NCBI GenBank assembly: GCA_010093605.1
Contig: MU004196.1
Span: 1,503,454 to 1,567,453 of the forward strand
From: Lophium mytilinum
Taxonomy: Eukaryota > Ascomycota > Dothideomycetes > Mytilinidiales > Mytilinidiaceae
Length of the DNA stretch: 64,000 nt
Direction: 5' to 3'
Shown: positions 1 through 64,000 of the stretch, one piece after another
Position numbering within the stretch: position 1 is the first letter of the stretch
How the letters are laid out: each line of letters begins with the position of its first letter
Position numbers and translations under genes: made by a program
Notes under the pieces: generated by a model
Seen by the model: only the letters and a program-made list of their open reading frames with translations
Told to the model about the DNA's origin: nothing
The model's database searches: none

Positions 1-899
1 TCCTTCTTTTTGAAGAGTTGGACACGGCAGTTCGGGCAAGTGTTGGAGGCAGCGAACCGGTGATTGAACATGACCGAAAGGCACTCCTCTCCAAAAATAT
101 GACCACAAGCATTTAATTTGACCGCGCGGTGGCCAACACCATACTGAGCATCCTGGCAGATGCTGCACTCGGGAAGATCTTTTTCGTCGGTAGGTTTGGC
201 GAGCTCATCGACATTGGTGCGAGGACCGACGAACTCGAGAGGAACATCCTCCAAAGCCCCAGTTGGCATTTCCCAGATTTCCTCCTCAGAAGGGGAGTCA
301 TCGGGCGTCGCAGCTTGAGCCGCCCGGTGGTTTCCACCGCGAAGTCGACGCCAAACATTGCTGAAGCGCCGATGTCGAGCATGCTCATTTTGGCCGCTGG
401 TGTCTTGGAGCTCGGTCTCGTCCTCGGGCTCGAGGCATTCCAGAGCGATCACGCCATTCGTACGGACGCGGACTGATTGCTCGCCAAACTCAAAGACCGT
501 AGTAGCTGGGCCCTTGGTGACCATACGCTTGTCAGTATCGTTCACGCGCTCAAGCCGAAAGTCCCGGAGGCCGGCATATGGGTTCCGACCATGGGGGAAT
601 TGGAGTCGTTCTCGAGCACGAGTCGCTGGAAGAATTGTCCGAACGTCGCGGGGGACAGTCGCTTCTCCATACCAACGCTTGACTATGGCTTCGCGGGGAA
701 ACAGAATATGGAGATCGCCATGTTGAGCCGCGTCGCCGTCGGCATGGATCACAAGATTGCCATACGTGCAAGTACCTTCCACATGGAGATTCTTCATCAC
801 TCCACCGGTAAGTGCTTCGGATGGTCGAAGGATGATGTTTGCCGCGGGGGGACGAGTGCTGTCGTCGACAACATTAAGAGTAGAAGTAGAAGCCGCCAT
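1..899 (-). CDS. RING-finger protein, C-terminus off the window (family member R1)
   Basis: An open frame runs from the ATG at 899 off the left edge (about 299 codons seen, no stop). The N-terminal ~150 residues form a beta-rich domain containing LHILFPREAIVKRW, which resembles the RING-less neighbours. An acidic linker with LEDVPLEFVGPR follows, then a RING reading CSIC...CGHIFGEEC...CPNCRVQLF. The family role would be E3 ubiquitin ligase activity. The residue three after the RING His, usually a Cys zinc ligand, is Gly here. It is tandem and co-oriented with the other family members downstream. The start is the first Met (MAAST...) in good context, gccATGG. The substrate is unknown. RING identity is secure; ligase activity is inferred. 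Confidence 0.85.
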   Translation of the reverse strand, partial: MAASTSTLNVVDDSTRPPAANIILRPSEALTGGVMKNLHVEGTCTYGNLVIHADGDAAQHGDLHILFPREAIVKRWYGEATVPRDVRTILPATRARERLQFPHGRNPYAGLRDFRLERVNDTDKRMVTKGPATTVFEFGEQSVRVRTNGVIALECLEPEDETELQDTSGQNEHARHRRFSNVWRRLRGGNHRAAQAATPDDSPSEEEIWEMPTGALEDVPLEFVGPRTNVDELAKPTDEKDLPECSICQDAQYGVGHRAVKLNACGHIFGEECLSVMFNHRFAASNTCPNCRVQLFKKK

Positions 900-1254
900 G
901 GTGGAGTCTGTATTAGATACTTGTAAGTTCTGTTGAGGGTACTGGTGTTGGTGTGATAGAAAAGGATTTGGTGGGTGTGGTGTGCTTGACTGAGGGAAGT
1001 GATAATGAGGACGGACACGAGCAGAGAGACCTGGCTTTATGCACTCCTCAGGGGGTGAAAGTGCCCCCATAAGGTGAATTGAAGCGTCACAATGTCTTTC
1101 TCGGAGCAGTAACCATGCTGAGAGCACCTGCAGTGAACGTCATGGTGCATCTTTCCGATTGTACAATGTATAGTCGGACATTTTACGGGTGGCAGGTAAG
1201 ATGAGGTAGCTTCTACACTATACGTTGTGCAGACGTGTGATTGAGACGAAGAGC

Positions 1255-1485
1255 TACAGTGACAAGCCACAAGTCTGGTCACACTGGTACGCCACTGATT
1301 GGGGTACCCCAACAAAGTTTTGAGGACTTAAAGGTGATTTTAACCTTCAAGCAGTGTGTATTAGACTGCCTCTTAAGCACTTGCCTGCTCAGCAGCCAGG
1401 CTACCCGAACAGTGGTGTTGAGTTGGCAAATTTGAGCCGAGATATAATGAGTCCATGTGCCCAGATTTGTGGCCTAGGACTGTGA
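1255..1485 (+). mobile_element. MITE family 1, copy 1 (TIR element, ~231 bp)
   Basis: The left end CAGTGACAAGCCACAAGTC and the right end, reverse-complemented CAGTCCTAGGCCACAAATC, form imperfect terminal inverted repeats of about 30 bp, next to a TA on the left. No coding capacity is seen. Internal blocks (ATTAGACTGCCTCTT, then AGTGGTGTT) recur in the copies at 6961 and 8003. A TA target site and a TACAGT-like end suggest a Tc1/mariner-type non-autonomous element. The rest of the 900-1769 gap between R1 and R2 shows nothing else. Confidence 0.75.
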
Positions 1486-1769
1486 GAACGTTGACGTGTA
1501 CGTAGCATGAAGCTTAAGGCATGTAGAACTGCATTGCGAAGACGAAATATACGGGGATAGGCCGCAAGAGAAGACAAAAGCAAAGGCAAATGGTCATAGG
1601 GAACTTGCACAAGGTACGTGAAGTGGAACGAGAAGAAGATTCAATTTAGCTAAGTCTATGCTTGCGAACTGTCCACATGAGCTTGGAGACAATTTAGAGC
1701 TCGAGATATGGGAGAAGATTGAGACGGGGAAGACCACTCGACGCATAGCGATTCTCTCTTGAGACCCCT

Positions 1770-2315
1770 CTATGGCGAGGGAGGTGAGAAGAAAGTGTTG
1801 GGCCAGTCGTGGGGGAAAGGCGGCGATGATGAGGATGCGGAAGATGGCAACACCGGCCGAGATTCGCGCTCCGCGAAAAGTTCGACGCGGCAAAATGGGC
1901 ATCGGTTCAACACTGGATCGGTGGTACTTGCCATCAGCTTCAAGCACTCATCGCCGAACACGTGCTTGCATGCCTTTAGAACCATCGGGAGATGGCCATT
2001 GCCATAGTCTTCCAGACAGATGCTGCATCTATCGAGGCCGTTGGCCACCTCTTCTGGTGAACAAGATCTGGCGAAGGTGTTGATATCGATGGGTTCATCC
2101 ACATACTCCCGCTCTACGTCTTCCAGTTCCTCGGGAACCTCATCTTCGTCATCTGTAAGGGACGGAGCGGGACCCTGCATATCAAGGGTGATCTCGCTGT
2201 GAGGGCCAAAACGATCGATGTCATCACACCTCATTTCATACTCGTCCGAGATCTCGGAATTGGGGCCTAACACGGTGACGATAGCTGAGGATCGGGGCTC
2301 AATGTTTCCTTCCAT
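1770..2315 (-). CDS. Small RING-finger protein (family member R2)
   Basis: 181 residues from the ATG at 2315. The frame is open up to an earlier ATG at 2387 (205 residues), but those extra 24 residues look like translated leader. A short N-terminus is followed by an acidic segment with EELEDVEREYVDEP, the linker shared with the other RING genes. The RING is CSICLED...CKHVFGDEC...CPFCRVELF, followed by a basic ESRPVLP motif and a Ser/Pro tail. The position expected to hold the fifth zinc ligand is Gly, as in R1 and the 29 kb relative. It lacks the long beta-rich N-terminal domain of R1. It probably works with E2 enzymes as an E3, but no substrate can be named. Confidence 0.8.
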   Translation of the reverse strand: MEGNIEPRSSAIVTVLGPNSEISDEYEMRCDDIDRFGPHSEITLDMQGPAPSLTDDEDEVPEELEDVEREYVDEPIDINTFARSCSPEEVANGLDRCSICLEDYGNGHLPMVLKACKHVFGDECLKLMASTTDPVLNRCPFCRVELFAERESRPVLPSSASSSSPPFPHDWPNTFFSPPSP

Positions 2316-2952
2316 GACTTTGTTAGTGTTAGTGAAGAAGAGAACGAGATTGAAAGACGGAAAGTAGAGAAATTTGGAGATGTTCATATGTACAAAAATA
2401 CAATGTTTGACTGTAAATTATATGTATATACATATGGTCAGATTGTAATGACTTGATATGGCATCCTTGGATTACGATAGTTGTACCATTTACATTGAAA
2501 ATTATGCCGCAAAGCTATTATATGTCTCGCCGCAAGATGTTACATCGTATGACGACATTAATTCAAAGTAACTCTGATACGCGTCGATCAGAAGACGCGG
2601 TATAGTAGAGAAAGTGAAAGATGTGCGGAGATGACAAGCTGCGATAGTGGATAATGTAGATAGCTAATTCAAAACTGAAAATCATATAGCGGTAAACGCG
2701 GATTGTTACATGTAACAGTGCATAAAAGTCACCAGAATTTCAGACTTTACAATAGAGGTTATGAGGATGTGGATGTTAAAGTGATTTATTGGAAAATATC
2801 GAAGGAAAGAAACTGGCCTATGAGCTTGGGTCAATTTAGTGAGCTCTTAGGGAAGACAATGAGAGATCTTGGACCTCAATGGATCCTGAGTGCGAAGCAA
2901 AAGCTCTAGAGCTGAAGCTTAGTTCTTACTTGGCGAGATAGGAACCATTGAC
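2316..2952. other. Intergenic, nothing recognised
   Basis: AT-rich spacer between R2 and the broken RING-less gene. A 68-codon plus frame at 2703 has no recognisable content. No repeat or RNA gene was seen. Confidence 0.5.
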
Positions 2953-3885
2953 TTAGTAGAGATCGTGAAGACACACGAGCCTATCTACAAGATGCTGCTC
3001 GTGTTCAGTCAGAACACCCTCTAGCGGCAACTCCATGAGCCGGCGCGCCTCCATTTCAAGGACTGTGAGCGCGAAGCCTGAAGCTCTTGCTGTATAATCT
3101 TCGGTCTTGGGCGCCACATCCTTGGTAGGCACGTCGTGGTCATCTCGATAGATGGGCACACCGTCGACCTCTACGTTAGGGATCGGTGTATCGCCATGTG
3201 GTGTCGGGTGGCGGTCTTCGACTTTCCGTCGAACCATGACCCGGTTCACCGACCGCTTGAAACGGCCCTATCGCACGGTACCTGTAGGACGTGGGCGTTG
3301 GACCAAAGCTGGGTTATTGGTGTTTTGGGGCTCATCGATATTCCCCGGCTGCATGGCCCCATTATCCCTTTGGAATAAGAGAGTCATGGCTCTGCGCAAA
3401 GATTCTTGCCGTTCTAGTGGTACACTCACCCTCAACGGTATGATCATCCACGGCGCGCGTAGCTTGATCGTGACGCCATCCATTTGGATCACCAAAGCTG
3501 GGGCGGCCATCGGTATCATGTACCGCCGACCTTCGGGAGATTCCTCGATACTCCAAGCGGCATTTTGGTCATCCGTGCCACTGTCGGATTCTGGATCACG
3601 AACAATAGCGTAAATATCGCTATCAATTGGCACGTTGCCCGGCATGATGCGGGCATCGGCGTCATGTGGGAAGAGGATTTCAACCTCTTTTTCGGACCAA
3701 GCTGGGCCCGCGTGTGCTCTGATGACAAGAGCTGGCCCGACAAGGCTATCTCCGGGGCGGAATTCGTACATGACGGTCTGGGCCCCGGAAGAGATGGAGA
3801 CTGTTCCAACAACGGGAATATCTCGGTCAGGAATGATGTCCTTTGGATGATACCTGAAAAGTTCCAGGAGATTCTGATAAACCAT
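2953..3885 (-). pseudogene. RING-less paralogue of the cluster, with one in-frame TAG
   Basis: One reading frame from the ATG at 3885 to the stop at 2953 would give about 309 codons, but a TAG at 3268-3270 interrupts it after ...RPTGTVR. Both halves align along their length with the intact 296-residue gene at 4652-5542: N-terminal TVSISSG/RPGDSLVGP, middle EVEILFPHDADARI and IYAIVRDPES, and C-terminal LEMEARRLMELP...EHEQHLVDRLVCLH. A CAG-to-TAG or TGG-to-TAG change would explain it. No GT-AG intron of plausible size removes the stop. It could be a pseudogene, a nonsense allele, a read-through gene or a sequencing error. No RING is present. Confidence 0.7.
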
Positions 3886-4651
3886 GAAAAAGATTTTCTT
3901 TTTTAAACAAGTCTGAATTTACCGGTTGGCATGGTTGAAGTCTCGAGGTGTGGTTTTTGGGCTTCTTCGATCTTACGGATGTGGTTGAAGTTCTGATATG
4001 TTTGTGGCGAGCTTTTTAGAGCTTGCACGAAACTTCGCGAGTGTTTGTTGGCAAAATTTGAAGGACATATACGACCCAGGAGCTGTCTAAGTGTACGAGC
4101 TTCGCAGGAAATGTGAAGTTACATCTCGAAAAGAGGCATTGTATAAGAATGTTAGAATAGTATAGATCAGGGAACCACGTGTGAGTTAATATGTGCACGT
4201 ACAATGATAAGGTAAGGTCTGAAAAGAAAATTGAGCTCCGCGTGAGTTCAGCGCAAGCCACATGGTGATATGGTTCAGAAGAAGACGCTCGATCATAGCT
4301 GTGAACGTCTGTCGAGAGGAAAGAATCGAGAATATGGTGTCACCGTCTACCTGCCACAAACGGAAAAGGGTCACCTAGCGGAGGAGAGAAAGCAGAGAAC
4401 GATACTCAACGAGATGCTGCTCAAAGAAATAGGTCAATGTGAGAGGAAATAATGAGTTGTTTGAATTATAGAGGAAGGAAGCATCAGATGTTGCAGTATA
4501 GAAGGGCATTTGAGTGCGAGAAGAATTTATTTGAGATTACTTTTGAAGAATGACAGACCTAAGAGCTAGCGTCCATCATGAGGCCTGAGAAGAACCAAAG
4601 CTGGACAGCCGAAGCTCACTTGTGGGATGATAGCGTGGTAGATTCATTCAC
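3886..4651. other. Intergenic, nothing recognised
   Basis: About 770 bp between two RING-less paralogues. Short frames at 4016-4452 on both strands show no family features or sensible composition. No repeats found. Confidence 0.5.
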
Positions 4652-5542
4652 TTAGAAGAGGCCGTGAAGATACACGAACCGATCTACGAGCCGCTGCTCA
4701 TGCTCAGCAAGGGGACCGTTGATTGGCAAACTCAACAACTGGCGCGCTTCTAGTTCAAGTTCTGACGCGCCGAATTTTGCGAGTTTTGTAGGAGTATCTT
4801 GATTTATGAGCGCCGCATCTTTGTCAGGCACTTCCCAATCATCCCAGTCAACTGGCGCGTCATGAAGCTCCACCCTGTGTATCGCTGCGATTTTAGCAGG
4901 CGAAGGAAGTGACTTCGGCATGACTTTTACGGTGGCATCCTGCATGGCGATTTTTGTCTCGCTCTGACTATCACGATGGAGTACAAAAGCCACGCCACGG
5001 AGAGAATCGGCTTCGCGCTCGATTGGAATAATTATCCTGCGAAGGAACATCATCCACGGGGCGCGGATGGTGACTGTCATGTATGGACAATCGATACGAA
5101 GGGTGGGTATTGCCATTGGTATCATATGACGACGAAACGGTGGCCTGCGTTTCGGATCGGAGACGTCTTCTACAGTCCAAGCAGTATTGGAGTCATCCAA
5201 GTACCACTTCGCGTCTGGATTCCGGATGATAGCGTAGATAGTCTCGGGCACACCTACCATAGCCGGTTCCATACGAGTTATTGCATTGCTTGGGAAGAGG
5301 ACCTTCACCTCCTTCCCAGACCATCGTGGACCATCCGGCGCTTTGATCCGGAGGCCGGGCCCAGTGAGAGTGTCGCCTGGGCGAAGCTCGTAGCTTACTG
5401 CCGGCCCTCCCGAGGAGATAGTAACTGTCGCGACGACGGAAAGCTTGTCGCTGGGGTAATATTCGGGCGATTTGAAGTTGAAGAGCGCGAGGAGACCCAT
5501 GCTAGAAGTGGCAGTAGAAATGTTGTCAGCTTGTCCGAGCAT
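4652..5542 (-). CDS. RING-less paralogue, intact (family member N2)
   Basis: 296 residues, a single exon. The N-terminal half carries the family beta-rich domain: VATVTISSGGPAVSYELRPG, KEVKVLFPSNAITRMEP and ETIYAIIRNPD. The middle has MIPMAIPTLRIDCPYMTVTI and APWMMFLRRI. The C-terminus has a predicted helical segment, LELEARQLLSLP...EHEQRLVDRFVYLHGLF. There is no RING, signal peptide or membrane helix. It is clearly homologous to 2953-3885 and 7196-7720, and more weakly to the N-terminal domain of R1. The product is probably intracellular. I recognise no named domain and assign no function. Sitting among RING genes, it could pair with or antagonise them; that is inference only. Confidence 0.75.
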   Translation of the reverse strand: MLGQADNISTATSSMGLLALFNFKSPEYYPSDKLSVVATVTISSGGPAVSYELRPGDTLTGPGLRIKAPDGPRWSGKEVKVLFPSNAITRMEPAMVGVPETIYAIIRNPDAKWYLDDSNTAWTVEDVSDPKRRPPFRRHMIPMAIPTLRIDCPYMTVTIRAPWMMFLRRIIIPIEREADSLRGVAFVLHRDSQSETKIAMQDATVKVMPKSLPSPAKIAAIHRVELHDAPVDWDDWEVPDKDAALINQDTPTKLAKFGASELELEARQLLSLPINGPLAEHEQRLVDRFVYLHGLF

Positions 5543-5970
5543 AGGCAGTATTCCAGGGGCTTTTTGGGAGGAAATTTTCCAAATTTTTCAGAGACAACAT
5601 GGGCTTAAATGTACGAATATAGCAGCAATGTTCACTCATATCGACCTAGAACAATAGCGCACTGTACCAGAGTGTTGGAATGTACATGAGGAAACAATCA
5701 TCGATTGTACGTGTGAGTACAATATTGAGATAAAGTCTGGAATGAGATGGTAGCTTCGTCCAGTTTGGCGCAGGCTGCAAAGGAAACGGCGCGACCGACT
5801 GCCAGCCACAAGCGGAGAAAGCGTTGTTAGGTTTTGGTATCAGGAAAGACGTATACTAGTACTGATGGCGAGGTCACGTTAAAGACATGAATAAAGTCGT
5901 ATGGGGAAGAATATATTGTTGTACATTGGTTGAAAAGAAGGGAAGCATGCCCAACTCACCAGCTGTGAGC
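5543..5970. other. Intergenic, nothing recognised
   Basis: About 430 bp between N2 and R3. No ORF with family features, no repeat and no RNA gene seen. Confidence 0.5.
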
Positions 5971-6582
5971 CTAGGGCGCGAGAATTGGCCGCTTTTTCCT
6001 TTTCCGAAATAGGACCACGCGACAATTTGGGCACGTGTTGATGCAGGTGTTTGGCCCGTTGGCCATCCCATCCAGGCAAGTTCGGCAGAAGACATGTCCG
6101 CAAGCCTTTAAAACCACGTGTGAATGGTCATTGGCGGGATCATGGTTCTCCAGGCACAGCGTGCACATCTCGGGGAGATTCTCACCGGGGGAGAACTCAT
6201 CGGCAATATCGTCGATTACGATACGAGGACCGATGAACTCAAACTGGACGTCTTCGTAGAGGGGCTCGAACTCGTCCTCGTCCCCCTCTTCATCCGAAGA
6301 CCCGACCAAAAATTCAGAAGGACGCCGTGAACCATAATCCAAGGGAAGGCTCGATAAGTCCCCTTCCACGTCATCGTAGAAATCCCATTCCGAAGACTGG
6401 TTGAACACCTGCCTCTGTTGAGATGGGACCGGCGTCAACGGTCGCCACGTGCTGGGTCTCCGGCGGTGATCGTGATCTCTCGCCAGCCGACGGTGCTCCA
6501 CAGTTGTTGTTGTTATGTACTGGGTGGATGTATCCTCCGAGTCATATTCCTCTTCGTCAGAATAACGGAAAGGAGGTGCCAT
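5971..6582 (-). CDS. RING-finger protein (family member R3)
   Basis: 203 residues from the ATG at 6582 (MAPPFRYSDEEEYDSED). The frame is open further upstream to 6807, but that part is Cys-rich and leader-like. An acidic, Arg-rich disordered N-terminus leads to the family linker YEDVQFEFIGPRIVIDD. A complete C3HC4 RING follows: CTLC...CGHVFCRTC...CPNCRVVLF, then RKRKKRPILAP at the end. It is the only one of the four RING genes here that keeps Cys at the fifth ligand position. Likely an E3 ubiquitin ligase, probably cytosolic or nuclear given the basic tail. It follows N2 in the same orientation. Confidence 0.82.
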   Translation of the reverse strand: MAPPFRYSDEEEYDSEDTSTQYITTTTVEHRRLARDHDHRRRPSTWRPLTPVPSQQRQVFNQSSEWDFYDDVEGDLSSLPLDYGSRRPSEFLVGSSDEEGDEDEFEPLYEDVQFEFIGPRIVIDDIADEFSPGENLPEMCTLCLENHDPANDHSHVVLKACGHVFCRTCLDGMANGPNTCINTCPNCRVVLFRKRKKRPILAP

Positions 6583-6960
6583 TCTAGAAATGAAAGCTTT
6601 TTTGGAAGCGTTCGAGAGGCGTTTTGTTTTGTGATGTTGTGTAAGCGGATTCCTTGCTGGGAACTGTGTTGAGAGATGAAGCCAGCAACATTGCTTATAT
6701 ACAAAATTATTGTAAAGATATACAAGCAACGTTGAACATTGCAACAATGAAGGCTGCGAGAGAGCTGTGCATACACAGTGTCGGTATCGTGGAACTGCAT
6801 TGTACATGTCGATGCAGACGCCGATTCGATGGCGATATGGGCCATCTTTCGAGAAGCCTGTGAGGTCTCAACGAGCGGATCATTTTCTCGTGGTAGAGTC
6901 GAAAACCAGGCGTTCTCGGTCTTCCGGACTCCCTCACTTCCTTGATGGCGCACGTCATGC

Positions 6961-7194
6961 TACAGTGATAGGCCGTAAGTCTAAGCACACTGGTTCGCCA
7001 CTGCTAGGGGCACCTCCCAACGGTTTGAGAAGATTTATAGGCAATTACCAGTCTTAAGCCGTGCAGATTAGACTGCCTCTTGACTAGTTAGCTGCTTAGC
7101 GGCTAGACTTACTCCCTACAATGGTGTCAAGTAAGCAACATTGAAGCCAAGCGGTGACAAAAACGTGGGCCCAGACTTATGGCGTAGTACTTAC
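6961..7194 (+). mobile_element. MITE family 1, copy 2 (~234 bp)
   Basis: The left end CAGTGATAGGCCGTAAGTC pairs with the reverse complement of the right end, AGTACTACGCCATAAGTCTG. The internal blocks match copy 1 (CACACTGGTTCGCCACTG, GCAGATTAGACTGCCTCTTG). Its right end lies 2 bp from the stop codon of the truncated RING-less gene at 7196. The remainder of the 6583-7195 spacer shows nothing. Confidence 0.75.
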
Positions 7195-7195
7195 C

Positions 7196-7720
7196 TTACG
7201 TGGTAGCGTTTTCTTTAATCTTGCTCTGACCCGTCTTCTCCGGTTTCGGAAAAATCGTCCACCTTCTCAAGCAAACCTCCCCTTCCGCTTCAATCTCAAC
7301 CATGACATTGTTCCATTCAATCAGCACCGACGGAAAGTCTCTCGAGAATATGCGGTACTGTCGCTTTGGCAGCGCTTGCAATACACACTCCGGGCTCTGG
7401 TCCATCTCGCCCCTAGCTTTCGACATAGCTATGCGATGACTCGTGCCCTCATCATGCATGACCGACACAACATCCTCGGATAATTCGATATCCGAAGGTT
7501 CTATGTAAACAGTTGCATCGCGCGGAAAATCGACGTCGATAGAAGGATCAGTAGGCAGCTGGAGGCGCGGGCACTGGAAGAGGAATGCGTCGTGGGGACC
7601 CCAGAAGTGGATGCGACCGGGGTACATCTCAAAGCGCTCTGTTGGACCGCCGGATAAGATACTTACGGTCGCTACGCTGGCAGGTCGAGGTTGTAGCTCC
7701 GGACGTTGATGGCTAGGCAT
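7196..7720 (-). CDS. RING-less paralogue, C-terminally short, ending at a MITE (family member N3)
   Basis: 174 residues from the ATG at 7720. SVATVSILSGGPTERFEMYP and IDVDFPRDATVYIEP match the N-terminal domain of N2 (VATVTISSGG..., KVLFPSNAITRMEP). FPSVLIEWNNVMVEIEAEGE matches N2's central segment. Alignment stops about 110 residues before N2's end, so the helical C-terminus is missing. The stop codon lies directly against the MITE at 6961-7194, so the insertion probably removed the original 3' end. A GTAAGG just before the stop could be a donor into a MITE-containing intron, but I found no matching downstream exon. Function unknown; it may be a decaying gene. Confidence 0.6.
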   Translation of the reverse strand: MPSHQRPELQPRPASVATVSILSGGPTERFEMYPGRIHFWGPHDAFLFQCPRLQLPTDPSIDVDFPRDATVYIEPSDIELSEDVVSVMHDEGTSHRIAMSKARGEMDQSPECVLQALPKRQYRIFSRDFPSVLIEWNNVMVEIEAEGEVCLRRWTIFPKPEKTGQSKIKENATT

Positions 7721-8002
7721 TGCGATGAATGGTTAGGTTCGAAGTTATGAGGATGAAGATTGGGGCAAAAATATCCGCGGAGAATGCGCTGTGGCGAAGT
7801 AAGGGTTGAGATATACATGTTCAATATAGGGATCACGAGATCTGGTGTGATGTCTTGGCGCCAGTGCGTGAGACCAAATTTTGTGACACAAAGAGAGAAA
7901 ACAAACGCTAGTCACACGGAACGGGAGTTAGAAGTAGTCGGAAGAGACAAAATTGCGTTCTTTGTGGCACGGGTGTTTGTGTGTGGAAGCAAGACAGAGA
8001 CT

Positions 8003-8234
8003 TACAGTGACTGGCTATGAGCATGTGCACACCAGTTTGGCACCGCTCGGGGTACCCCCATAAAGTCCTGAGCTTCTAGGCGCGAAGTCAAGTTCCAAGC
8101 AGTGGGAATTAGACTGCTACTTGACTCACTACCTAATAATTGGCTGGGCTGCTCCTCTCAGTGGTGTCAGCTGAGCAAGATTGAAGCGGAACAGTAATCA
8201 ATCTTTGTGTCCAGGCTCATGGCCTAGTAATGTA
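8003..8234 (+). mobile_element. MITE family 1, copy 3 (~232 bp)
   Basis: The left end is TA then CAGTGACTGGCTATGAGC; the right end reverse-complements to ACATTACTAGGCCATGAGC, with TA outside. The internal blocks GGGGTACCCCCATAAAGT and GGAATTAGACTGCTACTTG align with copies 1 and 2. It lies in the 7721-8471 spacer between N3 and the methyltransferase; nothing else is seen there. Confidence 0.75.
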
Positions 8235-8471
8235 GCTCAGTGTCTCGCCCAGTTCTCGAAGCAAATACGTGGGGAATCAAAGCATCCTGTTCGGCCCCTT
8301 TCTTCGGAGACAGAAGTTTCCAGGGCGTTCGATGTGGCTTTGTAGGGATACTGAGTCTCTTTGCGGTCGATAATTTTAGGTGTCAGCGAGCTAGGTGGTC
8401 CCCAAGGTAACATATGTGCATTTCGGCTAAGAATTAAGGAGGATAACAGAAACCAAACCAAATCCTCAATA

Positions 8472-10008
8472 TTACTCGGGCTTTTGGCCATAACAGACCC
8501 AACTAGAACCACATTAGCGTAAGCTCCCTTCATATAGGTAGAGCGTACTCACAAGTCCAACAGCGCATGCAAACCTTTGCTTTTCAACTCCGTCCGAACT
8601 TTCCCGCATAGAACCTCAACCTCCTCAGGCGACCATTTCAAGATTTGGGTCATCAGTCGGAATGAAAAGCCTTCTAATCCATCGATGATCTGGCAAAGGT
8701 TGAAAAGGCCAATTTCCTTTTGTTTAGGGTCCTTCGCCCATGGTCCAATAGGGAGCTTATGTCGCTTCGCAACGACGTTGATGAAACCCGCATCTTTCAT
8801 CCAGCCTTCAAGTAGCGGACCCGGATTCGGTTCGCGGCCGTTTTGAGCGGATAGGTCGATTAGGATCTGGTCCCAGCGGGCAACTTCGTGCTTTTCGGTG
8901 AGTGAGCCGTCTTCGGAGTGGTATTTGAGGTTCCAGTCTTGGAATTCGACGAAGCCGCCCGGGGCAACGTTGCTGTGATGGCGTTAGCGGCGACGGTAGA
9001 GTAACGAATTAGAAGATGCGGTGCTACATACTCGAACGCACTTTTGATTAGCTTTGGCCAATCCTGAATCGCGCAACATAGATATCTGGCAAAGATGAAG
9101 TCGAAAGGTGCGGTGTAAGTCCACGTGCTTTCGAGGTCGTCTACTTCGAATTTCACGTTTGGGGGGACCCTGGAGAATCAGCTAAAGTACTTCTTTCCTC
9201 AAATGATCTTACCAGGTCGGTTGCGTTGGACTGAGATCATTTCCAAGTACCTACACGCTTGTTAGATAGGCGCTTTCAGTTAGCTAGATTGAAATGTCTT
9301 ACTTCAGCGGCTGGATGTGCCTCGCCTGTGTCCTAGTCAGCACGTCATGATTAGCAGCTCTGAAGGTAACATACCCATTTCTATTGCCCATATCCCTGTA
9401 CCGGTTCCACAATCAAGCACTCTCTTGACTGTATCCGGTATAGGGGCAAGATGAAGCTTGTCGCCTATCGCTTTTTTGAGCAAAAAGTGCGTCATGTCGA
9501 GCCGGTCCAATTCGGCCTACGCTTGATGAGTCACGTGGGTTGAGGTTATTCGGAGGCAGTATACCTCGTCATTTGGCAGGACGTAGACTTTAAGAACGTT
9601 GTCAGCGCATGGTACGAGGTAGAACTGCAAAATGTAGACCCACCTCCCGGCCTGAACGCATGATACCGACGACCGTTCTCGAGCGGGTAATTCGTCACGC
9701 TGGGAGAGAGCGAAGTTGTGAATGAATTTCTGTCCTCGAGTGAGAAAACGTCCGCAACAGGCATGAGTATCCGATTAATTCTGAACATACATCTCGTCAC
9801 TGAAGTCTCCGAGTGATGAATCGTTATCCCCGGGCACGTGCTGTGAGAATTAGGTATTGCTTAGACGGCCGACGCTCAAGAGAACGAGTTGCAAGTATCT
9901 CCGTCATGGAGCTATGAGGTTGAGACATACTTCGGGGTCGATCTCAATTGTTGGATCGGCAGCCGTAGTCGCTGCTGCAACGGGCGCCTCAGTAGCGGGC
10001 GACGCCAT
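8472..10008 (-). CDS. SAM-dependent methyltransferase, LaeA-like, ten exons
   Basis: I derived the exons by eye: 10008-9931, 9840-9791, 9729-9644, 9587-9565, 9516-9375, 9325-9303, 9250-9213, 9169-9032, 8972-8553 and 8502-8472. They sum to 343 codons in one frame and give 342 residues. All introns are GT-AG and 43-90 bp. GRRYHAFRPG (about 62-71) is typical of the fungal LaeA-type family. Motif I, VLDCGTGTG, is at 112-120, with the acidic residue of motif II in GNDLSP. NVAPGGFVEFQDW is the post-I/IV region, and the end LLDFWVCYGQKPE is a family signature. The substrate is unknown: such enzymes include secondary-metabolism regulators and small-molecule methyltransferases. Several exons are only 23-50 bp, so automated callers may miss them. 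Confidence 0.85.
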
Positions 10009-12586
10009 CTTTCAAGGGCTGGCCGCTAGCTGTTGCGGGCCGCGATCTAAAAGACGGGAACGAGGCGGGGAAGTCTGGCCGGAAGCTTGGCACAGAATCT
10101 TGATTCTCGAGAGGTGCAAAATCGTTGGCGACGAGAGAGAAAGAAAGAGAAGGTAAGGTGGGAGGAATCATGAGGTCCGAAGTATCTTGTCCAGTCTCCT
10201 AGCGAGCTCCTCAAACCATGACTCTCGGCGTGTGGCACAACCCTGGAGCCGCGTTCACGCAAGCAACGACAGCTGTGCAGCGGGCGAGCTGCTGCCGCGA
10301 GTTTAGATGCAGATGATCCTGCCCTGTCTGCCCTGCCCGTCTGCCCTCTCGTCCACGGGTATGTAGGCCTCCTGCGGGGCCACTCCCGGCGCTCCCCAAC
10401 CCTTGTGTAGTGCTCCTCGGTTGGCTGTCGGGGCGCCTAACACTCCACCTTTGTTGGTCGACGTGCACGAATCGCATCCTGGCCGGCTTCCAGAAAAGCA
10501 GTGGAACACCTGATGCCTGATAATACCTTCCTAGACGCCTTACCCGGCGTTTTTAGCCCACCCTCCTAGACTTCGTCTTCAAGACCTGCATCTCCCTCGC
10601 CATCTCCCTCGCCATCTCCCTCGCCATCTCCCTCGCCATCTCCCTCGCCATCTCCCTCGCCATCTCTCTCGTCATCTTGTCTCTTGCGCGCGGATGCCAT
10701 GCTCCATCTCTAGGACTCGATCTTGAGCCGGAGATGACACTGAAGTAGTTCTGCACCCTCTACGCTCGTATCGCGAAGAACTATTGTAGGCCGGTCCTCC
10801 CTCTTTGAGTCCTGGTCGTAGTGCTTTATGCAAGCGCAGTGCAGAAGAACCGGTCACCACCGAGGGAACCAGGCGATCGGGATTGTTATCAGCTGAGCTC
10901 TGCACATCATCGCTCGGCTTGCCCTCCACGCAGAGAAAGATGACCTGCTTATACGCGGCCCCGCAATGGCTTTGATTCGTTCAAAAAGACCACTTTTCGC
11001 AGAGGACGGACGCTCTCAAGCGCGAGTGCGATCATGCCTCTTTCCCGCCTCCTCGGAAGCTGCTGTGCGATGATTCTGACAAGCATGAGTTGTGGGTGTT
11101 GCTCTACTGTGCCGCATCCTATTGTTAGCCTCTTTAGTGAGTGCATGCAGGGCATTCCGAGCTTCGCTATTGTGCCGTTTCCGCAAATTGATTGTGCCGA
11201 GTCTGCTTCCGAGCCATTAACGAATCAGCAGCAGCTTTCAGAAGACATTTCGGAGCACAATGTAAGGATGACTTGCTTCACCGATGAAGTCCTATCACAG
11301 GGTATAGAGCGATTGGGTGATCGAGGCCGCGTCACCGTAGACTGCCCAGCTCCGAGCACTTCTTTCTTTCTGATTGAAGTGCAACAAAAAAAAAGAGGCG
11401 AAGCGCGAAGGAGTCAAGCCACACGCCACATGGTACACGGCAATTGCTTTAACTGTTGATTCGATTGCCGCGGTGGGGGTTTTATGAGCTTCTGAGTAAA
11501 CTTGCCGGGATTGGAAGGAGGAACGTGGGATGTTCCACTGCTTCGAGACATTGAATATCGCGCTTATCATCATCGACATTTGTCAAATGTGCCTCTTGGG
11601 GAGAGATTAGGATGCCAGTCAAAGAAAGCGCATTGTGAGGTCAAAAGGTTGCTTTCGTTTTGAATTCTCGATCTCATTTGTCGATGACCCGGACAAAACA
11701 TGGGCCGAGCCTATGCCACGTGATCACTGTTCATAGTGGCACTCTTGCACTGCAACTTCCAGAATGGGTTGTATTTCTACCCAATTGAAACGATTACTAG
11801 ATAAAATGAAACTTGGAACTTTTCACTGTAATTCTATCTTTCTTTCTCATACTCGGATTCGGAACGCTAGGGGCTGAGTTCTGCTACATTTATTCCCTTA
11901 AGTCATACACCCCAACTTTAGGCAACTTGTCATGGTCATGATTATGCTCGTTGTCCTGGACCTAGTAGCTTCTTATGGCTCGATTTTGCGGATGCATATC
12001 GCTGAAACCCAAGCCCGGCTCACACGTCCAGCGTCCCTCTAATAAGATATGCTGGACGCAACATCAATCAGCCGCAGAAAAGTAGGAAGACTAATGGGCA
12101 ATACACAAGGTAAAAATGCAGATAACGGTGACCTAAGAAATGATGAAGACATCTGAGAGCATAGCACTGATCTACAGGACCAGCAGCACGTTCGCGGCGC
12201 AGGATAGAAAGAAAGTTCGCAACTACATCTCAGCTTCCCTGATCTTCTCGAACCCGTGAGTAGAAATGCCCACACAGCTGTATATAATAGAAGTTAGTAT
12301 CCAGGTGGAGAATTGCTGAGCTTTTCGGCACCGTGATGCACAACTCCGCAAAAACACTCGGATCGGGCTTCCGGTAGCAGCGAGCAGATAAGCACATTTC
12401 GGCCGTCTCTTGTTATACAGCGATAGTCCTGTGGAACGTCGGAGGTGGCCGAACAGGTATACTGATATATGAAATATTTGCGAACACTCAAAGAAGATGT
12501 AAAGGGAAGCTCTCCAAGGCTCCGCAGATTGTGCAAAAGCCACCAACCTTTGTCATCTTATCGTACAGGAAAGCACGTCCTCAGCC
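10009..12586. other. 2.6 kb gene-poor spacer
   Basis: Between the divergent methyltransferase and oxygenase genes. Besides the 12-bp minisatellite at 10589-10672 it holds several frames of 60-141 codons (for example 11034-11459 plus). None shows a recognisable domain, and they overlap one another on both strands. I call no gene. It may hold the promoters of both flanking genes. Confidence 0.5.
10589..10672. repeat. 12-bp minisatellite, seven units
   Basis: Six perfect units of CATCTCCCTCGC and a seventh, altered one. Because the period is divisible by three it keeps an open frame on the minus strand encoding repeated Met-Ala-Arg-Glu. That looks like a by-product of the repeat rather than a gene. 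Confidence 0.9.
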
Positions 12587-13620
12587 ATGTCCCCCGCCAA
12601 AACCCCAACGTTTACCATCCCCACCGTCGACATCTCATCCTACGTCGCCGACCCATCTTCACCCGCTGCTAAACGTGTTATTGAGGATGTTCGGAATGCC
12701 TGCATTACGTCCGGTTTCTTCCAGCTTATCGGTCATGGAGTTCCCCGGGAGCTTCAAGAGGCCGTCTTGAATGGCGCGAAAGCCTTCTTTAAGCTACCAC
12801 AAGAAGAGAAGCTGAAGTATGAGAAGAGCGCTGTAGGAAGAGGAAACCGCGGTTATGAGATCATGGGCAAGCAGGTCCTCCAGAAAGGCGCATTGCCAGA
12901 CCTGAAAGAAGTACGCACCCTTTAAGCCTAAACTCCCACCCTCAACACCGGTATGCTAACACATTCTAGGGCTACTACGTCGGCCACGACTTCGAACCCT
13001 CACTAGACCCGAATCACACCTACAACTGGTTCAACCCACCCAACGTCTGGCCCACCTCCCTCCCGTCCCTCGAAACCACCTTTCGCCAGCCCATCAACGA
13101 ATACTACGCCCACATGTTCCCCCTCAGCACCAGAATCCTCGACATCATGGCGGCGGGGATGCCCTACGGCCCTGCAGTCTTCGATGAGTTCAAAACCGAT
13201 CCGGTCGCCGTGATGCGCTTGCTGCACTACCCGCCCCAGCCAGAATCTTCGGACGCGCTACAATTCGGTGTCGGCGCACACACGGACTTCGGGTCAATCA
13301 CACTGTTACTCCAAGACATGGCAGGCGGGCTGGAGGTGCTCAACCATGATACCGATGAGTGGGTGAGCGTGACGCCGAATGCGGATGCGTATGTGGTTAA
13401 TCTTGGGGATATGATGCAGCGGTGGACGAGGGGGGAGTATAGGAGTAATCTGCATCGGGTTAGGAATATGGGTGGTGGGGATCGGTATAGTGTGCCGTTC
13501 TTCTTTGATGGGAATTTGAAGACGAAGCTTGCCCCGTTTGATGGGGGAGAGCCGGACGGGGAGGTCATAACGGTGGAGGAGCATATGCAGGAGAGGTTTA
13601 GGACGACTGCTGGGTATTAG
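12587..13620 (+). CDS. 2-oxoglutarate/Fe(II) oxygenase, isopenicillin N synthase-like family
   Basis: Two exons, 12587-12910 and 12970-13620, around a 59 bp GTACGC...TAG intron with CTAAC near its 3' end; 324 residues. The N-terminal DIOX_N part has IPTVDISSY and GFFQLIGHGVP. The core has the iron ligands HTD (His212, Asp214) and His270 (SNLHRV), and the 2-oxoglutarate-binding pair Arg280-x-Ser282 (RYS). The family couples decarboxylation of 2-oxoglutarate to hydroxylation, desaturation or ring closure of small molecules in the cytosol. The length is normal for the family. The substrate cannot be read from sequence. It is divergent from the methyltransferase but 2.6 kb away, so a shared pathway is only a possibility. 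Confidence 0.9.
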
Positions 13621-14673
13621 GGCTTGATGAGGTGCCTCACGCGGTGGTGCCATAGTGTACAGATGGGTAAGAAGTTAACGTTCCGATCGATTTATCGGAA
13701 ACCTCACATACACGCCCTCCTTCGTGGTATTTCAAGAGGTCTTCCAAGACTACTTTCACCCAGATAGATTTGCAGCACATACATTTCAAATTACCTGCTA
13801 CTCTTCCTAATTGCGGATTCCACAATCACATCGCCTCCTAAATAGTAACCCCTGAGATTCTTCAAGGCTGATACCTCCTACGCAATCTTTATGGAGACTC
13901 GGTCAAACTTATTTTTTGATCAACTCTCGTACGCAAAGCCTGAACCAGATCCTTGAAGTCTTTACATTCTCGGGTCGTTCCCAGTAGTAGATCATGAAGC
14001 CTTCAAAACTTTCAACGCGCCACCCAACCTGACATCGCCGTCCTCTTCTCTACCCCCTAATACCATCCGCCTACGCCACGGTCACCCAAGATCTCTTCCC
14101 GCCCCCTGGATCGATGAATCAGGTCTCCTTCACGCGAAACAATGTGACGGTTTTGAGTGTACATCGGTGATGTTAGAGGCCACGTCGGTGGAGGTAGATA
14201 CAGTAAGGGCACCTTGTGGTACGTTGAATCAAATAGAATAGTCTACAATGTGTCTCACAGTTGTCGTTCCTCGCAGAGAAACCAACGCAATGGAATACTT
14301 TGCCTGTGCACTTGGATCGATCATAGGATAGGCATACTGTTAGCTAGCCCCGTGATCGTACATATCTCTCCATTATATGCAAAAAATCGCCATGGAGGTG
14401 CTCGCATGAAGAACTCAGAGGGAATAACAATTGAATGTATGGCTGTAATGGATGTAGTATCGTGGTGATGTCTTATTCGGCCGGCAGAAAACGAATCCGC
14501 CTCGTCCTGATTGGCCCGTGCCACCGCCTCCAAAATTGTTCCTCGCTGCACCCAACGAAACATCTTCCAAGCCCTACACTACAATCGAGCCTACATCAAC
14601 TCCAACACCAGCTGCGTACCCCACCGAACTCCACCAGACGCGTCGAAAGATCTTCAACGCTCTTCACTTCAAG
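13621..14673. other. Intergenic, nothing recognised
   Basis: About 1 kb between the oxygenase and the NatA subunit. A 103-codon plus frame at 14157 lacks any recognisable feature. The frame immediately upstream of 14674 is open back to 14518, but is probably 5' leader. Confidence 0.5.
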
Positions 14674-15749
14674 ATGGACATCCGTGTGCTCAGACCGTCG
14701 GATATCCCGCATGTCCAACTCGCCAACATCACGAATCTGCCCGAGAACTACTTCTGCAAATATTACCTCTACCATGCAATGAGCTGGCCACAGCTATCAT
14801 ATGTCGCTGTTGATGTAAGCGCATATTCTTCTTGCATTCATAAATACCTCACCTCATACAGCAAATATGCTCTTCCAATTGTCATTGTCAACTTTCACCG
14901 TTATTCTATCATCGATTTAATTCCTTTCATCCTATAATACATCTGCGGGACCGATACTATTATCTATGTATCTCATCTCCACATACCTTCATCTTCTACA
15001 TTATCACGCGTCGCAACAACCCTATAGCAAATTTCAACGCTGCCCTCCACCTCAGCCATGCTGACCGCCCACAGGTCTCCCGCCCGAAGAAAACCCCCTA
15101 CGACCCCCCCAAGATCGTCGGCTACGTTCTCGCCAAAATGGAAGAAGAGCCTTCCGACGGCGTGCAGCACGGCCACATCACTAGTCTGAGCGTGATGCGA
15201 ACGCACCGCCGCCTCGGGCTAGCAGAGAAGCTTATGAGGCAGAGTCGTGCGTACCCTCTCCTACCCCCCTTATTAATCCAACCTCATTCCCATCCCCGAC
15301 CCCGAACCTATCACTAGCTGTGAAGGTGTATGGCTTGCTAACACCCACCAGAACGCGCCATGGCCGAAACCTTCTCGGCGCACTACGTCTCCCTGCACGT
15401 TCGTGTCTCTAACACCGCGGCGCTGCACCTCTACCGCGACACGCTGGGCTTCACTGTCGATAAGACGGAGGCGAAGTACTACGCTGACGGGGAAGATGCT
15501 TTCAGCATGCGCATGGAGCTGTCTGACCTGCGCCACGTGCCCGAAGAAAGCGATGACGAGGAGGAAGGAAAGAGCGAGGGGGTGGACGAGGGCGAGGCTG
15601 TAGGGAGCGCGGGGAAGAAGGGGGACGGGGAGGAGGGAGAGGATGCGAAGAAGGGTGCGGCGGGGAAGAAGAGGAAGGTCAAGGTTAAGGTGGGAAGGGG
15701 ATTGGGGGTGGGAGAGCTGGTGGAGAGGAATGAGGCGAAGGGAGCTTGA
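14674..15749 (+). CDS. ARD1: N-terminal acetyltransferase A catalytic subunit (Naa10/Ard1)
   Basis: Three exons, 14674-14814, 15075-15246 and 15352-15749, give 236 residues. The start [20 protein letters not shown] and [20 protein letters not shown] are hallmarks of Naa10. The acetyl-CoA loop [10 protein letters not shown] lies near residues 92-101. [14 protein letters not shown] is the conserved C-terminal GNAT strand. The tail is acidic then Lys-rich ([18 protein letters not shown]). Naa10 works with Naa15 at the ribosome, acetylating N-termini exposed after Met removal. An in-frame ATG at 14518 would add 52 residues unlike the family, so I chose 14674. The first intron (260 bp) is long for this genome. 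Confidence 0.93.
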
Positions 15750-16057
15750 GGGGACTCCCGATTTCATGGTGCAGAGATGTTCTACCCCAAAACCTTTCAC
15801 AGCTTCGGCTACCGTCGTCTGAGTGGCCCCAACTGGTCTACAGGTTGGTCAAAAAGATTAATTTCAGCTTTCTCAAAGTGTGTCGAGGCTAGTCAGACAG
15901 CTGCAAACCAGGCTACACACGATCCTGAGTTCCATTTCCGTAAACACCGTAACCGTGAAAATGGGTATACCCAGGGGAGGACAAGACACCATCGCTATGC
16001 CCAAAATGCCCGCCTATACCATGCAAAACAGAGAGTCGTGAAGTCCCCCCAACAACC

Positions 16058-16837
16058 CTACTCATCCTCCTTCCCCAGCACACTCTTAACCCTCCACCCT
16101 GCCTCCAAATCCTTGATCTCACATGTCGCCAGCCAAACCGTCAGCACCGGCTTCGCCCTAACTCTCTGCCGCTCGAGTGGATTCTCCGACCTCATTTCCT
16201 CAAATCCCGCCTCATCTTCACCCTCTTCTTCCTCCTTCACCCCCTCCGCGCCCTGGGCCGGACCCTTCTCCCTCACCACCTCAACCCTGCTCGAGAGCCC
16301 CGCATACCGCCAAACCCTCACTCCCATTCCCTGCAGCTCGCCCACCGCGATATCAGCAATACTGAGCTCCTTATTCGCCGCCTCGGACGCCGCCGTCAGC
16401 GCCACGAGGACCGGCTTGCGCAGCCCTTTTCCTGCGCTCTTGCGCTCTGGATGGAGGAGGTCCACTACCGCGCGCACTTTGGGGCTGAGCTTTGTGTTGG
16501 TGGATACGTGGATATGCGAGATTGCGAAGCGGGCTTCGAGGGTGTTGCGGATCTGAGGAGGGAGGAGGTCGATAGGGTTGAGGTGGGTGGAAGGGTCCAA
16601 TGGAGCGGGGACTGAGGAGGGGTGTCTTGGGCGTTTGGCGGGGGGGCCGGGGTCAGTTGGAGGGTGGGAGGTGTCCTTGGTGGCATTGGAGATGTCGTTG
16701 GTGGTGTTTGGGTTGGGTGGGTTGCGTTTGCGCTTCTTGGAGGGGTTGTTGGAATTGGTGTTGGGATTGTTGGCAGGAGCGGCAGGCGGAGCGGGCTGCT
16801 GGCCACTCTTTCGGCCTTTTCTGTTCTTCTTGCCCAT
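16058..16837 (-). CDS. Alba-domain nucleic acid-binding protein
   Basis: 259 residues from the ATG at 16837 (MGKKNRKGRKSG). An ATG at 16960 would add a leader-like stretch. The N-terminus is basic and Pro/Asn-rich (disordered), with KKRKR-type nuclear signals. The Alba-like core covers about residues 95-200: an N-terminal strand (HIHVSTNTKLSPKVRAVVDL), a helix (PVLVALTAASEAANKELSIA), then VGELQGMGVRVWRYAGLSS. An acidic insert follows, and then AKPVLTVWLATCEIKDLEAG. Fungal Alba proteins bind RNA or DNA; relatives are RNase P/MRP subunits (Pop6/Pop7-like). Role and partners here are inferred from the fold only. It is convergent with the NatA gene (308 bp apart, nothing in the gap). Confidence 0.8.
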   Translation of the reverse strand: MGKKNRKGRKSGQQPAPPAAPANNPNTNSNNPSKKRKRNPPNPNTTNDISNATKDTSHPPTDPGPPAKRPRHPSSVPAPLDPSTHLNPIDLLPPQIRNTLEARFAISHIHVSTNTKLSPKVRAVVDLLHPERKSAGKGLRKPVLVALTAASEAANKELSIADIAVGELQGMGVRVWRYAGLSSRVEVVREKGPAQGAEGVKEEEEGEDEAGFEEMRSENPLERQRVRAKPVLTVWLATCEIKDLEAGWRVKSVLGKEDE

Positions 16838-18007
16838 TGTTGCGATGGGTTGGAAGAGTAGAAGGTGGGGGAAATCAAGATGAAGAGTCGCGTCGAGATT
16901 AATCTTGGCAAGGATGCGAGGGGTTGGTGACCTGTGATTGGCTGCAGCTTGAGCATGCATTTTTTGAATAATTCAGGCTGACGCTATGTGAGGTGGCCTG
17001 AAGAGTTCTCAGACTGTGAAGAATGGTCTTTTCAACCATTCAATATGCATCTGAAAATGTATCGAGGCTGGTCATACGGTGGTAAGCCAATGTAGAATAT
17101 TCTAAGCATCTCAACACAGTCAAATCAAAGAAGTAGCTCGCTTTACATTTCATTAAGCCTTTCATGGTGTCCTGAGCTCCAAAAGCCCCTAGGGACCTCC
17201 AAGCAGTACCAAATAGTCGTGAGACTGTTAGCAAGATACTCAGTTCCTGGAACAGGGGCGATTGTTCCTAATGATATCAGCTGTAAGTCATATGAAGAAA
17301 GCATACGAGCTAGAATATTACAGGTGCATTTGTCATTATGTATCATTATGGATTAGCAAGCTTCCTCACTATCTGCGCTAGAATCGTGCATCGTGCAATG
17401 GGTACGAGCTTTCCGCTTGACACGAAGATATCTAGTGCTGATAGTAAAAAATCCAGGCAATATTCCTAGCGGCGATCACTAAAGTGCGTCATGCACGCCA
17501 AGCCCAAATATCACAGTGCTTACTCCTATTTACCTTTTCAGTACGTAGGTAGCCTATGTTTACCATGTACGAGTCCAAAAGTGTCCTTCGCACAAATGCT
17601 ATCATTCCCGAGCATCCTCATCCAGATCTTCCAACCGGAGCTTCTATTCCTCCATCGTACGAAAGAATAGAAATCTCGCCGGCTTCAGACCTCGGCATCT
17701 TCTGCAAGAGGAAAGCGGGCCTTCTCCGCTTGGTAATCTACCGCTCTGGTGCCATGATGCAATGCAAATTGATGTCAGAAATCGTCAGAAAGTAAGGTGA
17801 TGGAATGCAAATAAGTAGGTCGTATCTCGGATATACAGCGGATATCAGAGGCAGTCGACTGTTCCTCAGTAGTCTGCTTTAAAATCAAGTCCCACCCCTC
17901 TTCATACCTCCCCTTTCTTAAACATCATACTACCCCAGGTGCTCCTTCCATTAACTCACTCCCGTAAGCTCCATCAACGCTTTCCGCCTCTCCCGCACAT
18001 TGCCAAA
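16838..18007. other. Intergenic, nothing recognised
   Basis: About 1.2 kb between the divergent Alba and oxidoreductase genes, so it should contain both promoters. A 79-codon plus frame at 17556 has no recognisable feature. The stretch just before 18008 is pyrimidine-rich (CTTCC...CTCCC), as is common in fungal promoters. Confidence 0.5.
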
Positions 18008-19285
18008 ATGGTCCAAAACAAAGGCCTCATTTTCAAGAACGTCCCCAATGGCTGGCCGAAGCCGGGTCACGACCTCGTCGTGGAAGCCCGCGACTTCGAC
18101 CTCGACCAGTCTCTCCCGGAGGGAGGCGTTGTCGTGAAGAACCGTGAGTGTAGCGCGACTCAATACTTCACATCCACTATCGTCACTTTCCATCTCCGCG
18201 CTTCGACTTTCTTCTAAATACCACTTTCATCTCATTGAGAGGGTCCAACCTCTTCACGTGATATCCCAATTGCACCCTGCGAAACCTAGCACTACAAAAT
18301 CGGATGGTTTCTTACCTCGAGCTTCTTCATTTACCAAATAGCAACTCATCCTCCCCATTCAGACTATCTCTCCTTCGACCCCTACCAACGCGGCCGCATG
18401 CGCGCGCCCGACACACCCTCCTACTCGCCCCCTTTCAAGCTGGGCGAGCCCATCACAAACCGCGGCATCTCCACCGTCGTCTCCAGCTCCACCCCAGACT
18501 TCAAAAAAGGCGATGTAGTCGTTGGAAACGCTATCATCGGGACCGAAGAATACAGCGTCCTCACCGCCGAACACACGAAACTGGTCAAGAAGCTCGATAA
18601 CCCCCTCGGCCTCGACCCCAAAATCTTTCTCGGCGCCCTCGGAATGCCCGGGTTGACCGCCTGGTCCTCTTTCTACGCTATTGGCGAGCCGAAGAAGGGC
18701 GAGAGTATCCTCGTGAGTGCCGCCAGCGGCGCTGTCGGCCAGATCGTCGGCCAACTCGCGAAGCACGAGGGCCTGAAGGTGTATGGTAGTGTTGGTGACG
18801 ACGCGAAGTTGAAGTACATTCTGGAAGAGCTCGGGTTCGACGGCGGGTTCAACTACAAGAAAGAAACACCTGGAGATGCGCTCGCGAGGCTGGCGCCGGA
18901 TGGCATCGACATCTACTACGAGAACGTGGGCGGCGTGCAGCTTGAAGCTGCGCTCAACGCTATGAAGCCGTTTGGGCGCATCATCGCGTGCGGCATGATC
19001 AGCCAGTACAACCTGCCGCCGAAGGAGTGGTATGGGATCAAGAATACGATGATGATCGTGGCGAAGCGGGTTAAGTTCCAAGGGTTTATTGTTGGGGATG
19101 ACAATATGGGGCCGAAGTACACGAAAGAGCATCAGGAGAAGCTGCAACAGTGGATTAAGGATGGGTCATTCAAAGTGAAGTTCAGTGAGACGGTGGGGAT
19201 TGATAATGCCGTGGATGGGTTTATTGGGATGCTGGAGGGGAAGAACTTTGGGAAATCAGTGATGGTTATTTCGGAGATTGATTGA
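18008..19285 (+). CDS. NADPH-dependent MDR oxidoreductase (LTB4DH / 2-alkenal reductase type)
   Basis: Two exons, 18008-18143 and 18363-19285, give 352 residues. The junction restores NHYLSFDPYQRGRM, a signature of zinc-free MDR enzymes of the leukotriene B4 12-hydroxydehydrogenase / prostaglandin reductase group. The Rossmann motif SAASGAVGQIVGQLAK is near residues 163-178. YYENVGG and GMISQYN are the usual downstream family motifs. No structural zinc Cys cluster is present. Such enzymes reduce alpha,beta-unsaturated ketones and aldehydes with NADPH, for example in detoxification of lipid-peroxidation products. The substrate here is unknown. The 219 bp intron is longer than most. Confidence 0.9.
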
Positions 19286-19364
19286 AGGCGTGGGAGCGCT
19301 GAGAGCGTGGTTTCCAGAAGCTTGAGTCTTTAATTATCAAGTGTCCTGATAAGCTATTGATGAG

Positions 19365-19590
19365 TTTTTTGAGACAGTCTCACCGCTATCTGGCACTGCT
19401 TAGGGGCCCCCACGGGCTTTTGGAGCTGCGGACACGATGAAAGGGTTGATGCAGTGAAAATCGGGCTAGCTCTTAATTGACTGTATGCTTATCAGCTGGG
19501 TCACCTCTGATAGCAGCAGTGGGCGAAGCAAAAGTAGAGCTGAGCAGGTCCGCTAGCCAAAAACTTAACGGCCATCAAGAGACAGATCAT
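19365..19590. repeat. Possible degenerate MITE family 1 copy
   Basis: TCTGGCACTGCTTAGGGGCC resembles the MITE 1 block CTGGTACGCCACTGCTTGGGG. GATGCAGTG, CAGCTGGG and CAGCAGTGGG follow in roughly the same order as in copies 1-3. The terminal repeats are not convincing, so this may be chance. It lies in the 19286-19726 spacer between two convergent genes. Confidence 0.3.
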
Positions 19591-19726
19591 CCTGCGTAAA
19601 TTTTGAACCTTGAGTACTACTAGATCAACTCTATAGTCCGATCTAGATGAACTCCGCCAACCTGATATCCAACACCAGCAATGCAGCTAAGACTTCCAAA
19701 TCCAAAGCAAGGGGCCTCCAGACATT

Positions 19727-20839
19727 CTACTCCTCCTTGACGTGACCACTCCCTGGGACCAGCCCCCCCATGATCCCATCTGCCATCGCCCCAGCATCCG
19801 TCTGCACCTTGTCCATATTTATCTCCTCCACCACCCCATTGATAACCACCGCAACCTCCGGATCCTGCACCAACTCCCCCATCACATCCCCCTCCTGCCG
19901 CCAATACTGCTCCACCTCCCCCCGCAACACCTTATCCCTCACAACCGCATTCCTCAACACCCCCAACGCCCGCATCTTCATCAGAGTCTCCTCCACATTC
20001 TTCGTCGCCGCCTGCACCCTCACCGCCACCGGCGGCGGCCTCGCCAACCACCGATTCGTACTCGTCAACCACAACGCGAGCCCCAGCAGCCCGTCTAACC
20101 CTGCGACCGCGAGCAGCCGCAGCGTCCGCACGCGCCAGAACACGTTGGCTAGGTCCTCCATCCGTTTCACCTTCTTGTTCCGCGTCATGTCGTACGTCGC
20201 TGTGTACCACACCTCCACCACCACTATCGCGAGGGCCGCGATCCACCCCTGCTTGCGCCAGCGCGCGCCTTCAAGCCCGGCGAAGACGTCGCTGGTCGCC
20301 GCGCCCAGCACGACGGCGTGCAGGAGGTGCGGCCAGAGCAGCTTGGGGAGGTGGTACGCGAAGTAGCCCCACGCATCGTCGGCGCCACAGACGGTGCAGT
20401 GCGCCACGGTGTCGGGGCCGAAGGCGAGGTAGGCGAGCCTACTCTCCGTATTGACAAACTTCGCGCGTAGCGTGATATCGGTGGGCGTAAGGGGGCGGAG
20501 GACCTCGAGGCGCTTGAAGAGCACATCGGTGTCGATTTGCAGCCGCGATTGGGTGGCGACGAAGATGTTTTCGGGGGCGAAGGCGGGGAGGGAGAGGAGG
20601 AGGGCGAGGGAGGCGCTGGCGAAGAGGAGGTTGAGGGCGCGCTTTGTGGGGGCGGGGACGGGCCGGATGGGGATGCTGCTGTTCGGGTAGAGGATGGACT
20701 TGACGAAGTCGATGAGTTTGGGGACGACGTAGGGCGCGAGTACGGATGTGAGGGTGCGCGCGAGGGGGGAGAGGAAGGTTAGGTATGGGACTATGAAGTA
20801 GCAGCCGACCCAGATGATGATAGTTTGGAGGGCGCCCAT
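19727..20839 (-). CDS. Fungal multi-pass membrane protein of unknown function
   Basis: 370 residues from the ATG at 20839 (MGALQTIIIWVGCYFIVPYL). The earlier ATG at 20962 would add a leader-like piece. Hydrophobic segments lie at about 4-22 and 65-85, near WPHLLHAVVLGAATSDVFAG, at WIAALAIVVVEVWYTATYDM, and at LAVAGLDGLLGLALWL, suggesting four to five helices. A CTVCGADDAWGYFAYHLPKL motif precedes the third. The C-terminal ~100 residues are soluble, charged and helical (VEETLMKMRALGVLRN...). I recognise no named family. It is convergent with the MDR oxidoreductase. GC is high, with coding-like codon use. Confidence 0.75.
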   Translation of the reverse strand: MGALQTIIIWVGCYFIVPYLTFLSPLARTLTSVLAPYVVPKLIDFVKSILYPNSSIPIRPVPAPTKRALNLLFASASLALLLSLPAFAPENIFVATQSRLQIDTDVLFKRLEVLRPLTPTDITLRAKFVNTESRLAYLAFGPDTVAHCTVCGADDAWGYFAYHLPKLLWPHLLHAVVLGAATSDVFAGLEGARWRKQGWIAALAIVVVEVWYTATYDMTRNKKVKRMEDLANVFWRVRTLRLLAVAGLDGLLGLALWLTSTNRWLARPPPVAVRVQAATKNVEETLMKMRALGVLRNAVVRDKVLRGEVEQYWRQEGDVMGELVQDPEVAVVINGVVEEINMDKVQTDAGAMADGIMGGLVPGSGHVKEE

Positions 20840-21272
20840 TGTCGAGGTTGTGAAGAAGAGAGCGGCATGGGATAGGAGGAATGAAAGGAGAGTTCCAAGG
20901 TTGGAGGATTGGAGGAGACACGTAGCAAACAAGGGAGGTGAATGGTTGTTGTCGAAAGTCAAAGGTGTCGCTTCCGAGCCGGAGGCATGTGGGACGGACT
21001 ATTTCTTGGTAAGGCTGAGCCGGCCGACCACGGGTATATATGCAGGAACAGCACCATATTTGGAATTAATGGGATGGATTACGTGTCTTTGACTAGATAT
21101 CTACAGCTTATGCTTCTCAATATATATGCCGAAATTTTGCGGCTGGAACTCCTCTAAAACCACAACAGCCTCCCCGCTATCTACGCCATGCTCTGTGCAG
21201 AATAAAGAAAATCGTCTCCTTCGTAAAAGAACTCCCAATACTCCAATGCGCTGCGAACCGTAAATGCAACAT
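20840..21272. other. Intergenic, nothing recognised
   Basis: About 430 bp between two minus-strand genes: the promoter of the membrane protein gene and the 3' region of the aminotransferase. No further feature was seen. Confidence 0.5.
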
Positions 21273-22610
21273 CTAGGCCTTCTCCTCGACAACATAGCCC
21301 CACTCATGCTGCTCCTTGCCCCACATGATATTCTTCAACCACGTCTTGATGGTCTTGGTATACGTCCCCATATCCCCCTCCTTCATGTCAATGTTCAACT
21401 CCTTTCCGCGGAAGTTGATCAAGCTGATCGGCGCGATGAAGAACGCAGTCCCAGAAACAAAGCATTCGATCAGGCGTCCCTCATTGTACGCCTCCTCGAG
21501 CTCAAACATGTCGTACTTCCGCTCGACGACTTCGAGCTCCCCACCCTTCTCTAACCTCGTCCGCGCCAGTTCGAGAACACTTCGTCGGGTGACACCATCT
21601 AGAATGATCTTCTCGCCTAGGGGAGCGGTAACAAGCTGGGTCTTCCCCTCCTTAGTCTTCCACACAACGAAGAAGTTCGAGGCTCCGGCTTCCGTGACGT
21701 TGCACTTCTCCCCAAATAGCCACAGGATCTGGTCGAACCCTTGGGCGCGTGCCTCGCCCTGCGCGACGAGAGAGGGGCCGTAGTTCGCGCCCACCTTGGC
21801 ATATCCGAACCCGCCGGGCCAGGCGCGGACCATGTCGTCCCTGCTCGCCAACAGCTTCATCCCCCCGGGCGTCGACGACGCATCCATAGCCGGGAACATC
21901 GTCATGATAACGTAGAGGAGAGCTTCCTTCGGTCGTTGCACACCTAGAGCGGAGTCCGTTGCGATCATAGTAGGTCGGATGTAAAGGAAAGCGCCGGGTT
22001 GGTCCTTGGGTAGCCACTTCGCCCCATCCTGTGCACAAAGCGCCACGATCAACTTAAGCAGCTCCGCCGGTTGGAACGCAGGCAAGGCGATGCGGTTCGT
22101 GGACATGAGCATGCGGTTGCAGTTGAGGGTCGGGCGGAAGAGACGCAGCTTTCCGTCGTAGCCCCGGTACAGCTTCATCCCCTCGAAGCACTCGGTTGCG
22201 TAGTGCAGCACTGAGGCCGTGGGCATGATGCTCAGAGGCCCGTAGGCTTGCAGTGAAGGGGCGTCCCATCCGTTGGATACTGTCCATCGGGCCTGGATCA
22301 TGTGGTCGGTGCACACTTTTTGGGAGGCGATTTCGGGGCTGCCGGCCGCGGGCACGGTGCGAGGATTTGAGGTGAGGGCGATGTTGAGGCGGGCGGCAGA
22401 GAGTTCGGGAAGGGGGTTTGCGGTGCCATTGGAGATGATTTTCGAGGCGCCGTTGGTCAAAGAATCGGTGTCTTGGGTGGATATGCCATTGGAGGTGCCA
22501 TTGGAGTGGCTTGGTTCCGTGGTCAGCGAGTGGGCAGTCTTATCGACGCTGGAGGCAATGCCTTGGGCAGTTAATTTGGAGGTGGTGGTTGCGATGGCCA
22601 TCGGAGACAT
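21273..22610 (-). CDS. Branched-chain amino acid aminotransferase (PLP, class IV)
   Basis: 445 residues from the ATG at 22610 (MSPMAIATTTSK). The first ~75 residues are Ser/Thr/Asn/Gly-rich and poorly conserved in type. The core begins at LNIALTSNPRTVP. SVLHYATECFEGMKLYRG is the fold-type IV hallmark. The PLP lysine is Lys272 in GYAKVGANYG, and Glu307 of TEAGASNFF binds the cofactor. The enzyme exchanges amino groups between Leu/Ile/Val and 2-oxoglutarate. The N-terminal tail is not a clear mitochondrial presequence, so a cytosolic or pathway-specific isoform is possible. Such second copies occur in secondary-metabolite clusters, but no synthase is visible here. Confidence 0.92.
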   Translation of the reverse strand: MSPMAIATTTSKLTAQGIASSVDKTAHSLTTEPSHSNGTSNGISTQDTDSLTNGASKIISNGTANPLPELSAARLNIALTSNPRTVPAAGSPEIASQKVCTDHMIQARWTVSNGWDAPSLQAYGPLSIMPTASVLHYATECFEGMKLYRGYDGKLRLFRPTLNCNRMLMSTNRIALPAFQPAELLKLIVALCAQDGAKWLPKDQPGAFLYIRPTMIATDSALGVQRPKEALLYVIMTMFPAMDASSTPGGMKLLASRDDMVRAWPGGFGYAKVGANYGPSLVAQGEARAQGFDQILWLFGEKCNVTEAGASNFFVVWKTKEGKTQLVTAPLGEKIILDGVTRRSVLELARTRLEKGGELEVVERKYDMFELEEAYNEGRLIECFVSGTAFFIAPISLINFRGKELNIDMKEGDMGTYTKTIKTWLKNIMWGKEQHEWGYVVEEKA

Positions 22611-23867
22611 TGCGGGAGAGCTTCGAAGATGGAATATATGAAAGAAAATGCAATCAGTCAAGGCAAATGCGACAGTAAATGCGAGTAGGGAGAATGTCTT
22701 GTCGAAGAACTATGGGAACTATGCGTCTTAAATGCTTTTGAAAGAAAGTGGGCACCATGAGGGGTGCTAGAACTATGATTCATCGCCCTATCACCTTTCC
22801 ATATCTACGCCCCTTCGGATCTCGGGTCTGGGAGATAGTCCCAGTAAAAGCCTGCGACAGAGATTTAGTTGGTCCCCACCTGGTGCAGGCATTGATGTGC
22901 CGTTCTTTGATGCGGTATGCAGGTCTTGTGATGTACGGAGGTAAAGCGTTGTAGGAGTCTTTTTTTCGCCGCCGTGGCTACCCGGCGATAGGAACCGCTG
23001 TCCGGGGTAGAGAAAACTCGGTATGCCGCATCAATCCCTGCTGTAACGCTAGCTTGAGCGGATACTGGCGGCACGAGTACCGTAGCATTCACGTCATGTT
23101 TCGTTATCTTTTGCTATACCTATTTGGTGCCCTTCTGCTTTCCCGTATATGTTTCACGATGCCCCTTCATTGGCAAAAGTCAACATCTCTTTCAAATTCG
23201 AGTTTTCTTGTGGCGAGAAAGTGCATCATAGAATACCGTGGTTCAAAGCTTCCGTCGCTACAAATTTTACCTGAATGAAACCATGAAGAAACTGCTTTAT
23301 CTAACATATTCTCTCTCCGGATTCCAACATCGAGCGGTGTTATAGCGTGCACATACATGGGAACCATTCTAGGAATCCAAGGAGGCGGATGAGTTGGCTT
23401 AGTCAGCACCCATTCCACCTCACTCTACTTTGAACACCATCTTTCCATTTACGATACCATTAATACTCAATACACGATTTCAGGCCCACCACAGCTTATA
23501 CCCCAACTTCGAATCTCCAATTGCAATTACAATGCACAGAACTACTGATATGAGCCGGCCATCTCTCAATCCGACGAATCGCATACACCCTTCATGTCAT
23601 CGCGCTTCTCGAATCAGTCAAGGCGCGCGCCCTACCGCAAGGATAGTGCTTGGGGCTAATGCACCTTGTACTTCGACGAAGAGAAGGGCGTGCATCATGC
23701 AACTCCGGGGTAACTGATGCTTGCATGTAGAGCTGTAGGTCAGGTGACTTTCTTTGTTGCGCTCTCAATCCCGCATTCCATTCAGAGAACTACTTCGAGT
23801 CGTCTCCTTTGTCACATTGTCCCAGGATTGATATTTGATCCACGGTAATAATGTTGCATTTGTGTGC
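22611..23867. other. Intergenic, nothing recognised
   Basis: About 1.25 kb upstream of the aminotransferase. Frames at 22748, 23054 and 23430 on the plus strand are short and without features. No RNA gene was recognised. Confidence 0.5.
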
Positions 23868-24060
23868 CACAAGGGGCATGAAAGAGGTGGCACACTCAAC
23901 CTGCATTCTGCCTCTTGCATACATGTCTGCCGCTGTTTGCGATGCTTCGGTACATTTTTAGAAATATCATAGAGGTAGAACCTCTTAGCTTTGGGCTATC
24001 TAGAAATTTGCTGAAGTACTCCAAGCAGTGGCAACAAGTGTACACGCGACCGCATCCTTG
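23868..24060 (+). mobile_element. MITE family 2, copy A (5' part only)
   Basis: It starts like copy B (here AAGGGGCATGAAAGAGGTGG then CACACTC) and stays alignable through CATTCTGCC, TCTGCCGCTGTTTG and CCAAGCAGTGGCAACAAGTG. No right terminal repeat is found. It stops within a few bases of the end of the GH43-like gene. Confidence 0.6.
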
Positions 24061-24065
24061 CTAAC

Positions 24066-25292
24066 CTATCCATGGCTAGGGGTGATCCAGTTCTGCAGCT
24101 CTGAATCGCTCGCCTGCTTCACTGAAGAATCGACGGGCACCTTGACGTCAACCTTAATGAAGTACGGTCGGCGGTGGCTACTTTGAAACTTTTTCGTGCC
24201 GTCCTTGACGGGAGCGTCTTTGGGATCGTACCCAGCAAACAACAATATCCATCCGTTGTTAGGACCGATCTGAGCGACGGTAGGCACACCAGGCGCCAGG
24301 ACTTGATCGCCCACGTAGCGCCAGCCGTCGTGCTTCTCGTCGCCCTGGAGGAGGTAAAAGACCTCCTTTTGCCCCTGAGATTTCCAGAGATGATCCGGGT
24401 TATTCTTCATCACCTTTCGGTACTGTTAGCCTTTGGCTGGGAGGAACGTGTCCGAATAAGCAATGTCTATCTTGTATGACCGGCGATCGTACGCTCCTAC
24501 AGAATAAGCCATGAGAAACTTACCGTTGATGGCCCTCATGTTGCCAGTCTCAATGAGCTTGAAGCTGTCATTGCCTTCGACGTAATCTTCCGAGTTCAAA
24601 TTATCATTGGGGAGCAACAGAAAGGTGGGCTTGCTGCCCGGTGTCTTGGTTGTCGGATTATCCATTGGCCATGCGACCACGCCATCACGCTTTGGTTTCT
24701 TGGAGTATTGCTTCTGGTAGACCAGGTAAAGCTGTCCAGCCGGTGTCTGGAAGTACTTGCCGTCGTAATTGGCATCGACATCTTCCGAGAAGGATCCAAC
24801 CAGCACCTTGTCCCCAATCCAGGATGTGGGTGGCACGTCCACGGCTGATGCGTTCTCCGGGTGCGCGTGTACGATGACACTCCAACCGGAAATGCCTTTA
24901 CAATCAGGTGTGCTCTGTACATGCAGCGTTACCAGCGCATCCCACGAGCGACTGGTACCGGATCCGCTCTGGAAAGGGTGGATCCCAGCAGCACCACAAA
25001 AAGTTGTATTGGAGTCATCCGCAGCTTGCTTTAAGGCCCGAGTGTTATCGTATTTATTGGGGTGCGAAGAGGCGCATTTAGGCTGAAGGGAGCCATCACA
25101 TTCCAAATACTTGTGCGTGGTGCCCGAGATGTAGACGACTTTGCTTGTCTCATAAGGAACGTGAAATGGATCCGAGAAATACCCTGTCTTGCCGGCTTCA
25201 TCGACGTTCGTAATGGGAGAGATGGGTATATCAGCCTGAGCATGCGCCAAGAGAGCAAAGATTCTAAGGGTAGGGAGGAAAGCGGCAAGCAT
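24066..25292 (-). pseudogene. Secreted GH43-like glycosidase gene with one in-frame TAA
   Basis: A single frame from the ATG at 25292 to 24066 (409 codons) is interrupted by a TAA at 24426-24428, after DTFLPAKG and before QYRKVMKNNPD. It begins with a signal peptide, MLAAFLPTLRIFALLAHAQA. GYFSDPFHV, NYDGKYFQTPAGQLYLVYQ, LIETGNMRAINGKFLMAYSV and YKIDIAYS read like blades of a five-bladed propeller of the GH43/62 type, with the Glu of LIETG a candidate general acid. An Arg-Pro-rich C-terminal blade follows the stop. CAA-to-TAA is the type of change RIP makes. No GT-AG intron removes it. It lies between two copies of MITE family 2. The family call is tentative; secretion is likely if the gene is expressed. 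Confidence 0.6.
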
Positions 25293-25870
25293 TTTGAAGC
25301 TAGGTACTTGGTGCGCGAGGACTTGGAGAGTAGGATAAAATGGTAGAATGGAAGGCAATCTGATGTTATAGCTATGTCGAGACGGTATAATAGTCTTAGC
25401 TACTGAATAGGTATAGCGATAGCGAAAGGAAGTTCTGAAATGTCGGCTCTCCTATATATTCGTTATGACATGGAACATTCTTACCTTGCTAGGCCGCTAT
25501 GTAATCTGCGTCTTGCCTTATATTGTGGTGTTGCAAAGTGGGCTGAGGACCTCGCAGCATCGCACTGGATGGAACCTCAGGCTCACCATCACAGAACGTG
25601 AGACTCCGCGCACTGGCCCAAAAACACCACTATTGACGTCTAGAACAGCAGCAAGGATACCAATGATTTTCGACTTAGCTATAGTTAACTACACCGCCTG
25701 TTTTAACAGGTGCTGTAAGACTTCCAATTGAAAACCAGCAATGGGACGCGCAAGGATGATTTCTCGTCTCGAAATCCTCCGACCATCGGAGTCTTGCTTT
25801 TTGTGGTGATCAGCTTAAGCCTCGCAGCGTAGCGCTTATCTTTAATTTGGGGCCAGTTCGGCCACCCCGT
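25293..25870. other. Intergenic, nothing recognised
   Basis: The promoter side of the GH43-like gene. No ORF with features and no clear repeat before MITE copy B. Confidence 0.5.
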
Positions 25871-26287
25871 CACGCAGGGCAAGAAACAAGTGGCACACCC
25901 AGCTAGCATTCTGCCATTTATACACCTGTGTGCCTGTCTGCCGCCATTTATGGTCCTTTAATGCATTGTTACAGCTATAGTTAAGATAGCAACCCTTAGA
26001 TTTAGGCTATATAGAAACTTTCCGAGGCACTCTATACAGTGGGAAACAGGTGCACTAACCTACTTAGTACTCTAAAACAGCATAGGAGCATAAAATAATA
26101 TTCTATAAATCTGTAAGATATGCGTATTACTTTTATATTTATATACGCTTGTATAGCACCGTCTAGGGTCCTCTAGTATCCTATTGCTATCTATAGAACG
26201 GCAGCTTTGGCAAGCCTAATAGCTCTCCGGGCCGCCTCAGACGGTGTTGAACTGCTGGAGTGTGCCACTTTTTTCCTGCCTAGCGTG
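25871..26287 (+). mobile_element. MITE family 2, copy B (~417 bp, both ends)
   Basis: The left end CACGCAGGGCAAGAAACAAG then TGGCACAC pairs with the right end, reverse-complemented CACGCTAGGCAGGAAAAAAG then TGGCACAC: about 28 bp terminal inverted repeats. CCCGT lies on both sides and may be a short target duplication. The interior is AT-rich and non-coding. The ends and size suggest a non-autonomous DNA transposon, but the superfamily cannot be fixed by eye. The following 26288-26611 holds nothing else recognised. Confidence 0.7.
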
Positions 26288-26611
26288 CCCGTGTATCCAT
26301 TTAATGTCAACGCGCGTAGGGGTAATTCGGTAGTATATTAACGCCCTGAAAGCGCCATAGCTACTTCCTGCTATCCACGCTCAGTTTGGCTACGTAGCGA
26401 AACTGAGCCTGAATCGTGTATAAGGTTTGAGAGGCCACAGATCCTGTGATTGACCCTCAGAGTCGATCAAGCGGCTAGATGAAAATCAACGCCACGGTGC
26501 GGGGCTTCATCCAGTGCGATGCGCTTGGCCCCCACTCTGTAACACTGCAAATGTAAGACAGGGACACCGATGACGTAGCGGCTTGGGGATGCATACCCAA
26601 CTGTCAAAAAC

Positions 26612-28639
26612 ATGTCAGCCATTTTATTTTCGACAGTCCATTCTCCATCGGCCGCGAGAATGGCGAACCCCAACACGGCCCTCTTCTGCGACAACATTGG
26701 ACATAGTAATGCGACAAGCGATTTGGAATGTTGTTATCTGAACGACCAGAACTCATCCGTATGCCAGAGGAACTTCGGTGCTGGATCAGGAACTTTCAGC
26801 GGAGGATGCAATCTGACTGGGAATTGCATTGCGGACTGCCAGAGTACTGAGGTGCTATACAGTTCAGTAGCACAACTCAGTGCCTATGGGGGAACCGGCT
26901 TTGGGCCTATTCGAAGATTCGCGACATGTGTCAATATACCAGCCATGGCTGGCTACTCAAGCCACAAACTTCTCGGGAACCTGGCTTCGGTGATTGATCC
27001 ACACCTACCGCAGAATAGGACGAACGCCGATTTGAGTGGGGTCACATCAGCTGTCACTGAGTGCCTGACGCAGACTTGCAGAGCGTCGAGGAACAAGAAA
27101 GCTTGTATAAACAGTTGCGCTCCGGTGAATCTCCTTACCAATAGCACGACGCCGAATATTGAGGGGGTGAACGATTGTTTGCATACGCTATGTCATGGTG
27201 GCTACGACTCTTTGCCGTATGCTGACGCGGATATCATTGGCATTGGAGTGAGTCTTTATACGCAACGCTCATTACAGTACTACGCCATAAGTCTGGGTAC
27301 ATGAACACATTTCTACTTGGCTCCAACTTACTCACGACCTCGACATTACTGCTGGACCCTCGAAACTTTGTGGCGGTACCCCAAGCAGAGGTGAACCAGT
27401 GTGCCCAGACTTATGGCCTGTCACTATATCAAGTACTTATCGGAACAGGTTTTTGCAGCATACATCATGCAATGCATCTTCGTCGTCCTCCTCTGCTTCG
27501 GCTTGTTCGGCTTCGACCTTTACAATAGACCAAGAAGTCGGCCATCCACGACCACAGAGCACGTTCCCTCAGAAAGTAAACCCTCCCAGTCCGAAACAGA
27601 AATCACGCCAGCAAATGCAGGAAATCCGCCCAAGCCCAACGATGAAGATCCTAGCCATGAAGAGCTCTTCGAAAACTTCCTCGTAGAATACCACAAAACG
27701 CAATGCTACTTTAGCGCCACCCTCCAGATTGCTTCACTCTCTTACGGCATCTTCGAGACCAATATGCTGCTCATCTTCATGCTGATTCCACTTGCAACAA
27801 ATGGCATCCTACCAGTTGTCTTTGCCTTTGTCCTTCTCTTCCGGCACGGAAAGTCTACTATGGACGTCACCCTCTTGACCATCGCATGCTGGTTCCTATC
27901 CTCGCTCGTATACTGGATCCTGTACGCGCATATTATACCAATCAACTCACAGATCCGGTCCACCCAGAAGCAATATCGGGCTTACGAACAGTTCATGTAT
28001 AAGCTGTCTGCGATCGATGCGTGCGGGGGTTATTCGGGACTTGCAGTTTGTCCTGGGAACAATTTCAACCTCGGGAGAGCTGACATCTTCGCTGCCTCAC
28101 ACAACCTCCGCGTCCTCACGCCAATTATCTGGTCGTTCTCGACCTTGTGTCTCATCGCTGCTGTCTTCTCCAAATATCTCATGTGGCGTCGGAGCCGAGA
28201 CGACGGTCATGCCTACCAGGCTCCCTCTGAGGTGGGCGAAGCTGGCGAAGCGAGTGAAGACGTACCTCAAGGGAGCAATAGTCCGATATCACTGCGTTCA
28301 CGTTCCGGGTCATCCATCATCTACTGGCTAACGACTCTGTGCTTCCTTGCGGGCATCGGCATGCAACTAAGTCTGCTGTCGATTGGAACGAGCTTGAATA
28401 TGATGAATAGACATTACTGGAGTTTTGGGCAGGTTATGGCGATTACGGTATGGTCGCCGCCGCTGTTGGGGTGGATATATGATGAGTGTAAGAAAATCTT
28501 GAAGGAGAAATTCAATATTGGTGAGCGAGGTATTATTCTTGGTAGTAAGCAACAGGCTGACATTAGCAGGCGATATACCGAAGTAAGGCGCACCGTGTGT
28601 CTGGGTGCAGTTAATAAGAGGGTGCTCGGTATTCTTTAG
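26612..28639 (+). CDS. Seven-helix membrane protein with Cys-rich outer domain
   Basis: Two exons, 26612-27247 and 27449-28639, give 608 residues; splicing joins ...DADIIGIG to VFAAYIMQCIF in frame. The N-terminal ~205 residues hold about 20 Cys and several N-glycosylation sites (NATS, NSS, NLT, NRT, NST), fitting an extracellular domain. Seven hydrophobic helices follow: one just after the splice point, two around LLIFMLIPLATNGILPVVFAFVLL, then LLTIACWFLSSLVYWILY, IIWSFSTLCLIAAVF, WLTTLCFLAGIGMQLSLL and VMAITVWSPPLLGWIY. A basic cytosolic tail ends it. A receptor-like role is suggested by shape only; I do not recognise the family. The start could instead be 26660. Confidence 0.75.
27273..27428 (-). 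mobile_element. MITE family 1, copy 4, inside an intron (156 bp)
   Basis: In reverse orientation, GTGACAGGCCATAAGTCTGG and TTGGGGTACC match MITE 1 copies. The other end, ACAGTACTACGCCATAAGTC, is the opposite terminal repeat; TA lies at both ends. It fills most of the 201 bp intron (27248-27448) of the seven-helix gene and is shorter inside than copies 1-3. Confidence 0.75.
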
Positions 28640-29043
28640 TAAGGCTGAAAGCATAGCCGAAATTGATTCGATGCACGGTTCAAATAAAGGGTTCGAAGTC
28701 ACCCAAAAAGAGGGAAAGGGACGAGACGCAAACACATAGGTAGTCCTAGGGTTTAGTACAGGGCATTAGTTCGTGTAATTTCCTTGAATACTGATTCGAC
28801 CATTCTTGGAAAATGCTCATGACAACCTGGGCCCCGCCGAAAAAGCCAATTATGAGCGTTTGGAGACGCCCCGGTCGCCTCAGTTATGACTTACACATCT
28901 CGCCTAGAAATCTGATGATGGAGCGAAACGCCTCAGACAGCGGCAAGTAGGGGCACACACAGGCTGGGGACCATACAACCGAGCGCTAGGATTATACGAG
29001 CCTCATACTTTCGATACTTTAAGAGAAAAAAACCTACGTCATA
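28640..29043. other. Intergenic, nothing recognised
   Basis: About 400 bp between convergent genes; no feature seen. Confidence 0.5.
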
Positions 29044-30117
29044 TCATTGCGGCCAACACGACCTATTCCCGGTATCCCACTCCCCGGGGTTAATATCGGA
29101 GCTTAATTCAGGCACATCATCCTGAGCATGCTCCTCATCCTGAGCATTCTCCTCAAACTGGGAATTATCGATGATTGGTCTCCTTTGACGAGGAGCGAAA
29201 ACACGCACACGGCAGTTCGGACCTATAATATGTTAGCATACAATACAGACAACCCTCACAAAACGGGGGAAAGGGGCCATAATAGACATTAACTTACAAA
29301 TAAAGAGCGGGGCCGTCGGGTGATTGAGCAAGCCATGCAAACAATCTCTCCCGAAGACATGCCCACATGTATTCAGACGCACCGGAATGTGGTTAGCATT
29401 ATACTCATCTTCCTGGCAAATCGTGCAGTTTTCCATATCACCTTCACCTTCGGGTACTCGAGTCGCAACATCGTCAACGTCGATCTCATCACCAACAAAC
29501 TCGAATCCAACATCCTCTAGCTCTCCAAACCGGCCCCGCAGTACTGATGAGGTCAAGGAGTCGTTCGCACTCCCCGGGGGAGGGGCGCCGTCAGTGTCGC
29601 TGTCAGTATCGTCGTCTCTCAGAGGGAGAGTAACCACCTGCACGCCCTCCACAAGCGCAATCGCAAAGTCGCTCTTCAGCATATACAACGCCGTAATCAC
29701 GCCGTCGTCTCCGGGCCTTCTCACGAGCTCCCGGGCCACCTGGATAGGCGCGTTCGGGTCTGCGTCCAGCTCATTCGTGCGGGGATTGATGCCGGGGATG
29801 TACTCCTCGTTGGTCCCCCGGATCCAATAGTCGCCTAGCTGTAGCATAGTGGGGCTTGGTGGGCAGATGTCGGCGCGGAACTCGTCCTCTTCCCAGATCT
29901 TCATTCGCACGTTGAGCTCGGAAAAAGTGACTACGAGTGCGCTCCTCCCGTTGATATCTGCGGTGGCTATCCTGAACATCTCGTGGTGGGGCCGCCCGGG
30001 CATTCTGAAAACCCAGTTATCGCCAATATAGACGTTGCTAGTATCTAAGCGGCCATTTGGGTCTCGCACGTAGACAACACCGAGCGGCTGTTGGCCGGCG
30101 CCTCGTGCATCTGCCAT
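29044..30117 (-). CDS. RING-finger protein, dispersed relative of the 0-7 kb cluster (R4)
   Basis: Two exons, 30117-29298 and 29222-29044, around a 75 bp GTAAGT...TAG intron; 332 residues. Splicing joins TAPLFI to CPNCRVRVF and so completes the RING: CTICQED...CGHVFGRDC...CPNCR. The unspliced frame lacks the last Cys pair. The ~230-residue N-terminal part is rich in beta-type segments. The linker GELEDVGFEFVGDEIDVDDV is the same as in R1-R3, and RQRRPIID follows the RING. The fifth ligand position is Gly. The C-terminal tail is acidic with an AQDEEHAQDD duplication. Probably an E3 ligase; substrate unknown. Confidence 0.85.
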
Positions 30118-30434
30118 CTTGTTTCTAGGCGGTTTCGTTTCCTGTGGGGCGTGGAATTTTGAGTTGATGGCTAATCGCGCTTCCGTTTACACGATCGTTT
30201 GTCTAAGAGGGAAAATGTTTCGAAATAGATATGTAGTTATGAATTGGAATCGGGATAAGGGGTTATGAGCTCTCGTTCGTCCAACAAAGCCGGCTGCATC
30301 GATTGATGGCTTCGTACAAAGGGACGATGGACAAGGGCTTTGTACTCGACAATGGAACAAGGATATGTCTTTTTTCTTGCACTCTACTGCCGCCACTCTC
30401 AGCGCGTCAATACTTTTGAATGAGTGCAGGCTGT

Positions 30435-30591
30435 CCAAACCTATATCAACTGTGCTGAGCAGGAAACTAGTCAAGAGGCAATCTAATCTGCACTACTTGA
30501 AGTTTGACATCGCCCTTGAGTATTCGAAACCCTGTGGGGTACCCCAAGCAGTGGCGTACCAGTGTGCCCAGACCTGTGGCCTGTCACTGTA
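30435..30591 (-). mobile_element. MITE family 1, copy 5 (truncated)
   Basis: Read on the minus strand it starts TA then CAGTGACAGGCCACAGGTC. CACTGCTTGGGGTACCCCAC, GCAGATTAGATTGCCTCTTG and CTAGTTTCCTGCTCAGCA follow, after which the match ends. The other terminal repeat is not found. It lies in the 30118-30719 spacer; nothing else is seen there. Confidence 0.65.
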
Positions 30592-30719
30592 CACAAACAT
30601 ACTATTTGCGTTATCTGCTAGTGTGATGAAAGAAGCTGTTTGAGCCGTAAGTATTGCTGCATAGCAAGCTACCCGTAGAGAAAACGCTAAGTGAAACTAG
30701 CTCAAATATCTGGAACATA

Positions 30720-32460
30720 CTACCCTACCAAAGAAGCAGCAAGCATAACAAGACCACCAAACCCATCCATCCCCGAGCACCACTCCTCCCAACTTGCAGC
30801 ACCCCTTGGCGGAGTACTGCCGTCTGAGGGCGTATAGAATAGTCTTGCATCACTGCAAAATATCTGGCCTTCGTGTAATTGGACTAAGTCACCATTTGCA
30901 GCCAAACCAAAAGCAGTCTGAGCATCAGGGTCCCTCTCGCTTTCCGCCTTCCACAGAGACTCGTCGTTCGCTTCCCATAGTTGTTTCTTAGCAGGCAGGG
31001 GTGCCAATATTAGGTCCTTTTGTAGATGGCACATCGCCGCTGGCTCAAAATAAACTAGCAGGTTTACGACACGATAGACCACGGCTAATCTTTGATTCGG
31101 TTAGTAAGTGTGCATTTACATCATTATTCAGTAGAACTCCAACCTTGTTCTTGATTCCTCATAAAGCCACTCTTTCCAGTTGTCTTCGAGACCGTAGTTG
31201 GATAGCGTAGACTCCTTGTCGCCTTGAATCATGTTGGCGAGTCGTTTAGCGATTATCTACAAGATGTCATTAGATTCAAAGTAAGAGGCAAAAGACCGAA
31301 GCCAGACTTACAGCTACCGTTCCTAGTAGGAGAATGTCGAAGTTGTTGTAGTCTGTCTCCCCTTCATGCATCCTTATGAGGATGTAGATGGAGAGGGCTT
31401 GCATGCTAGCTAGCAGGCCCCATTTATTCAACGTTGCATGCTAGAGATACCCGTTAGTTCCTCTTAATTGCCTTGGAACCATTGCAAACCTGACGTACCT
31501 CTTCATGCAACCGCTCACATTCCAGCGCCACATTCTTCCAGAACAGCTTTCGACTCCCGCGAACCCCGCCGCTGATCATATGGACCAAACTGATGCAGTT
31601 GGTCAATGGCTCCATGTGGTTATCCTCTTCATCGGAAGATATCAAACGCGGATGGATGAAGGGTGGAAGAGTATTATGGCGCAGCATCGTTAGTGGATAC
31701 GATTTCAGGGTATGAAAGATGAGATTGGCTATTCTTTGCGTTCCGGTTGTTATCCTTTTACGCTGGGTGAGTGATCGGACTGCGAAGGTCGGTGATTTAG
31801 GTATTGATACGCTGAAAGATGGCATGGCTTGTCGTGTTCGAGCTGCCTGGTCATTGGAAGGTGTTGAGTGCCGAACTAAAGACGAAGAACTTGACGAAGG
31901 GTATTGGACGGGTTCATCATTCGGCTGCGGATTTAAAAGGTCGGTGAAAGTGATGTCATTGGCACTCCAATCAAAGTGCTCCCCTCCAACGTCTGCGAAG
32001 TCCAGGTCCGGTATGATAAGCGCGTTGTCCAGAATCATATCCCCGTCGTTGCTTGATTCTCGACGATCTTGGACACTGGAGGTTTCTGCCATCCGCAAAG
32101 GCTCTCTATTCCGCTGTTCAGTCGGAACATCATCGTTGTGCTGAACCCTTGCACCCGTAACTTTGTCCTTGTTCGCTGGATAATGGCATTCGATGGCCTT
32201 AGCCATGCATCTCGAACATTGCGGCCTTTTCTTGTCGCACCGCGCTTTGGTCTTCGCACAACAAATACATGATCTGGACCGAGCAGTATTACCAACTCTT
32301 CGAGACCGACAGTAGTATCCATGTCTCTTCAGCGAAGATTCTAAGATAGCATAGGGTAAGTATGGGCTAGTCGTTCCGCCACGAAGTAGGTCGTAGTAGG
32401 ATGCAACTCACCTTTGTCAAACGGCTTGTTGCACTGGGCGCACCGCAGAACGTATTGCAT
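30720..32460 (-). CDS. Transcription factor with C2HC finger fused to Zn2Cys6 domain
   Basis: Five exons, 32460-32412, 32340-31499, 31440-31312, 31256-31144 and 31089-30720, give 500 residues in one frame. The first exon plus the second create a C2H2-type finger: Cys7, Cys10, His23, Cys27 (CAQC...SSLKRHGYYC). A Zn2Cys6 cluster follows directly: Cys41, 44, 51, 58, 61, 68 (CICC...C...CSRC...C). A Ser-rich acidic linker is next. The C-terminal part (LNKWGLLASMQALSIYILIR, RLAVVYRVVNLLVYFEPA) resembles the fungal-specific regulatory region. It probably acts in the nucleus on DNA. It is divergent from the SDR gene 656 bp away, a common arrangement for a local regulator. The fourth intron has a weak GTTGGA donor, but joining there restores the reading frame and the family sequence. 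Confidence 0.85.
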
Positions 32461-33116
32461 ATCCATTTCAAATTAGACCGCCGTAAATCATGGGTGATGG
32501 GACCGTTGACGGGAATCGCGAAGTGTAATGCCTAAGTGGAGGATGGATATATTTGTCAGCATATGGTGGCGCCAATACCTGTTAGGACTAGGCCGTCGGG
32601 CGGGACAATTTGTATAGCGCCTCGTCATAGACATCCAACAGTCCCGCCAACACCGTCTAGGATGGTCTGGCGAGTTTTATTGTTGTCCCAAATGTTATCC
32701 TTTCCTCCAACTCGAAACTCTTCATTCTATATGACGCATCACAAGCTGTGGCAGTAAGTGTACGGACTGTTGTTCTACGACGAGACATCCAAATGCGAAG
32801 TCTTCTAGAGCACTCTGCGTCGGGATTGAGATCAGTGTTTCGATCCGAGAAATTTGCCAATGGCAAACATGTTTCATTTTCGAGGGCCCGGAAAACCCTC
32901 TCTGGAGATATTGAAATCGACCGTCCGGTATTTCATTACTTACTTTTGGCAAATGTGTTGAGCACCCGGGATTCCCAAACTGCAAAGCAAAACTCCGTCC
33001 CTGAAACGAATTTGCAGCATCAGTGATATATAGTTAGGTACTGCTCCCTCAAAAACAAGTCTCTCATCAAACCATCGACCCAATATTCCCAATCATCCAT
33101 ACATATCTCAATCGCA
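32461..33116. promoter_or_regulatory. Shared promoter region of transcription factor and SDR gene
   Basis: 656 bp between two divergent start codons. No precise operator can be claimed. CGG-type half sites occur (for example TCGGGCGG near 32597), as Zn2Cys6 factors often bind, but such triplets are frequent by chance. Confidence 0.4.
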
Positions 33117-34053
33117 ATGGCTCCTGCTCCCTATCCATCCCCAACCCCAACGTGGCACACGACCACATACCCATCCATATCTCCCACCCGCCCCGAGCTA
33201 TCCGCCAAAGGCAAGAGTGTGCTAGTGACAGGAGGAGGCACTGGCATCGGCGCAGCGACTGCCCTTCACTTCGCCGAAGCAGGCGCGTCTCGAATCGCCC
33301 TCCTCGGCCGTCGGGAACAGCCTCTCCTCGACACGAAAGCAGCCATTGAGCACAAATTCGCCGGCGTCGAGGTATTTATAGCCTCCACAGATGTCACCAA
33401 GAAGAGCGAAGTAGACGCAGCGTTTGCGAAGTTTGCTGGCGACCAGAAAATCGACGTTCTGCTCAGCAACGCCGCGATGACTGGGCCTCACGACGTCGTT
33501 ACAGCAGATGCGGATGGAGTGGGGATGCTCGACGCCGTGCATCAAAATCTCTCGGGCTCGTTGTTCGTTGCGCAGGCATTTCTTCGCCACGCGGCGAAGG
33601 ACTCGGTTGCTATCGATGTCAATTCCGCCGCTGCACATCTCAACTTCATTCCGAGCATGGCTTCGTATCATATCGCTAAGATAGCTGTATACCGGCTTTG
33701 GGATTTCCTTGCCTACACGAATCCGGACGTATCCGTTTTCCATATTCAGCCTGGTGTAGTAGACACTGATATGAATAGGAAAGCGGGGGGCGTCGCTACT
33801 GTCGGCCATTCCGATGACGGTGACTAAAACGCCGCGCTACGATGTGGAGTATTGTGAAGCTGACTTTGACTCAGTTTCTCTGCCAGCGAGTTTCAACGTT
33901 TGGCTTGCAAGCCCCGAGGCGCGTTTCTTGAAGAACAAGTTTCTGTGGGTGAATTGGGATGTGGACGAACTCAAGGCTCAAGCCAAAGAGATTGAAGCGA
34001 GTGCAAGGTTGAGTATTCAGGTTGTTGGATGGCCGTTTGAGAATGCCAGTTAG
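33117..34053 (+). CDS. Short-chain dehydrogenase/reductase (SDR)
   Basis: Two exons, 33117-33819 and 33875-34053, give 293 residues. The 55 bp GTGACT...CAG intron joins GHSDD to VSLPASFNVWL. The cofactor motif TGGGTGIG is at 38-45, NAA at 118-120 (normally NNAG), the catalytic Ser near 170 and YxxxK at Tyr184/Lys188. PGVVDTDM is the usual loop after the active site. It is a classical SDR using NAD(P)H on an unknown alcohol or ketone. Relatives with WVNWDVDELKA at the end are common in ascomycetes. It may be controlled by the divergent zinc-cluster factor; that is inference from position. Confidence 0.9.
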
Positions 34054-34529
34054 AAGTTCGGAACTGCTACTAGTGCGTACTTGGTGTCATCGAGGGAAGA
34101 GAGCCGAATCAAGAAGTAGATTTCTGCGGATTTTGGCGACCAATATAGCGGCTTCTGCGAGCAAGCTGCCTCTGATAGTCATAAAATAGGATCACCTACT
34201 CCGTAAATCTGTCTTCTAGCCCTTTCCTTCTCTTACAGTGCCTTGCCATAGTTATCCGTACTGCTTCGTTCTTGCTTATCAAGGATTATTAGGCTGGTCG
34301 ACGTCGTCACGAATGCATGAAGAAAGTGGATTGGGGTTTGAATGAATTTATCGGCTAAAGGAAGAGTTGCAGCGCTATTACTCCCCCTAAGCTATTATAG
34401 CGCTAGGATAAGTGGGTGTGTGATAGATGCAAGAGATGCCGTAGCAATCGACGAAACGGGAAGTCGGAGTAAACGTTGACCAATCAAGCGAGTGTGAAGA
34501 CGTGAGGCAAAGTAGGAACGCTATCTGCC
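34054..34529. other. Intergenic, nothing recognised
   Basis: About 475 bp between convergent genes, AT-richer than the flanks; no feature seen. Confidence 0.5.
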
Positions 34530-35906
34530 TTACTCAAAGATCGTAAAGCTCTTGTATTGAGCGTGCTCACCTTTCGTGACCCAATCAAATTCGAAGGGCG
34601 CAAAGTCGTGGTGAACTTTCACTTGTTTCGCTGCAGCCTTCAAGACGTGCTCCGGGATCGTTGTCCCCTGTATTGAGCGTCCTGCATTGCGTCCCTCACG
34701 AGGGCTGATGATCCACAGTATTTCCAAATCAAGAACCTTGCCCAACTGGGTAAGCAATTCTGGCCACGTACCCTTTGCGAGAGTGACATAGGCCAATCCT
34801 AGCTTTCGGATACCACGAAGACCGTTTTCCTGTTCCGTAAAGATACGGAGGATGTCTTCGACCCGCGTGTACAGGCCCAGGTCAAACGTCAAGCGTAGAT
34901 CCCGGGGCTTGGGTAACGGAACGGTACCTAAAGCCGGGCCCTGGTGCCAGAGCGGATTGAAGAATTCCTTGTCATCGATATATCGGTGCTCTGGAACATA
35001 GTCGGCGTAAAGTGAGAGGTCCAGAGTCTGCAAATTGGGACACGAGCTGAGCAGATCTTGCACTACGATGCCGCCTTCCGCGAGCTGCTTGATGTTGCAA
35101 CTGAGATTCTTCAAGTCCTTGAAGACTAATTCGCGGTACGCAGGGTCAATTGATAGAAGATTTCTGGCGCTGATGGAGTGCCAATATGCTTCGTTCCCCG
35201 CAAATGGTGTTGCGAAAGTCTCCAACTTCAAGCCCGATGTGCTCAAGGCTGCGAATAGCTCCTTCAAATCGGGGGCGAATGAATCTCTGCTGTACAGATC
35301 GTCGTCTACACGCTCCCAAGACTGGATTTTCTTCTTCTTACCGATGCCCCAGTCAGTCACGTCAGACCATACGGTGCGTTCGGTCCATTGGCCAAAGTGT
35401 CGGTCTAGGGGGACGGGGTAATACCGAATATGACGGAGGCGAGGGAAGCGAGCTAGCAGGCCAGTGAGCTGCTTCAAGTACTTGCCTGACTCTCGGAATT
35501 GAGACTGTTCTCGGCCTCGCCTTAGGGCATCTTCCCATACCAGTCTCTGAGACTGGACGTAGAAACGGCTTTTGTGGATCACTGCTCCGGTCGTAAATCG
35601 CACTCCGCAAAACGAAAGCGTTTCAATTTCTGTGGCAAATTTGCTCTCTGCGATTGCTTGTAACGACCCCATGCTCTCTGGAGTGCTGTAGAATAGGGTT
35701 TCTTCAAGGACCTTTACGAACGCCTTCTCTAGCGCTGGCATACCTGGATAGTCAACCTGAGCCCTGCGAATCTCCTTCTTCGATATCTCGGAAAGGAGAG
35801 CTAGACGTTCATGGGGGCTTTTGGTGGGGGTTGCCCATTGTTCGACCTTTTGCTGGACAGCTTCAGGCAACAGTCCTGACATTTCAGCAGCATCGCTATA
35901 TGCCAT
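34530..35906 (-). CDS. LRR-like protein, paralogue 1
   Basis: 458 residues, single exon. The N-terminal helical part has ERLALLSEISKKEIRRAQVD and FVKVLEETLFYSTPES. Leucine-patterned strands follow: IETLSFCGVRF, LRHIRYYPV, LKNLSCNIKQL, LQTLDLSLYADY, PRDLRLTFDLG, IRKLGLAYVTL and LEILWIISPREG. They resemble irregular leucine-rich repeats of fungal F-box proteins, but no F-box is visible at the N-terminus. The conserved end YKSFTIFE is shared with the gene at 38848-40407, to which it aligns over most of its length. There is no signal peptide. Function unknown; a binding platform is a guess from fold type. Confidence 0.75.
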   Translation of the reverse strand: MAYSDAAEMSGLLPEAVQQKVEQWATPTKSPHERLALLSEISKKEIRRAQVDYPGMPALEKAFVKVLEETLFYSTPESMGSLQAIAESKFATEIETLSFCGVRFTTGAVIHKSRFYVQSQRLVWEDALRRGREQSQFRESGKYLKQLTGLLARFPRLRHIRYYPVPLDRHFGQWTERTVWSDVTDWGIGKKKKIQSWERVDDDLYSRDSFAPDLKELFAALSTSGLKLETFATPFAGNEAYWHSISARNLLSIDPAYRELVFKDLKNLSCNIKQLAEGGIVVQDLLSSCPNLQTLDLSLYADYVPEHRYIDDKEFFNPLWHQGPALGTVPLPKPRDLRLTFDLGLYTRVEDILRIFTEQENGLRGIRKLGLAYVTLAKGTWPELLTQLGKVLDLEILWIISPREGRNAGRSIQGTTIPEHVLKAAAKQVKVHHDFAPFEFDWVTKGEHAQYKSFTIFE

Positions 35907-36123
35907 GGTTGTGTGAGGCTGTGGACTTGAACTGTGTAGCTTTTGTGGAAATTCCGGTATCGTGTCGAACGGGTTCTTGTGTGACGCAACGATTGCGATG
36001 GGAAGAGAATGTTAGCATACTATCGAAAGGTGGTGGACGTACTTATGTTCTGTAACCTTGCACAATGTGAGATCTTACAATGATTAAACATTGTTTGAAC
36101 CTGGAATTTTACGAACAACAAAG

Positions 36124-36173
36124 TAGTTGGCCGCCGTCTGAAGTGGCTCCGCCAAATTCACGGCCTACACAGA
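36124..36173 (+). repeat. Inverted repeat left of the AlkB-like gene
   Basis: TAGTTGGCCGCCGTCTGAAG then TGGCTCCGCCAAATTCACGG. It matches the reverse complement of 38002-38047 and, more weakly, 40532-40568. The rest of 35907-36250 shows nothing. Confidence 0.7.
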
Positions 36174-36250
36174 TGATCATTTCAATACTATTCAAAAGTC
36201 TGAAGGTTTATTGAAGCACCCGTGGCAGTAGCGTAATCATGTACACTCAC

Positions 36251-37530
36251 TTAGGATAAGAGAGCGTCATCCCATACTTGCCGACAGCTAATATTAAGCC
36301 TCTTGCTCCGCATATAGCCCTTCCACCGCTGATACTCCTTTGGGGTCTCACCGCCCTCTTTGACCGGCCACGCATGCAAGCTTTCAGGACAAGTTCCCGC
36401 CATAACCTTCGGCATCGCGTGCCATGCCCACCGCGTTGGTCCGTCCATCTGGACTACATCCCCGCTTCGCACGCGTATCACGACCATAGGCTGTTCCGAG
36501 GCGTCCGATTCGGTTCGTTTCGAAGGACTGTACTGCGGAGGTACTTTAGCTCCGGCGCCAGTGCTACACTCTTCTTGAGTTGGATCCTCTTTCGCAATAA
36601 TGAATAGTCCATCGCAGCCAAGCGTGAAGCTGGCTAGTCCTCTTGGACTCTCCTCGGAGACGTCGCGATGGACCGGCATGTAGTCTTTCGGACTGTAGAG
36701 TAGTACAACTCCTGATTCGGGCTTGAACGAGGCCTTGAAAAGAGTCGTGACGAGTTCGGCGATGTCGGCCGGGAAAGGAGTCGGGGAAGCAGGTGGGTAA
36801 GATCGCGTGCTCCAGTTGTATTGCGAACCGAGAGTCAGCCAGCGAAGCTTCTTCTGTAAGAATTGTGCTGTATTGAGTGTCTTGTGAGATGAGAGAGGAT
36901 TGATGGGAACGAAAGCTGGATGTTTCTTATTCTGCGGGTAGGTGAAGAAAGATGGCGAACATGTCGCGTCCACCGACTGCGGAGGATGCGGGATTGAATA
37001 GTCTTGACTAAGGTTATTTGTATGCAGTGGATTGGATAGCTCGCGGTGTAGGAGATGGTCAAGCATGAGCCATTGGCTTTCGGGAGGGAGAAGAGATGGG
37101 AACAAGCGGAGGCCTGGAGGTGTTAGATCGCGTGAGAAATCGTGCTTTGCGTATCTGATAATCACCTGGAAATTCCTTATGCTCATAGACGGTACACGCT
37201 GGAGGAAGAACTTCTGCTTCGACAATGTCCCCGTTGGAAATTTTGCCGTGATTCTTGAAGGCTTTTTCGGCGGAGGCAATTAATTCGGATGGAATGGTGT
37301 AAACGTGGATGAGTTGCGTTTTCTGATCTTCGGTCAACCCGCGGTTGAAGTCAATTATGTCAAGGTCTCCATCGACTGCCGCATCGTCAATCTTCTGGTA
37401 CTTCCTATACATATTACATATTGGTTGCGGCGGCATGGCATGCGTATCATTGCCATTGATTCTCTACCAAGCCTTGTCAGGGAAGCGTAGAATACGTAGG
37501 GTATAGGCTTACGGCGTTTCCACTATCCAT
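36251..37530 (-). CDS. AlkB-like 2-oxoglutarate/Fe(II) dioxygenase (ALKBH1 type)
   Basis: Three exons, 37530-37513, 37463-37166 and 37113-36251, give 392 residues; the 18 bp first exon encodes MDSGNA. The N-terminal YRKYQKIDDA...IIDF segment is typical of fungal ALKBH1-like proteins. The iron ligands are His254-x-Asp256 (PVHRD) and His337 (AWHAMP). The 2-oxoglutarate signature is Arg377-x-Asn379 and Arg383 (RLNISCR). The family oxidatively demethylates bases in tRNA or DNA. A hydrophilic insert lies between the HxD and the distal His. The gene is bracketed by inverted repeats, and the two LRR-like paralogues lie outside it. Confidence 0.88.
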
Positions 37531-38847
37531 GGTTTCTTTTCTCTTTTCTATTACCTTGGTCGGCTGCACGTTCACTCCGCTGTGGAGCTTCCTGGGGACT
37601 CCCGCTCCGGCCAGTGGTAAGTCTATTAGCCGATACGAACGTCGCATCAACACCCCTGGGATCGATGTGATGGCTCCTCTTGAAACTATAGCACCTAGTG
37701 TCTGCTTCGATGACATATGCTACCTTAAAAGTGAGGTTTGGTTTCCGAGGGAAATCCTTAGTGTCAGAGCTTGCGAGCGACTTGCGGAATATCTAAGCAC
37801 GCTACACCGCTTAGGTTAGCGTCTGGAAACTTTAGTCTCCGACCGCTTTAGACTTCCGCTCCTTTCTCGATCTATTTTTCATCATTATCTCGAGGTGCTG
37901 CAGATTTCCAATATTCTCAATACGAGCTGCCATAACTTTGGTACTGTCAGCGTGTTTTGGCCCACTTGAGAAACTTGAACAAGATGATGGTCGATTGTTT
38001 TGAGCAGGCTGTAAATCTGCTGAGCCAATTCAGACGGCGGCCAACTGCTTCACTCAACGGAAAAGGCACGTTTGGATTGTAGCTAGATTGGCAAATTTCT
38101 TCGGAGTATTAACAATCAAGATGACCGAATTCACTATCTGTACACCTGCAGAGCGCTGCTTGAAGTCCCTCAACATCGCCAGGCCCCTCAAGCAGCCTCA
38201 TCCACGTCCTGACACAGCCCCCTCTACTTTCGCGCCCGCTGTACTGTCATTGAATTGAGCCGCCCTCAACCACTCTTTCAACCACTGACGAGGACCACTC
38301 TCCCCATACGCCCTAGTTTATAGGTCCTGAAAATGACATTGCTAATCCCCGCTGTACGGTTTTGGACATCCTATTCTCAAGTTCCTCACCACGCCAAGCC
38401 ACCTCAAACGCCAGCATCACACCAGCAACACACAGCACGAGACATCACGATATGAAACACATATTCAAGAGAGAGAGAGAAACTGATTGATTCTCCGAAG
38501 GAACTACAGCTGAACCTTCATATCAGGACTAGAGTCTTCCACTTGGTGCAAAGGTCTTGTGTTGGTGAGTTGGCCAATGCAACCCGGAATCAGTGTCCAT
38601 GTTTTCGAGTCTGGGCTAAACGATAAGTGACTGTTTCGGAACAATGACGGCCCGGTATAAAGTCATTCACCTCAGGTCATGCATGGAAGAGGCTATGCCG
38701 GACAGATTAAACCCTCGGACATTCTGGGAAGCACCAATCTCACTTACTAGCATCACACCAACCCCGATCACCCACCCTACTCTGCAAAGCTGACGCTGCT
38801 CCATACATTCGACGTTTGACATCGTCAAGACCCACAGTACCTCAAGT
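37531..38847. other. Intergenic with one repeat arm
   Basis: 1.3 kb between divergent genes. It holds the repeat arm at 38002-38047 and an (AG)n run near 38468. No gene recognised. Confidence 0.5.
38002..38047 (-). repeat. Inverted repeat right of the AlkB-like gene
   Basis: Its reverse complement, CAGTTGGCCGCCGTCTGAAT then TGGCTCAGCAGATTTACAGC, matches 36124-36173 at most positions. Together the arms span about 1.92 kb around the AlkB-like gene. Confidence 0.7.
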
Positions 38848-40407
38848 ATGAATCTATACTTGGCGGAAGCATGGCCCAATAAAGTTTGGAGGAGGGACAA
38901 GAAAGAGAAGTCCTCACAGGAAGCGACTCCAGCCGCTCCTTTGCGTCCTCATGACCTTAGCATAGCGGCAAGATCCAATGACGACCTGGTTGACCTGGCC
39001 GCGGCTTTGCGGAAGGAAAGCCAGAAAGATCCCCACCATGAGCAACCACGAGAGACAATGCAGGCAAACATCGAGAAGTGGACTATACCAGAAGCAAATA
39101 TCCACGAACGCCTCCTACTCTTGTCCGAAGCTTCGAAACAAGCAATCTGCAAGGCACGCGCCAACTATAAGGGTATGGGCGACATTCTCAACGAGCCCTT
39201 CATCAAGGTCTTGGAGCAGAAACTCTTCTACACGACCCCGTACAGCTTGGACATCTTGCGACAGATTTCAGAGAGCATATTTGCTGGCAGGATCACGACG
39301 CTATCTTTCTGTGGCCTTCAGTTCGCTACTGACGCCAAAACGCCAAGTCATTGGTACAATGGACTATTCACTAAGGAGGATAAACAGGATCTAAAGAAGA
39401 AAGACTGGAAGGAATGTAGACTCCGGGGCCAGGAGCAGGCCAAGCTCCAAAATACCGTTCAATATGTCGAGGACCTTCGCACAGTATTAGCCAAGTTCAC
39501 GAATCTCAAGCACATCCGATACTTTCCCACCTCACCGGATCGTGTAGGAGGCGGTTGGGTGAATATGCGAGTTCTCAACATTGACAAGTACTGGATTGGG
39601 TCAAGCATTGGGGAGACGAGCCGCGTTATGTGGGTGCGAGACGACAACTACCTCTACAGCACTCGAAATGGTGATCTGAAGGACCTCTTCGCTGCTCTCC
39701 ACGGGGCCGGTACCAAGCTGGAATCCTTTACAACCCCTTCTTTCGGAAACCAGGCAGGTTGGGAGACGATTGGCGAGGGCCGTCTCGAAGTGGTTGATCT
39801 GAAGCATTTCGCTATAGTTTTCCAAGATTTGAAAGAGCTGCGCTTAAATCTGAGAAGCTCGGACTGCCTCAATAGGGGCCATGATATGAGGAAGATCCTC
39901 CGCGAATGCCCCAGATTGGAGATACTCGAGCTTTCTTTCTTTGCGGACGACGACTCCGAAGACCCCGAGATCTTTAGGCCGCTCAATGTGGGTGGCGTAG
40001 GTCTAGGCGCAGTGCCACTGCCCCATCTCCAAGAGCTCCGACTAGCCTTCGATGCCGGCATACGCACCGCAAAAGAAAACATCCTGGAGTTACTCAAGAG
40101 CCCCGGAGCTGGGCTGAGAAGTGTTCGCAAGCTAGGTTTAGCTTACATCACTCTCGATGGGGACGATTGGGACGAGTTGCTGCTCGAACTCTCTACTCTC
40201 TTGAAGCTAGAGGATTTGTGGTTGATCAGTCCTCGGAAAGGGTGGTGCCCAAAATCCTCTGAGGCAATGAAGTTTTCGAACGAGTTCCTTGGAGGAGTCG
40301 CGCGGAAAGTTCAGATCCATCACGATGAGCAGCCTTTCGTTGCTAAGAAGGATTGGGTTAAACAAAATCAGCGTGTCCATTACAAAAGCTTTGCAATCTT
40401 CGACTAG
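38848..40407 (+). CDS. LRR-like protein, paralogue 2
   Basis: 519 residues, single exon. It aligns with the 458-residue protein at 34530-35906: ERLLLLSEASKQAICKARAN, FIKVLEQKLFYTTP, ITTLSFCGLQF, LKHIRYFPT, LKELRLNLRSS, LEILELSFFADD, LQELRLAFDAG, VRKLGLAYITLD, LEDLWLISPRKG and the end YKSFAIFD. The first ~75 residues are extra, charged and probably disordered; a later start at 39058 would match the paralogue better. No F-box, signal peptide or membrane helix. The two paralogues are in opposite orientation, so one arose by inverted duplication. Function unknown. Confidence 0.75.
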   Translation: MNLYLAEAWPNKVWRRDKKEKSSQEATPAAPLRPHDLSIAARSNDDLVDLAAALRKESQKDPHHEQPRETMQANIEKWTIPEANIHERLLLLSEASKQAICKARANYKGMGDILNEPFIKVLEQKLFYTTPYSLDILRQISESIFAGRITTLSFCGLQFATDAKTPSHWYNGLFTKEDKQDLKKKDWKECRLRGQEQAKLQNTVQYVEDLRTVLAKFTNLKHIRYFPTSPDRVGGGWVNMRVLNIDKYWIGSSIGETSRVMWVRDDNYLYSTRNGDLKDLFAALHGAGTKLESFTTPSFGNQAGWETIGEGRLEVVDLKHFAIVFQDLKELRLNLRSSDCLNRGHDMRKILRECPRLEILELSFFADDDSEDPEIFRPLNVGGVGLGAVPLPHLQELRLAFDAGIRTAKENILELLKSPGAGLRSVRKLGLAYITLDGDDWDELLLELSTLLKLEDLWLISPRKGWCPKSSEAMKFSNEFLGGVARKVQIHHDEQPFVAKKDWVKQNQRVHYKSFAIFD

Positions 40408-40531
40408 CATGTAGCCGCCGAGAGGAATATGATAGCTTATTCTACCGCCTCTAGGCTGGTAGAAAGTGTTAGAAGTTGATTTTCATAAGTTAGTAATGGA
40501 TTCCTAAGTCCTACTGCTCGGTAGGTGATAT

Positions 40532-40568
40532 TGACAGCTGTCTGGAGTGGTTCACCAAGTTTACAGAT
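40532..40568 (+). repeat. Third, weaker copy of the AlkB-flanking repeat
   Basis: TTGACAGCTGTCTGGAGTGG then TTCACCAAGTTTACAG aligns with 36127-36162; several differences are transitions. No paired arm was seen nearby. Confidence 0.45.
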
Positions 40569-40744
40569 AGCGCAAATTGATAGATTCCGAGCTTGAGAGG
40601 ATTATTGAGAATGCGTGAATCCCACTGATCAATGCCGCGGTAAGCATGAAGGCCACGAAAGAGAATATGGATTCCCATCTTGGGACCCCAAGATGGCCCA
40701 TTATGTAATTACGTCTTTGTATACCGCCTTATTCTCCTTAGAAG

Positions 40745-40976
40745 CACGTGCCAAGCATATGGCACACACAGCAAGCATTCAGGTTCGCGCAGTCGTGCGT
40801 ACACTTGTTTGCAACTGCTTGGATTGCTTCGACAGGCTTCTATAATGTCCAGAGCTCAGAGTTTCTATCTCCATTCTGGGTTGAAAAAAGCATTGAAGCG
40901 CCACAAACAGCGGTAAATAGGCGTATTACAAAGGCAGAATGCTTACGGAGTGCGCCACCTTTCCAAGCCCAGCGTG
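40745..40976 (-). mobile_element. MITE family 2, copy C (232 bp)
   Basis: The right end, reverse-complemented, reads CACGCTGGGCTTGGAAAGGT then GGCGCACTC; the left end is CACGTGCCAAGCATATGGCA then CACAC. They are terminal inverted repeats matching copy B. Read on the minus strand, the inner blocks (GCATTCTGCC, CCGCTGTTTGTG, CCAAGCAGTTGCAAACAAGT) match copy A. It lies close to the edge of the RIP block. 40408-40744 and 40977-41149 show nothing else. Confidence 0.7.
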
Positions 40977-41559
40977 ACGGGAAATCGGCAAGGGTTTGAG
41001 GCTTGAGCTGCAGCGTGACTGCTTCGAACCGCGAAGTTGAGAAGAAGAAGAAGAGTCTAAAATAGCAGCCGTTCTTGGCGGTACGGGAGAGCGGCAGGCA
41101 GGCACGTGTGGCGCGCATGCTTGCGCGTAAGGCTAAAAGCTAGATTTGTCGAATTCAAAATAGCACAGAACGCTTAGCGTTTTTTTCTTAGCGCTCCTTA
41201 CTAAAATTTATATAAGAATTGCAGGGAGCACTACCTAATTAAATATTAGCCTTTTAATATCCCCTATATAATAATAAGTAAGGTTTCTTACCTATACTAT
41301 ATAATTACTTACTAATATTTTTCTAGTATTTAGTAAGTCTTACTAATAAGCTTTTCTACACGCGTACTACCTAAATGCGCCGCTAGAATTAGTACTCTAT
41401 ATCTACCTCTTAATACCTTAATATTATATATCTTCTTATACTAGGTTAGCCTATAAAGAATATTACCTTATATATTTAAGTATTACTAGTAACTATCTAT
41501 ATAATACTATAGAACCTATTATAATTTAGTAGCGCTATTCTACTTTAATTTGCGTCGGC

Positions 41560-42450
41560 CGGGTAGCCTTAAAGGCTTACTTAGGCTAATAAGAATAAGG
41601 TTTTTTAGTAGCTACTAGAAGAAGGCTAGAGAGATTAGAATAAGATTATAAAGTAGCTTTTTCTAGAATATAGTATTAAAGTCTTATAGCCTACTATCTA
41701 TTATATACTTAAATAGTATAAGTAGACTAGAAAGGCTATAAAGTATTAATTAGATAGGGCTAGCTATAAGCTTTAAAGCGGCTATCTTAAGAATCTTATA
41801 TAGTATAAACCTAAGAATCTAGTTTTTCTTAATAAATCTATCTTTAATAAGAAGACTAGCTAGCGCTACTATATATATACGCCTATTAGCTAGCCTACCC
41901 GCTATAAGAATAATATAGCGCGTAGTAAGATATAGAGTATTTATACTATAATAATACTTAAAGGTTAGCTACTATATACTAGAGTAAGAGAAGAATACTT
42001 TAATATAGAGAACTTCTATAACTAGATTCTTAATACGCTTCTACTAGCCCTCTAAGAAGAATTTAATAGGGCTATTAAGATAATTATACTTAATAATATT
42101 AATATATATATAGATATCTAGATTATTAATAAAATCTAGGCGCAGGGCTATATTATAAAGTACCTGCCGCTATACTTATCTAATTTTAATCTAATTAAAT
42201 TAACCTTTATAACTCTAAAGGTATAGATCTATTACTACTACTACTATCTATACTCTATATATTATAACTTTAGTAACTTTCTATAGGCTATAATTAAGTA
42301 TAGTTACTATAATAGGTTTATTTATAAGTAGTTCTACTATACTACTAGAGATATATATATATAGATAGAGGAGCTAGAGTAGATTTAGGTATACCTAGAT
42401 ATATATAAGAGAGGTAAGAGAAAGAATTAAATAGAGGAGAAGTAGGTAGA
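41560..42450 (+). mobile_element. Tc1/mariner-type DNA transposon, RIP-decayed transposase
   Basis: Plus-strand remnants follow the DDE order. Near 41823-41870 a FLNKSIFNKKTS-like stretch corresponds to the first Asp region (FLDES). Near 42085-42115 is an ILNNINIYID-like stretch (the LDNASIH region), and near 42160-42215 LPLYLSNFNLIKLTF (the LPPYSPDFNPIE region). Between them TRYKNNIARSK and REEYFNIENFYN fit the same family. Many stop codons of RIP type (TAA/TAG) interrupt it. The terminal repeats were not located, so the limits are approximate. A Lys/Glu-rich tail follows to about 42490. Confidence 0.7.
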
Positions 42451-45440
42451 GAAGAAGTAGATAGAGAAAAAGTAAGTAGAGAAGAAGGCCTAAGTATATA
42501 CTCTATATAGCCTTTCTATTTAATATATACTCTATATATAGTATTACTATTTTAGTATTACTATTTTAGTATTACTATTTTTTATATACTCTCTAGGCTA
42601 AGGCTTAAATATTAGCGCTAGTAGATAATCTATAGCTTATATATTAGTATAGGGTAAAGTTATATAGTAAAGCTTAATAGCTATTATTTATTTTTCTATA
42701 TATTCTTACCTCTCTTTTAACTCTCTTTTTTCTTTAAACTCTATATACTATTAATTACTACCTCTATAATACTATAGCTAATAATACTATAGCTAATAAT
42801 ACTATAGCTAATAACGCTAGTAATTAGAGCTCTATTAATAGCCTAATTAATAATATCCTTATAGAGCCCTCTCTCTTTCTACCTTTTACTATATACCCCT
42901 TTTATTACGGACTATAAAAGGTAAGGCATAAAGTATAGTATTAAATAAAGAATAGGGTGTATTTATAAAGATAAAGTCGCGTAAAGGTAGAGATTCTATA
43001 TAGTAGAGGCTAAATATAGGCTAGAGGTATAAAACTATACTAGCGCATAGGCTTATATAATATAGCTAAGAATATATAATATATATAGAGCTAGATCCGT
43101 TATACTACCCCCCTAAAATAAAGAAGAAAGGCTATAGAAAGAAAAGGCTATATAGAAAGAAAAGGCTATATAGTAAGGCTATAGACTAAGAAAAATAAAA
43201 TACTAAGAAGATATAGTTATAAGTAATTAAATAGAAATTATATAAGAAAGGGGCGTGCTTATAGCGTTATAAAGGTAGGCGTTCCTATTAAGATAGCTTA
43301 GCTAGCTAGATATAGTAGAGAATTTAGGTCTTAGTTAAGTTATAAATAATATTATAATATTACTATGCAAGGTATATAATTAGAGTTAATAAACGCGCGC
43401 GTTATAGATTATAAGCGCGCGCTTATTAAGAACTTACTACTAGTTAGAGTTAGGCCTAAAGTTTAGATAAGGGCTATTAGCGTTAGAGTATTAGTAATAG
43501 AACTTACTAATAAGCTTATTAGAACTATATTTACTAAAGTTTATCTAGTTCTACTATATCTATAGCTTAGTATAGCCTTTATACTAGGCGTAGTATTATA
43601 GCTTACAGCTATAGCGGCCGCGTTATAACTAGCAGCTATTTATAATAAAGTTAATTAGCTAAGCATTAATATAATCTTACTTATTATTAGTTATTCTATG
43701 CGGGTTAATAACTTATACTAGTAGAGGCGGAGCTAGGTTCTATTCTAGTATAGGCTAGGGCTTAAAAAGGTAGAGTAGGTAAGAATAAAAGATATTATAT
43801 ATATAATATTCTTTAAGTAATATTTCTATAAAGTTAAGCTAGAAGGCGTAACTCTAATTAATAACTTTAGTAATATAAAATAGACTAAGATTCTTATAGT
43901 TAAGTAAGTAATTAGAGCGTTAGGTTTTAATATTACGCGCGTTAAGCTAGACTAGGTTATCTACCTTAAGATAAGGTAGTAGTTAATAATATTAATTTAC
44001 AAAGTAAGCTTAGATAGCTATAGCCTAGGTAATAGCTTAGTAGTATTCTATAAGAATCTCTTTTATCTAATTAGTATATTAGTTAGCTAGTAGCTACTTA
44101 TTATATACTATAGCGCGCCCTATTACTAGTATAGAGGGTTTAATACCTAATTATAGGTAGAAACTATAAGTAGTAAAGAAGGGGGTAAAGCCTATTAAGG
44201 CTAATTTATAGTTATTAATAGTAAATTTACTAAGGGGGAGATAGTTAACCTAGTTATTCTAGCGGTATAAAATAAACTAATATAGGTAGGCTTTTATAAT
44301 AAAGTTAGTATTCTTAGTCTAGCTATTAGTTTTAGAATAGAAAGTAGTAGAGAATTTAGGCTTAATACTAAGTTATTTATATAAGCGGCGCTATATAGTA
44401 GATATAAATTACGCGCTATAGTTACTAATAATAACTTTAGGTAAGCTATATAGTTAGAAGACTTTATAAATAAAGGCGTTAGTAATATCTTTAATAGTAT
44501 TACCTATTATAGAGATATAGTAGCGTTTCTTAGATAATTAGTTAACTATAATAAGAATAAGTATATATATTTACCTATTTTATATATAAGAAGAGAGATC
44601 TATAATAAAATCTATAGTAATTTTAGTCTATTACTTATCTAGTATATTAAGGCTATAAAGTAGTCCTTACTATTTATCTTAGAAAGCTTTTACTTAGTAA
44701 TAGCTATAGTAGGCGCCTATATAGCGCTTAATATTATTATAGAAGTTAGGCTAAAAGTAGTAGCACTAAAGTAGCTTATAGAAGCCGTATTTACTAGAAT
44801 AGCTAGTAATAGAAGTATTATAAGAAAGGCTAAGTAGCTTAGTATAGAGCTAGTTATAGGCTAGAATATATAAATAATTATAGTAGTATAGCTAGTTATT
44901 CTATACTTTAAATCTATTAATATTAAGGTTACTAATAAGATTATAGAGGGCTTTTAGAATAGAGCGAGCGCCGCTTTAAATAAGGTTAATAAGCTTATAT
45001 AGTATAGAGTTATATAGAGGCTTAGAATAGGGTAGGTATATATAGGCTTTATTAATAAGATGCTATAAATTATTATTATTATAGTTAATATTATTACTAT
45101 TATTATTACTTTAAACTAGCTATACTATAATAACCTTATTAGCAGCTATAATATCCTTATTAGCTAATAGAGCTATAAAAATCTTATTAGTGTCGCCGGG
45201 TAGCGCTATAAAGTTCTTATTAGTGCTTCTATTACTATTACTGTTATTACTAGCACAGTTATAGCTGCGTAGCCTAGCAGGGGCGAGTTAAAGGGGTAAG
45301 AGAAAGAGAGAATATATTTAGAGAGAGAATTATAGTATAGTTATTAGAAGAGGCTTAAGTAGCTTAGTATATAGGTAAAGTGCGTTAAATAGCCTAAGGG
45401 AGCCGGGCTTACTTAGCTTAGCGTTATTTAGTAAGAGTAA
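42451..45440. other. RIP-decayed sequence of unresolved origin
   Basis: About 3 kb of strongly RIPed sequence with no motif I can name on either strand. Notable items are an imperfect palindrome near 43394-43425 (ACGCGCGCGTTATAG facing ATTATAAGCGCGCGCT), short (ATT)n-like runs near 45065-45110, and a less-mutated patch around 45185-45290. It is probably part of one or more elements continuing from the flanks. Confidence 0.5.
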
Positions 45441-48400
45441 GGGTAATTTACTACTTAGTATAACTCCCGGTCTAAGGTTATAAGATTTAAGTATAGTTTA
45501 TTATTAAAATTAATTCTATAGATTATTAGGCCTATAAGGTAGGTCTTATAAATAGTGTATAAGGCTATTAGGTTTACCTTCTAGAATGCTGGGGCGGTAT
45601 ATAATCTTAAAGTTAAACCTAGTAAGAAATTTAGCCTAATAGGCTTAATATTAATTAAGTTTCTTAGTAGTTATAAACTATTTAAGGTTATAGTAATCTA
45701 TAAGGATATTAGTTAGATCTTTAAAGTTAGTACTTATAAGCTTAGATCTCTATTCTTTAAAGGCCTTAACTATAGTAAGAAGTTTCTTATTATAGATCTT
45801 ATAGTTGCACTTAGCTAGTAATATCTTAGAAGAGAAAAAGGTAACTAGATATAGAAGGCTATTAGGTTTAATTTAGAATATAACGCCGGCTATTACATAA
45901 TTAGAAGCGTCTATTTTAAGAAAGACCTTTTTACTATATTAGAAGTATATAAGAATAGGTACTTCTATAAATACTTTTTTAAGTATATAGAAGGCCTTAT
46001 TATAGGCCTCTATCTATAAAAAGCGGGCTTTCTTCTACCTCTTCTAGAGCTTTATTATATTAGTAAGAGGTTTAATAATATATAAGAATCTATAGATAAA
46101 TTACTAGTAGAAATTAAATAGCCTAATAAAGGCTTAGACGTTCTTAATATAGATTAGAGTATTCTATTTAAGAATAGCTATAACTTTCTCTAGGTCTATA
46201 TAGATCCTGTAAGTAGAAATTATTAGGCCTAAGTAGGTAACCTCTTTTTAGTTAAACGCGCACTTAGATAAGTTAATATATAGGCCTATAGCCTCTAAAT
46301 ATTTAAGAATAGTAGCTATATAGGCCTTATAATCTTTCTTTAAACCTTCTATATAGATAAGAATATTATCTAGATATACTATATAGAATTTATTAAGAAA
46401 ATTATATAGTATATAGTTAATAAAGAATTAGAAAGTTCTAGAGCCCTCTATAATACTAAAGAGTATAATAAGTAATTTATATTTACTATAGCGTATTATA
46501 AAAGCTATTTTATATTTATAGCCTAGGGCTATATAGACTTTATTAAAGGCGGTAATAATATCTAGCTTAGTAAACTATTTAGCTTTACCTAGTTAATAGA
46601 GGGTTTTCTAGATAAGCGGAATTAGATAGTATATTTTAATAGTAAGGGTATTAACGGCTCTATAGTTAATATAGAACTAGACACCGCCTTCTAGCTTATA
46701 GATAAGAAGAATAGGTAAAGAGACTTATAATTATAATTATCTAATATAGCCCTTAGCTAGATTATTATCTAGCTATTTCTTAATAATATAAAGTTTATTA
46801 GCTAATATAGGGTATAGGCGGGCTTTAGATAGCTTAGTAAGGTTAACGCTATTAACCTAGTTAATCTTATAATCTATTTCTAGTTAGTATAGTAGTAAAC
46901 TATCTATATTAACTTAGTTAAAAATATAGATATATTTATAAAGGCTAGGGGGGAGTTAAGTAAATATTTTCTTCTTAGTATAGTATTACTTAACTTCTAT
47001 AAACTTCTTAATATTGCGCATAGCTAGTTTATAGAGGTAGACGGGTATATTACTTATCTATATAGCTATAACCTAGAGGTAATTTAAATAGATTAAGAAA
47101 TTCTTGCGGGTATTAGTAAGATTAGCTATAATATATTAAGGTAAGTTATTAAGCTAGTCTTCTTTAACGGCGGCTATGCGGCGTATAGTAAGGTAAGCTA
47201 TAATACCTATTCTCTACGCGGAGTTTATAGAGTTTAATAGTATTAGAGTATAGTTATAGTTATATATAAAATTAGGTAGAGCTAATTCTTTAGTATAGGT
47301 AATAGTATTATTAGTATTATCTATATAGTAATAGTAATATATATAGAAGATTCTATTATATTTATCTTTTATAAAGCTAATCTTACTAGTAACCTAGTTA
47401 ATAGCTAGGTTATAATACTAGAACTAGCGAAGGCCTAAAATAATATTATAGTTACTAAGGTTAGTAATATACGCCTATTTATAGCTCTAATAGCCTTAAA
47501 TAGTAATAGGGATAAGAGCTTTATAGATAATCTTTTTAGTAATAATAGAGCTATTAGCTAATTTAAGTATTTATAATTTAGGTAAGGGGCGGGTTAGAAG
47601 GTTTATTTAGTGCGTATAAGTAGTATCTATAAATTTATTAGTTACTCTAGTATTACTATAAAGATATTCTTTAATTATATCTAGTAGTTATCCTTTATAG
47701 AAACGCTAGACCTTTACTAGTACTAGAAAGCTATAGAGGGTCTTTTTATTAGTTTAACCCGCTTAAATATTATTACTAAGAGAGGTAGCTAAAATAACTA
47801 ACCTTCTTAATTATAACTATATAGATTTCTTATTTTTATAGTATTAGACTGCTTTAGTAATAATACACCCTAGATTATAACTATAATCTAGAACTAAGTA
47901 TTTTCTAAATAGTTCTATTAAGATTAGCCGTATTCTATAAATAGTTCTTCTACACCTCTAGATAAAATAGAAGTATTAATACCTACTTTAGTAGAAGCTA
48001 GAGTAAATATAGTAGATATATAGATAGATAGAGTATATATAGATAGGGCTATATATATAGATAGGGCGTATATAAATAAAGCTAGAGCTAGAGTTATAAT
48101 ATTATTAGAGTATATACTAATACCTTATAGGGTAAGTATAGAACGCTCTATAGGGTACTACTAGTTAGTAGAGGTATAGCTAACTAGTTAGTAGTAGAAG
48201 TAATAGTTTTTATTTATAAGCTAATATTTCTAATTATCTATAAGGCGGCCTAGAGCTAGGCGCTACTAATTAGTAGAAATATTAATAGGAAAGTTTATAG
48301 CTTTATAAGTTAGTAGCATAGATATCTAGTAATTCTAGCTAGGCGTATTTATCTATTCTTAGTTATAATTATTTTAGTAACCTTAGTTCTAGTTATTTTA

Positions 48401-49104
48401 AGAGACCTAGTTTTAAGTAGCTTAGAACTAACCTATTAGGGCCTAGTTAGCGGGGGTCTAATTAGGGGGGTTCTATAGGCAGTTACTATAGTAGCTACCG
48501 CGGTAGCTATTAGTCTAGAAGTTAGGTTACTAGCTATACTATTTAGGCTAGTTATTATATTATTAGTGTAGCTAGATATAGTCTACTATAGTCTAATTAA
48601 GGAGCTAGTTATAGTAAGTATTAGACGCCCGCTAGCTTAGTAATACCAGGGCGGATTTTTACCTTAAGCGCGGTAATATCTTAATAGTATTCTTACTTTA
48701 GTAGTTATACTATAAGTGCTTAGTATTTTATATAGAATATATTAAGGTTATTATTACTCTATATTAGTTAGTTAAGTTGCTAAAAAGTAATAGCTTTAGA
48801 GTTATATAGTAGGTTTTTAATATTAAGACGCTTAATAGCTTTATTTAAGGTATAAAAAGGTTAATAGCCTATTATCCGCGCTATATAGTTACTAAGGGGG
48901 GTACTAGTAAAATATATACTAAGAAAGTAAAGGCGGAAGCCTTTATTATAGTAATAGAGGCAGCTACTATAGTTAAACTTACTAAGGACTTAGTAGCGCT
49001 AGGTAATATACTTAGCCTTATTACTATTATACTTAGGGGGGTATAGTATAGTCTTATCTTTATTTTAATTAGCGCAGGTTCCATAATTAATATTATATAG
49101 AGAT
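45440..49104 (-). mobile_element. Ty3/Gypsy retrotransposon fossil A (left part)
   Basis: On the minus strand, decayed stretches in the order of a Gypsy pol are seen: protease-like (~47.3-47.7 kb), reverse transcriptase (~46.0-46.95 kb), RNase H (~45.45-45.95 kb). Gag-like sequence lies to the right. Integrase and LTRs were not recognised, so it may be incomplete. It is broken in very many places by RIP. It is interrupted at 49,104 by Gypsy B and appears to continue at 63,336. Confidence 0.75.
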
Positions 49105-49341
49105 TGTAATAGATTACGCCCTATTCTCTAGTTATATATTTACCTATTACTAGCCTTCTACCTCTATACCTATTACGTTACCTTACGCTATCTACGCGCT
49201 AGCCCGCCTAGCGCCTACACGCCTCTCTCCTCTATATATATAGCTTCTACCTAGAAGCCTCTCTTTCTACTTCTTATATAACCTCTTAAATTTAACCTAG
49301 TTACCTTAACTACTAAGCTTCTCTATACTATAACTATAATA
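49105..49341 (+). repeat. 5' LTR of Gypsy B
   Basis: 237 bp, beginning TGTAATAGATTACGCC and ending ACTATAATA. It matches 63099-63335 along its whole length; the differences are mostly C/T or G/A. Confidence 0.88.
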
Positions 49342-50999
49342 TTAGATTGTATCTATACTCTAACTAGCACTAATTCTTTTTTACTATTACTACTTTAACC
49401 CTTAAACCTTAATTCTTATTTACTAAGCTATTTAATAGCTTAGTAAGCGTACCTATATAACTATATATATAATACTAAAAGGGCACGCCGCTATACTACT
49501 TTACCTTACTAAGCGCTATTACTATATCCTCTATAATAAGTAATCTACCGCCTCTACTAGGTGCTAGAATAGAATCTAGACGCTCTAGGCGTAGTAGCTT
49601 ATAACTAGCCTCCTACTTTCTACTACTATCTTATTTATAGTTGCGCGCGCCTTCTAAGTCTTCTTATAAGACTCTAAAGAGCACGCCCCTCTAAAAGCTA
49701 GCTAAAGGAGATACCTAGTAGTCTACCTAAAAAGATACCTAGTAGTCTATTTAAGAAGACACCTAGTAGTCTATATAAATAGTGCGCGTAGATACTTAGC
49801 TAACCTAAGAGAAAAAGAATTAGTTTATCTAAGATAAAGACCCTACTAAAGATAATATATATACTCTAGACCTAATAATCTATAGCTCTATTATTAAGTA
49901 CTATACTTCTAGCCGGGGCTATAACCTAGGCACGTTTCTTAACTCTATTAATAATATTACTAAGTTTCTAGACTATTTACTTCTACCCGGCAATAAATAG
50001 TTTAATAGCTTAATTAAGATTACAGACTCTTAGGACTTCCTTATGCAAGTCTAAGCTAATTCTATCTACTTCTTCTATATTCTTAGAAGCTATTAAGCTA
50101 TAACTAAGATTCTTTAGTAAATATATAAGAATAACTAGAAAGCGCAGCGTAAACTCTAAGATAAAATTAAAGTCCTTAAAGATAAATGTAATAAAAAGAA
50201 TAATAACTTAAAAGCCGCGTATAAGAAACTTAAGCGCCTACTTAATATTAAAACTAAACTAGAAGAATATAAGAATAAACTTTATATCTATAAAGATAAA
50301 ATCGCCTCTCTCTAATTAGAGGTTAAGGCCTAATAGAAGAACTATATCTAGGCTAATAAGTAGTCTATAAAGCGAGGAAAGATTATTAAGTGCCTTATAG
50401 CTAACCTTACTTAAGTAGCTAAGAATAAGTATAAATATAATACGCGCCTTACTACTTTAGAAAATAAAATTAAGATACTATATATACTACAGCGCACTTC
50501 TATACCTGCGCCTACTATAGCTCCTTCTATAATAGCGCCCTCTATAGTACGTTATTTTATTACACCTCTACTACTAGTTAACCCTATTACTATAGTAGCT
50601 AAAAATCTACTTACCTCCCTTAATAGAGTAATTAAATTAGGAGAAGTATAAGCTAATAATAGCCCCTTAGTAGGCCGCGATACTAATTAACCTTACTATA
50701 CTATAGAATACGTAAGTAATAATTAAGCTCGCCGCACTTTAAACTATATATACGGTTGCTATAACTCTAGCCTACCCTTATCTAATAATAGAAGCCCTCC
50801 TTATCGCTGTAATTACACGCGTAGTCTATCTTATTATTAAGAGGAAAAATATAATATAATTAAATTTGCAGCACCTTAGAAATACAACCTAAAAAGGGCC
50901 CCTAGAGGCTACTTAAGGCCCTATAAATATTTGCACGCAGTATTAGAGCTCTATAAGTAGTGCTGGCGGCGTTGCGGTAGAATTATATATTACAACCCC

Positions 51000-53900
51000 T
51001 ATCGTGTAGTATTATTAATAATAATAATAACAATAATAATACTACTAATAACACTAATAATAACCCTAAAACTAAACCTACTAACTAAAGACTAAGTAGA
51101 ACGTCTATACTAACGTTTAAGCGCTTATTAAAGAAGCCTATAGTATATAGAACTCCCTATAGAATAAGCCTATATTCTTTAACCCTAAGATAAATAACGC
51201 CCTTAAGTACCTCTAGAACTTTACTAGGCGCGTACTAGCTAGCCTCTTAGGCACTACGAAGGACCTATAATAAACGCTATAGAGGAAGATAATAAAGATA
51301 ATAGAGGAAATATAGAAGGGCGTGCAGGCGCTATCTACGTAAGAAATAACCTATGCAGCGGTAGCGGCGGTAGAAAGGAATAGTAAGACTATAGAAAATA
51401 GGGAGTATATAATATAAACTACCTATAAAATTACTATATACATTAAGAATAAGAAGAAACGCGCCGCAATAAATAAGGACTTAAACGCAACTATTACCTA
51501 TAAGCTCTAAGCAGTAGAAGAGCCTAATATAATAAAGATCCACGGCGTTAAAAAGCTCTAGAGTAGAGACGTAAAGGCCTACGTGCCGGATGCAACCGCT
51601 AAGGAAGCCCTATTAAAGAAGAAGGAATAGATAAAGGTTCTAGGTAAAACGGCATAAATCTAACTACCTAAGGTCCTTCTAGAGGTGCATAGAGTACCTA
51701 AAGAAATAGACCTAGAGAACCTAATACTATAAAGCAGCATTATATAAAATAATAAGGTACTATATCTAAGTCTAGCTATATATAAGATTATATAGAAGTA
51801 TCTAAATTAAATCTAGGCTATTAGAAATAACCCTAAACGGCGCGCCTTATTAGCTATAGTTACTATAGGTATAGAGGTAATAGTAAATAAGATTATAGAT
51901 AGCGGGCTGGCATAGAATAGATATATACTAGAGGCTATAAAGTATAAGGCAGGCTTTATAGCCACCTAATGCTTCTAATACTAGGGCTATAGGCACGTTG
52001 CTAGACACTATAAGAAGAAGGCGGTATGCGCGGCGTGCGCAGAAGCTTATAATATAAGATAATGCATAGAGGAGAGTATTAGAAAGTGCGCTAACTATAA
52101 GAGAAGCTACCTATTATATAGTGCGGTGTACACTATAAGGAAGAATACTTAACTAAAAGCTAATATAAAGAGGTGGGTAGCACTAACCTACTATAGGGCT
52201 AATAATAGCCCTAATAATAATACTAATAATACGCCGGGCACGGTAATATTCTAATCTATAATAGAATTATAAGCTCTTAACATAGTAAGTAGAAAGAGGA
52301 AGGCTACTAAGAATAGCAATATACTAGACGGCAGCACTCTAAAAAGAGTAGAACGCCCCCCTATATCTGCTATATTTACTATGTATAAGGACCTAAAATA
52401 ACTAAAGATAAATAGAGTGCTATAGTCTACCCATGCTATATAGACTACCTAATTAATATATACTTTCTATTTAACGCAGCAGCCTAACTATAATAACCTG
52501 CAGCCTTACTATAATAGCCCGCAGCCTTTCTATAGAACTCTGCAGCCTACCTATAAAATACTATACTACTCTTAGATAATAACCTACAGTAATAACGCCG
52601 GACTATTATAATTTAACGTAACTTAGGTACCGTCCACCTAGAAAGAAGAGGCAGCGAGCTATTAGCTCTATACTAAGGCTAGCCGGGCCGTAATAAATAA
52701 CCCTAAAGACTCTATAGATACCTAATATTAGGGCAACCTAATATACTTACTATTATATAGTATAATATTAATAAGAGCTAAGAGACCTAAAGGGAGTTTC
52801 TTAAAAAGGTAGAGGCGGCCTAGCCCTAGCTATTAGTACTAGCTATACAAGAACTATAGAAGAATATCTAGAAATACACCTTACTATGCACAAAATTATA
52901 CTACCTACTATATAGAGGAAGCCTAAAAGCTAGAATATATATATATATTAATAAGTGCCTAAACCTAGGCTAATAGACTATAGAGCACTACTTACCGGAC
53001 CTTATTACTCTCTCTCTCTAGGCTGGGGAAGAGGATATTTAAATTTATAATATCTACAACCTAAAGCTATATAGAATTATAGCTACGCTGCCCCCTATAC
53101 TATATAAGAAGGTAGAGTATATATTTATAGGCGATATAAACCTATACTACCCGTTCTAGGGAGAAATATAGGTAATTAGTATAGAAGAGTAAGCTAAGGA
53201 GCTTATTTACATTATAATAAAAGTAGGCCTAACTCTAGCTATAGAGGAGGGCATAGAAACGTAGGTAAGAGGAACGTAGTAGACTATAATTAACCTTATA
53301 TTTACATTTAAATAGCTAATAGAATGTATAATATTCTATATAGTTTAAGAGAAGTAGAACTATTACTTAGACTACCGCCCTATATACACGGAATTTAATA
53401 TTATACTACTACTAGCAACTAAATAGCCCCTACGCCGGCTATAGAAGAATGTTATATAGAAGGACGTATAGAAGCACCTTATAGCCTAGCTAGTTAAGCT
53501 AGAAAACTAGAATAACCCCCTAGATAATAAAGAAGAAGAAGACCTAGATAACTTTATACGCATTCTCTACTAACTTATTAAAATTACTATTAACGCTATA
53601 GTACTAATAGCACAGCCCTTATAGCACGTATTACTATTCTAGACTAAGAAGTACTTAGAGAAGGTATATAAGACTAGGCGGGCGTATAGAATATAGTACT
53701 TATTACGCTCTATAGAGGACTAGATATTATACTAGGTCTAGTATAACTGCAAGAAAAGAGCTATATAGAAAGAGAGCACTAAGGCATAGCGCTATATAGT
53801 AGAGAAGGTAATAAATAACTCTAAAGGGGTATAGAAACTAGCTAAATAGGGCTGCATAGTTAGAAAGAAATTAAGGCCCCCTCCTTAATTTCCCCCCCTT

Positions 53901-56835
53901 TTCCGGCTAGGTAACTCTACCCTGCATGTAGATAATAAGATAAAAGTACGTATACTTACTAAATAGTTCTTTCCACTACTAGTAGAAGCTAACCTATTTA
54001 ATCTAGAAGGGTTTTAATACCCGGAACTGCATACTACCTCTATAGAAGTTACTGTGGAAGACGTACTCTTAGTACTAATAGAAATTACGCCGGATAAGGC
54101 CTCTAGAATTATAGGAATTATAAATAGATTTCTAAAGAAGTGCGAGATATAACTAGTACTAGTACTCGCCCGCTTCTTTATAAAGTGCCTATATAGAGAA
54201 TACTACCCCCGCCTATTTAAAGAATTAATTATAGTAGTTCTATATAAACCCTAGAAAGCGTTCTATATAATAGTAAAAGTCTACAGGCCTATTACGCTGC
54301 TAGAAATAATAGGTAAGCTATTTAAACGCATTATAGCTAAGAGGCTCTCTAAGATAGTAGAGGAAAAGGGCATGCTACCGCCTAGCTAAATAGGGGCACG
54401 GCCGGAACACTCTATATAGATAGCACTTAAACTTCTTATAGAATAAATCTATACTATATAGAAAGGAAACCTATAGCTTATAGTATTACTTCTTAGCCTA
54501 GATATATTAGAAGCGTTTAATTAAGTCTTATATAAATAAATAATATATAACCTATAGGTCTAGAGTATACTAGAGTAGATAATAAGGTTTACTAGGTTCT
54601 TTCTATAAGACCGCATAACTAGGCTCTCTATAGGAAGCTATATAGTAGAACTAATTACAGTTACTATAGGCATTCTACAGGGCTCCTCCCTATCGCCTAT
54701 TCTCTTCCTCTTCTTTACTAGTATACTACTGCCAACCCTTTAGAATAGTAATATAATAGCCTACGGGTTTATAGATAATATAAACATTCTTATATATAGT
54801 AGAACTATAGAGGCAAACTATAGGGCTATTAAGAGAGCCTATAATAGATGCATAGAATAGGTAAGAAAGCACGGCATAGTATTTATACTAGATAAATATT
54901 ACCTAATATACTTTATAAAAGCCTATAAAGAAGTTAATCTAAGAGCTATAGTTAATATATAAGGCTTTACAGAGGGCCCTATAATAGACCTAAGAGTACT
55001 AGGGGTATAGGTAGACTTAAAGCTTAAATAGGGCCCGCATATTAGTATTATAAAGAATAAAGCTATAACCTAGATAGGGGCACTTACGCGGCTTATAGTA
55101 TCTACCTAGGGCGCCAGCTTTAGAAAAGCACGCCTAATATACTTAGTAGTAGTCCGGCCTGCTATTATATATAGATACACTACCTAGTATACTATACTAG
55201 GTATACTAGAGCAGCTTAGTAAGATAAAGATTAAGTAGCTTAAAATAACCTAGAACTAATGCCTCTAGAGAATCTTAGGGGCCTATAAGACTATAAGCAC
55301 TATAGTACTAGAATATAAAATATTATACCTACTACTCTAGCTAAAACTAGAGAAACTTATAGTGGCTTACATAGACTATACGCGTAAAGGGCCAGCACGC
55401 TAGTATATTAAAACAGCATGCAGTAATATATAATAGGAAATCTACACCCACTATAGGCTACTTATAAGGCTAAAGTATAGCCCTAGCTACTATAATATAC
55501 TCTATAACCTTATAGTAAAGGCTATAAGGTTATATACTAGGTATAAAGATAAATTAGATAAAGCCTATAAGCGCTTAAGGCGATTTACAATTAAATATAA
55601 ATATAAAGAAAGGTAGAAGAAGGTATAGAAGTCCTTTTATAAAATAGAATAGCGCGGGCTACTAACGCCGGCCCTTAATACTAAATAGAGTAAATAACAG
55701 GAGACTATATATAAAGGGCTTATAAAGGTTAAAAGCACTATTCTTATAAACCTATAAATAGAGTATATAGGGCTTAATAGATACCTATACTATATGTAGG
55801 TGCTAGGCTACCTAATACTAGCCTGCCCCTGCGGGCACGGCCTCTAATTGCTACGCTATATAGTAATAAACTATAAGAGGCATATAGAGGGTAGAGGTAA
55901 ACTATTTAAGAAAGTAAAGACTTAGATATATAAGGAAATATATAAAAGTAAAAAGGGACCTAAGGCAGTAGCTAGGTAGTTCCTATAGAAAACGGACCTG
56001 CTACTCTACCTCTTAATAGCGAGAGAGATAGAAAGGGAGTAGATCTAGCCCTCCCGCTTAATACTATAGCCCTGCTATTACCTATAGCCTTACTATAACT
56101 AATAGCCTTACTATAACTAATAGCCTTACTATTACTAATAGCCTTACTATTACCTATAGCCTTACTATTACCTATAGCCTTGCTATTACCTACAGCCTTA
56201 CTATTACCTATAGCCTTGCCATTACCCCTAACTACACTATAGCGGGCCTTAGCGCCCCCTCTTAACTAGTACTTAGTATAGATAGTTAGCTTCGGGTCTC
56301 TACTATATACTCTATAATATATACTTTCTATATACTTTCTATCTCTTATAGCTCTTCTATTTCTAAATAGCCTATCTACTTTATAATAGTATATATACGC
56401 GGCTCCCTCTCTTCTACTATTAGTTAGTTATACTATAAGGGCTTATACTTACTATAAGCGGCTATATATATTCTAATTATAGACTATAAACTATATACTC
56501 TATACTTTTAGCCCTTCTATAGCTATTAGCTATACTATAGAGGCTTATATATGCTACTATAGCTATAAACCCTATATAGCTGCTTATAGCCCTTCTACTC
56601 TTATAGCCTGCCTATAAACTATATACTTTCTATATACCTCTACTATATACTACCTATATACCGCGTAGCCTTTCTATCTCTAATAGCCTATACGGCCACT
56701 ATTTATTTTACCTTATTACCTTAGATAAAGGCCCCGCAAGCGTACTACTTACATGCGGGCCCTTACGCTAATTCTATACTAGCCTCGCATCTAGATTCCA
56801 CTCGGCCTAAACCTAGAAGGATAATAATAAACCTT
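51000..56835 (+). mobile_element. LINE of Tad-like type, RIP-decayed, nested in Gypsy B
   Basis: The first part (~51.1-52.4 kb) is ORF1-like, with Cys/His knuckles near 51965-52110 (CAACAEA and KCANYK-like words after a GYRHVARHYKKK-like stretch). An endonuclease-like stretch starts near 52740 (IQYNIN-type). The reverse transcriptase lies near 54270-54800: RPITLLEIIGKLFKRII, LSLDILEAFN, GILQGSSLSPILFLFFTS and GFIDNINIL. An 18-bp tandem array follows, then a GC hairpin near 56728-56763 and an ATAATAATAA-like tail near 56822-56833. Stops of RIP type interrupt all frames. Target-site duplications were not found; the 5' limit is a guess. Confidence 0.75.
56065..56229 (+). repeat. 18-bp tandem array in the LINE 3' part
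   Basis: About nine units of ATAGCCTTACTATTACCT with small variations. Confidence 0.85.
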
Positions 56836-59800
56836 CCTAGATAGATATAGAAAGACGCATCTTAATAGCTTATTCTATAGTAGTTCTTATAGACCTACTA
56901 TATATCCCCTATAGTAAAATATAAAGAAGAAGGGCGCCTAACGCTAGATATAATAGAGGATGAGGTTTTTACCTAAACGCTACCCGGCAGCAAATAGTTT
57001 CCCCTTATAAATTAGCCTAGATAGAACAGCTACATGGACCCTAACGGGAGCTATACTAGCGTAATAGAATTTAATAAATAAATAAATATCTTATTATTAT
57101 AATTACTTCTATAAGCATCGCTCTTATTAATGCTTGCGCTTATGCTTATAATTATAATTACGTTTATAAAATATAAGCTGCTACTATTACTAAGATCCCT
57201 ATATTAAGACGTCTAAAGATTATTAAAACCTTAGTATTACGCTAAACGGCGTCCCTTATATAAAAGATAAGTTCTAGCCCCACCTAGATAAGTTTAGAGG
57301 TAATAAAGATAAGTACCCTAAGTTTTATTATAGATTTCTAAATAAAGTTAACTATAGTAGCTATACTATAAGATCTAGTAAGCCCCTATATTTTATATAC
57401 CTTAGTAAATAACTTACTAGTATACCCCTTAAAGGCTTCCGTGCCTAATAAGATAGCTACTAGCCCTTTCTTACTATCTAGAAAGCTATAGCATTCTTAG
57501 ACTCCTAATATAATAACCCTAATAAAATTAGTACTACTAAGAATAAGCTTTATAAGCTTATTTAGATAAATAGTATAACGCCTAACTATATATAGAAACT
57601 AATAAAATTATATATAATCTACCTTCTAGGCTATAGAGGCTATAATAACGTCTATAACCTTAAGTAGAAACTCCGCCTAGATATTATTACTGGCGCTATT
57701 TTAGGTAAAGGCTTTACTACTAGCCTATAGTATATTAATACTACATATAAATAGCTCTATAATAATAGTATTAATAAGAACGTGTAACCTAATAACTATA
57801 GCTTTAGTAACTTTAACCGCAACTAGCTCTAAGGCTTTAACTATAATAGTTATAACCGTAATAACTGTAATCGCCGCGATAATTATAATTACCGTAACTA
57901 TAATTATAATCGCAACCGTAACTATACTCTACGCCCCTTAACCGCCGCTGCTATCTCTATAACCTAAGAAGATATTAAGATTACTTCTCCCTTTAACTAG
58001 GTACCCCCTAATAAGCTCTATAAAGGCAATAGAGAAGCGCTTATAAAGAATAGTAAGTACTTCTACTACTATCTTTCTAAATATTTTACTTAAAATCTAT
58101 ACTACCCTATAAACTAACTTAATAAACTAGGTTTTACTACTTATTAAATAGATTCTCCAGCACCCTATCTTAATAATTATGCCGCCCGCGTTAAAGAACT
58201 CTTAGATAATAATAGCTTTAATAACTATAAAACCCTTAATAATAAGCGCGGCTCTAGCTACTCTAAAGGTAAGGCTAAGAGAAAAGTAAGGTTATAGACT
58301 ATAGTCGCGGTCTATAATATAATAAGAACTTAGTTATAGAGAATCTTTAGTATAGAAGGCTTATTATTTTAGCAGCCTCTCTTAGTAAAGCTTAATAGGA
58401 ACTATTTTAAAATAAAGATAGAGGATTTAATATTAAGCGGGTAAATAATATAGTTCTTTTAGTAATAGTATAAACCTATAAGAAAGAATAACCTATAGAA
58501 ATAATAAAAATTAATTCTTATCTTAATTATAGAGCCACTAACCTATTTACTAGTACTAAGTTTGCGCATCTAGCAAATTTACCCCTAAAACCCCTTAAAA
58601 AAGCCCAAGTCCTTAAACTAGCTAATAGATTAGCTATTACCTAAAAAGTAATATATAAAGCCCTCCTTAGTATAGATATAAATAGCTACTAGAGCTATTA
58701 CTAGGTATACGTTACTAATCTAGAAGACTATAATATTATTATAGAACTTAACTAGCTCTAAGAATATAACCCGGCTATTAACTAGAAAGCTAGACGCCTA
58801 GATTTTATCCGTTCTTAATATAAACCCTATAAGAACTATATATACTACTTTAACTGCAACTCTATTACTATCTAGGTAAACAGCATGCGTCCTTATAATA
58901 TATCTAATAATTACTACAACCTTATAGACTAGAAACCTATTAGTATAGATACCTACGTATAAATAGCTTCTATTACTAAGCGCAAAGAATAGAAACTTAA
59001 ATAGATTCCTTACTATATTATAGAAACCTTAGAAAATAAGAATAAGGACTTTATTATCGCTTATAATAGCTTACAAGTTATCGCCTTCTGCATGGGCGAT
59101 AATATTCTACTAAAAGCTCGTAAAATCTCTATAGAAGATATTAAAAAATTCATACATATTAAGATATATCTCTTCTATAATAAGATAATTTAATAGCTAC
59201 CTAAATAACTACGCCGCTACGTCTATATCTTTAACTAAGTAGAAGTAAATACGCTTCCCCCTTATTAACTAGGTATTAATTACAAAATTAACCTTATTCC
59301 TAGCGCTAGTAAACTACCTAAAGCCCGTCCTTACGCTATATCTAAGAAAGAGCTTAAAGTTATTAAGAAATAGATTAATAATAACCTTAATAAAGGATTT
59401 ATCTATAAGTTATAATTCTCTATATTCTCCCCTATACTTTTTATCTAGAAGCCTAGAGGGGGCGTTTATTTCTACATTAACTATAGGGCCGTTAACGCCA
59501 TAATAGTTAAGATAAGATACCCGCTGCTACTTATTTAAGAAATACTCTAAAAGCTTAGTAACGCTAAATAGTATTCTAAACTAGATATTATTTCCGCGTT
59601 TAATTAGATTTAAATGCGGGAAGAAGATATAGGTCTTACGGCCTTCTCTATATAATAGGGACAGTATAAATCTATTATTATGCCTTTTAGCGTTATAGAA
59701 GGCCCCGGGCGATTCTAATCCTTTATTAATTAGACATTATATAACTACCTAGATAATTTCTATTTAGCCTATATAGATAATATTCTAGTCTATATAAATA

Positions 59801-62800
59801 GTACTAAAAAAGAATATAAAGAGCACGTTATAAAGATACTAAAGAGACTTAATAAAGCCGGCCTTAATTATAACTTTACTAAATGTAAATTTAATAAAAT
59901 AGAAATTAAGTACCTAGGTCTTATTATTACAATAGAAGGCGTTTGCATAGATCCCGAGAAAGTTGCTATAGTTATTAATTAGAAGACCCCTACCTGCCTA
60001 TAAGATATCTAAGCCTTTCTTAGGTTTACTAACTTCTACTAATACTTTATACACGCGTTCTTCCGCATTATTAGCCTACTTATATTAATAATAAAAACTA
60101 TAGATAGTAAAAAGACTAAGCTAAAAGCATAGTTTACCTAGAATAATAAATGCAACACCGCTTTTTAAGCACTTAAGACGGCGTTTACTATAGCACCTAT
60201 TCTTCGCTACTTTTAATATAGTAAGAAGGTCTATATTAAAACTAACGCTTTAGACTATATTATTGCTAGTATTATATTATAAGAAGGTAAAGATAGCCTA
60301 CTCTATTCTATTACCTTCTTCTCCTCTAAGATAAACCCCTAGGAATGTAATTATAAAATCTATAATAAGGAGTTACTTACTATTATTAAAGCCTTTAAAG
60401 AGTGGAGGCCTAAATTAGCTAGTACTAATTTAGATAATTCTACTAATATACTTATAGACTATTATAATCTAGAATACTTTATATTAACTAAATACCTTAA
60501 CCGTTGCTAGGCCCGCTAGGCCGGCTTTCTTACCGGTTTTAACTTTAAAATTATCTATTAACCAGGCGTCTTAGAAGGGAAACTAGATAGCCTTATAAAA
60601 TATTTATAAGATCTTTCTATAGATCTAAATAATCCTTGCTATTAATTTTAATACTAAATAGTCCTTAAATCTTATAACCTAGGAGACAGAGTAGCACCTT
60701 ATTTACTAGATGTTCTAATAAGCTTACCTAACAACGGCCTAGGCCGCACGCTAAATCTAATCGGGCTAGTACCTTACTATAAAGAGTTAAACCCGTTAAT
60801 AGCTATAGAGTTGCTACTATTAAAGATATACTCTTAATTTCTTCTCGCACCCGTATAACTATATAGTTACGCGCGTAATAATAACATTAACCCTAACTCT
60901 AACTCTAACTCTAACCCTCCTCTTATAATTAAACTACCCTAGGTAAATAATAATAACCTCTACGTAGACCCTAACTTAATCTATTAGCGCACGCTTACTA
61001 AGCTATTTAATAAAGGCTACTTTAGCCTACTATAGAACTTATAAGACCCGCTCTTTAACTCTATACTCTATAAACTTATTACACTTATATATAATAGTAA
61101 ATGCGCACTTTCTTAATTACTACATAATATAGTTAGTAACCTAGATATCTTAGAATTTAAAGTCCGCTATAATTAACTATATTACTACGGCCGCTTATAT
61201 ATACCTGCGTATAATAACTTACGCCTTAAGCTCTTATAGCTTGCCTATAATACTACTATTAGTGGACACCTAGAAAAGCATAGTATATATAAACTTATTT
61301 AATAATACTACTTCTAGCTAGGTATATATAATTTAGTTAAAGACTATATAAGCGCCTACTATAGTTATAAATAATTAAAGGCCTTCTATAATAAGAAATA
61401 AGGTCTCCTACGTTTACTTAATATACTAGAATAGCGCTAGACTAATATTACTATAGACTTTATTATAGAGCTTCCTCTCTATAAGCGTAATAGATAAGTC
61501 TATACTAAGATTCTAGTTATTATCTACCGCGCTAGTAAAGAACGTTACTATATTTCTATAAGTAGCACCTCTATCTATAATATTATTAACGCGTTCCTCT
61601 GCAAAATCTACTATCTCCACGGCCTCCCCCGCGTTATTATTAGCAACCGTAATCTGCGCTTTATCTTAGACATCTAGAAATAAGTTTATAAGTATATAGG
61701 CGTCTATTAGAATATTTCTATAGCCGCCTACCCTAAAACTAATAGATAAATAGAAAACGTAAATACTATTATAAAGGCCTACCTTAGGTAATTTATTAAC
61801 TACTGCTAGAATAACTAGATTAACTACTTACCTATTAGAGAATTCTTAGTAAATAACTAAGTTAACACTTCTACTATAATAACGCTATTCTTTATTAATA
61901 AGGGTTTTTACCCGCGCTTCGGCCTTAAGCCTCTACCTGGCGCAATAAATAATACTATACCTCCGCCCACGCCTACTCTTAATACTAACGCTGCTACCCG
62001 TTGCCGTTAGCTTAAAGGTAATAAATATATTAACTAGATAAAGAATATTCTAAATAAATATAAGACTATAATAATATAGGCCTAAACTAAATAAGTAGAC
62101 TATACTAATTAGCACCGCAATCTACTACTAAAGCTCTAAGTTAATAACTAGGTATAGCTTAATATCTAAAATATTAAAACTACGCGACTAAATAAATTAC
62201 TTAACTATAAGAACCTAGGCCCCTTCCGCATTACTAAGATTATTAATAATAGTTACGCCTTCTAACTTAACTTTATAAATATAAGTCTTAAAGGCTCTTA
62301 AATACACCCTATCTTCTACCTATACCTTCTCTATCTAGATAGGTCCCGTCTACTACTAGGCCAACGCTAGCCACCGCTACCTTCCGTTTAGGTAATTAAC
62401 CCCGTTACCTCTAAATCTGTTAAATAACACCTAATTACGCGTATTATTAATAGCCGCTAGCGCGGCCGCGGACTAAAAGGACGCCGCTACCTTAAATATA
62501 AAGGACTTTATAAAGGCTACACCGCACTATAGAAATAGTAACTGTAGAAATAGTTTATACCTAAGGCTGTAGACCTTATTAGTAAATTCTATAACCTTAA
62601 TCCGGACGCCAACGGTCCTTATCTAGACTTTAAACCTAATAATAATTAGCGCGCGCACCTTACTAATAATAATAATACTACTAATAATAATTTTACCGCC
62701 GACCGTTTATAATTATAATCGCTCTACGCTAAGCTATATTTTTATCTTTATATAATTACCTCGCCGCACCTCCGCACTGTAATTAATAATAGCCTTAAAT

Positions 62801-63098
62801 AGTTTATCGCGACTTTATATATAATAACTATAATAAGATTAGAATCCTTAGCTATATAAAGTAGGCTAAGCTATTATAATAGAAAAGCCCTTATAAGTAA
62901 CGCCTTAAGTACGCTAGCTTCTTATATATTAGTATATAACTAATAATTAGCTAAACTACGCTATATAATTTTACTACTTAGCTATACTAATAATCTAATA
63001 ACTATTTACGCCCTTACATTTAAACCTAGCACAACTTAGATACTCTTTTCTTTTTTTCTTTTACTTTTTACTTCTAGCGTTCTTAAATAGAGGGGTAG

Positions 63099-63335
63099 TA
63101 TAATAGATTACGCTCTATTCTCTAGTTATATATTTACCTGTTACTAGCCTTCTACCTCTATACCTATTATATTACCTTGCGCTATCTACGCGCTAGCCTG
63201 CCTAGCGCCTACGCGCCTCTCTCCTCTATATATATAGCTTCTATCTAGAAGCCTCTTTTTCTACTTCTTATATAACCTCTTAAATTTAATCTAGTTACCT
63301 TAACTACTAAGCTCCTCTACACCGTAACTATAATA
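63099..63335 (+). repeat. 3' LTR of Gypsy B
   Basis: 237 bp copy of 49105-49341, preceded by AGAGGGGTAG, a polypurine-tract-like sequence. Confidence 0.88.
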
Positions 63336-64000
63336 GAGGTAGTAGAGTACTATCTAGTTCTATATAAAGTAGTATATATAGTTAAGGGGCGTAAATTAAA
63401 TTATAGTTATAGAAGTTCTTATTATTATTACTATTACTAGAATTAGAGGAGAGTCTACTACCGCCCCTAGTAGAGTATATATAGTTCTATTAACTATAAA
63501 GGGGCTTATTAGGGCGGCGGAGTAGTAAGAGTTTATATTACTAGTAGTTATAGCCGCGTAAATAATTATAGCCCGGTAGAATAGAAGGGTATTAGTATAG
63601 CTTAGCGCCTTCTTTAACTATAATATAGGCTATAAGCTTATATTAATAGCTTATAGTAGCGGCGAGTTATATAGTAATCTTAGTAGAGAGTAGGCTATTA
63701 GCGCAGGTTATAGGGCCGCGGAAAGTAGAACTATAGATAGTAGTATTCTAGAGGCTATTAATATAGACTTTAGTAGTAGTAAAAGCTTTTTTAATATTCT
63801 TAATATAGGCTTTAAGCTTAGTAATATACTTAGCTAAAGCTTTACTATAGGTTTTAAGCTTAGTAATACACTTTACTACTATTATATTAATAGTATCTAT
63901 CTAGGTAGTAAATACTACTATATTAGTAATATATTTATATATAATTTTATCCTTAAGGTTTCTAGCATAGATAGCGTTATCTCTATCTTAGATAGTGTTA
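63336..64000 (-). mobile_element. Ty3/Gypsy fossil A, continuation beyond the Gypsy B insertion
   Basis: It resumes directly after the right target duplication. The minus-strand composition is Lys/Ala-rich and coiled-coil-like, as expected for a gag region. Assignment rests on position and orientation rather than a clear domain. It runs off the window and is broken by RIP. Confidence 0.5.

Follow-up and report, generated by a model that had tools for sequence, protein, structure and literature searches.

A tandem cluster of putative RING E3 ligase genes and RING-less paralogs in Lophium mytilinum, with a candidate relocated zinc ligand

Gene content of the locus

The window analyzed here is a 64-kb stretch of a Lophium mytilinum contig (MU004196.1, positions 1,503,454 to 1,567,453), which contains four genes encoding RING proteins, termed R1 to R4, and three RING-less genes, N2 to N4. 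All were found where the first-pass annotation had placed them, and the order and common orientation that it described are borne out, with 7 of 7 genes on the minus strand. The features, in window coordinates, are as follows.

1-899, minus strand: R1, N-terminal domain (N-domain), linker and RING
405-899, minus strand: R1 N-domain, probable distant relative of N2 to N4
195-254, minus strand: R1 linker, LEDVPLEFVG...VDELAK, from a pattern scan
27-167, minus strand: R1 RING, zinc ligand 5 is Gly (codon 90-92), His257 opens beta-1 (codon 129-131)
1770-2315, minus strand: R2, truncated N-domain stub, linker, RING and RP tail
2064-2126, minus strand: R2 linker, LEDVEREYVD..., from a pattern scan
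1890-2027, minus strand: R2 RING, ligand 5 is Gly, beta-1 starts with His
2953-3885, minus strand: N2, RING-less, in-frame TAG at 3268-3270, predicted 111-nt intron at 3171-3281
4652-5542, minus strand: N3, RING-less, 296 aa, N-domain and a C-terminal tail common to N2 and predicted to be helical
5971-6582, minus strand: R3, N-terminus acidic and of low complexity by eye, N-domain undetected, then linker, RING and RP tail
6199-6258, minus strand: R3 linker, YEDVQFEFIG...IDDIAD, from a pattern scan
6022-6165, minus strand: R3 RING, with both the beta-1 His and a Cys at ligand 5
7196-7720, minus strand: N4, RING-less N-domain gene, 174 aa, without the C-terminal tail of the N2/N3 type
29044-30117, minus strand: R4, uncharacterised N-terminus, linker, RING and RP tail
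29461-29520, minus strand: R4 linker, LEDVGFEFVG...VDDVAT, from a pattern scan
29212-29427, minus strand: R4 RING including an intron, ligand 5 is Gly, beta-1 starts with His

The predicted R4 intron (75 nt, 29223-29297) lies inside the RING and interrupts the codon for zinc ligand seven. In R1, the last coding base falls 19 bases past the window edge, and the C-terminus is outside the window. The sequences support the view that R1 to R4 and N2 to N4 form a tandem paralog cluster. The family is not bounded by the window edge; upstream of that edge, the cluster extends by two further RING genes and one RING-less gene that also belong to it, close to a contig end.

RING domains, linker and basic tail

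In the genome scan, the places of all four RING genes score above the curated cut-off of zf-RING_2. Scored as whole proteins against a cut-off of 27.3 bits, R1 (34.1) and R2 (36.8) are above, and R3 (26.4) and R4 (26.7, exon 1 only) just below. The hydrophobic E2-contact residue before ligand 2 is kept (Ile in R1, R2 and R4; Leu in R3), as is the linchpin Arg after ligand 8, which in R4 is located in the second exon. Together with the zf-RING_2 scores of R1 and R2, these residues support the first-pass proposal of a ubiquitin link, and the cluster is very probably ubiquitin-linked. R1 to R4 are putative RING E3 ubiquitin ligases, an activity that we infer from sequence.

Like the RING-HC and RING-H2 E3s that zf-RING_2 covers (RNF4, TRIM32, EL5 and RNF13), these domains possess seven of the eight ligands, the E2-contact residue and the linchpin Arg. 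RNF4 and TRIM32 lead the 62 PDB profile matches for the RING. Five of those 62 alignments (four RNF4 chains and one TRIM32) were compared residue by residue, and all five have Cys as ligand 5, whereas in R1, R2 and R4 it is Gly and beta-1 opens with His. Judged by all eight ligands of the canonical RING (C3HC4 or C3H2C3), R3 with its Cys qualifies and the three Gly-bearing domains do not.

A motif ahead of the RING was said to be common to the four RING proteins, and this is upheld. Among 1,997 stop-to-stop ORFs (216,814 residues), the strict pattern EDVxxE[FY][VI] matches four times, each time in one of R1 to R4 and 20-24 residues before the RING, compared with 0.05 matches expected by chance over 20 shuffling rounds. 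The linker is nevertheless no hallmark of the cluster. On contig C2, one RING gene carries the motif and a second a related form, and contig C18 holds one more; these genes have a basic tail of the same type, and their N-termini look helical and unrelated. Since the linker precedes RINGs on these contigs too, it does not define the cluster. Its general occurrence in unrelated fungal RING proteins had been named as evidence against a cluster-specific family; such occurrence is seen to the extent of C2 and C18, within this one genome. A conserved motif directly ahead of the RING is also found in ATL, BTL and CTL RING-H2 ligases, where it defines the family (GLD, YEELL; PMC5764321). Unlike those families, the present domains are not RING-H2, and R1 to R4 fall outside the CTL (YEELL) class with their different motif and a Gly or Cys at ligand 5.

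The Arg-rich RP(I/V) motif reported after the RING is present in R2 (SRPV), R3 (KRPI) and R4 (RRPI, following the predicted intron). R1, once completed outside the window, terminates in ...FKKKERQAVRG-stop, which is basic and has no RP.

The N-domain and the RING-less paralogs

By sequence, N2, N3 and N4 are true paralogs. Within a ten-sequence set, N2 is 43% identical to N3 (BLAST 6e-50) and 25% identical to N4 (1e-9); Pfam returned nothing above cut-off for the three. N2 was not taken for a pseudogene, since its predicted 111-nt intron, which includes a branch site, would take out the in-frame TAG if spliced. N2 and N3 evolve under purifying selection (dN 0.53, dS 1.66, the latter near saturation), and the description of the module as fast-evolving holds only in the sense of divergence.

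The likeness of the R1 N-domain to the RING-less genes, also noticed in the first pass, is weak but beyond chance. R1 is the best match of the N2/N3/N4 profile among 1,994 non-training ORFs, although at only E=0.059, and 0 of 3,000 R1 shuffles score as high. Used as sole query against the whole genome, the R1 N-domain matched nothing but R1 itself at E<=0.1. R2 retains about 50 initial residues of an N-domain; 12 of 3,000 shuffles of this stub equal its score against the N2/N3/N4 profile, and 0 of 2,000 do so when the profile includes R1. Neither the R2 stub nor the upstream RING-less gene is found by a profile built from R1 only.

An N-domain in every RING gene of the cluster was considered and is not supported by the N2/N3/N4 profile for R3 (no match; 1,238 of 3,000 shuffles as high), R4 (no match; 707 of 3,000) and RB. 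N-domain kinship is only suggestive for two upstream genes, the RING-less one (7 of 3,000 shuffles as high) and the RING gene RA (66 of 3,000). It is likewise suggestive for a RING gene on contig C4 once R1 is added to the profile (10 of 2,000 shuffles, compared with 513 of 3,000 without R1). An RA/RB profile gave 18 of 2,000 shuffles each for R4 and the C4 gene and did not single out N3 or N4.

Structure prediction from four window sequences yielded an N3 model with a mean pLDDT of 50.5 that looks beta-rich with helices toward the C-terminus. The R1 model has a mean pLDDT of 45.4, with blocks of 25-41 in the N-domain and 69-85 in the RING. Neither model matched a PDB fold at E 0.001, and a PH-like or other named fold, although considered, is not claimed. 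The top Foldseek matches of the R1 model are the RINGs of RNF13 and EL5 (E 0.07-0.08, not significant by E-value), and a PDB profile search with N3, N2, N4 and R1 found one chain only, at E=0.36.

The presence of the N-domain in N2 to N4 and probably R1, with a piece in R2, and the purifying selection on N2 and N3 are what would be expected if the RING-less proteins were dominant-negative forms, which the first pass proposed next to partners. Such forms would block ubiquitination by occupying targets of the RING proteins or by dimerising via the N-domain. This is rather unlikely, however: R1 is remote from N2 to N4, R3 and R4 have no detected N-domain, and the conserved tail peculiar to N2 and N3 suggests that they are more than truncated forms.

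Coupling of ligand 5 to a histidine at the start of beta-1

The genome has 107 zf-RING_2 places, of which 79 were read to give 75 aligned rows; short fragments were left out (C15:92122, with Gly at ligand 5 and His; C19:440983, 443193 and 444796, with His at ligand 5). Gly is the commonest state of ligand 5, found in 42 of the 75 RINGs; 32 have Cys or His, and a single Asp row stands outside the two-group counts. Beta-1 opens with His in 29 of 42 Gly rows versus 1 of 32 Cys/His rows (p=2.0e-9). When His, Asp and Glu are counted together in this column, the figures are 39 of 42 and 5 of 32 (p=5.0e-12). With no column chosen, a His 6-13 residues before ligand 3 occurs in 35 of 42 versus 4 of 32 rows (p=7.8e-10), and an earlier motif-based count, from which 8 of 79 rows were dropped, gave 34 of 41 versus 3 of 30. 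When every column-residue feature present in four or more rows was scanned, the runner-up reached p=1.7e-3; that the link between ligand 5 and beta-1 stands so far above it argues against mere relatedness.

Tandem clusters on contigs C17 (three His/Gly genes and one Arg/Cys) and C7 (one of each) hold both states, as the coupling predicts. R3, with His plus Cys, is an exception to the either/or rule; at C2:2777135, Cys at ligand 5 is accompanied by a His one residue off, and three Gly rows have no His, Asp or Glu in the exact column. An Asp or Glu is found within the 8-residue stretch in all 7 His-less Gly rows but also in 22 of 28 His-less Cys/His rows, so a role for these residues as substitute ligands depends on one aligned column. 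The RING tree (51 columns) is poorly resolved, with a single independent pair on starred branches, and leaves the phylogenetic independence of the coupling unsupported.

These counts point to the beta-1 His as a candidate relocated zinc ligand that would replace ligand 5. In the R1 model, the RING strands span residues 259-262 and 268-270, and residue 257 would roughly face residue 273 (ligand 6) across the hairpin.

A precedent for His assuming a standard ligand's role is the C2H2C4 RING of MDM2, in which His452 stands in for Cys C3 (PMC7010608). There, the swap affects ligand 3; in these RINGs it would affect ligand 5, with the substitute lying 13 positions upstream in R1 and on the other side of the hairpin. 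By the cross-brace ligand order (PMC7614390), these two ligands fall in site 2 and site 1, respectively. R1 to R4 all retain the ligand 3 Cys and are not of the MDM2 type, in which an upstream His takes its place.

Plant RING-G domains have Gly at metal ligand position 5. R1, R2 and R4 resemble them in this respect. RING-G, one of the types that vary at metal ligand positions, accounts for 7 of the 1,272 RINGs of wheat and for 1 in Arabidopsis; in the fungus, Gly is the commonest state and is linked to a His further upstream, a coupling that the excerpt of the RING-G source does not mention (PMC8169666). A codon-restricted search of viral and prokaryote contigs with the Gly signature returned 39 matches, 0 of them RINGs by pattern. 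No description of this ligand arrangement or of the cluster was recognised among the papers listed by searches of an open-access library, though its absence from print is unproven.

That Gly is so frequent could also mean that these RINGs are degenerating or pseudo-RINGs without zinc site 1, the beta-1 His being a relic of one ancestor. The RING tree is compatible with few origins, and SP-RINGs keep the fold without site-1 ligands. Yet the typical losses of SP-RINGs are ligands 2, 5 and 6 (PMC13061254), whereas ligands 1, 2 and 6 are retained in 42 of 42 Gly rows. Moreover, the coupling far exceeds any other feature, and the functional residues persist (linchpin Arg in 35 of 39 readable Gly rows; the residue preceding ligand 2 is Ile, Leu or Val in 40 of 42). 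Degeneration is accordingly improbable.

Genomic setting of the cluster

The cluster is one tandem array within a genome-wide RING expansion, with 29 adjacent RING pairs within 10 kb versus 2.6 expected. A 229-bp intergenic repeat was dropped as a candidate duplication agent, as its copies are scattered across the genome (40 scored of 232 candidates). It is doubtful that the array is a side product of routine turnover of genes close to chromosome ends, in which paralogs drift and RING-less ones decay. In favor of this view, the outermost 150 kb of the contigs hold 37 of 104 RING places but 14.5% of the sequence, N2 has an in-frame TAG, and RIP has strongly mutated the window's far half. Against it, the cluster has no RIP signature (TpA/ApT 0.66), a plausible intron with a branch site would take out the N2 TAG, and N2-N3 have a dN/dS well under 1 with open frames retained.

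Proposed explanation

The reading favored here, with a probability of roughly 0.6, is that R1 to R4 are E3s built from a reusable cassette with a relocated His ligand and that their RING-less paralogs serve as adaptors or competitors. R1 to R4 would be small single-subunit RING E3 ubiquitin ligases. The cassette would consist of the EDVxxE..V linker, the RING and a short basic tail, joined to variable N-termini that may select the target, with the N-domain as a putative target-binding module. At zinc site 1, the ligand missing from Gly5 would be provided by the His that starts beta-1 (perhaps Asp or Glu in other members), facing ligand 6 across the hairpin. E2 contact would be conventional, through the Ile or Leu before ligand 2 and the Arg after ligand 8. 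N2 and N3 have kept the N-domain under purifying selection, with a conserved tail in place of the linker and RING, while N4 is an N-domain by itself. It is most likely that all three recognise the kind of target that the RING proteins do, or these proteins themselves, and act as adaptors or competitors.

A broader version is more tentative, at somewhat short of even odds. The large RING repertoire would use a new zinc arrangement, C-C-H-C-H-(G)-C-C-C, in which the fifth ligand of most members has moved to the beta-1 His, switching back and forth among close paralogs with R3 as an evolutionary bridge; the variant cassette would have been shuffled onto new N-termini, with RING-less paralogs kept as regulators.

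Significance

The cluster brings RING and RING-less paralogs with an apparently common domain together in a small system. Since both ligand states are present among paralogs of one genome, the path of such a swap would be testable. If the relocation is true, it would be another natural case, beside MDM2, of a His elsewhere assuming a RING ligand role. Should the His prove to bind zinc, rules that require eight fixed ligands of an intact RING would misjudge many of this fungus's ligases as defective.

Layout of the RING array

All of the RING genes (R1–R4) and their RING-less paralogs (N2, N3 and N4) lie on the minus strand, so that the interleaving of the two kinds on one strand described in the first-pass annotation is present in the window where it was placed. 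The tandem family proposed there is sound but reaches further than was thought, as the array runs past the window edge on contig C16:

Window, minus strand: R1, R2, N2, N3, R3, N4, then R4 about 21 kb away
C16:1501285-1502130: RA, RING gene outside the window, continuing the array
C16:1500136-1500915: RB, RING gene outside the window, continuing the array
C16:1498739-1499485: upstream RING-less gene outside the window, continuing the array

R4 requires one predicted intron (29223-29297), which falls within the codon of zinc ligand 7, and N2 is interrupted by an in-frame TAG, which would be lost on splicing of a predicted 111-nt intron that has a CTAAC branch site. The genome comprises 43.18 Mb in 24 contigs; the window is C16:1503454-1567453, and the contig end of C16 lies 46 kb past it. 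The short introns predicted here, and the presence of RIP-mutated DNA, would suit a filamentous ascomycete.

Elsewhere in the window, positions 42000-64000 are AT-rich, at a GC of 0.26-0.35 per 2-kb bin, and their RIP indices are very strong (TpA/ApT 1.8; (CpA+TpG)/(ApC+GpT) 0.09-0.26). A dispersed, diverged repeat of about 230 bp occurs at 1253-1481, 6959-7191 and 30453-30591; further copies lie in the final 190 kb of C16, 40 of 232 candidates were scored genome-wide, and one copy sits between a RING pair on contig C2. The neighbouring ORFs at 34530-35906 (minus) and 38848-40407 (plus) appear by eye to be diverged paralogs on opposite strands, and the ORF at 36251-37279 (minus) resembles, also by eye, an AlkB-type oxygenase.

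Across the genome, a zf-RING_2 search identified at least 107 RING places at E ≤ 0.001. Adjacent pairs no more than 10 kb apart number 29, against 2.6 expected under random placement, a baseline that real genes do not follow. Of 104 places on contigs of known length, 37 lie within 150 kb of contig ends, which may not be telomeres; this zone makes up 14.5% of the sequence of those contigs. Further tandem RING arrays (L045, C19:438200-445900; L044, C17:46100-54800; L042 and L046, C5:40-50 kb) have other flanking domains, some with hydrophobic stretches that look membrane-like by eye.

Linker, RING and tail

The pre-RING linker claimed for R1–R4 is borne out: the strict pattern EDV..E[FY][VI] has four matches in the 1,997 ORFs of the DNA scanned, against 0.05 expected, and all four precede the RINGs of R1–R4. 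As a mark of the cluster it is not private, since a looser pattern adds one gene on C2 and one on C18, each with the motif 26-36 residues ahead of a RING; a second C2 RING gene has the related stretch ENVGPDPEV. These genes have helical-looking N-termini that appear unlike those of the cluster, and basic tails like the cluster's (REHRPKP, RKHRPVP, RERRLKP); the R1 tail is basic and lacks RP. When one C2 gene (143 residues) is used as genome query, the alignment spans linker, RING and tail both for its C2 neighbour in this set (query 4-120) and for the C18 gene (query 2-109), and R1–R4 align over the RING and its edges only. Because the three parts align jointly in the C2 and C18 genes, they seem to travel as a cassette. 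The CTL family, judged from excerpts of its description, is the closest case of a pre-RING motif marking a family (PMC5764321).

The N-terminal domain of R1

N2, N3 and N4 are clear relatives, N3–N4 included (identity 43% for N2–N3, 25% for N2–N4), and genome searches with N3 and with N4 at E ≤ 0.1 matched only each other and N2. The same search with the R1 N-terminal domain matched only R1. R1 nevertheless appears to resemble the RING-less genes in much diverged form: it ranks first among 1,994 other ORFs against an N2/N3/N4 profile (E = 0.059).

Table. Shuffles scoring as high as each gene
N2/N3/N4 profile, 3,000 shuffles: R1, 0; upstream RING-less gene, 7; R2, 12; RA, 66; C4 gene, 513; R4, 707; R3, 1,238; RB, 3,000
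Profile with R1 added, 2,000 shuffles: R2, 0; upstream RING-less gene, 3; C4 gene, 10; RA, 13; RB, 218; R3, 423; R4, 2,000
R1-only profile, 2,000 shuffles: supported, N3, 0; C4 gene, 1; N4, 10; unsupported, R2 and upstream RING-less gene

From these counts, we read the domain as real but strongly diverged, with all of it present in R1, only a stub left in R2 and no detectable trace in R3 or R4. The C4 gene (C4:2347304-2347486; L005/L006) is a RING gene outside the cluster whose N-terminus is weakly like the R1 domain; in the reverse direction, 25/2,000 shuffles score as high (1/2,000 with the R1-only profile).

Where linker and RING would be, N2 and N3 have a common C-terminal tail (44% over 85 residues, E = 1e-13), helical in a low-confidence N3 model. 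Between them, dN is 0.53 and dS, close to saturation, is 1.66 (273 aligned codons). The AlphaFold2 model of N3, from an alignment of four sequences only, is beta-rich with helices (pLDDT 50.5) and matched no PDB fold at E ≤ 0.001; the R1 domain was modelled at pLDDT 25-41 per block.

Zinc ligand 5

The R1 RING itself is modelled at pLDDT 69-85, with RNF13 and EL5 RINGs as best fold matches (probability 0.97-0.98, E 0.07-0.08). In H4-x2-[5]-x2-C6, position 5 is Gly in R1, R2, R4, RA and RB. Of the 107 places, 79 were read and 75 aligned, from one genome and hence one sample; Gly occupies ligand 5 in 42 of them, His in 20, Cys in 12 and Asp in one. The column where beta-1 begins, three residues ahead of the strand's conserved Val-type position, holds His in 29 Gly5 rows (Asp in 6, Glu in 4, another residue or a gap in 3), against one Cys/His5 row (Asp/Glu 4; Arg, Lys, Pro, others or gaps 27). 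Fisher p is 2.0e-9 for His and 5.0e-12 for His/Asp/Glu; the runner-up column-residue feature reaches 1.7e-3, a gap that is different from what general relatedness would be expected to give. The beta-1 His also separates Gly5 from Cys5 alone (29/42 vs 1/12, p = 2e-4) and from His5 alone (29/42 vs 0/20, p = 6e-8), and ligands 1, 2 and 6 are retained in all 42 Gly5 rows.

With no column chosen, a His lies 6-13 residues before ligand 3 in 35/42 Gly5 rows vs 4/32 Cys/His5 rows. All seven remaining Gly5 rows have Asp or Glu in this 8-residue stretch, but so do 22/28 Cys/His5 rows without His, and the stretch count is therefore uninformative on Asp/Glu. This slightly lowers confidence in the overall reading, which we put at roughly 0.6.

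Of the genes in the C17 array, three show the His/Gly state and one the Arg/Cys state, and a C7 pair has one gene of each kind; R3 has both the beta-1 His and a ligand-5 Cys. The RING tree is poorly resolved, with one pair on starred branches, too little to show independent events. By the strand limits of the model, R1 His257 would lie opposite ligand 6, Cys273.

Excerpts of a human RING compendium give six ligand patterns, C3HC4, C3H2C3, C3HC2D, C4HC3, C4C4 and C2H2C4, none of which the Gly5/His arrangement matches (PMC13061254). In the portions available of the other sources, plant RING-G is the closest label (PMC8169666), and MDM2 offers a precedent for a ligand swap, but at ligand 3 (PMC7010608). 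The more unusual feature of these genes is the zinc ligand, which we infer to have been relocated to the beta-1 His.
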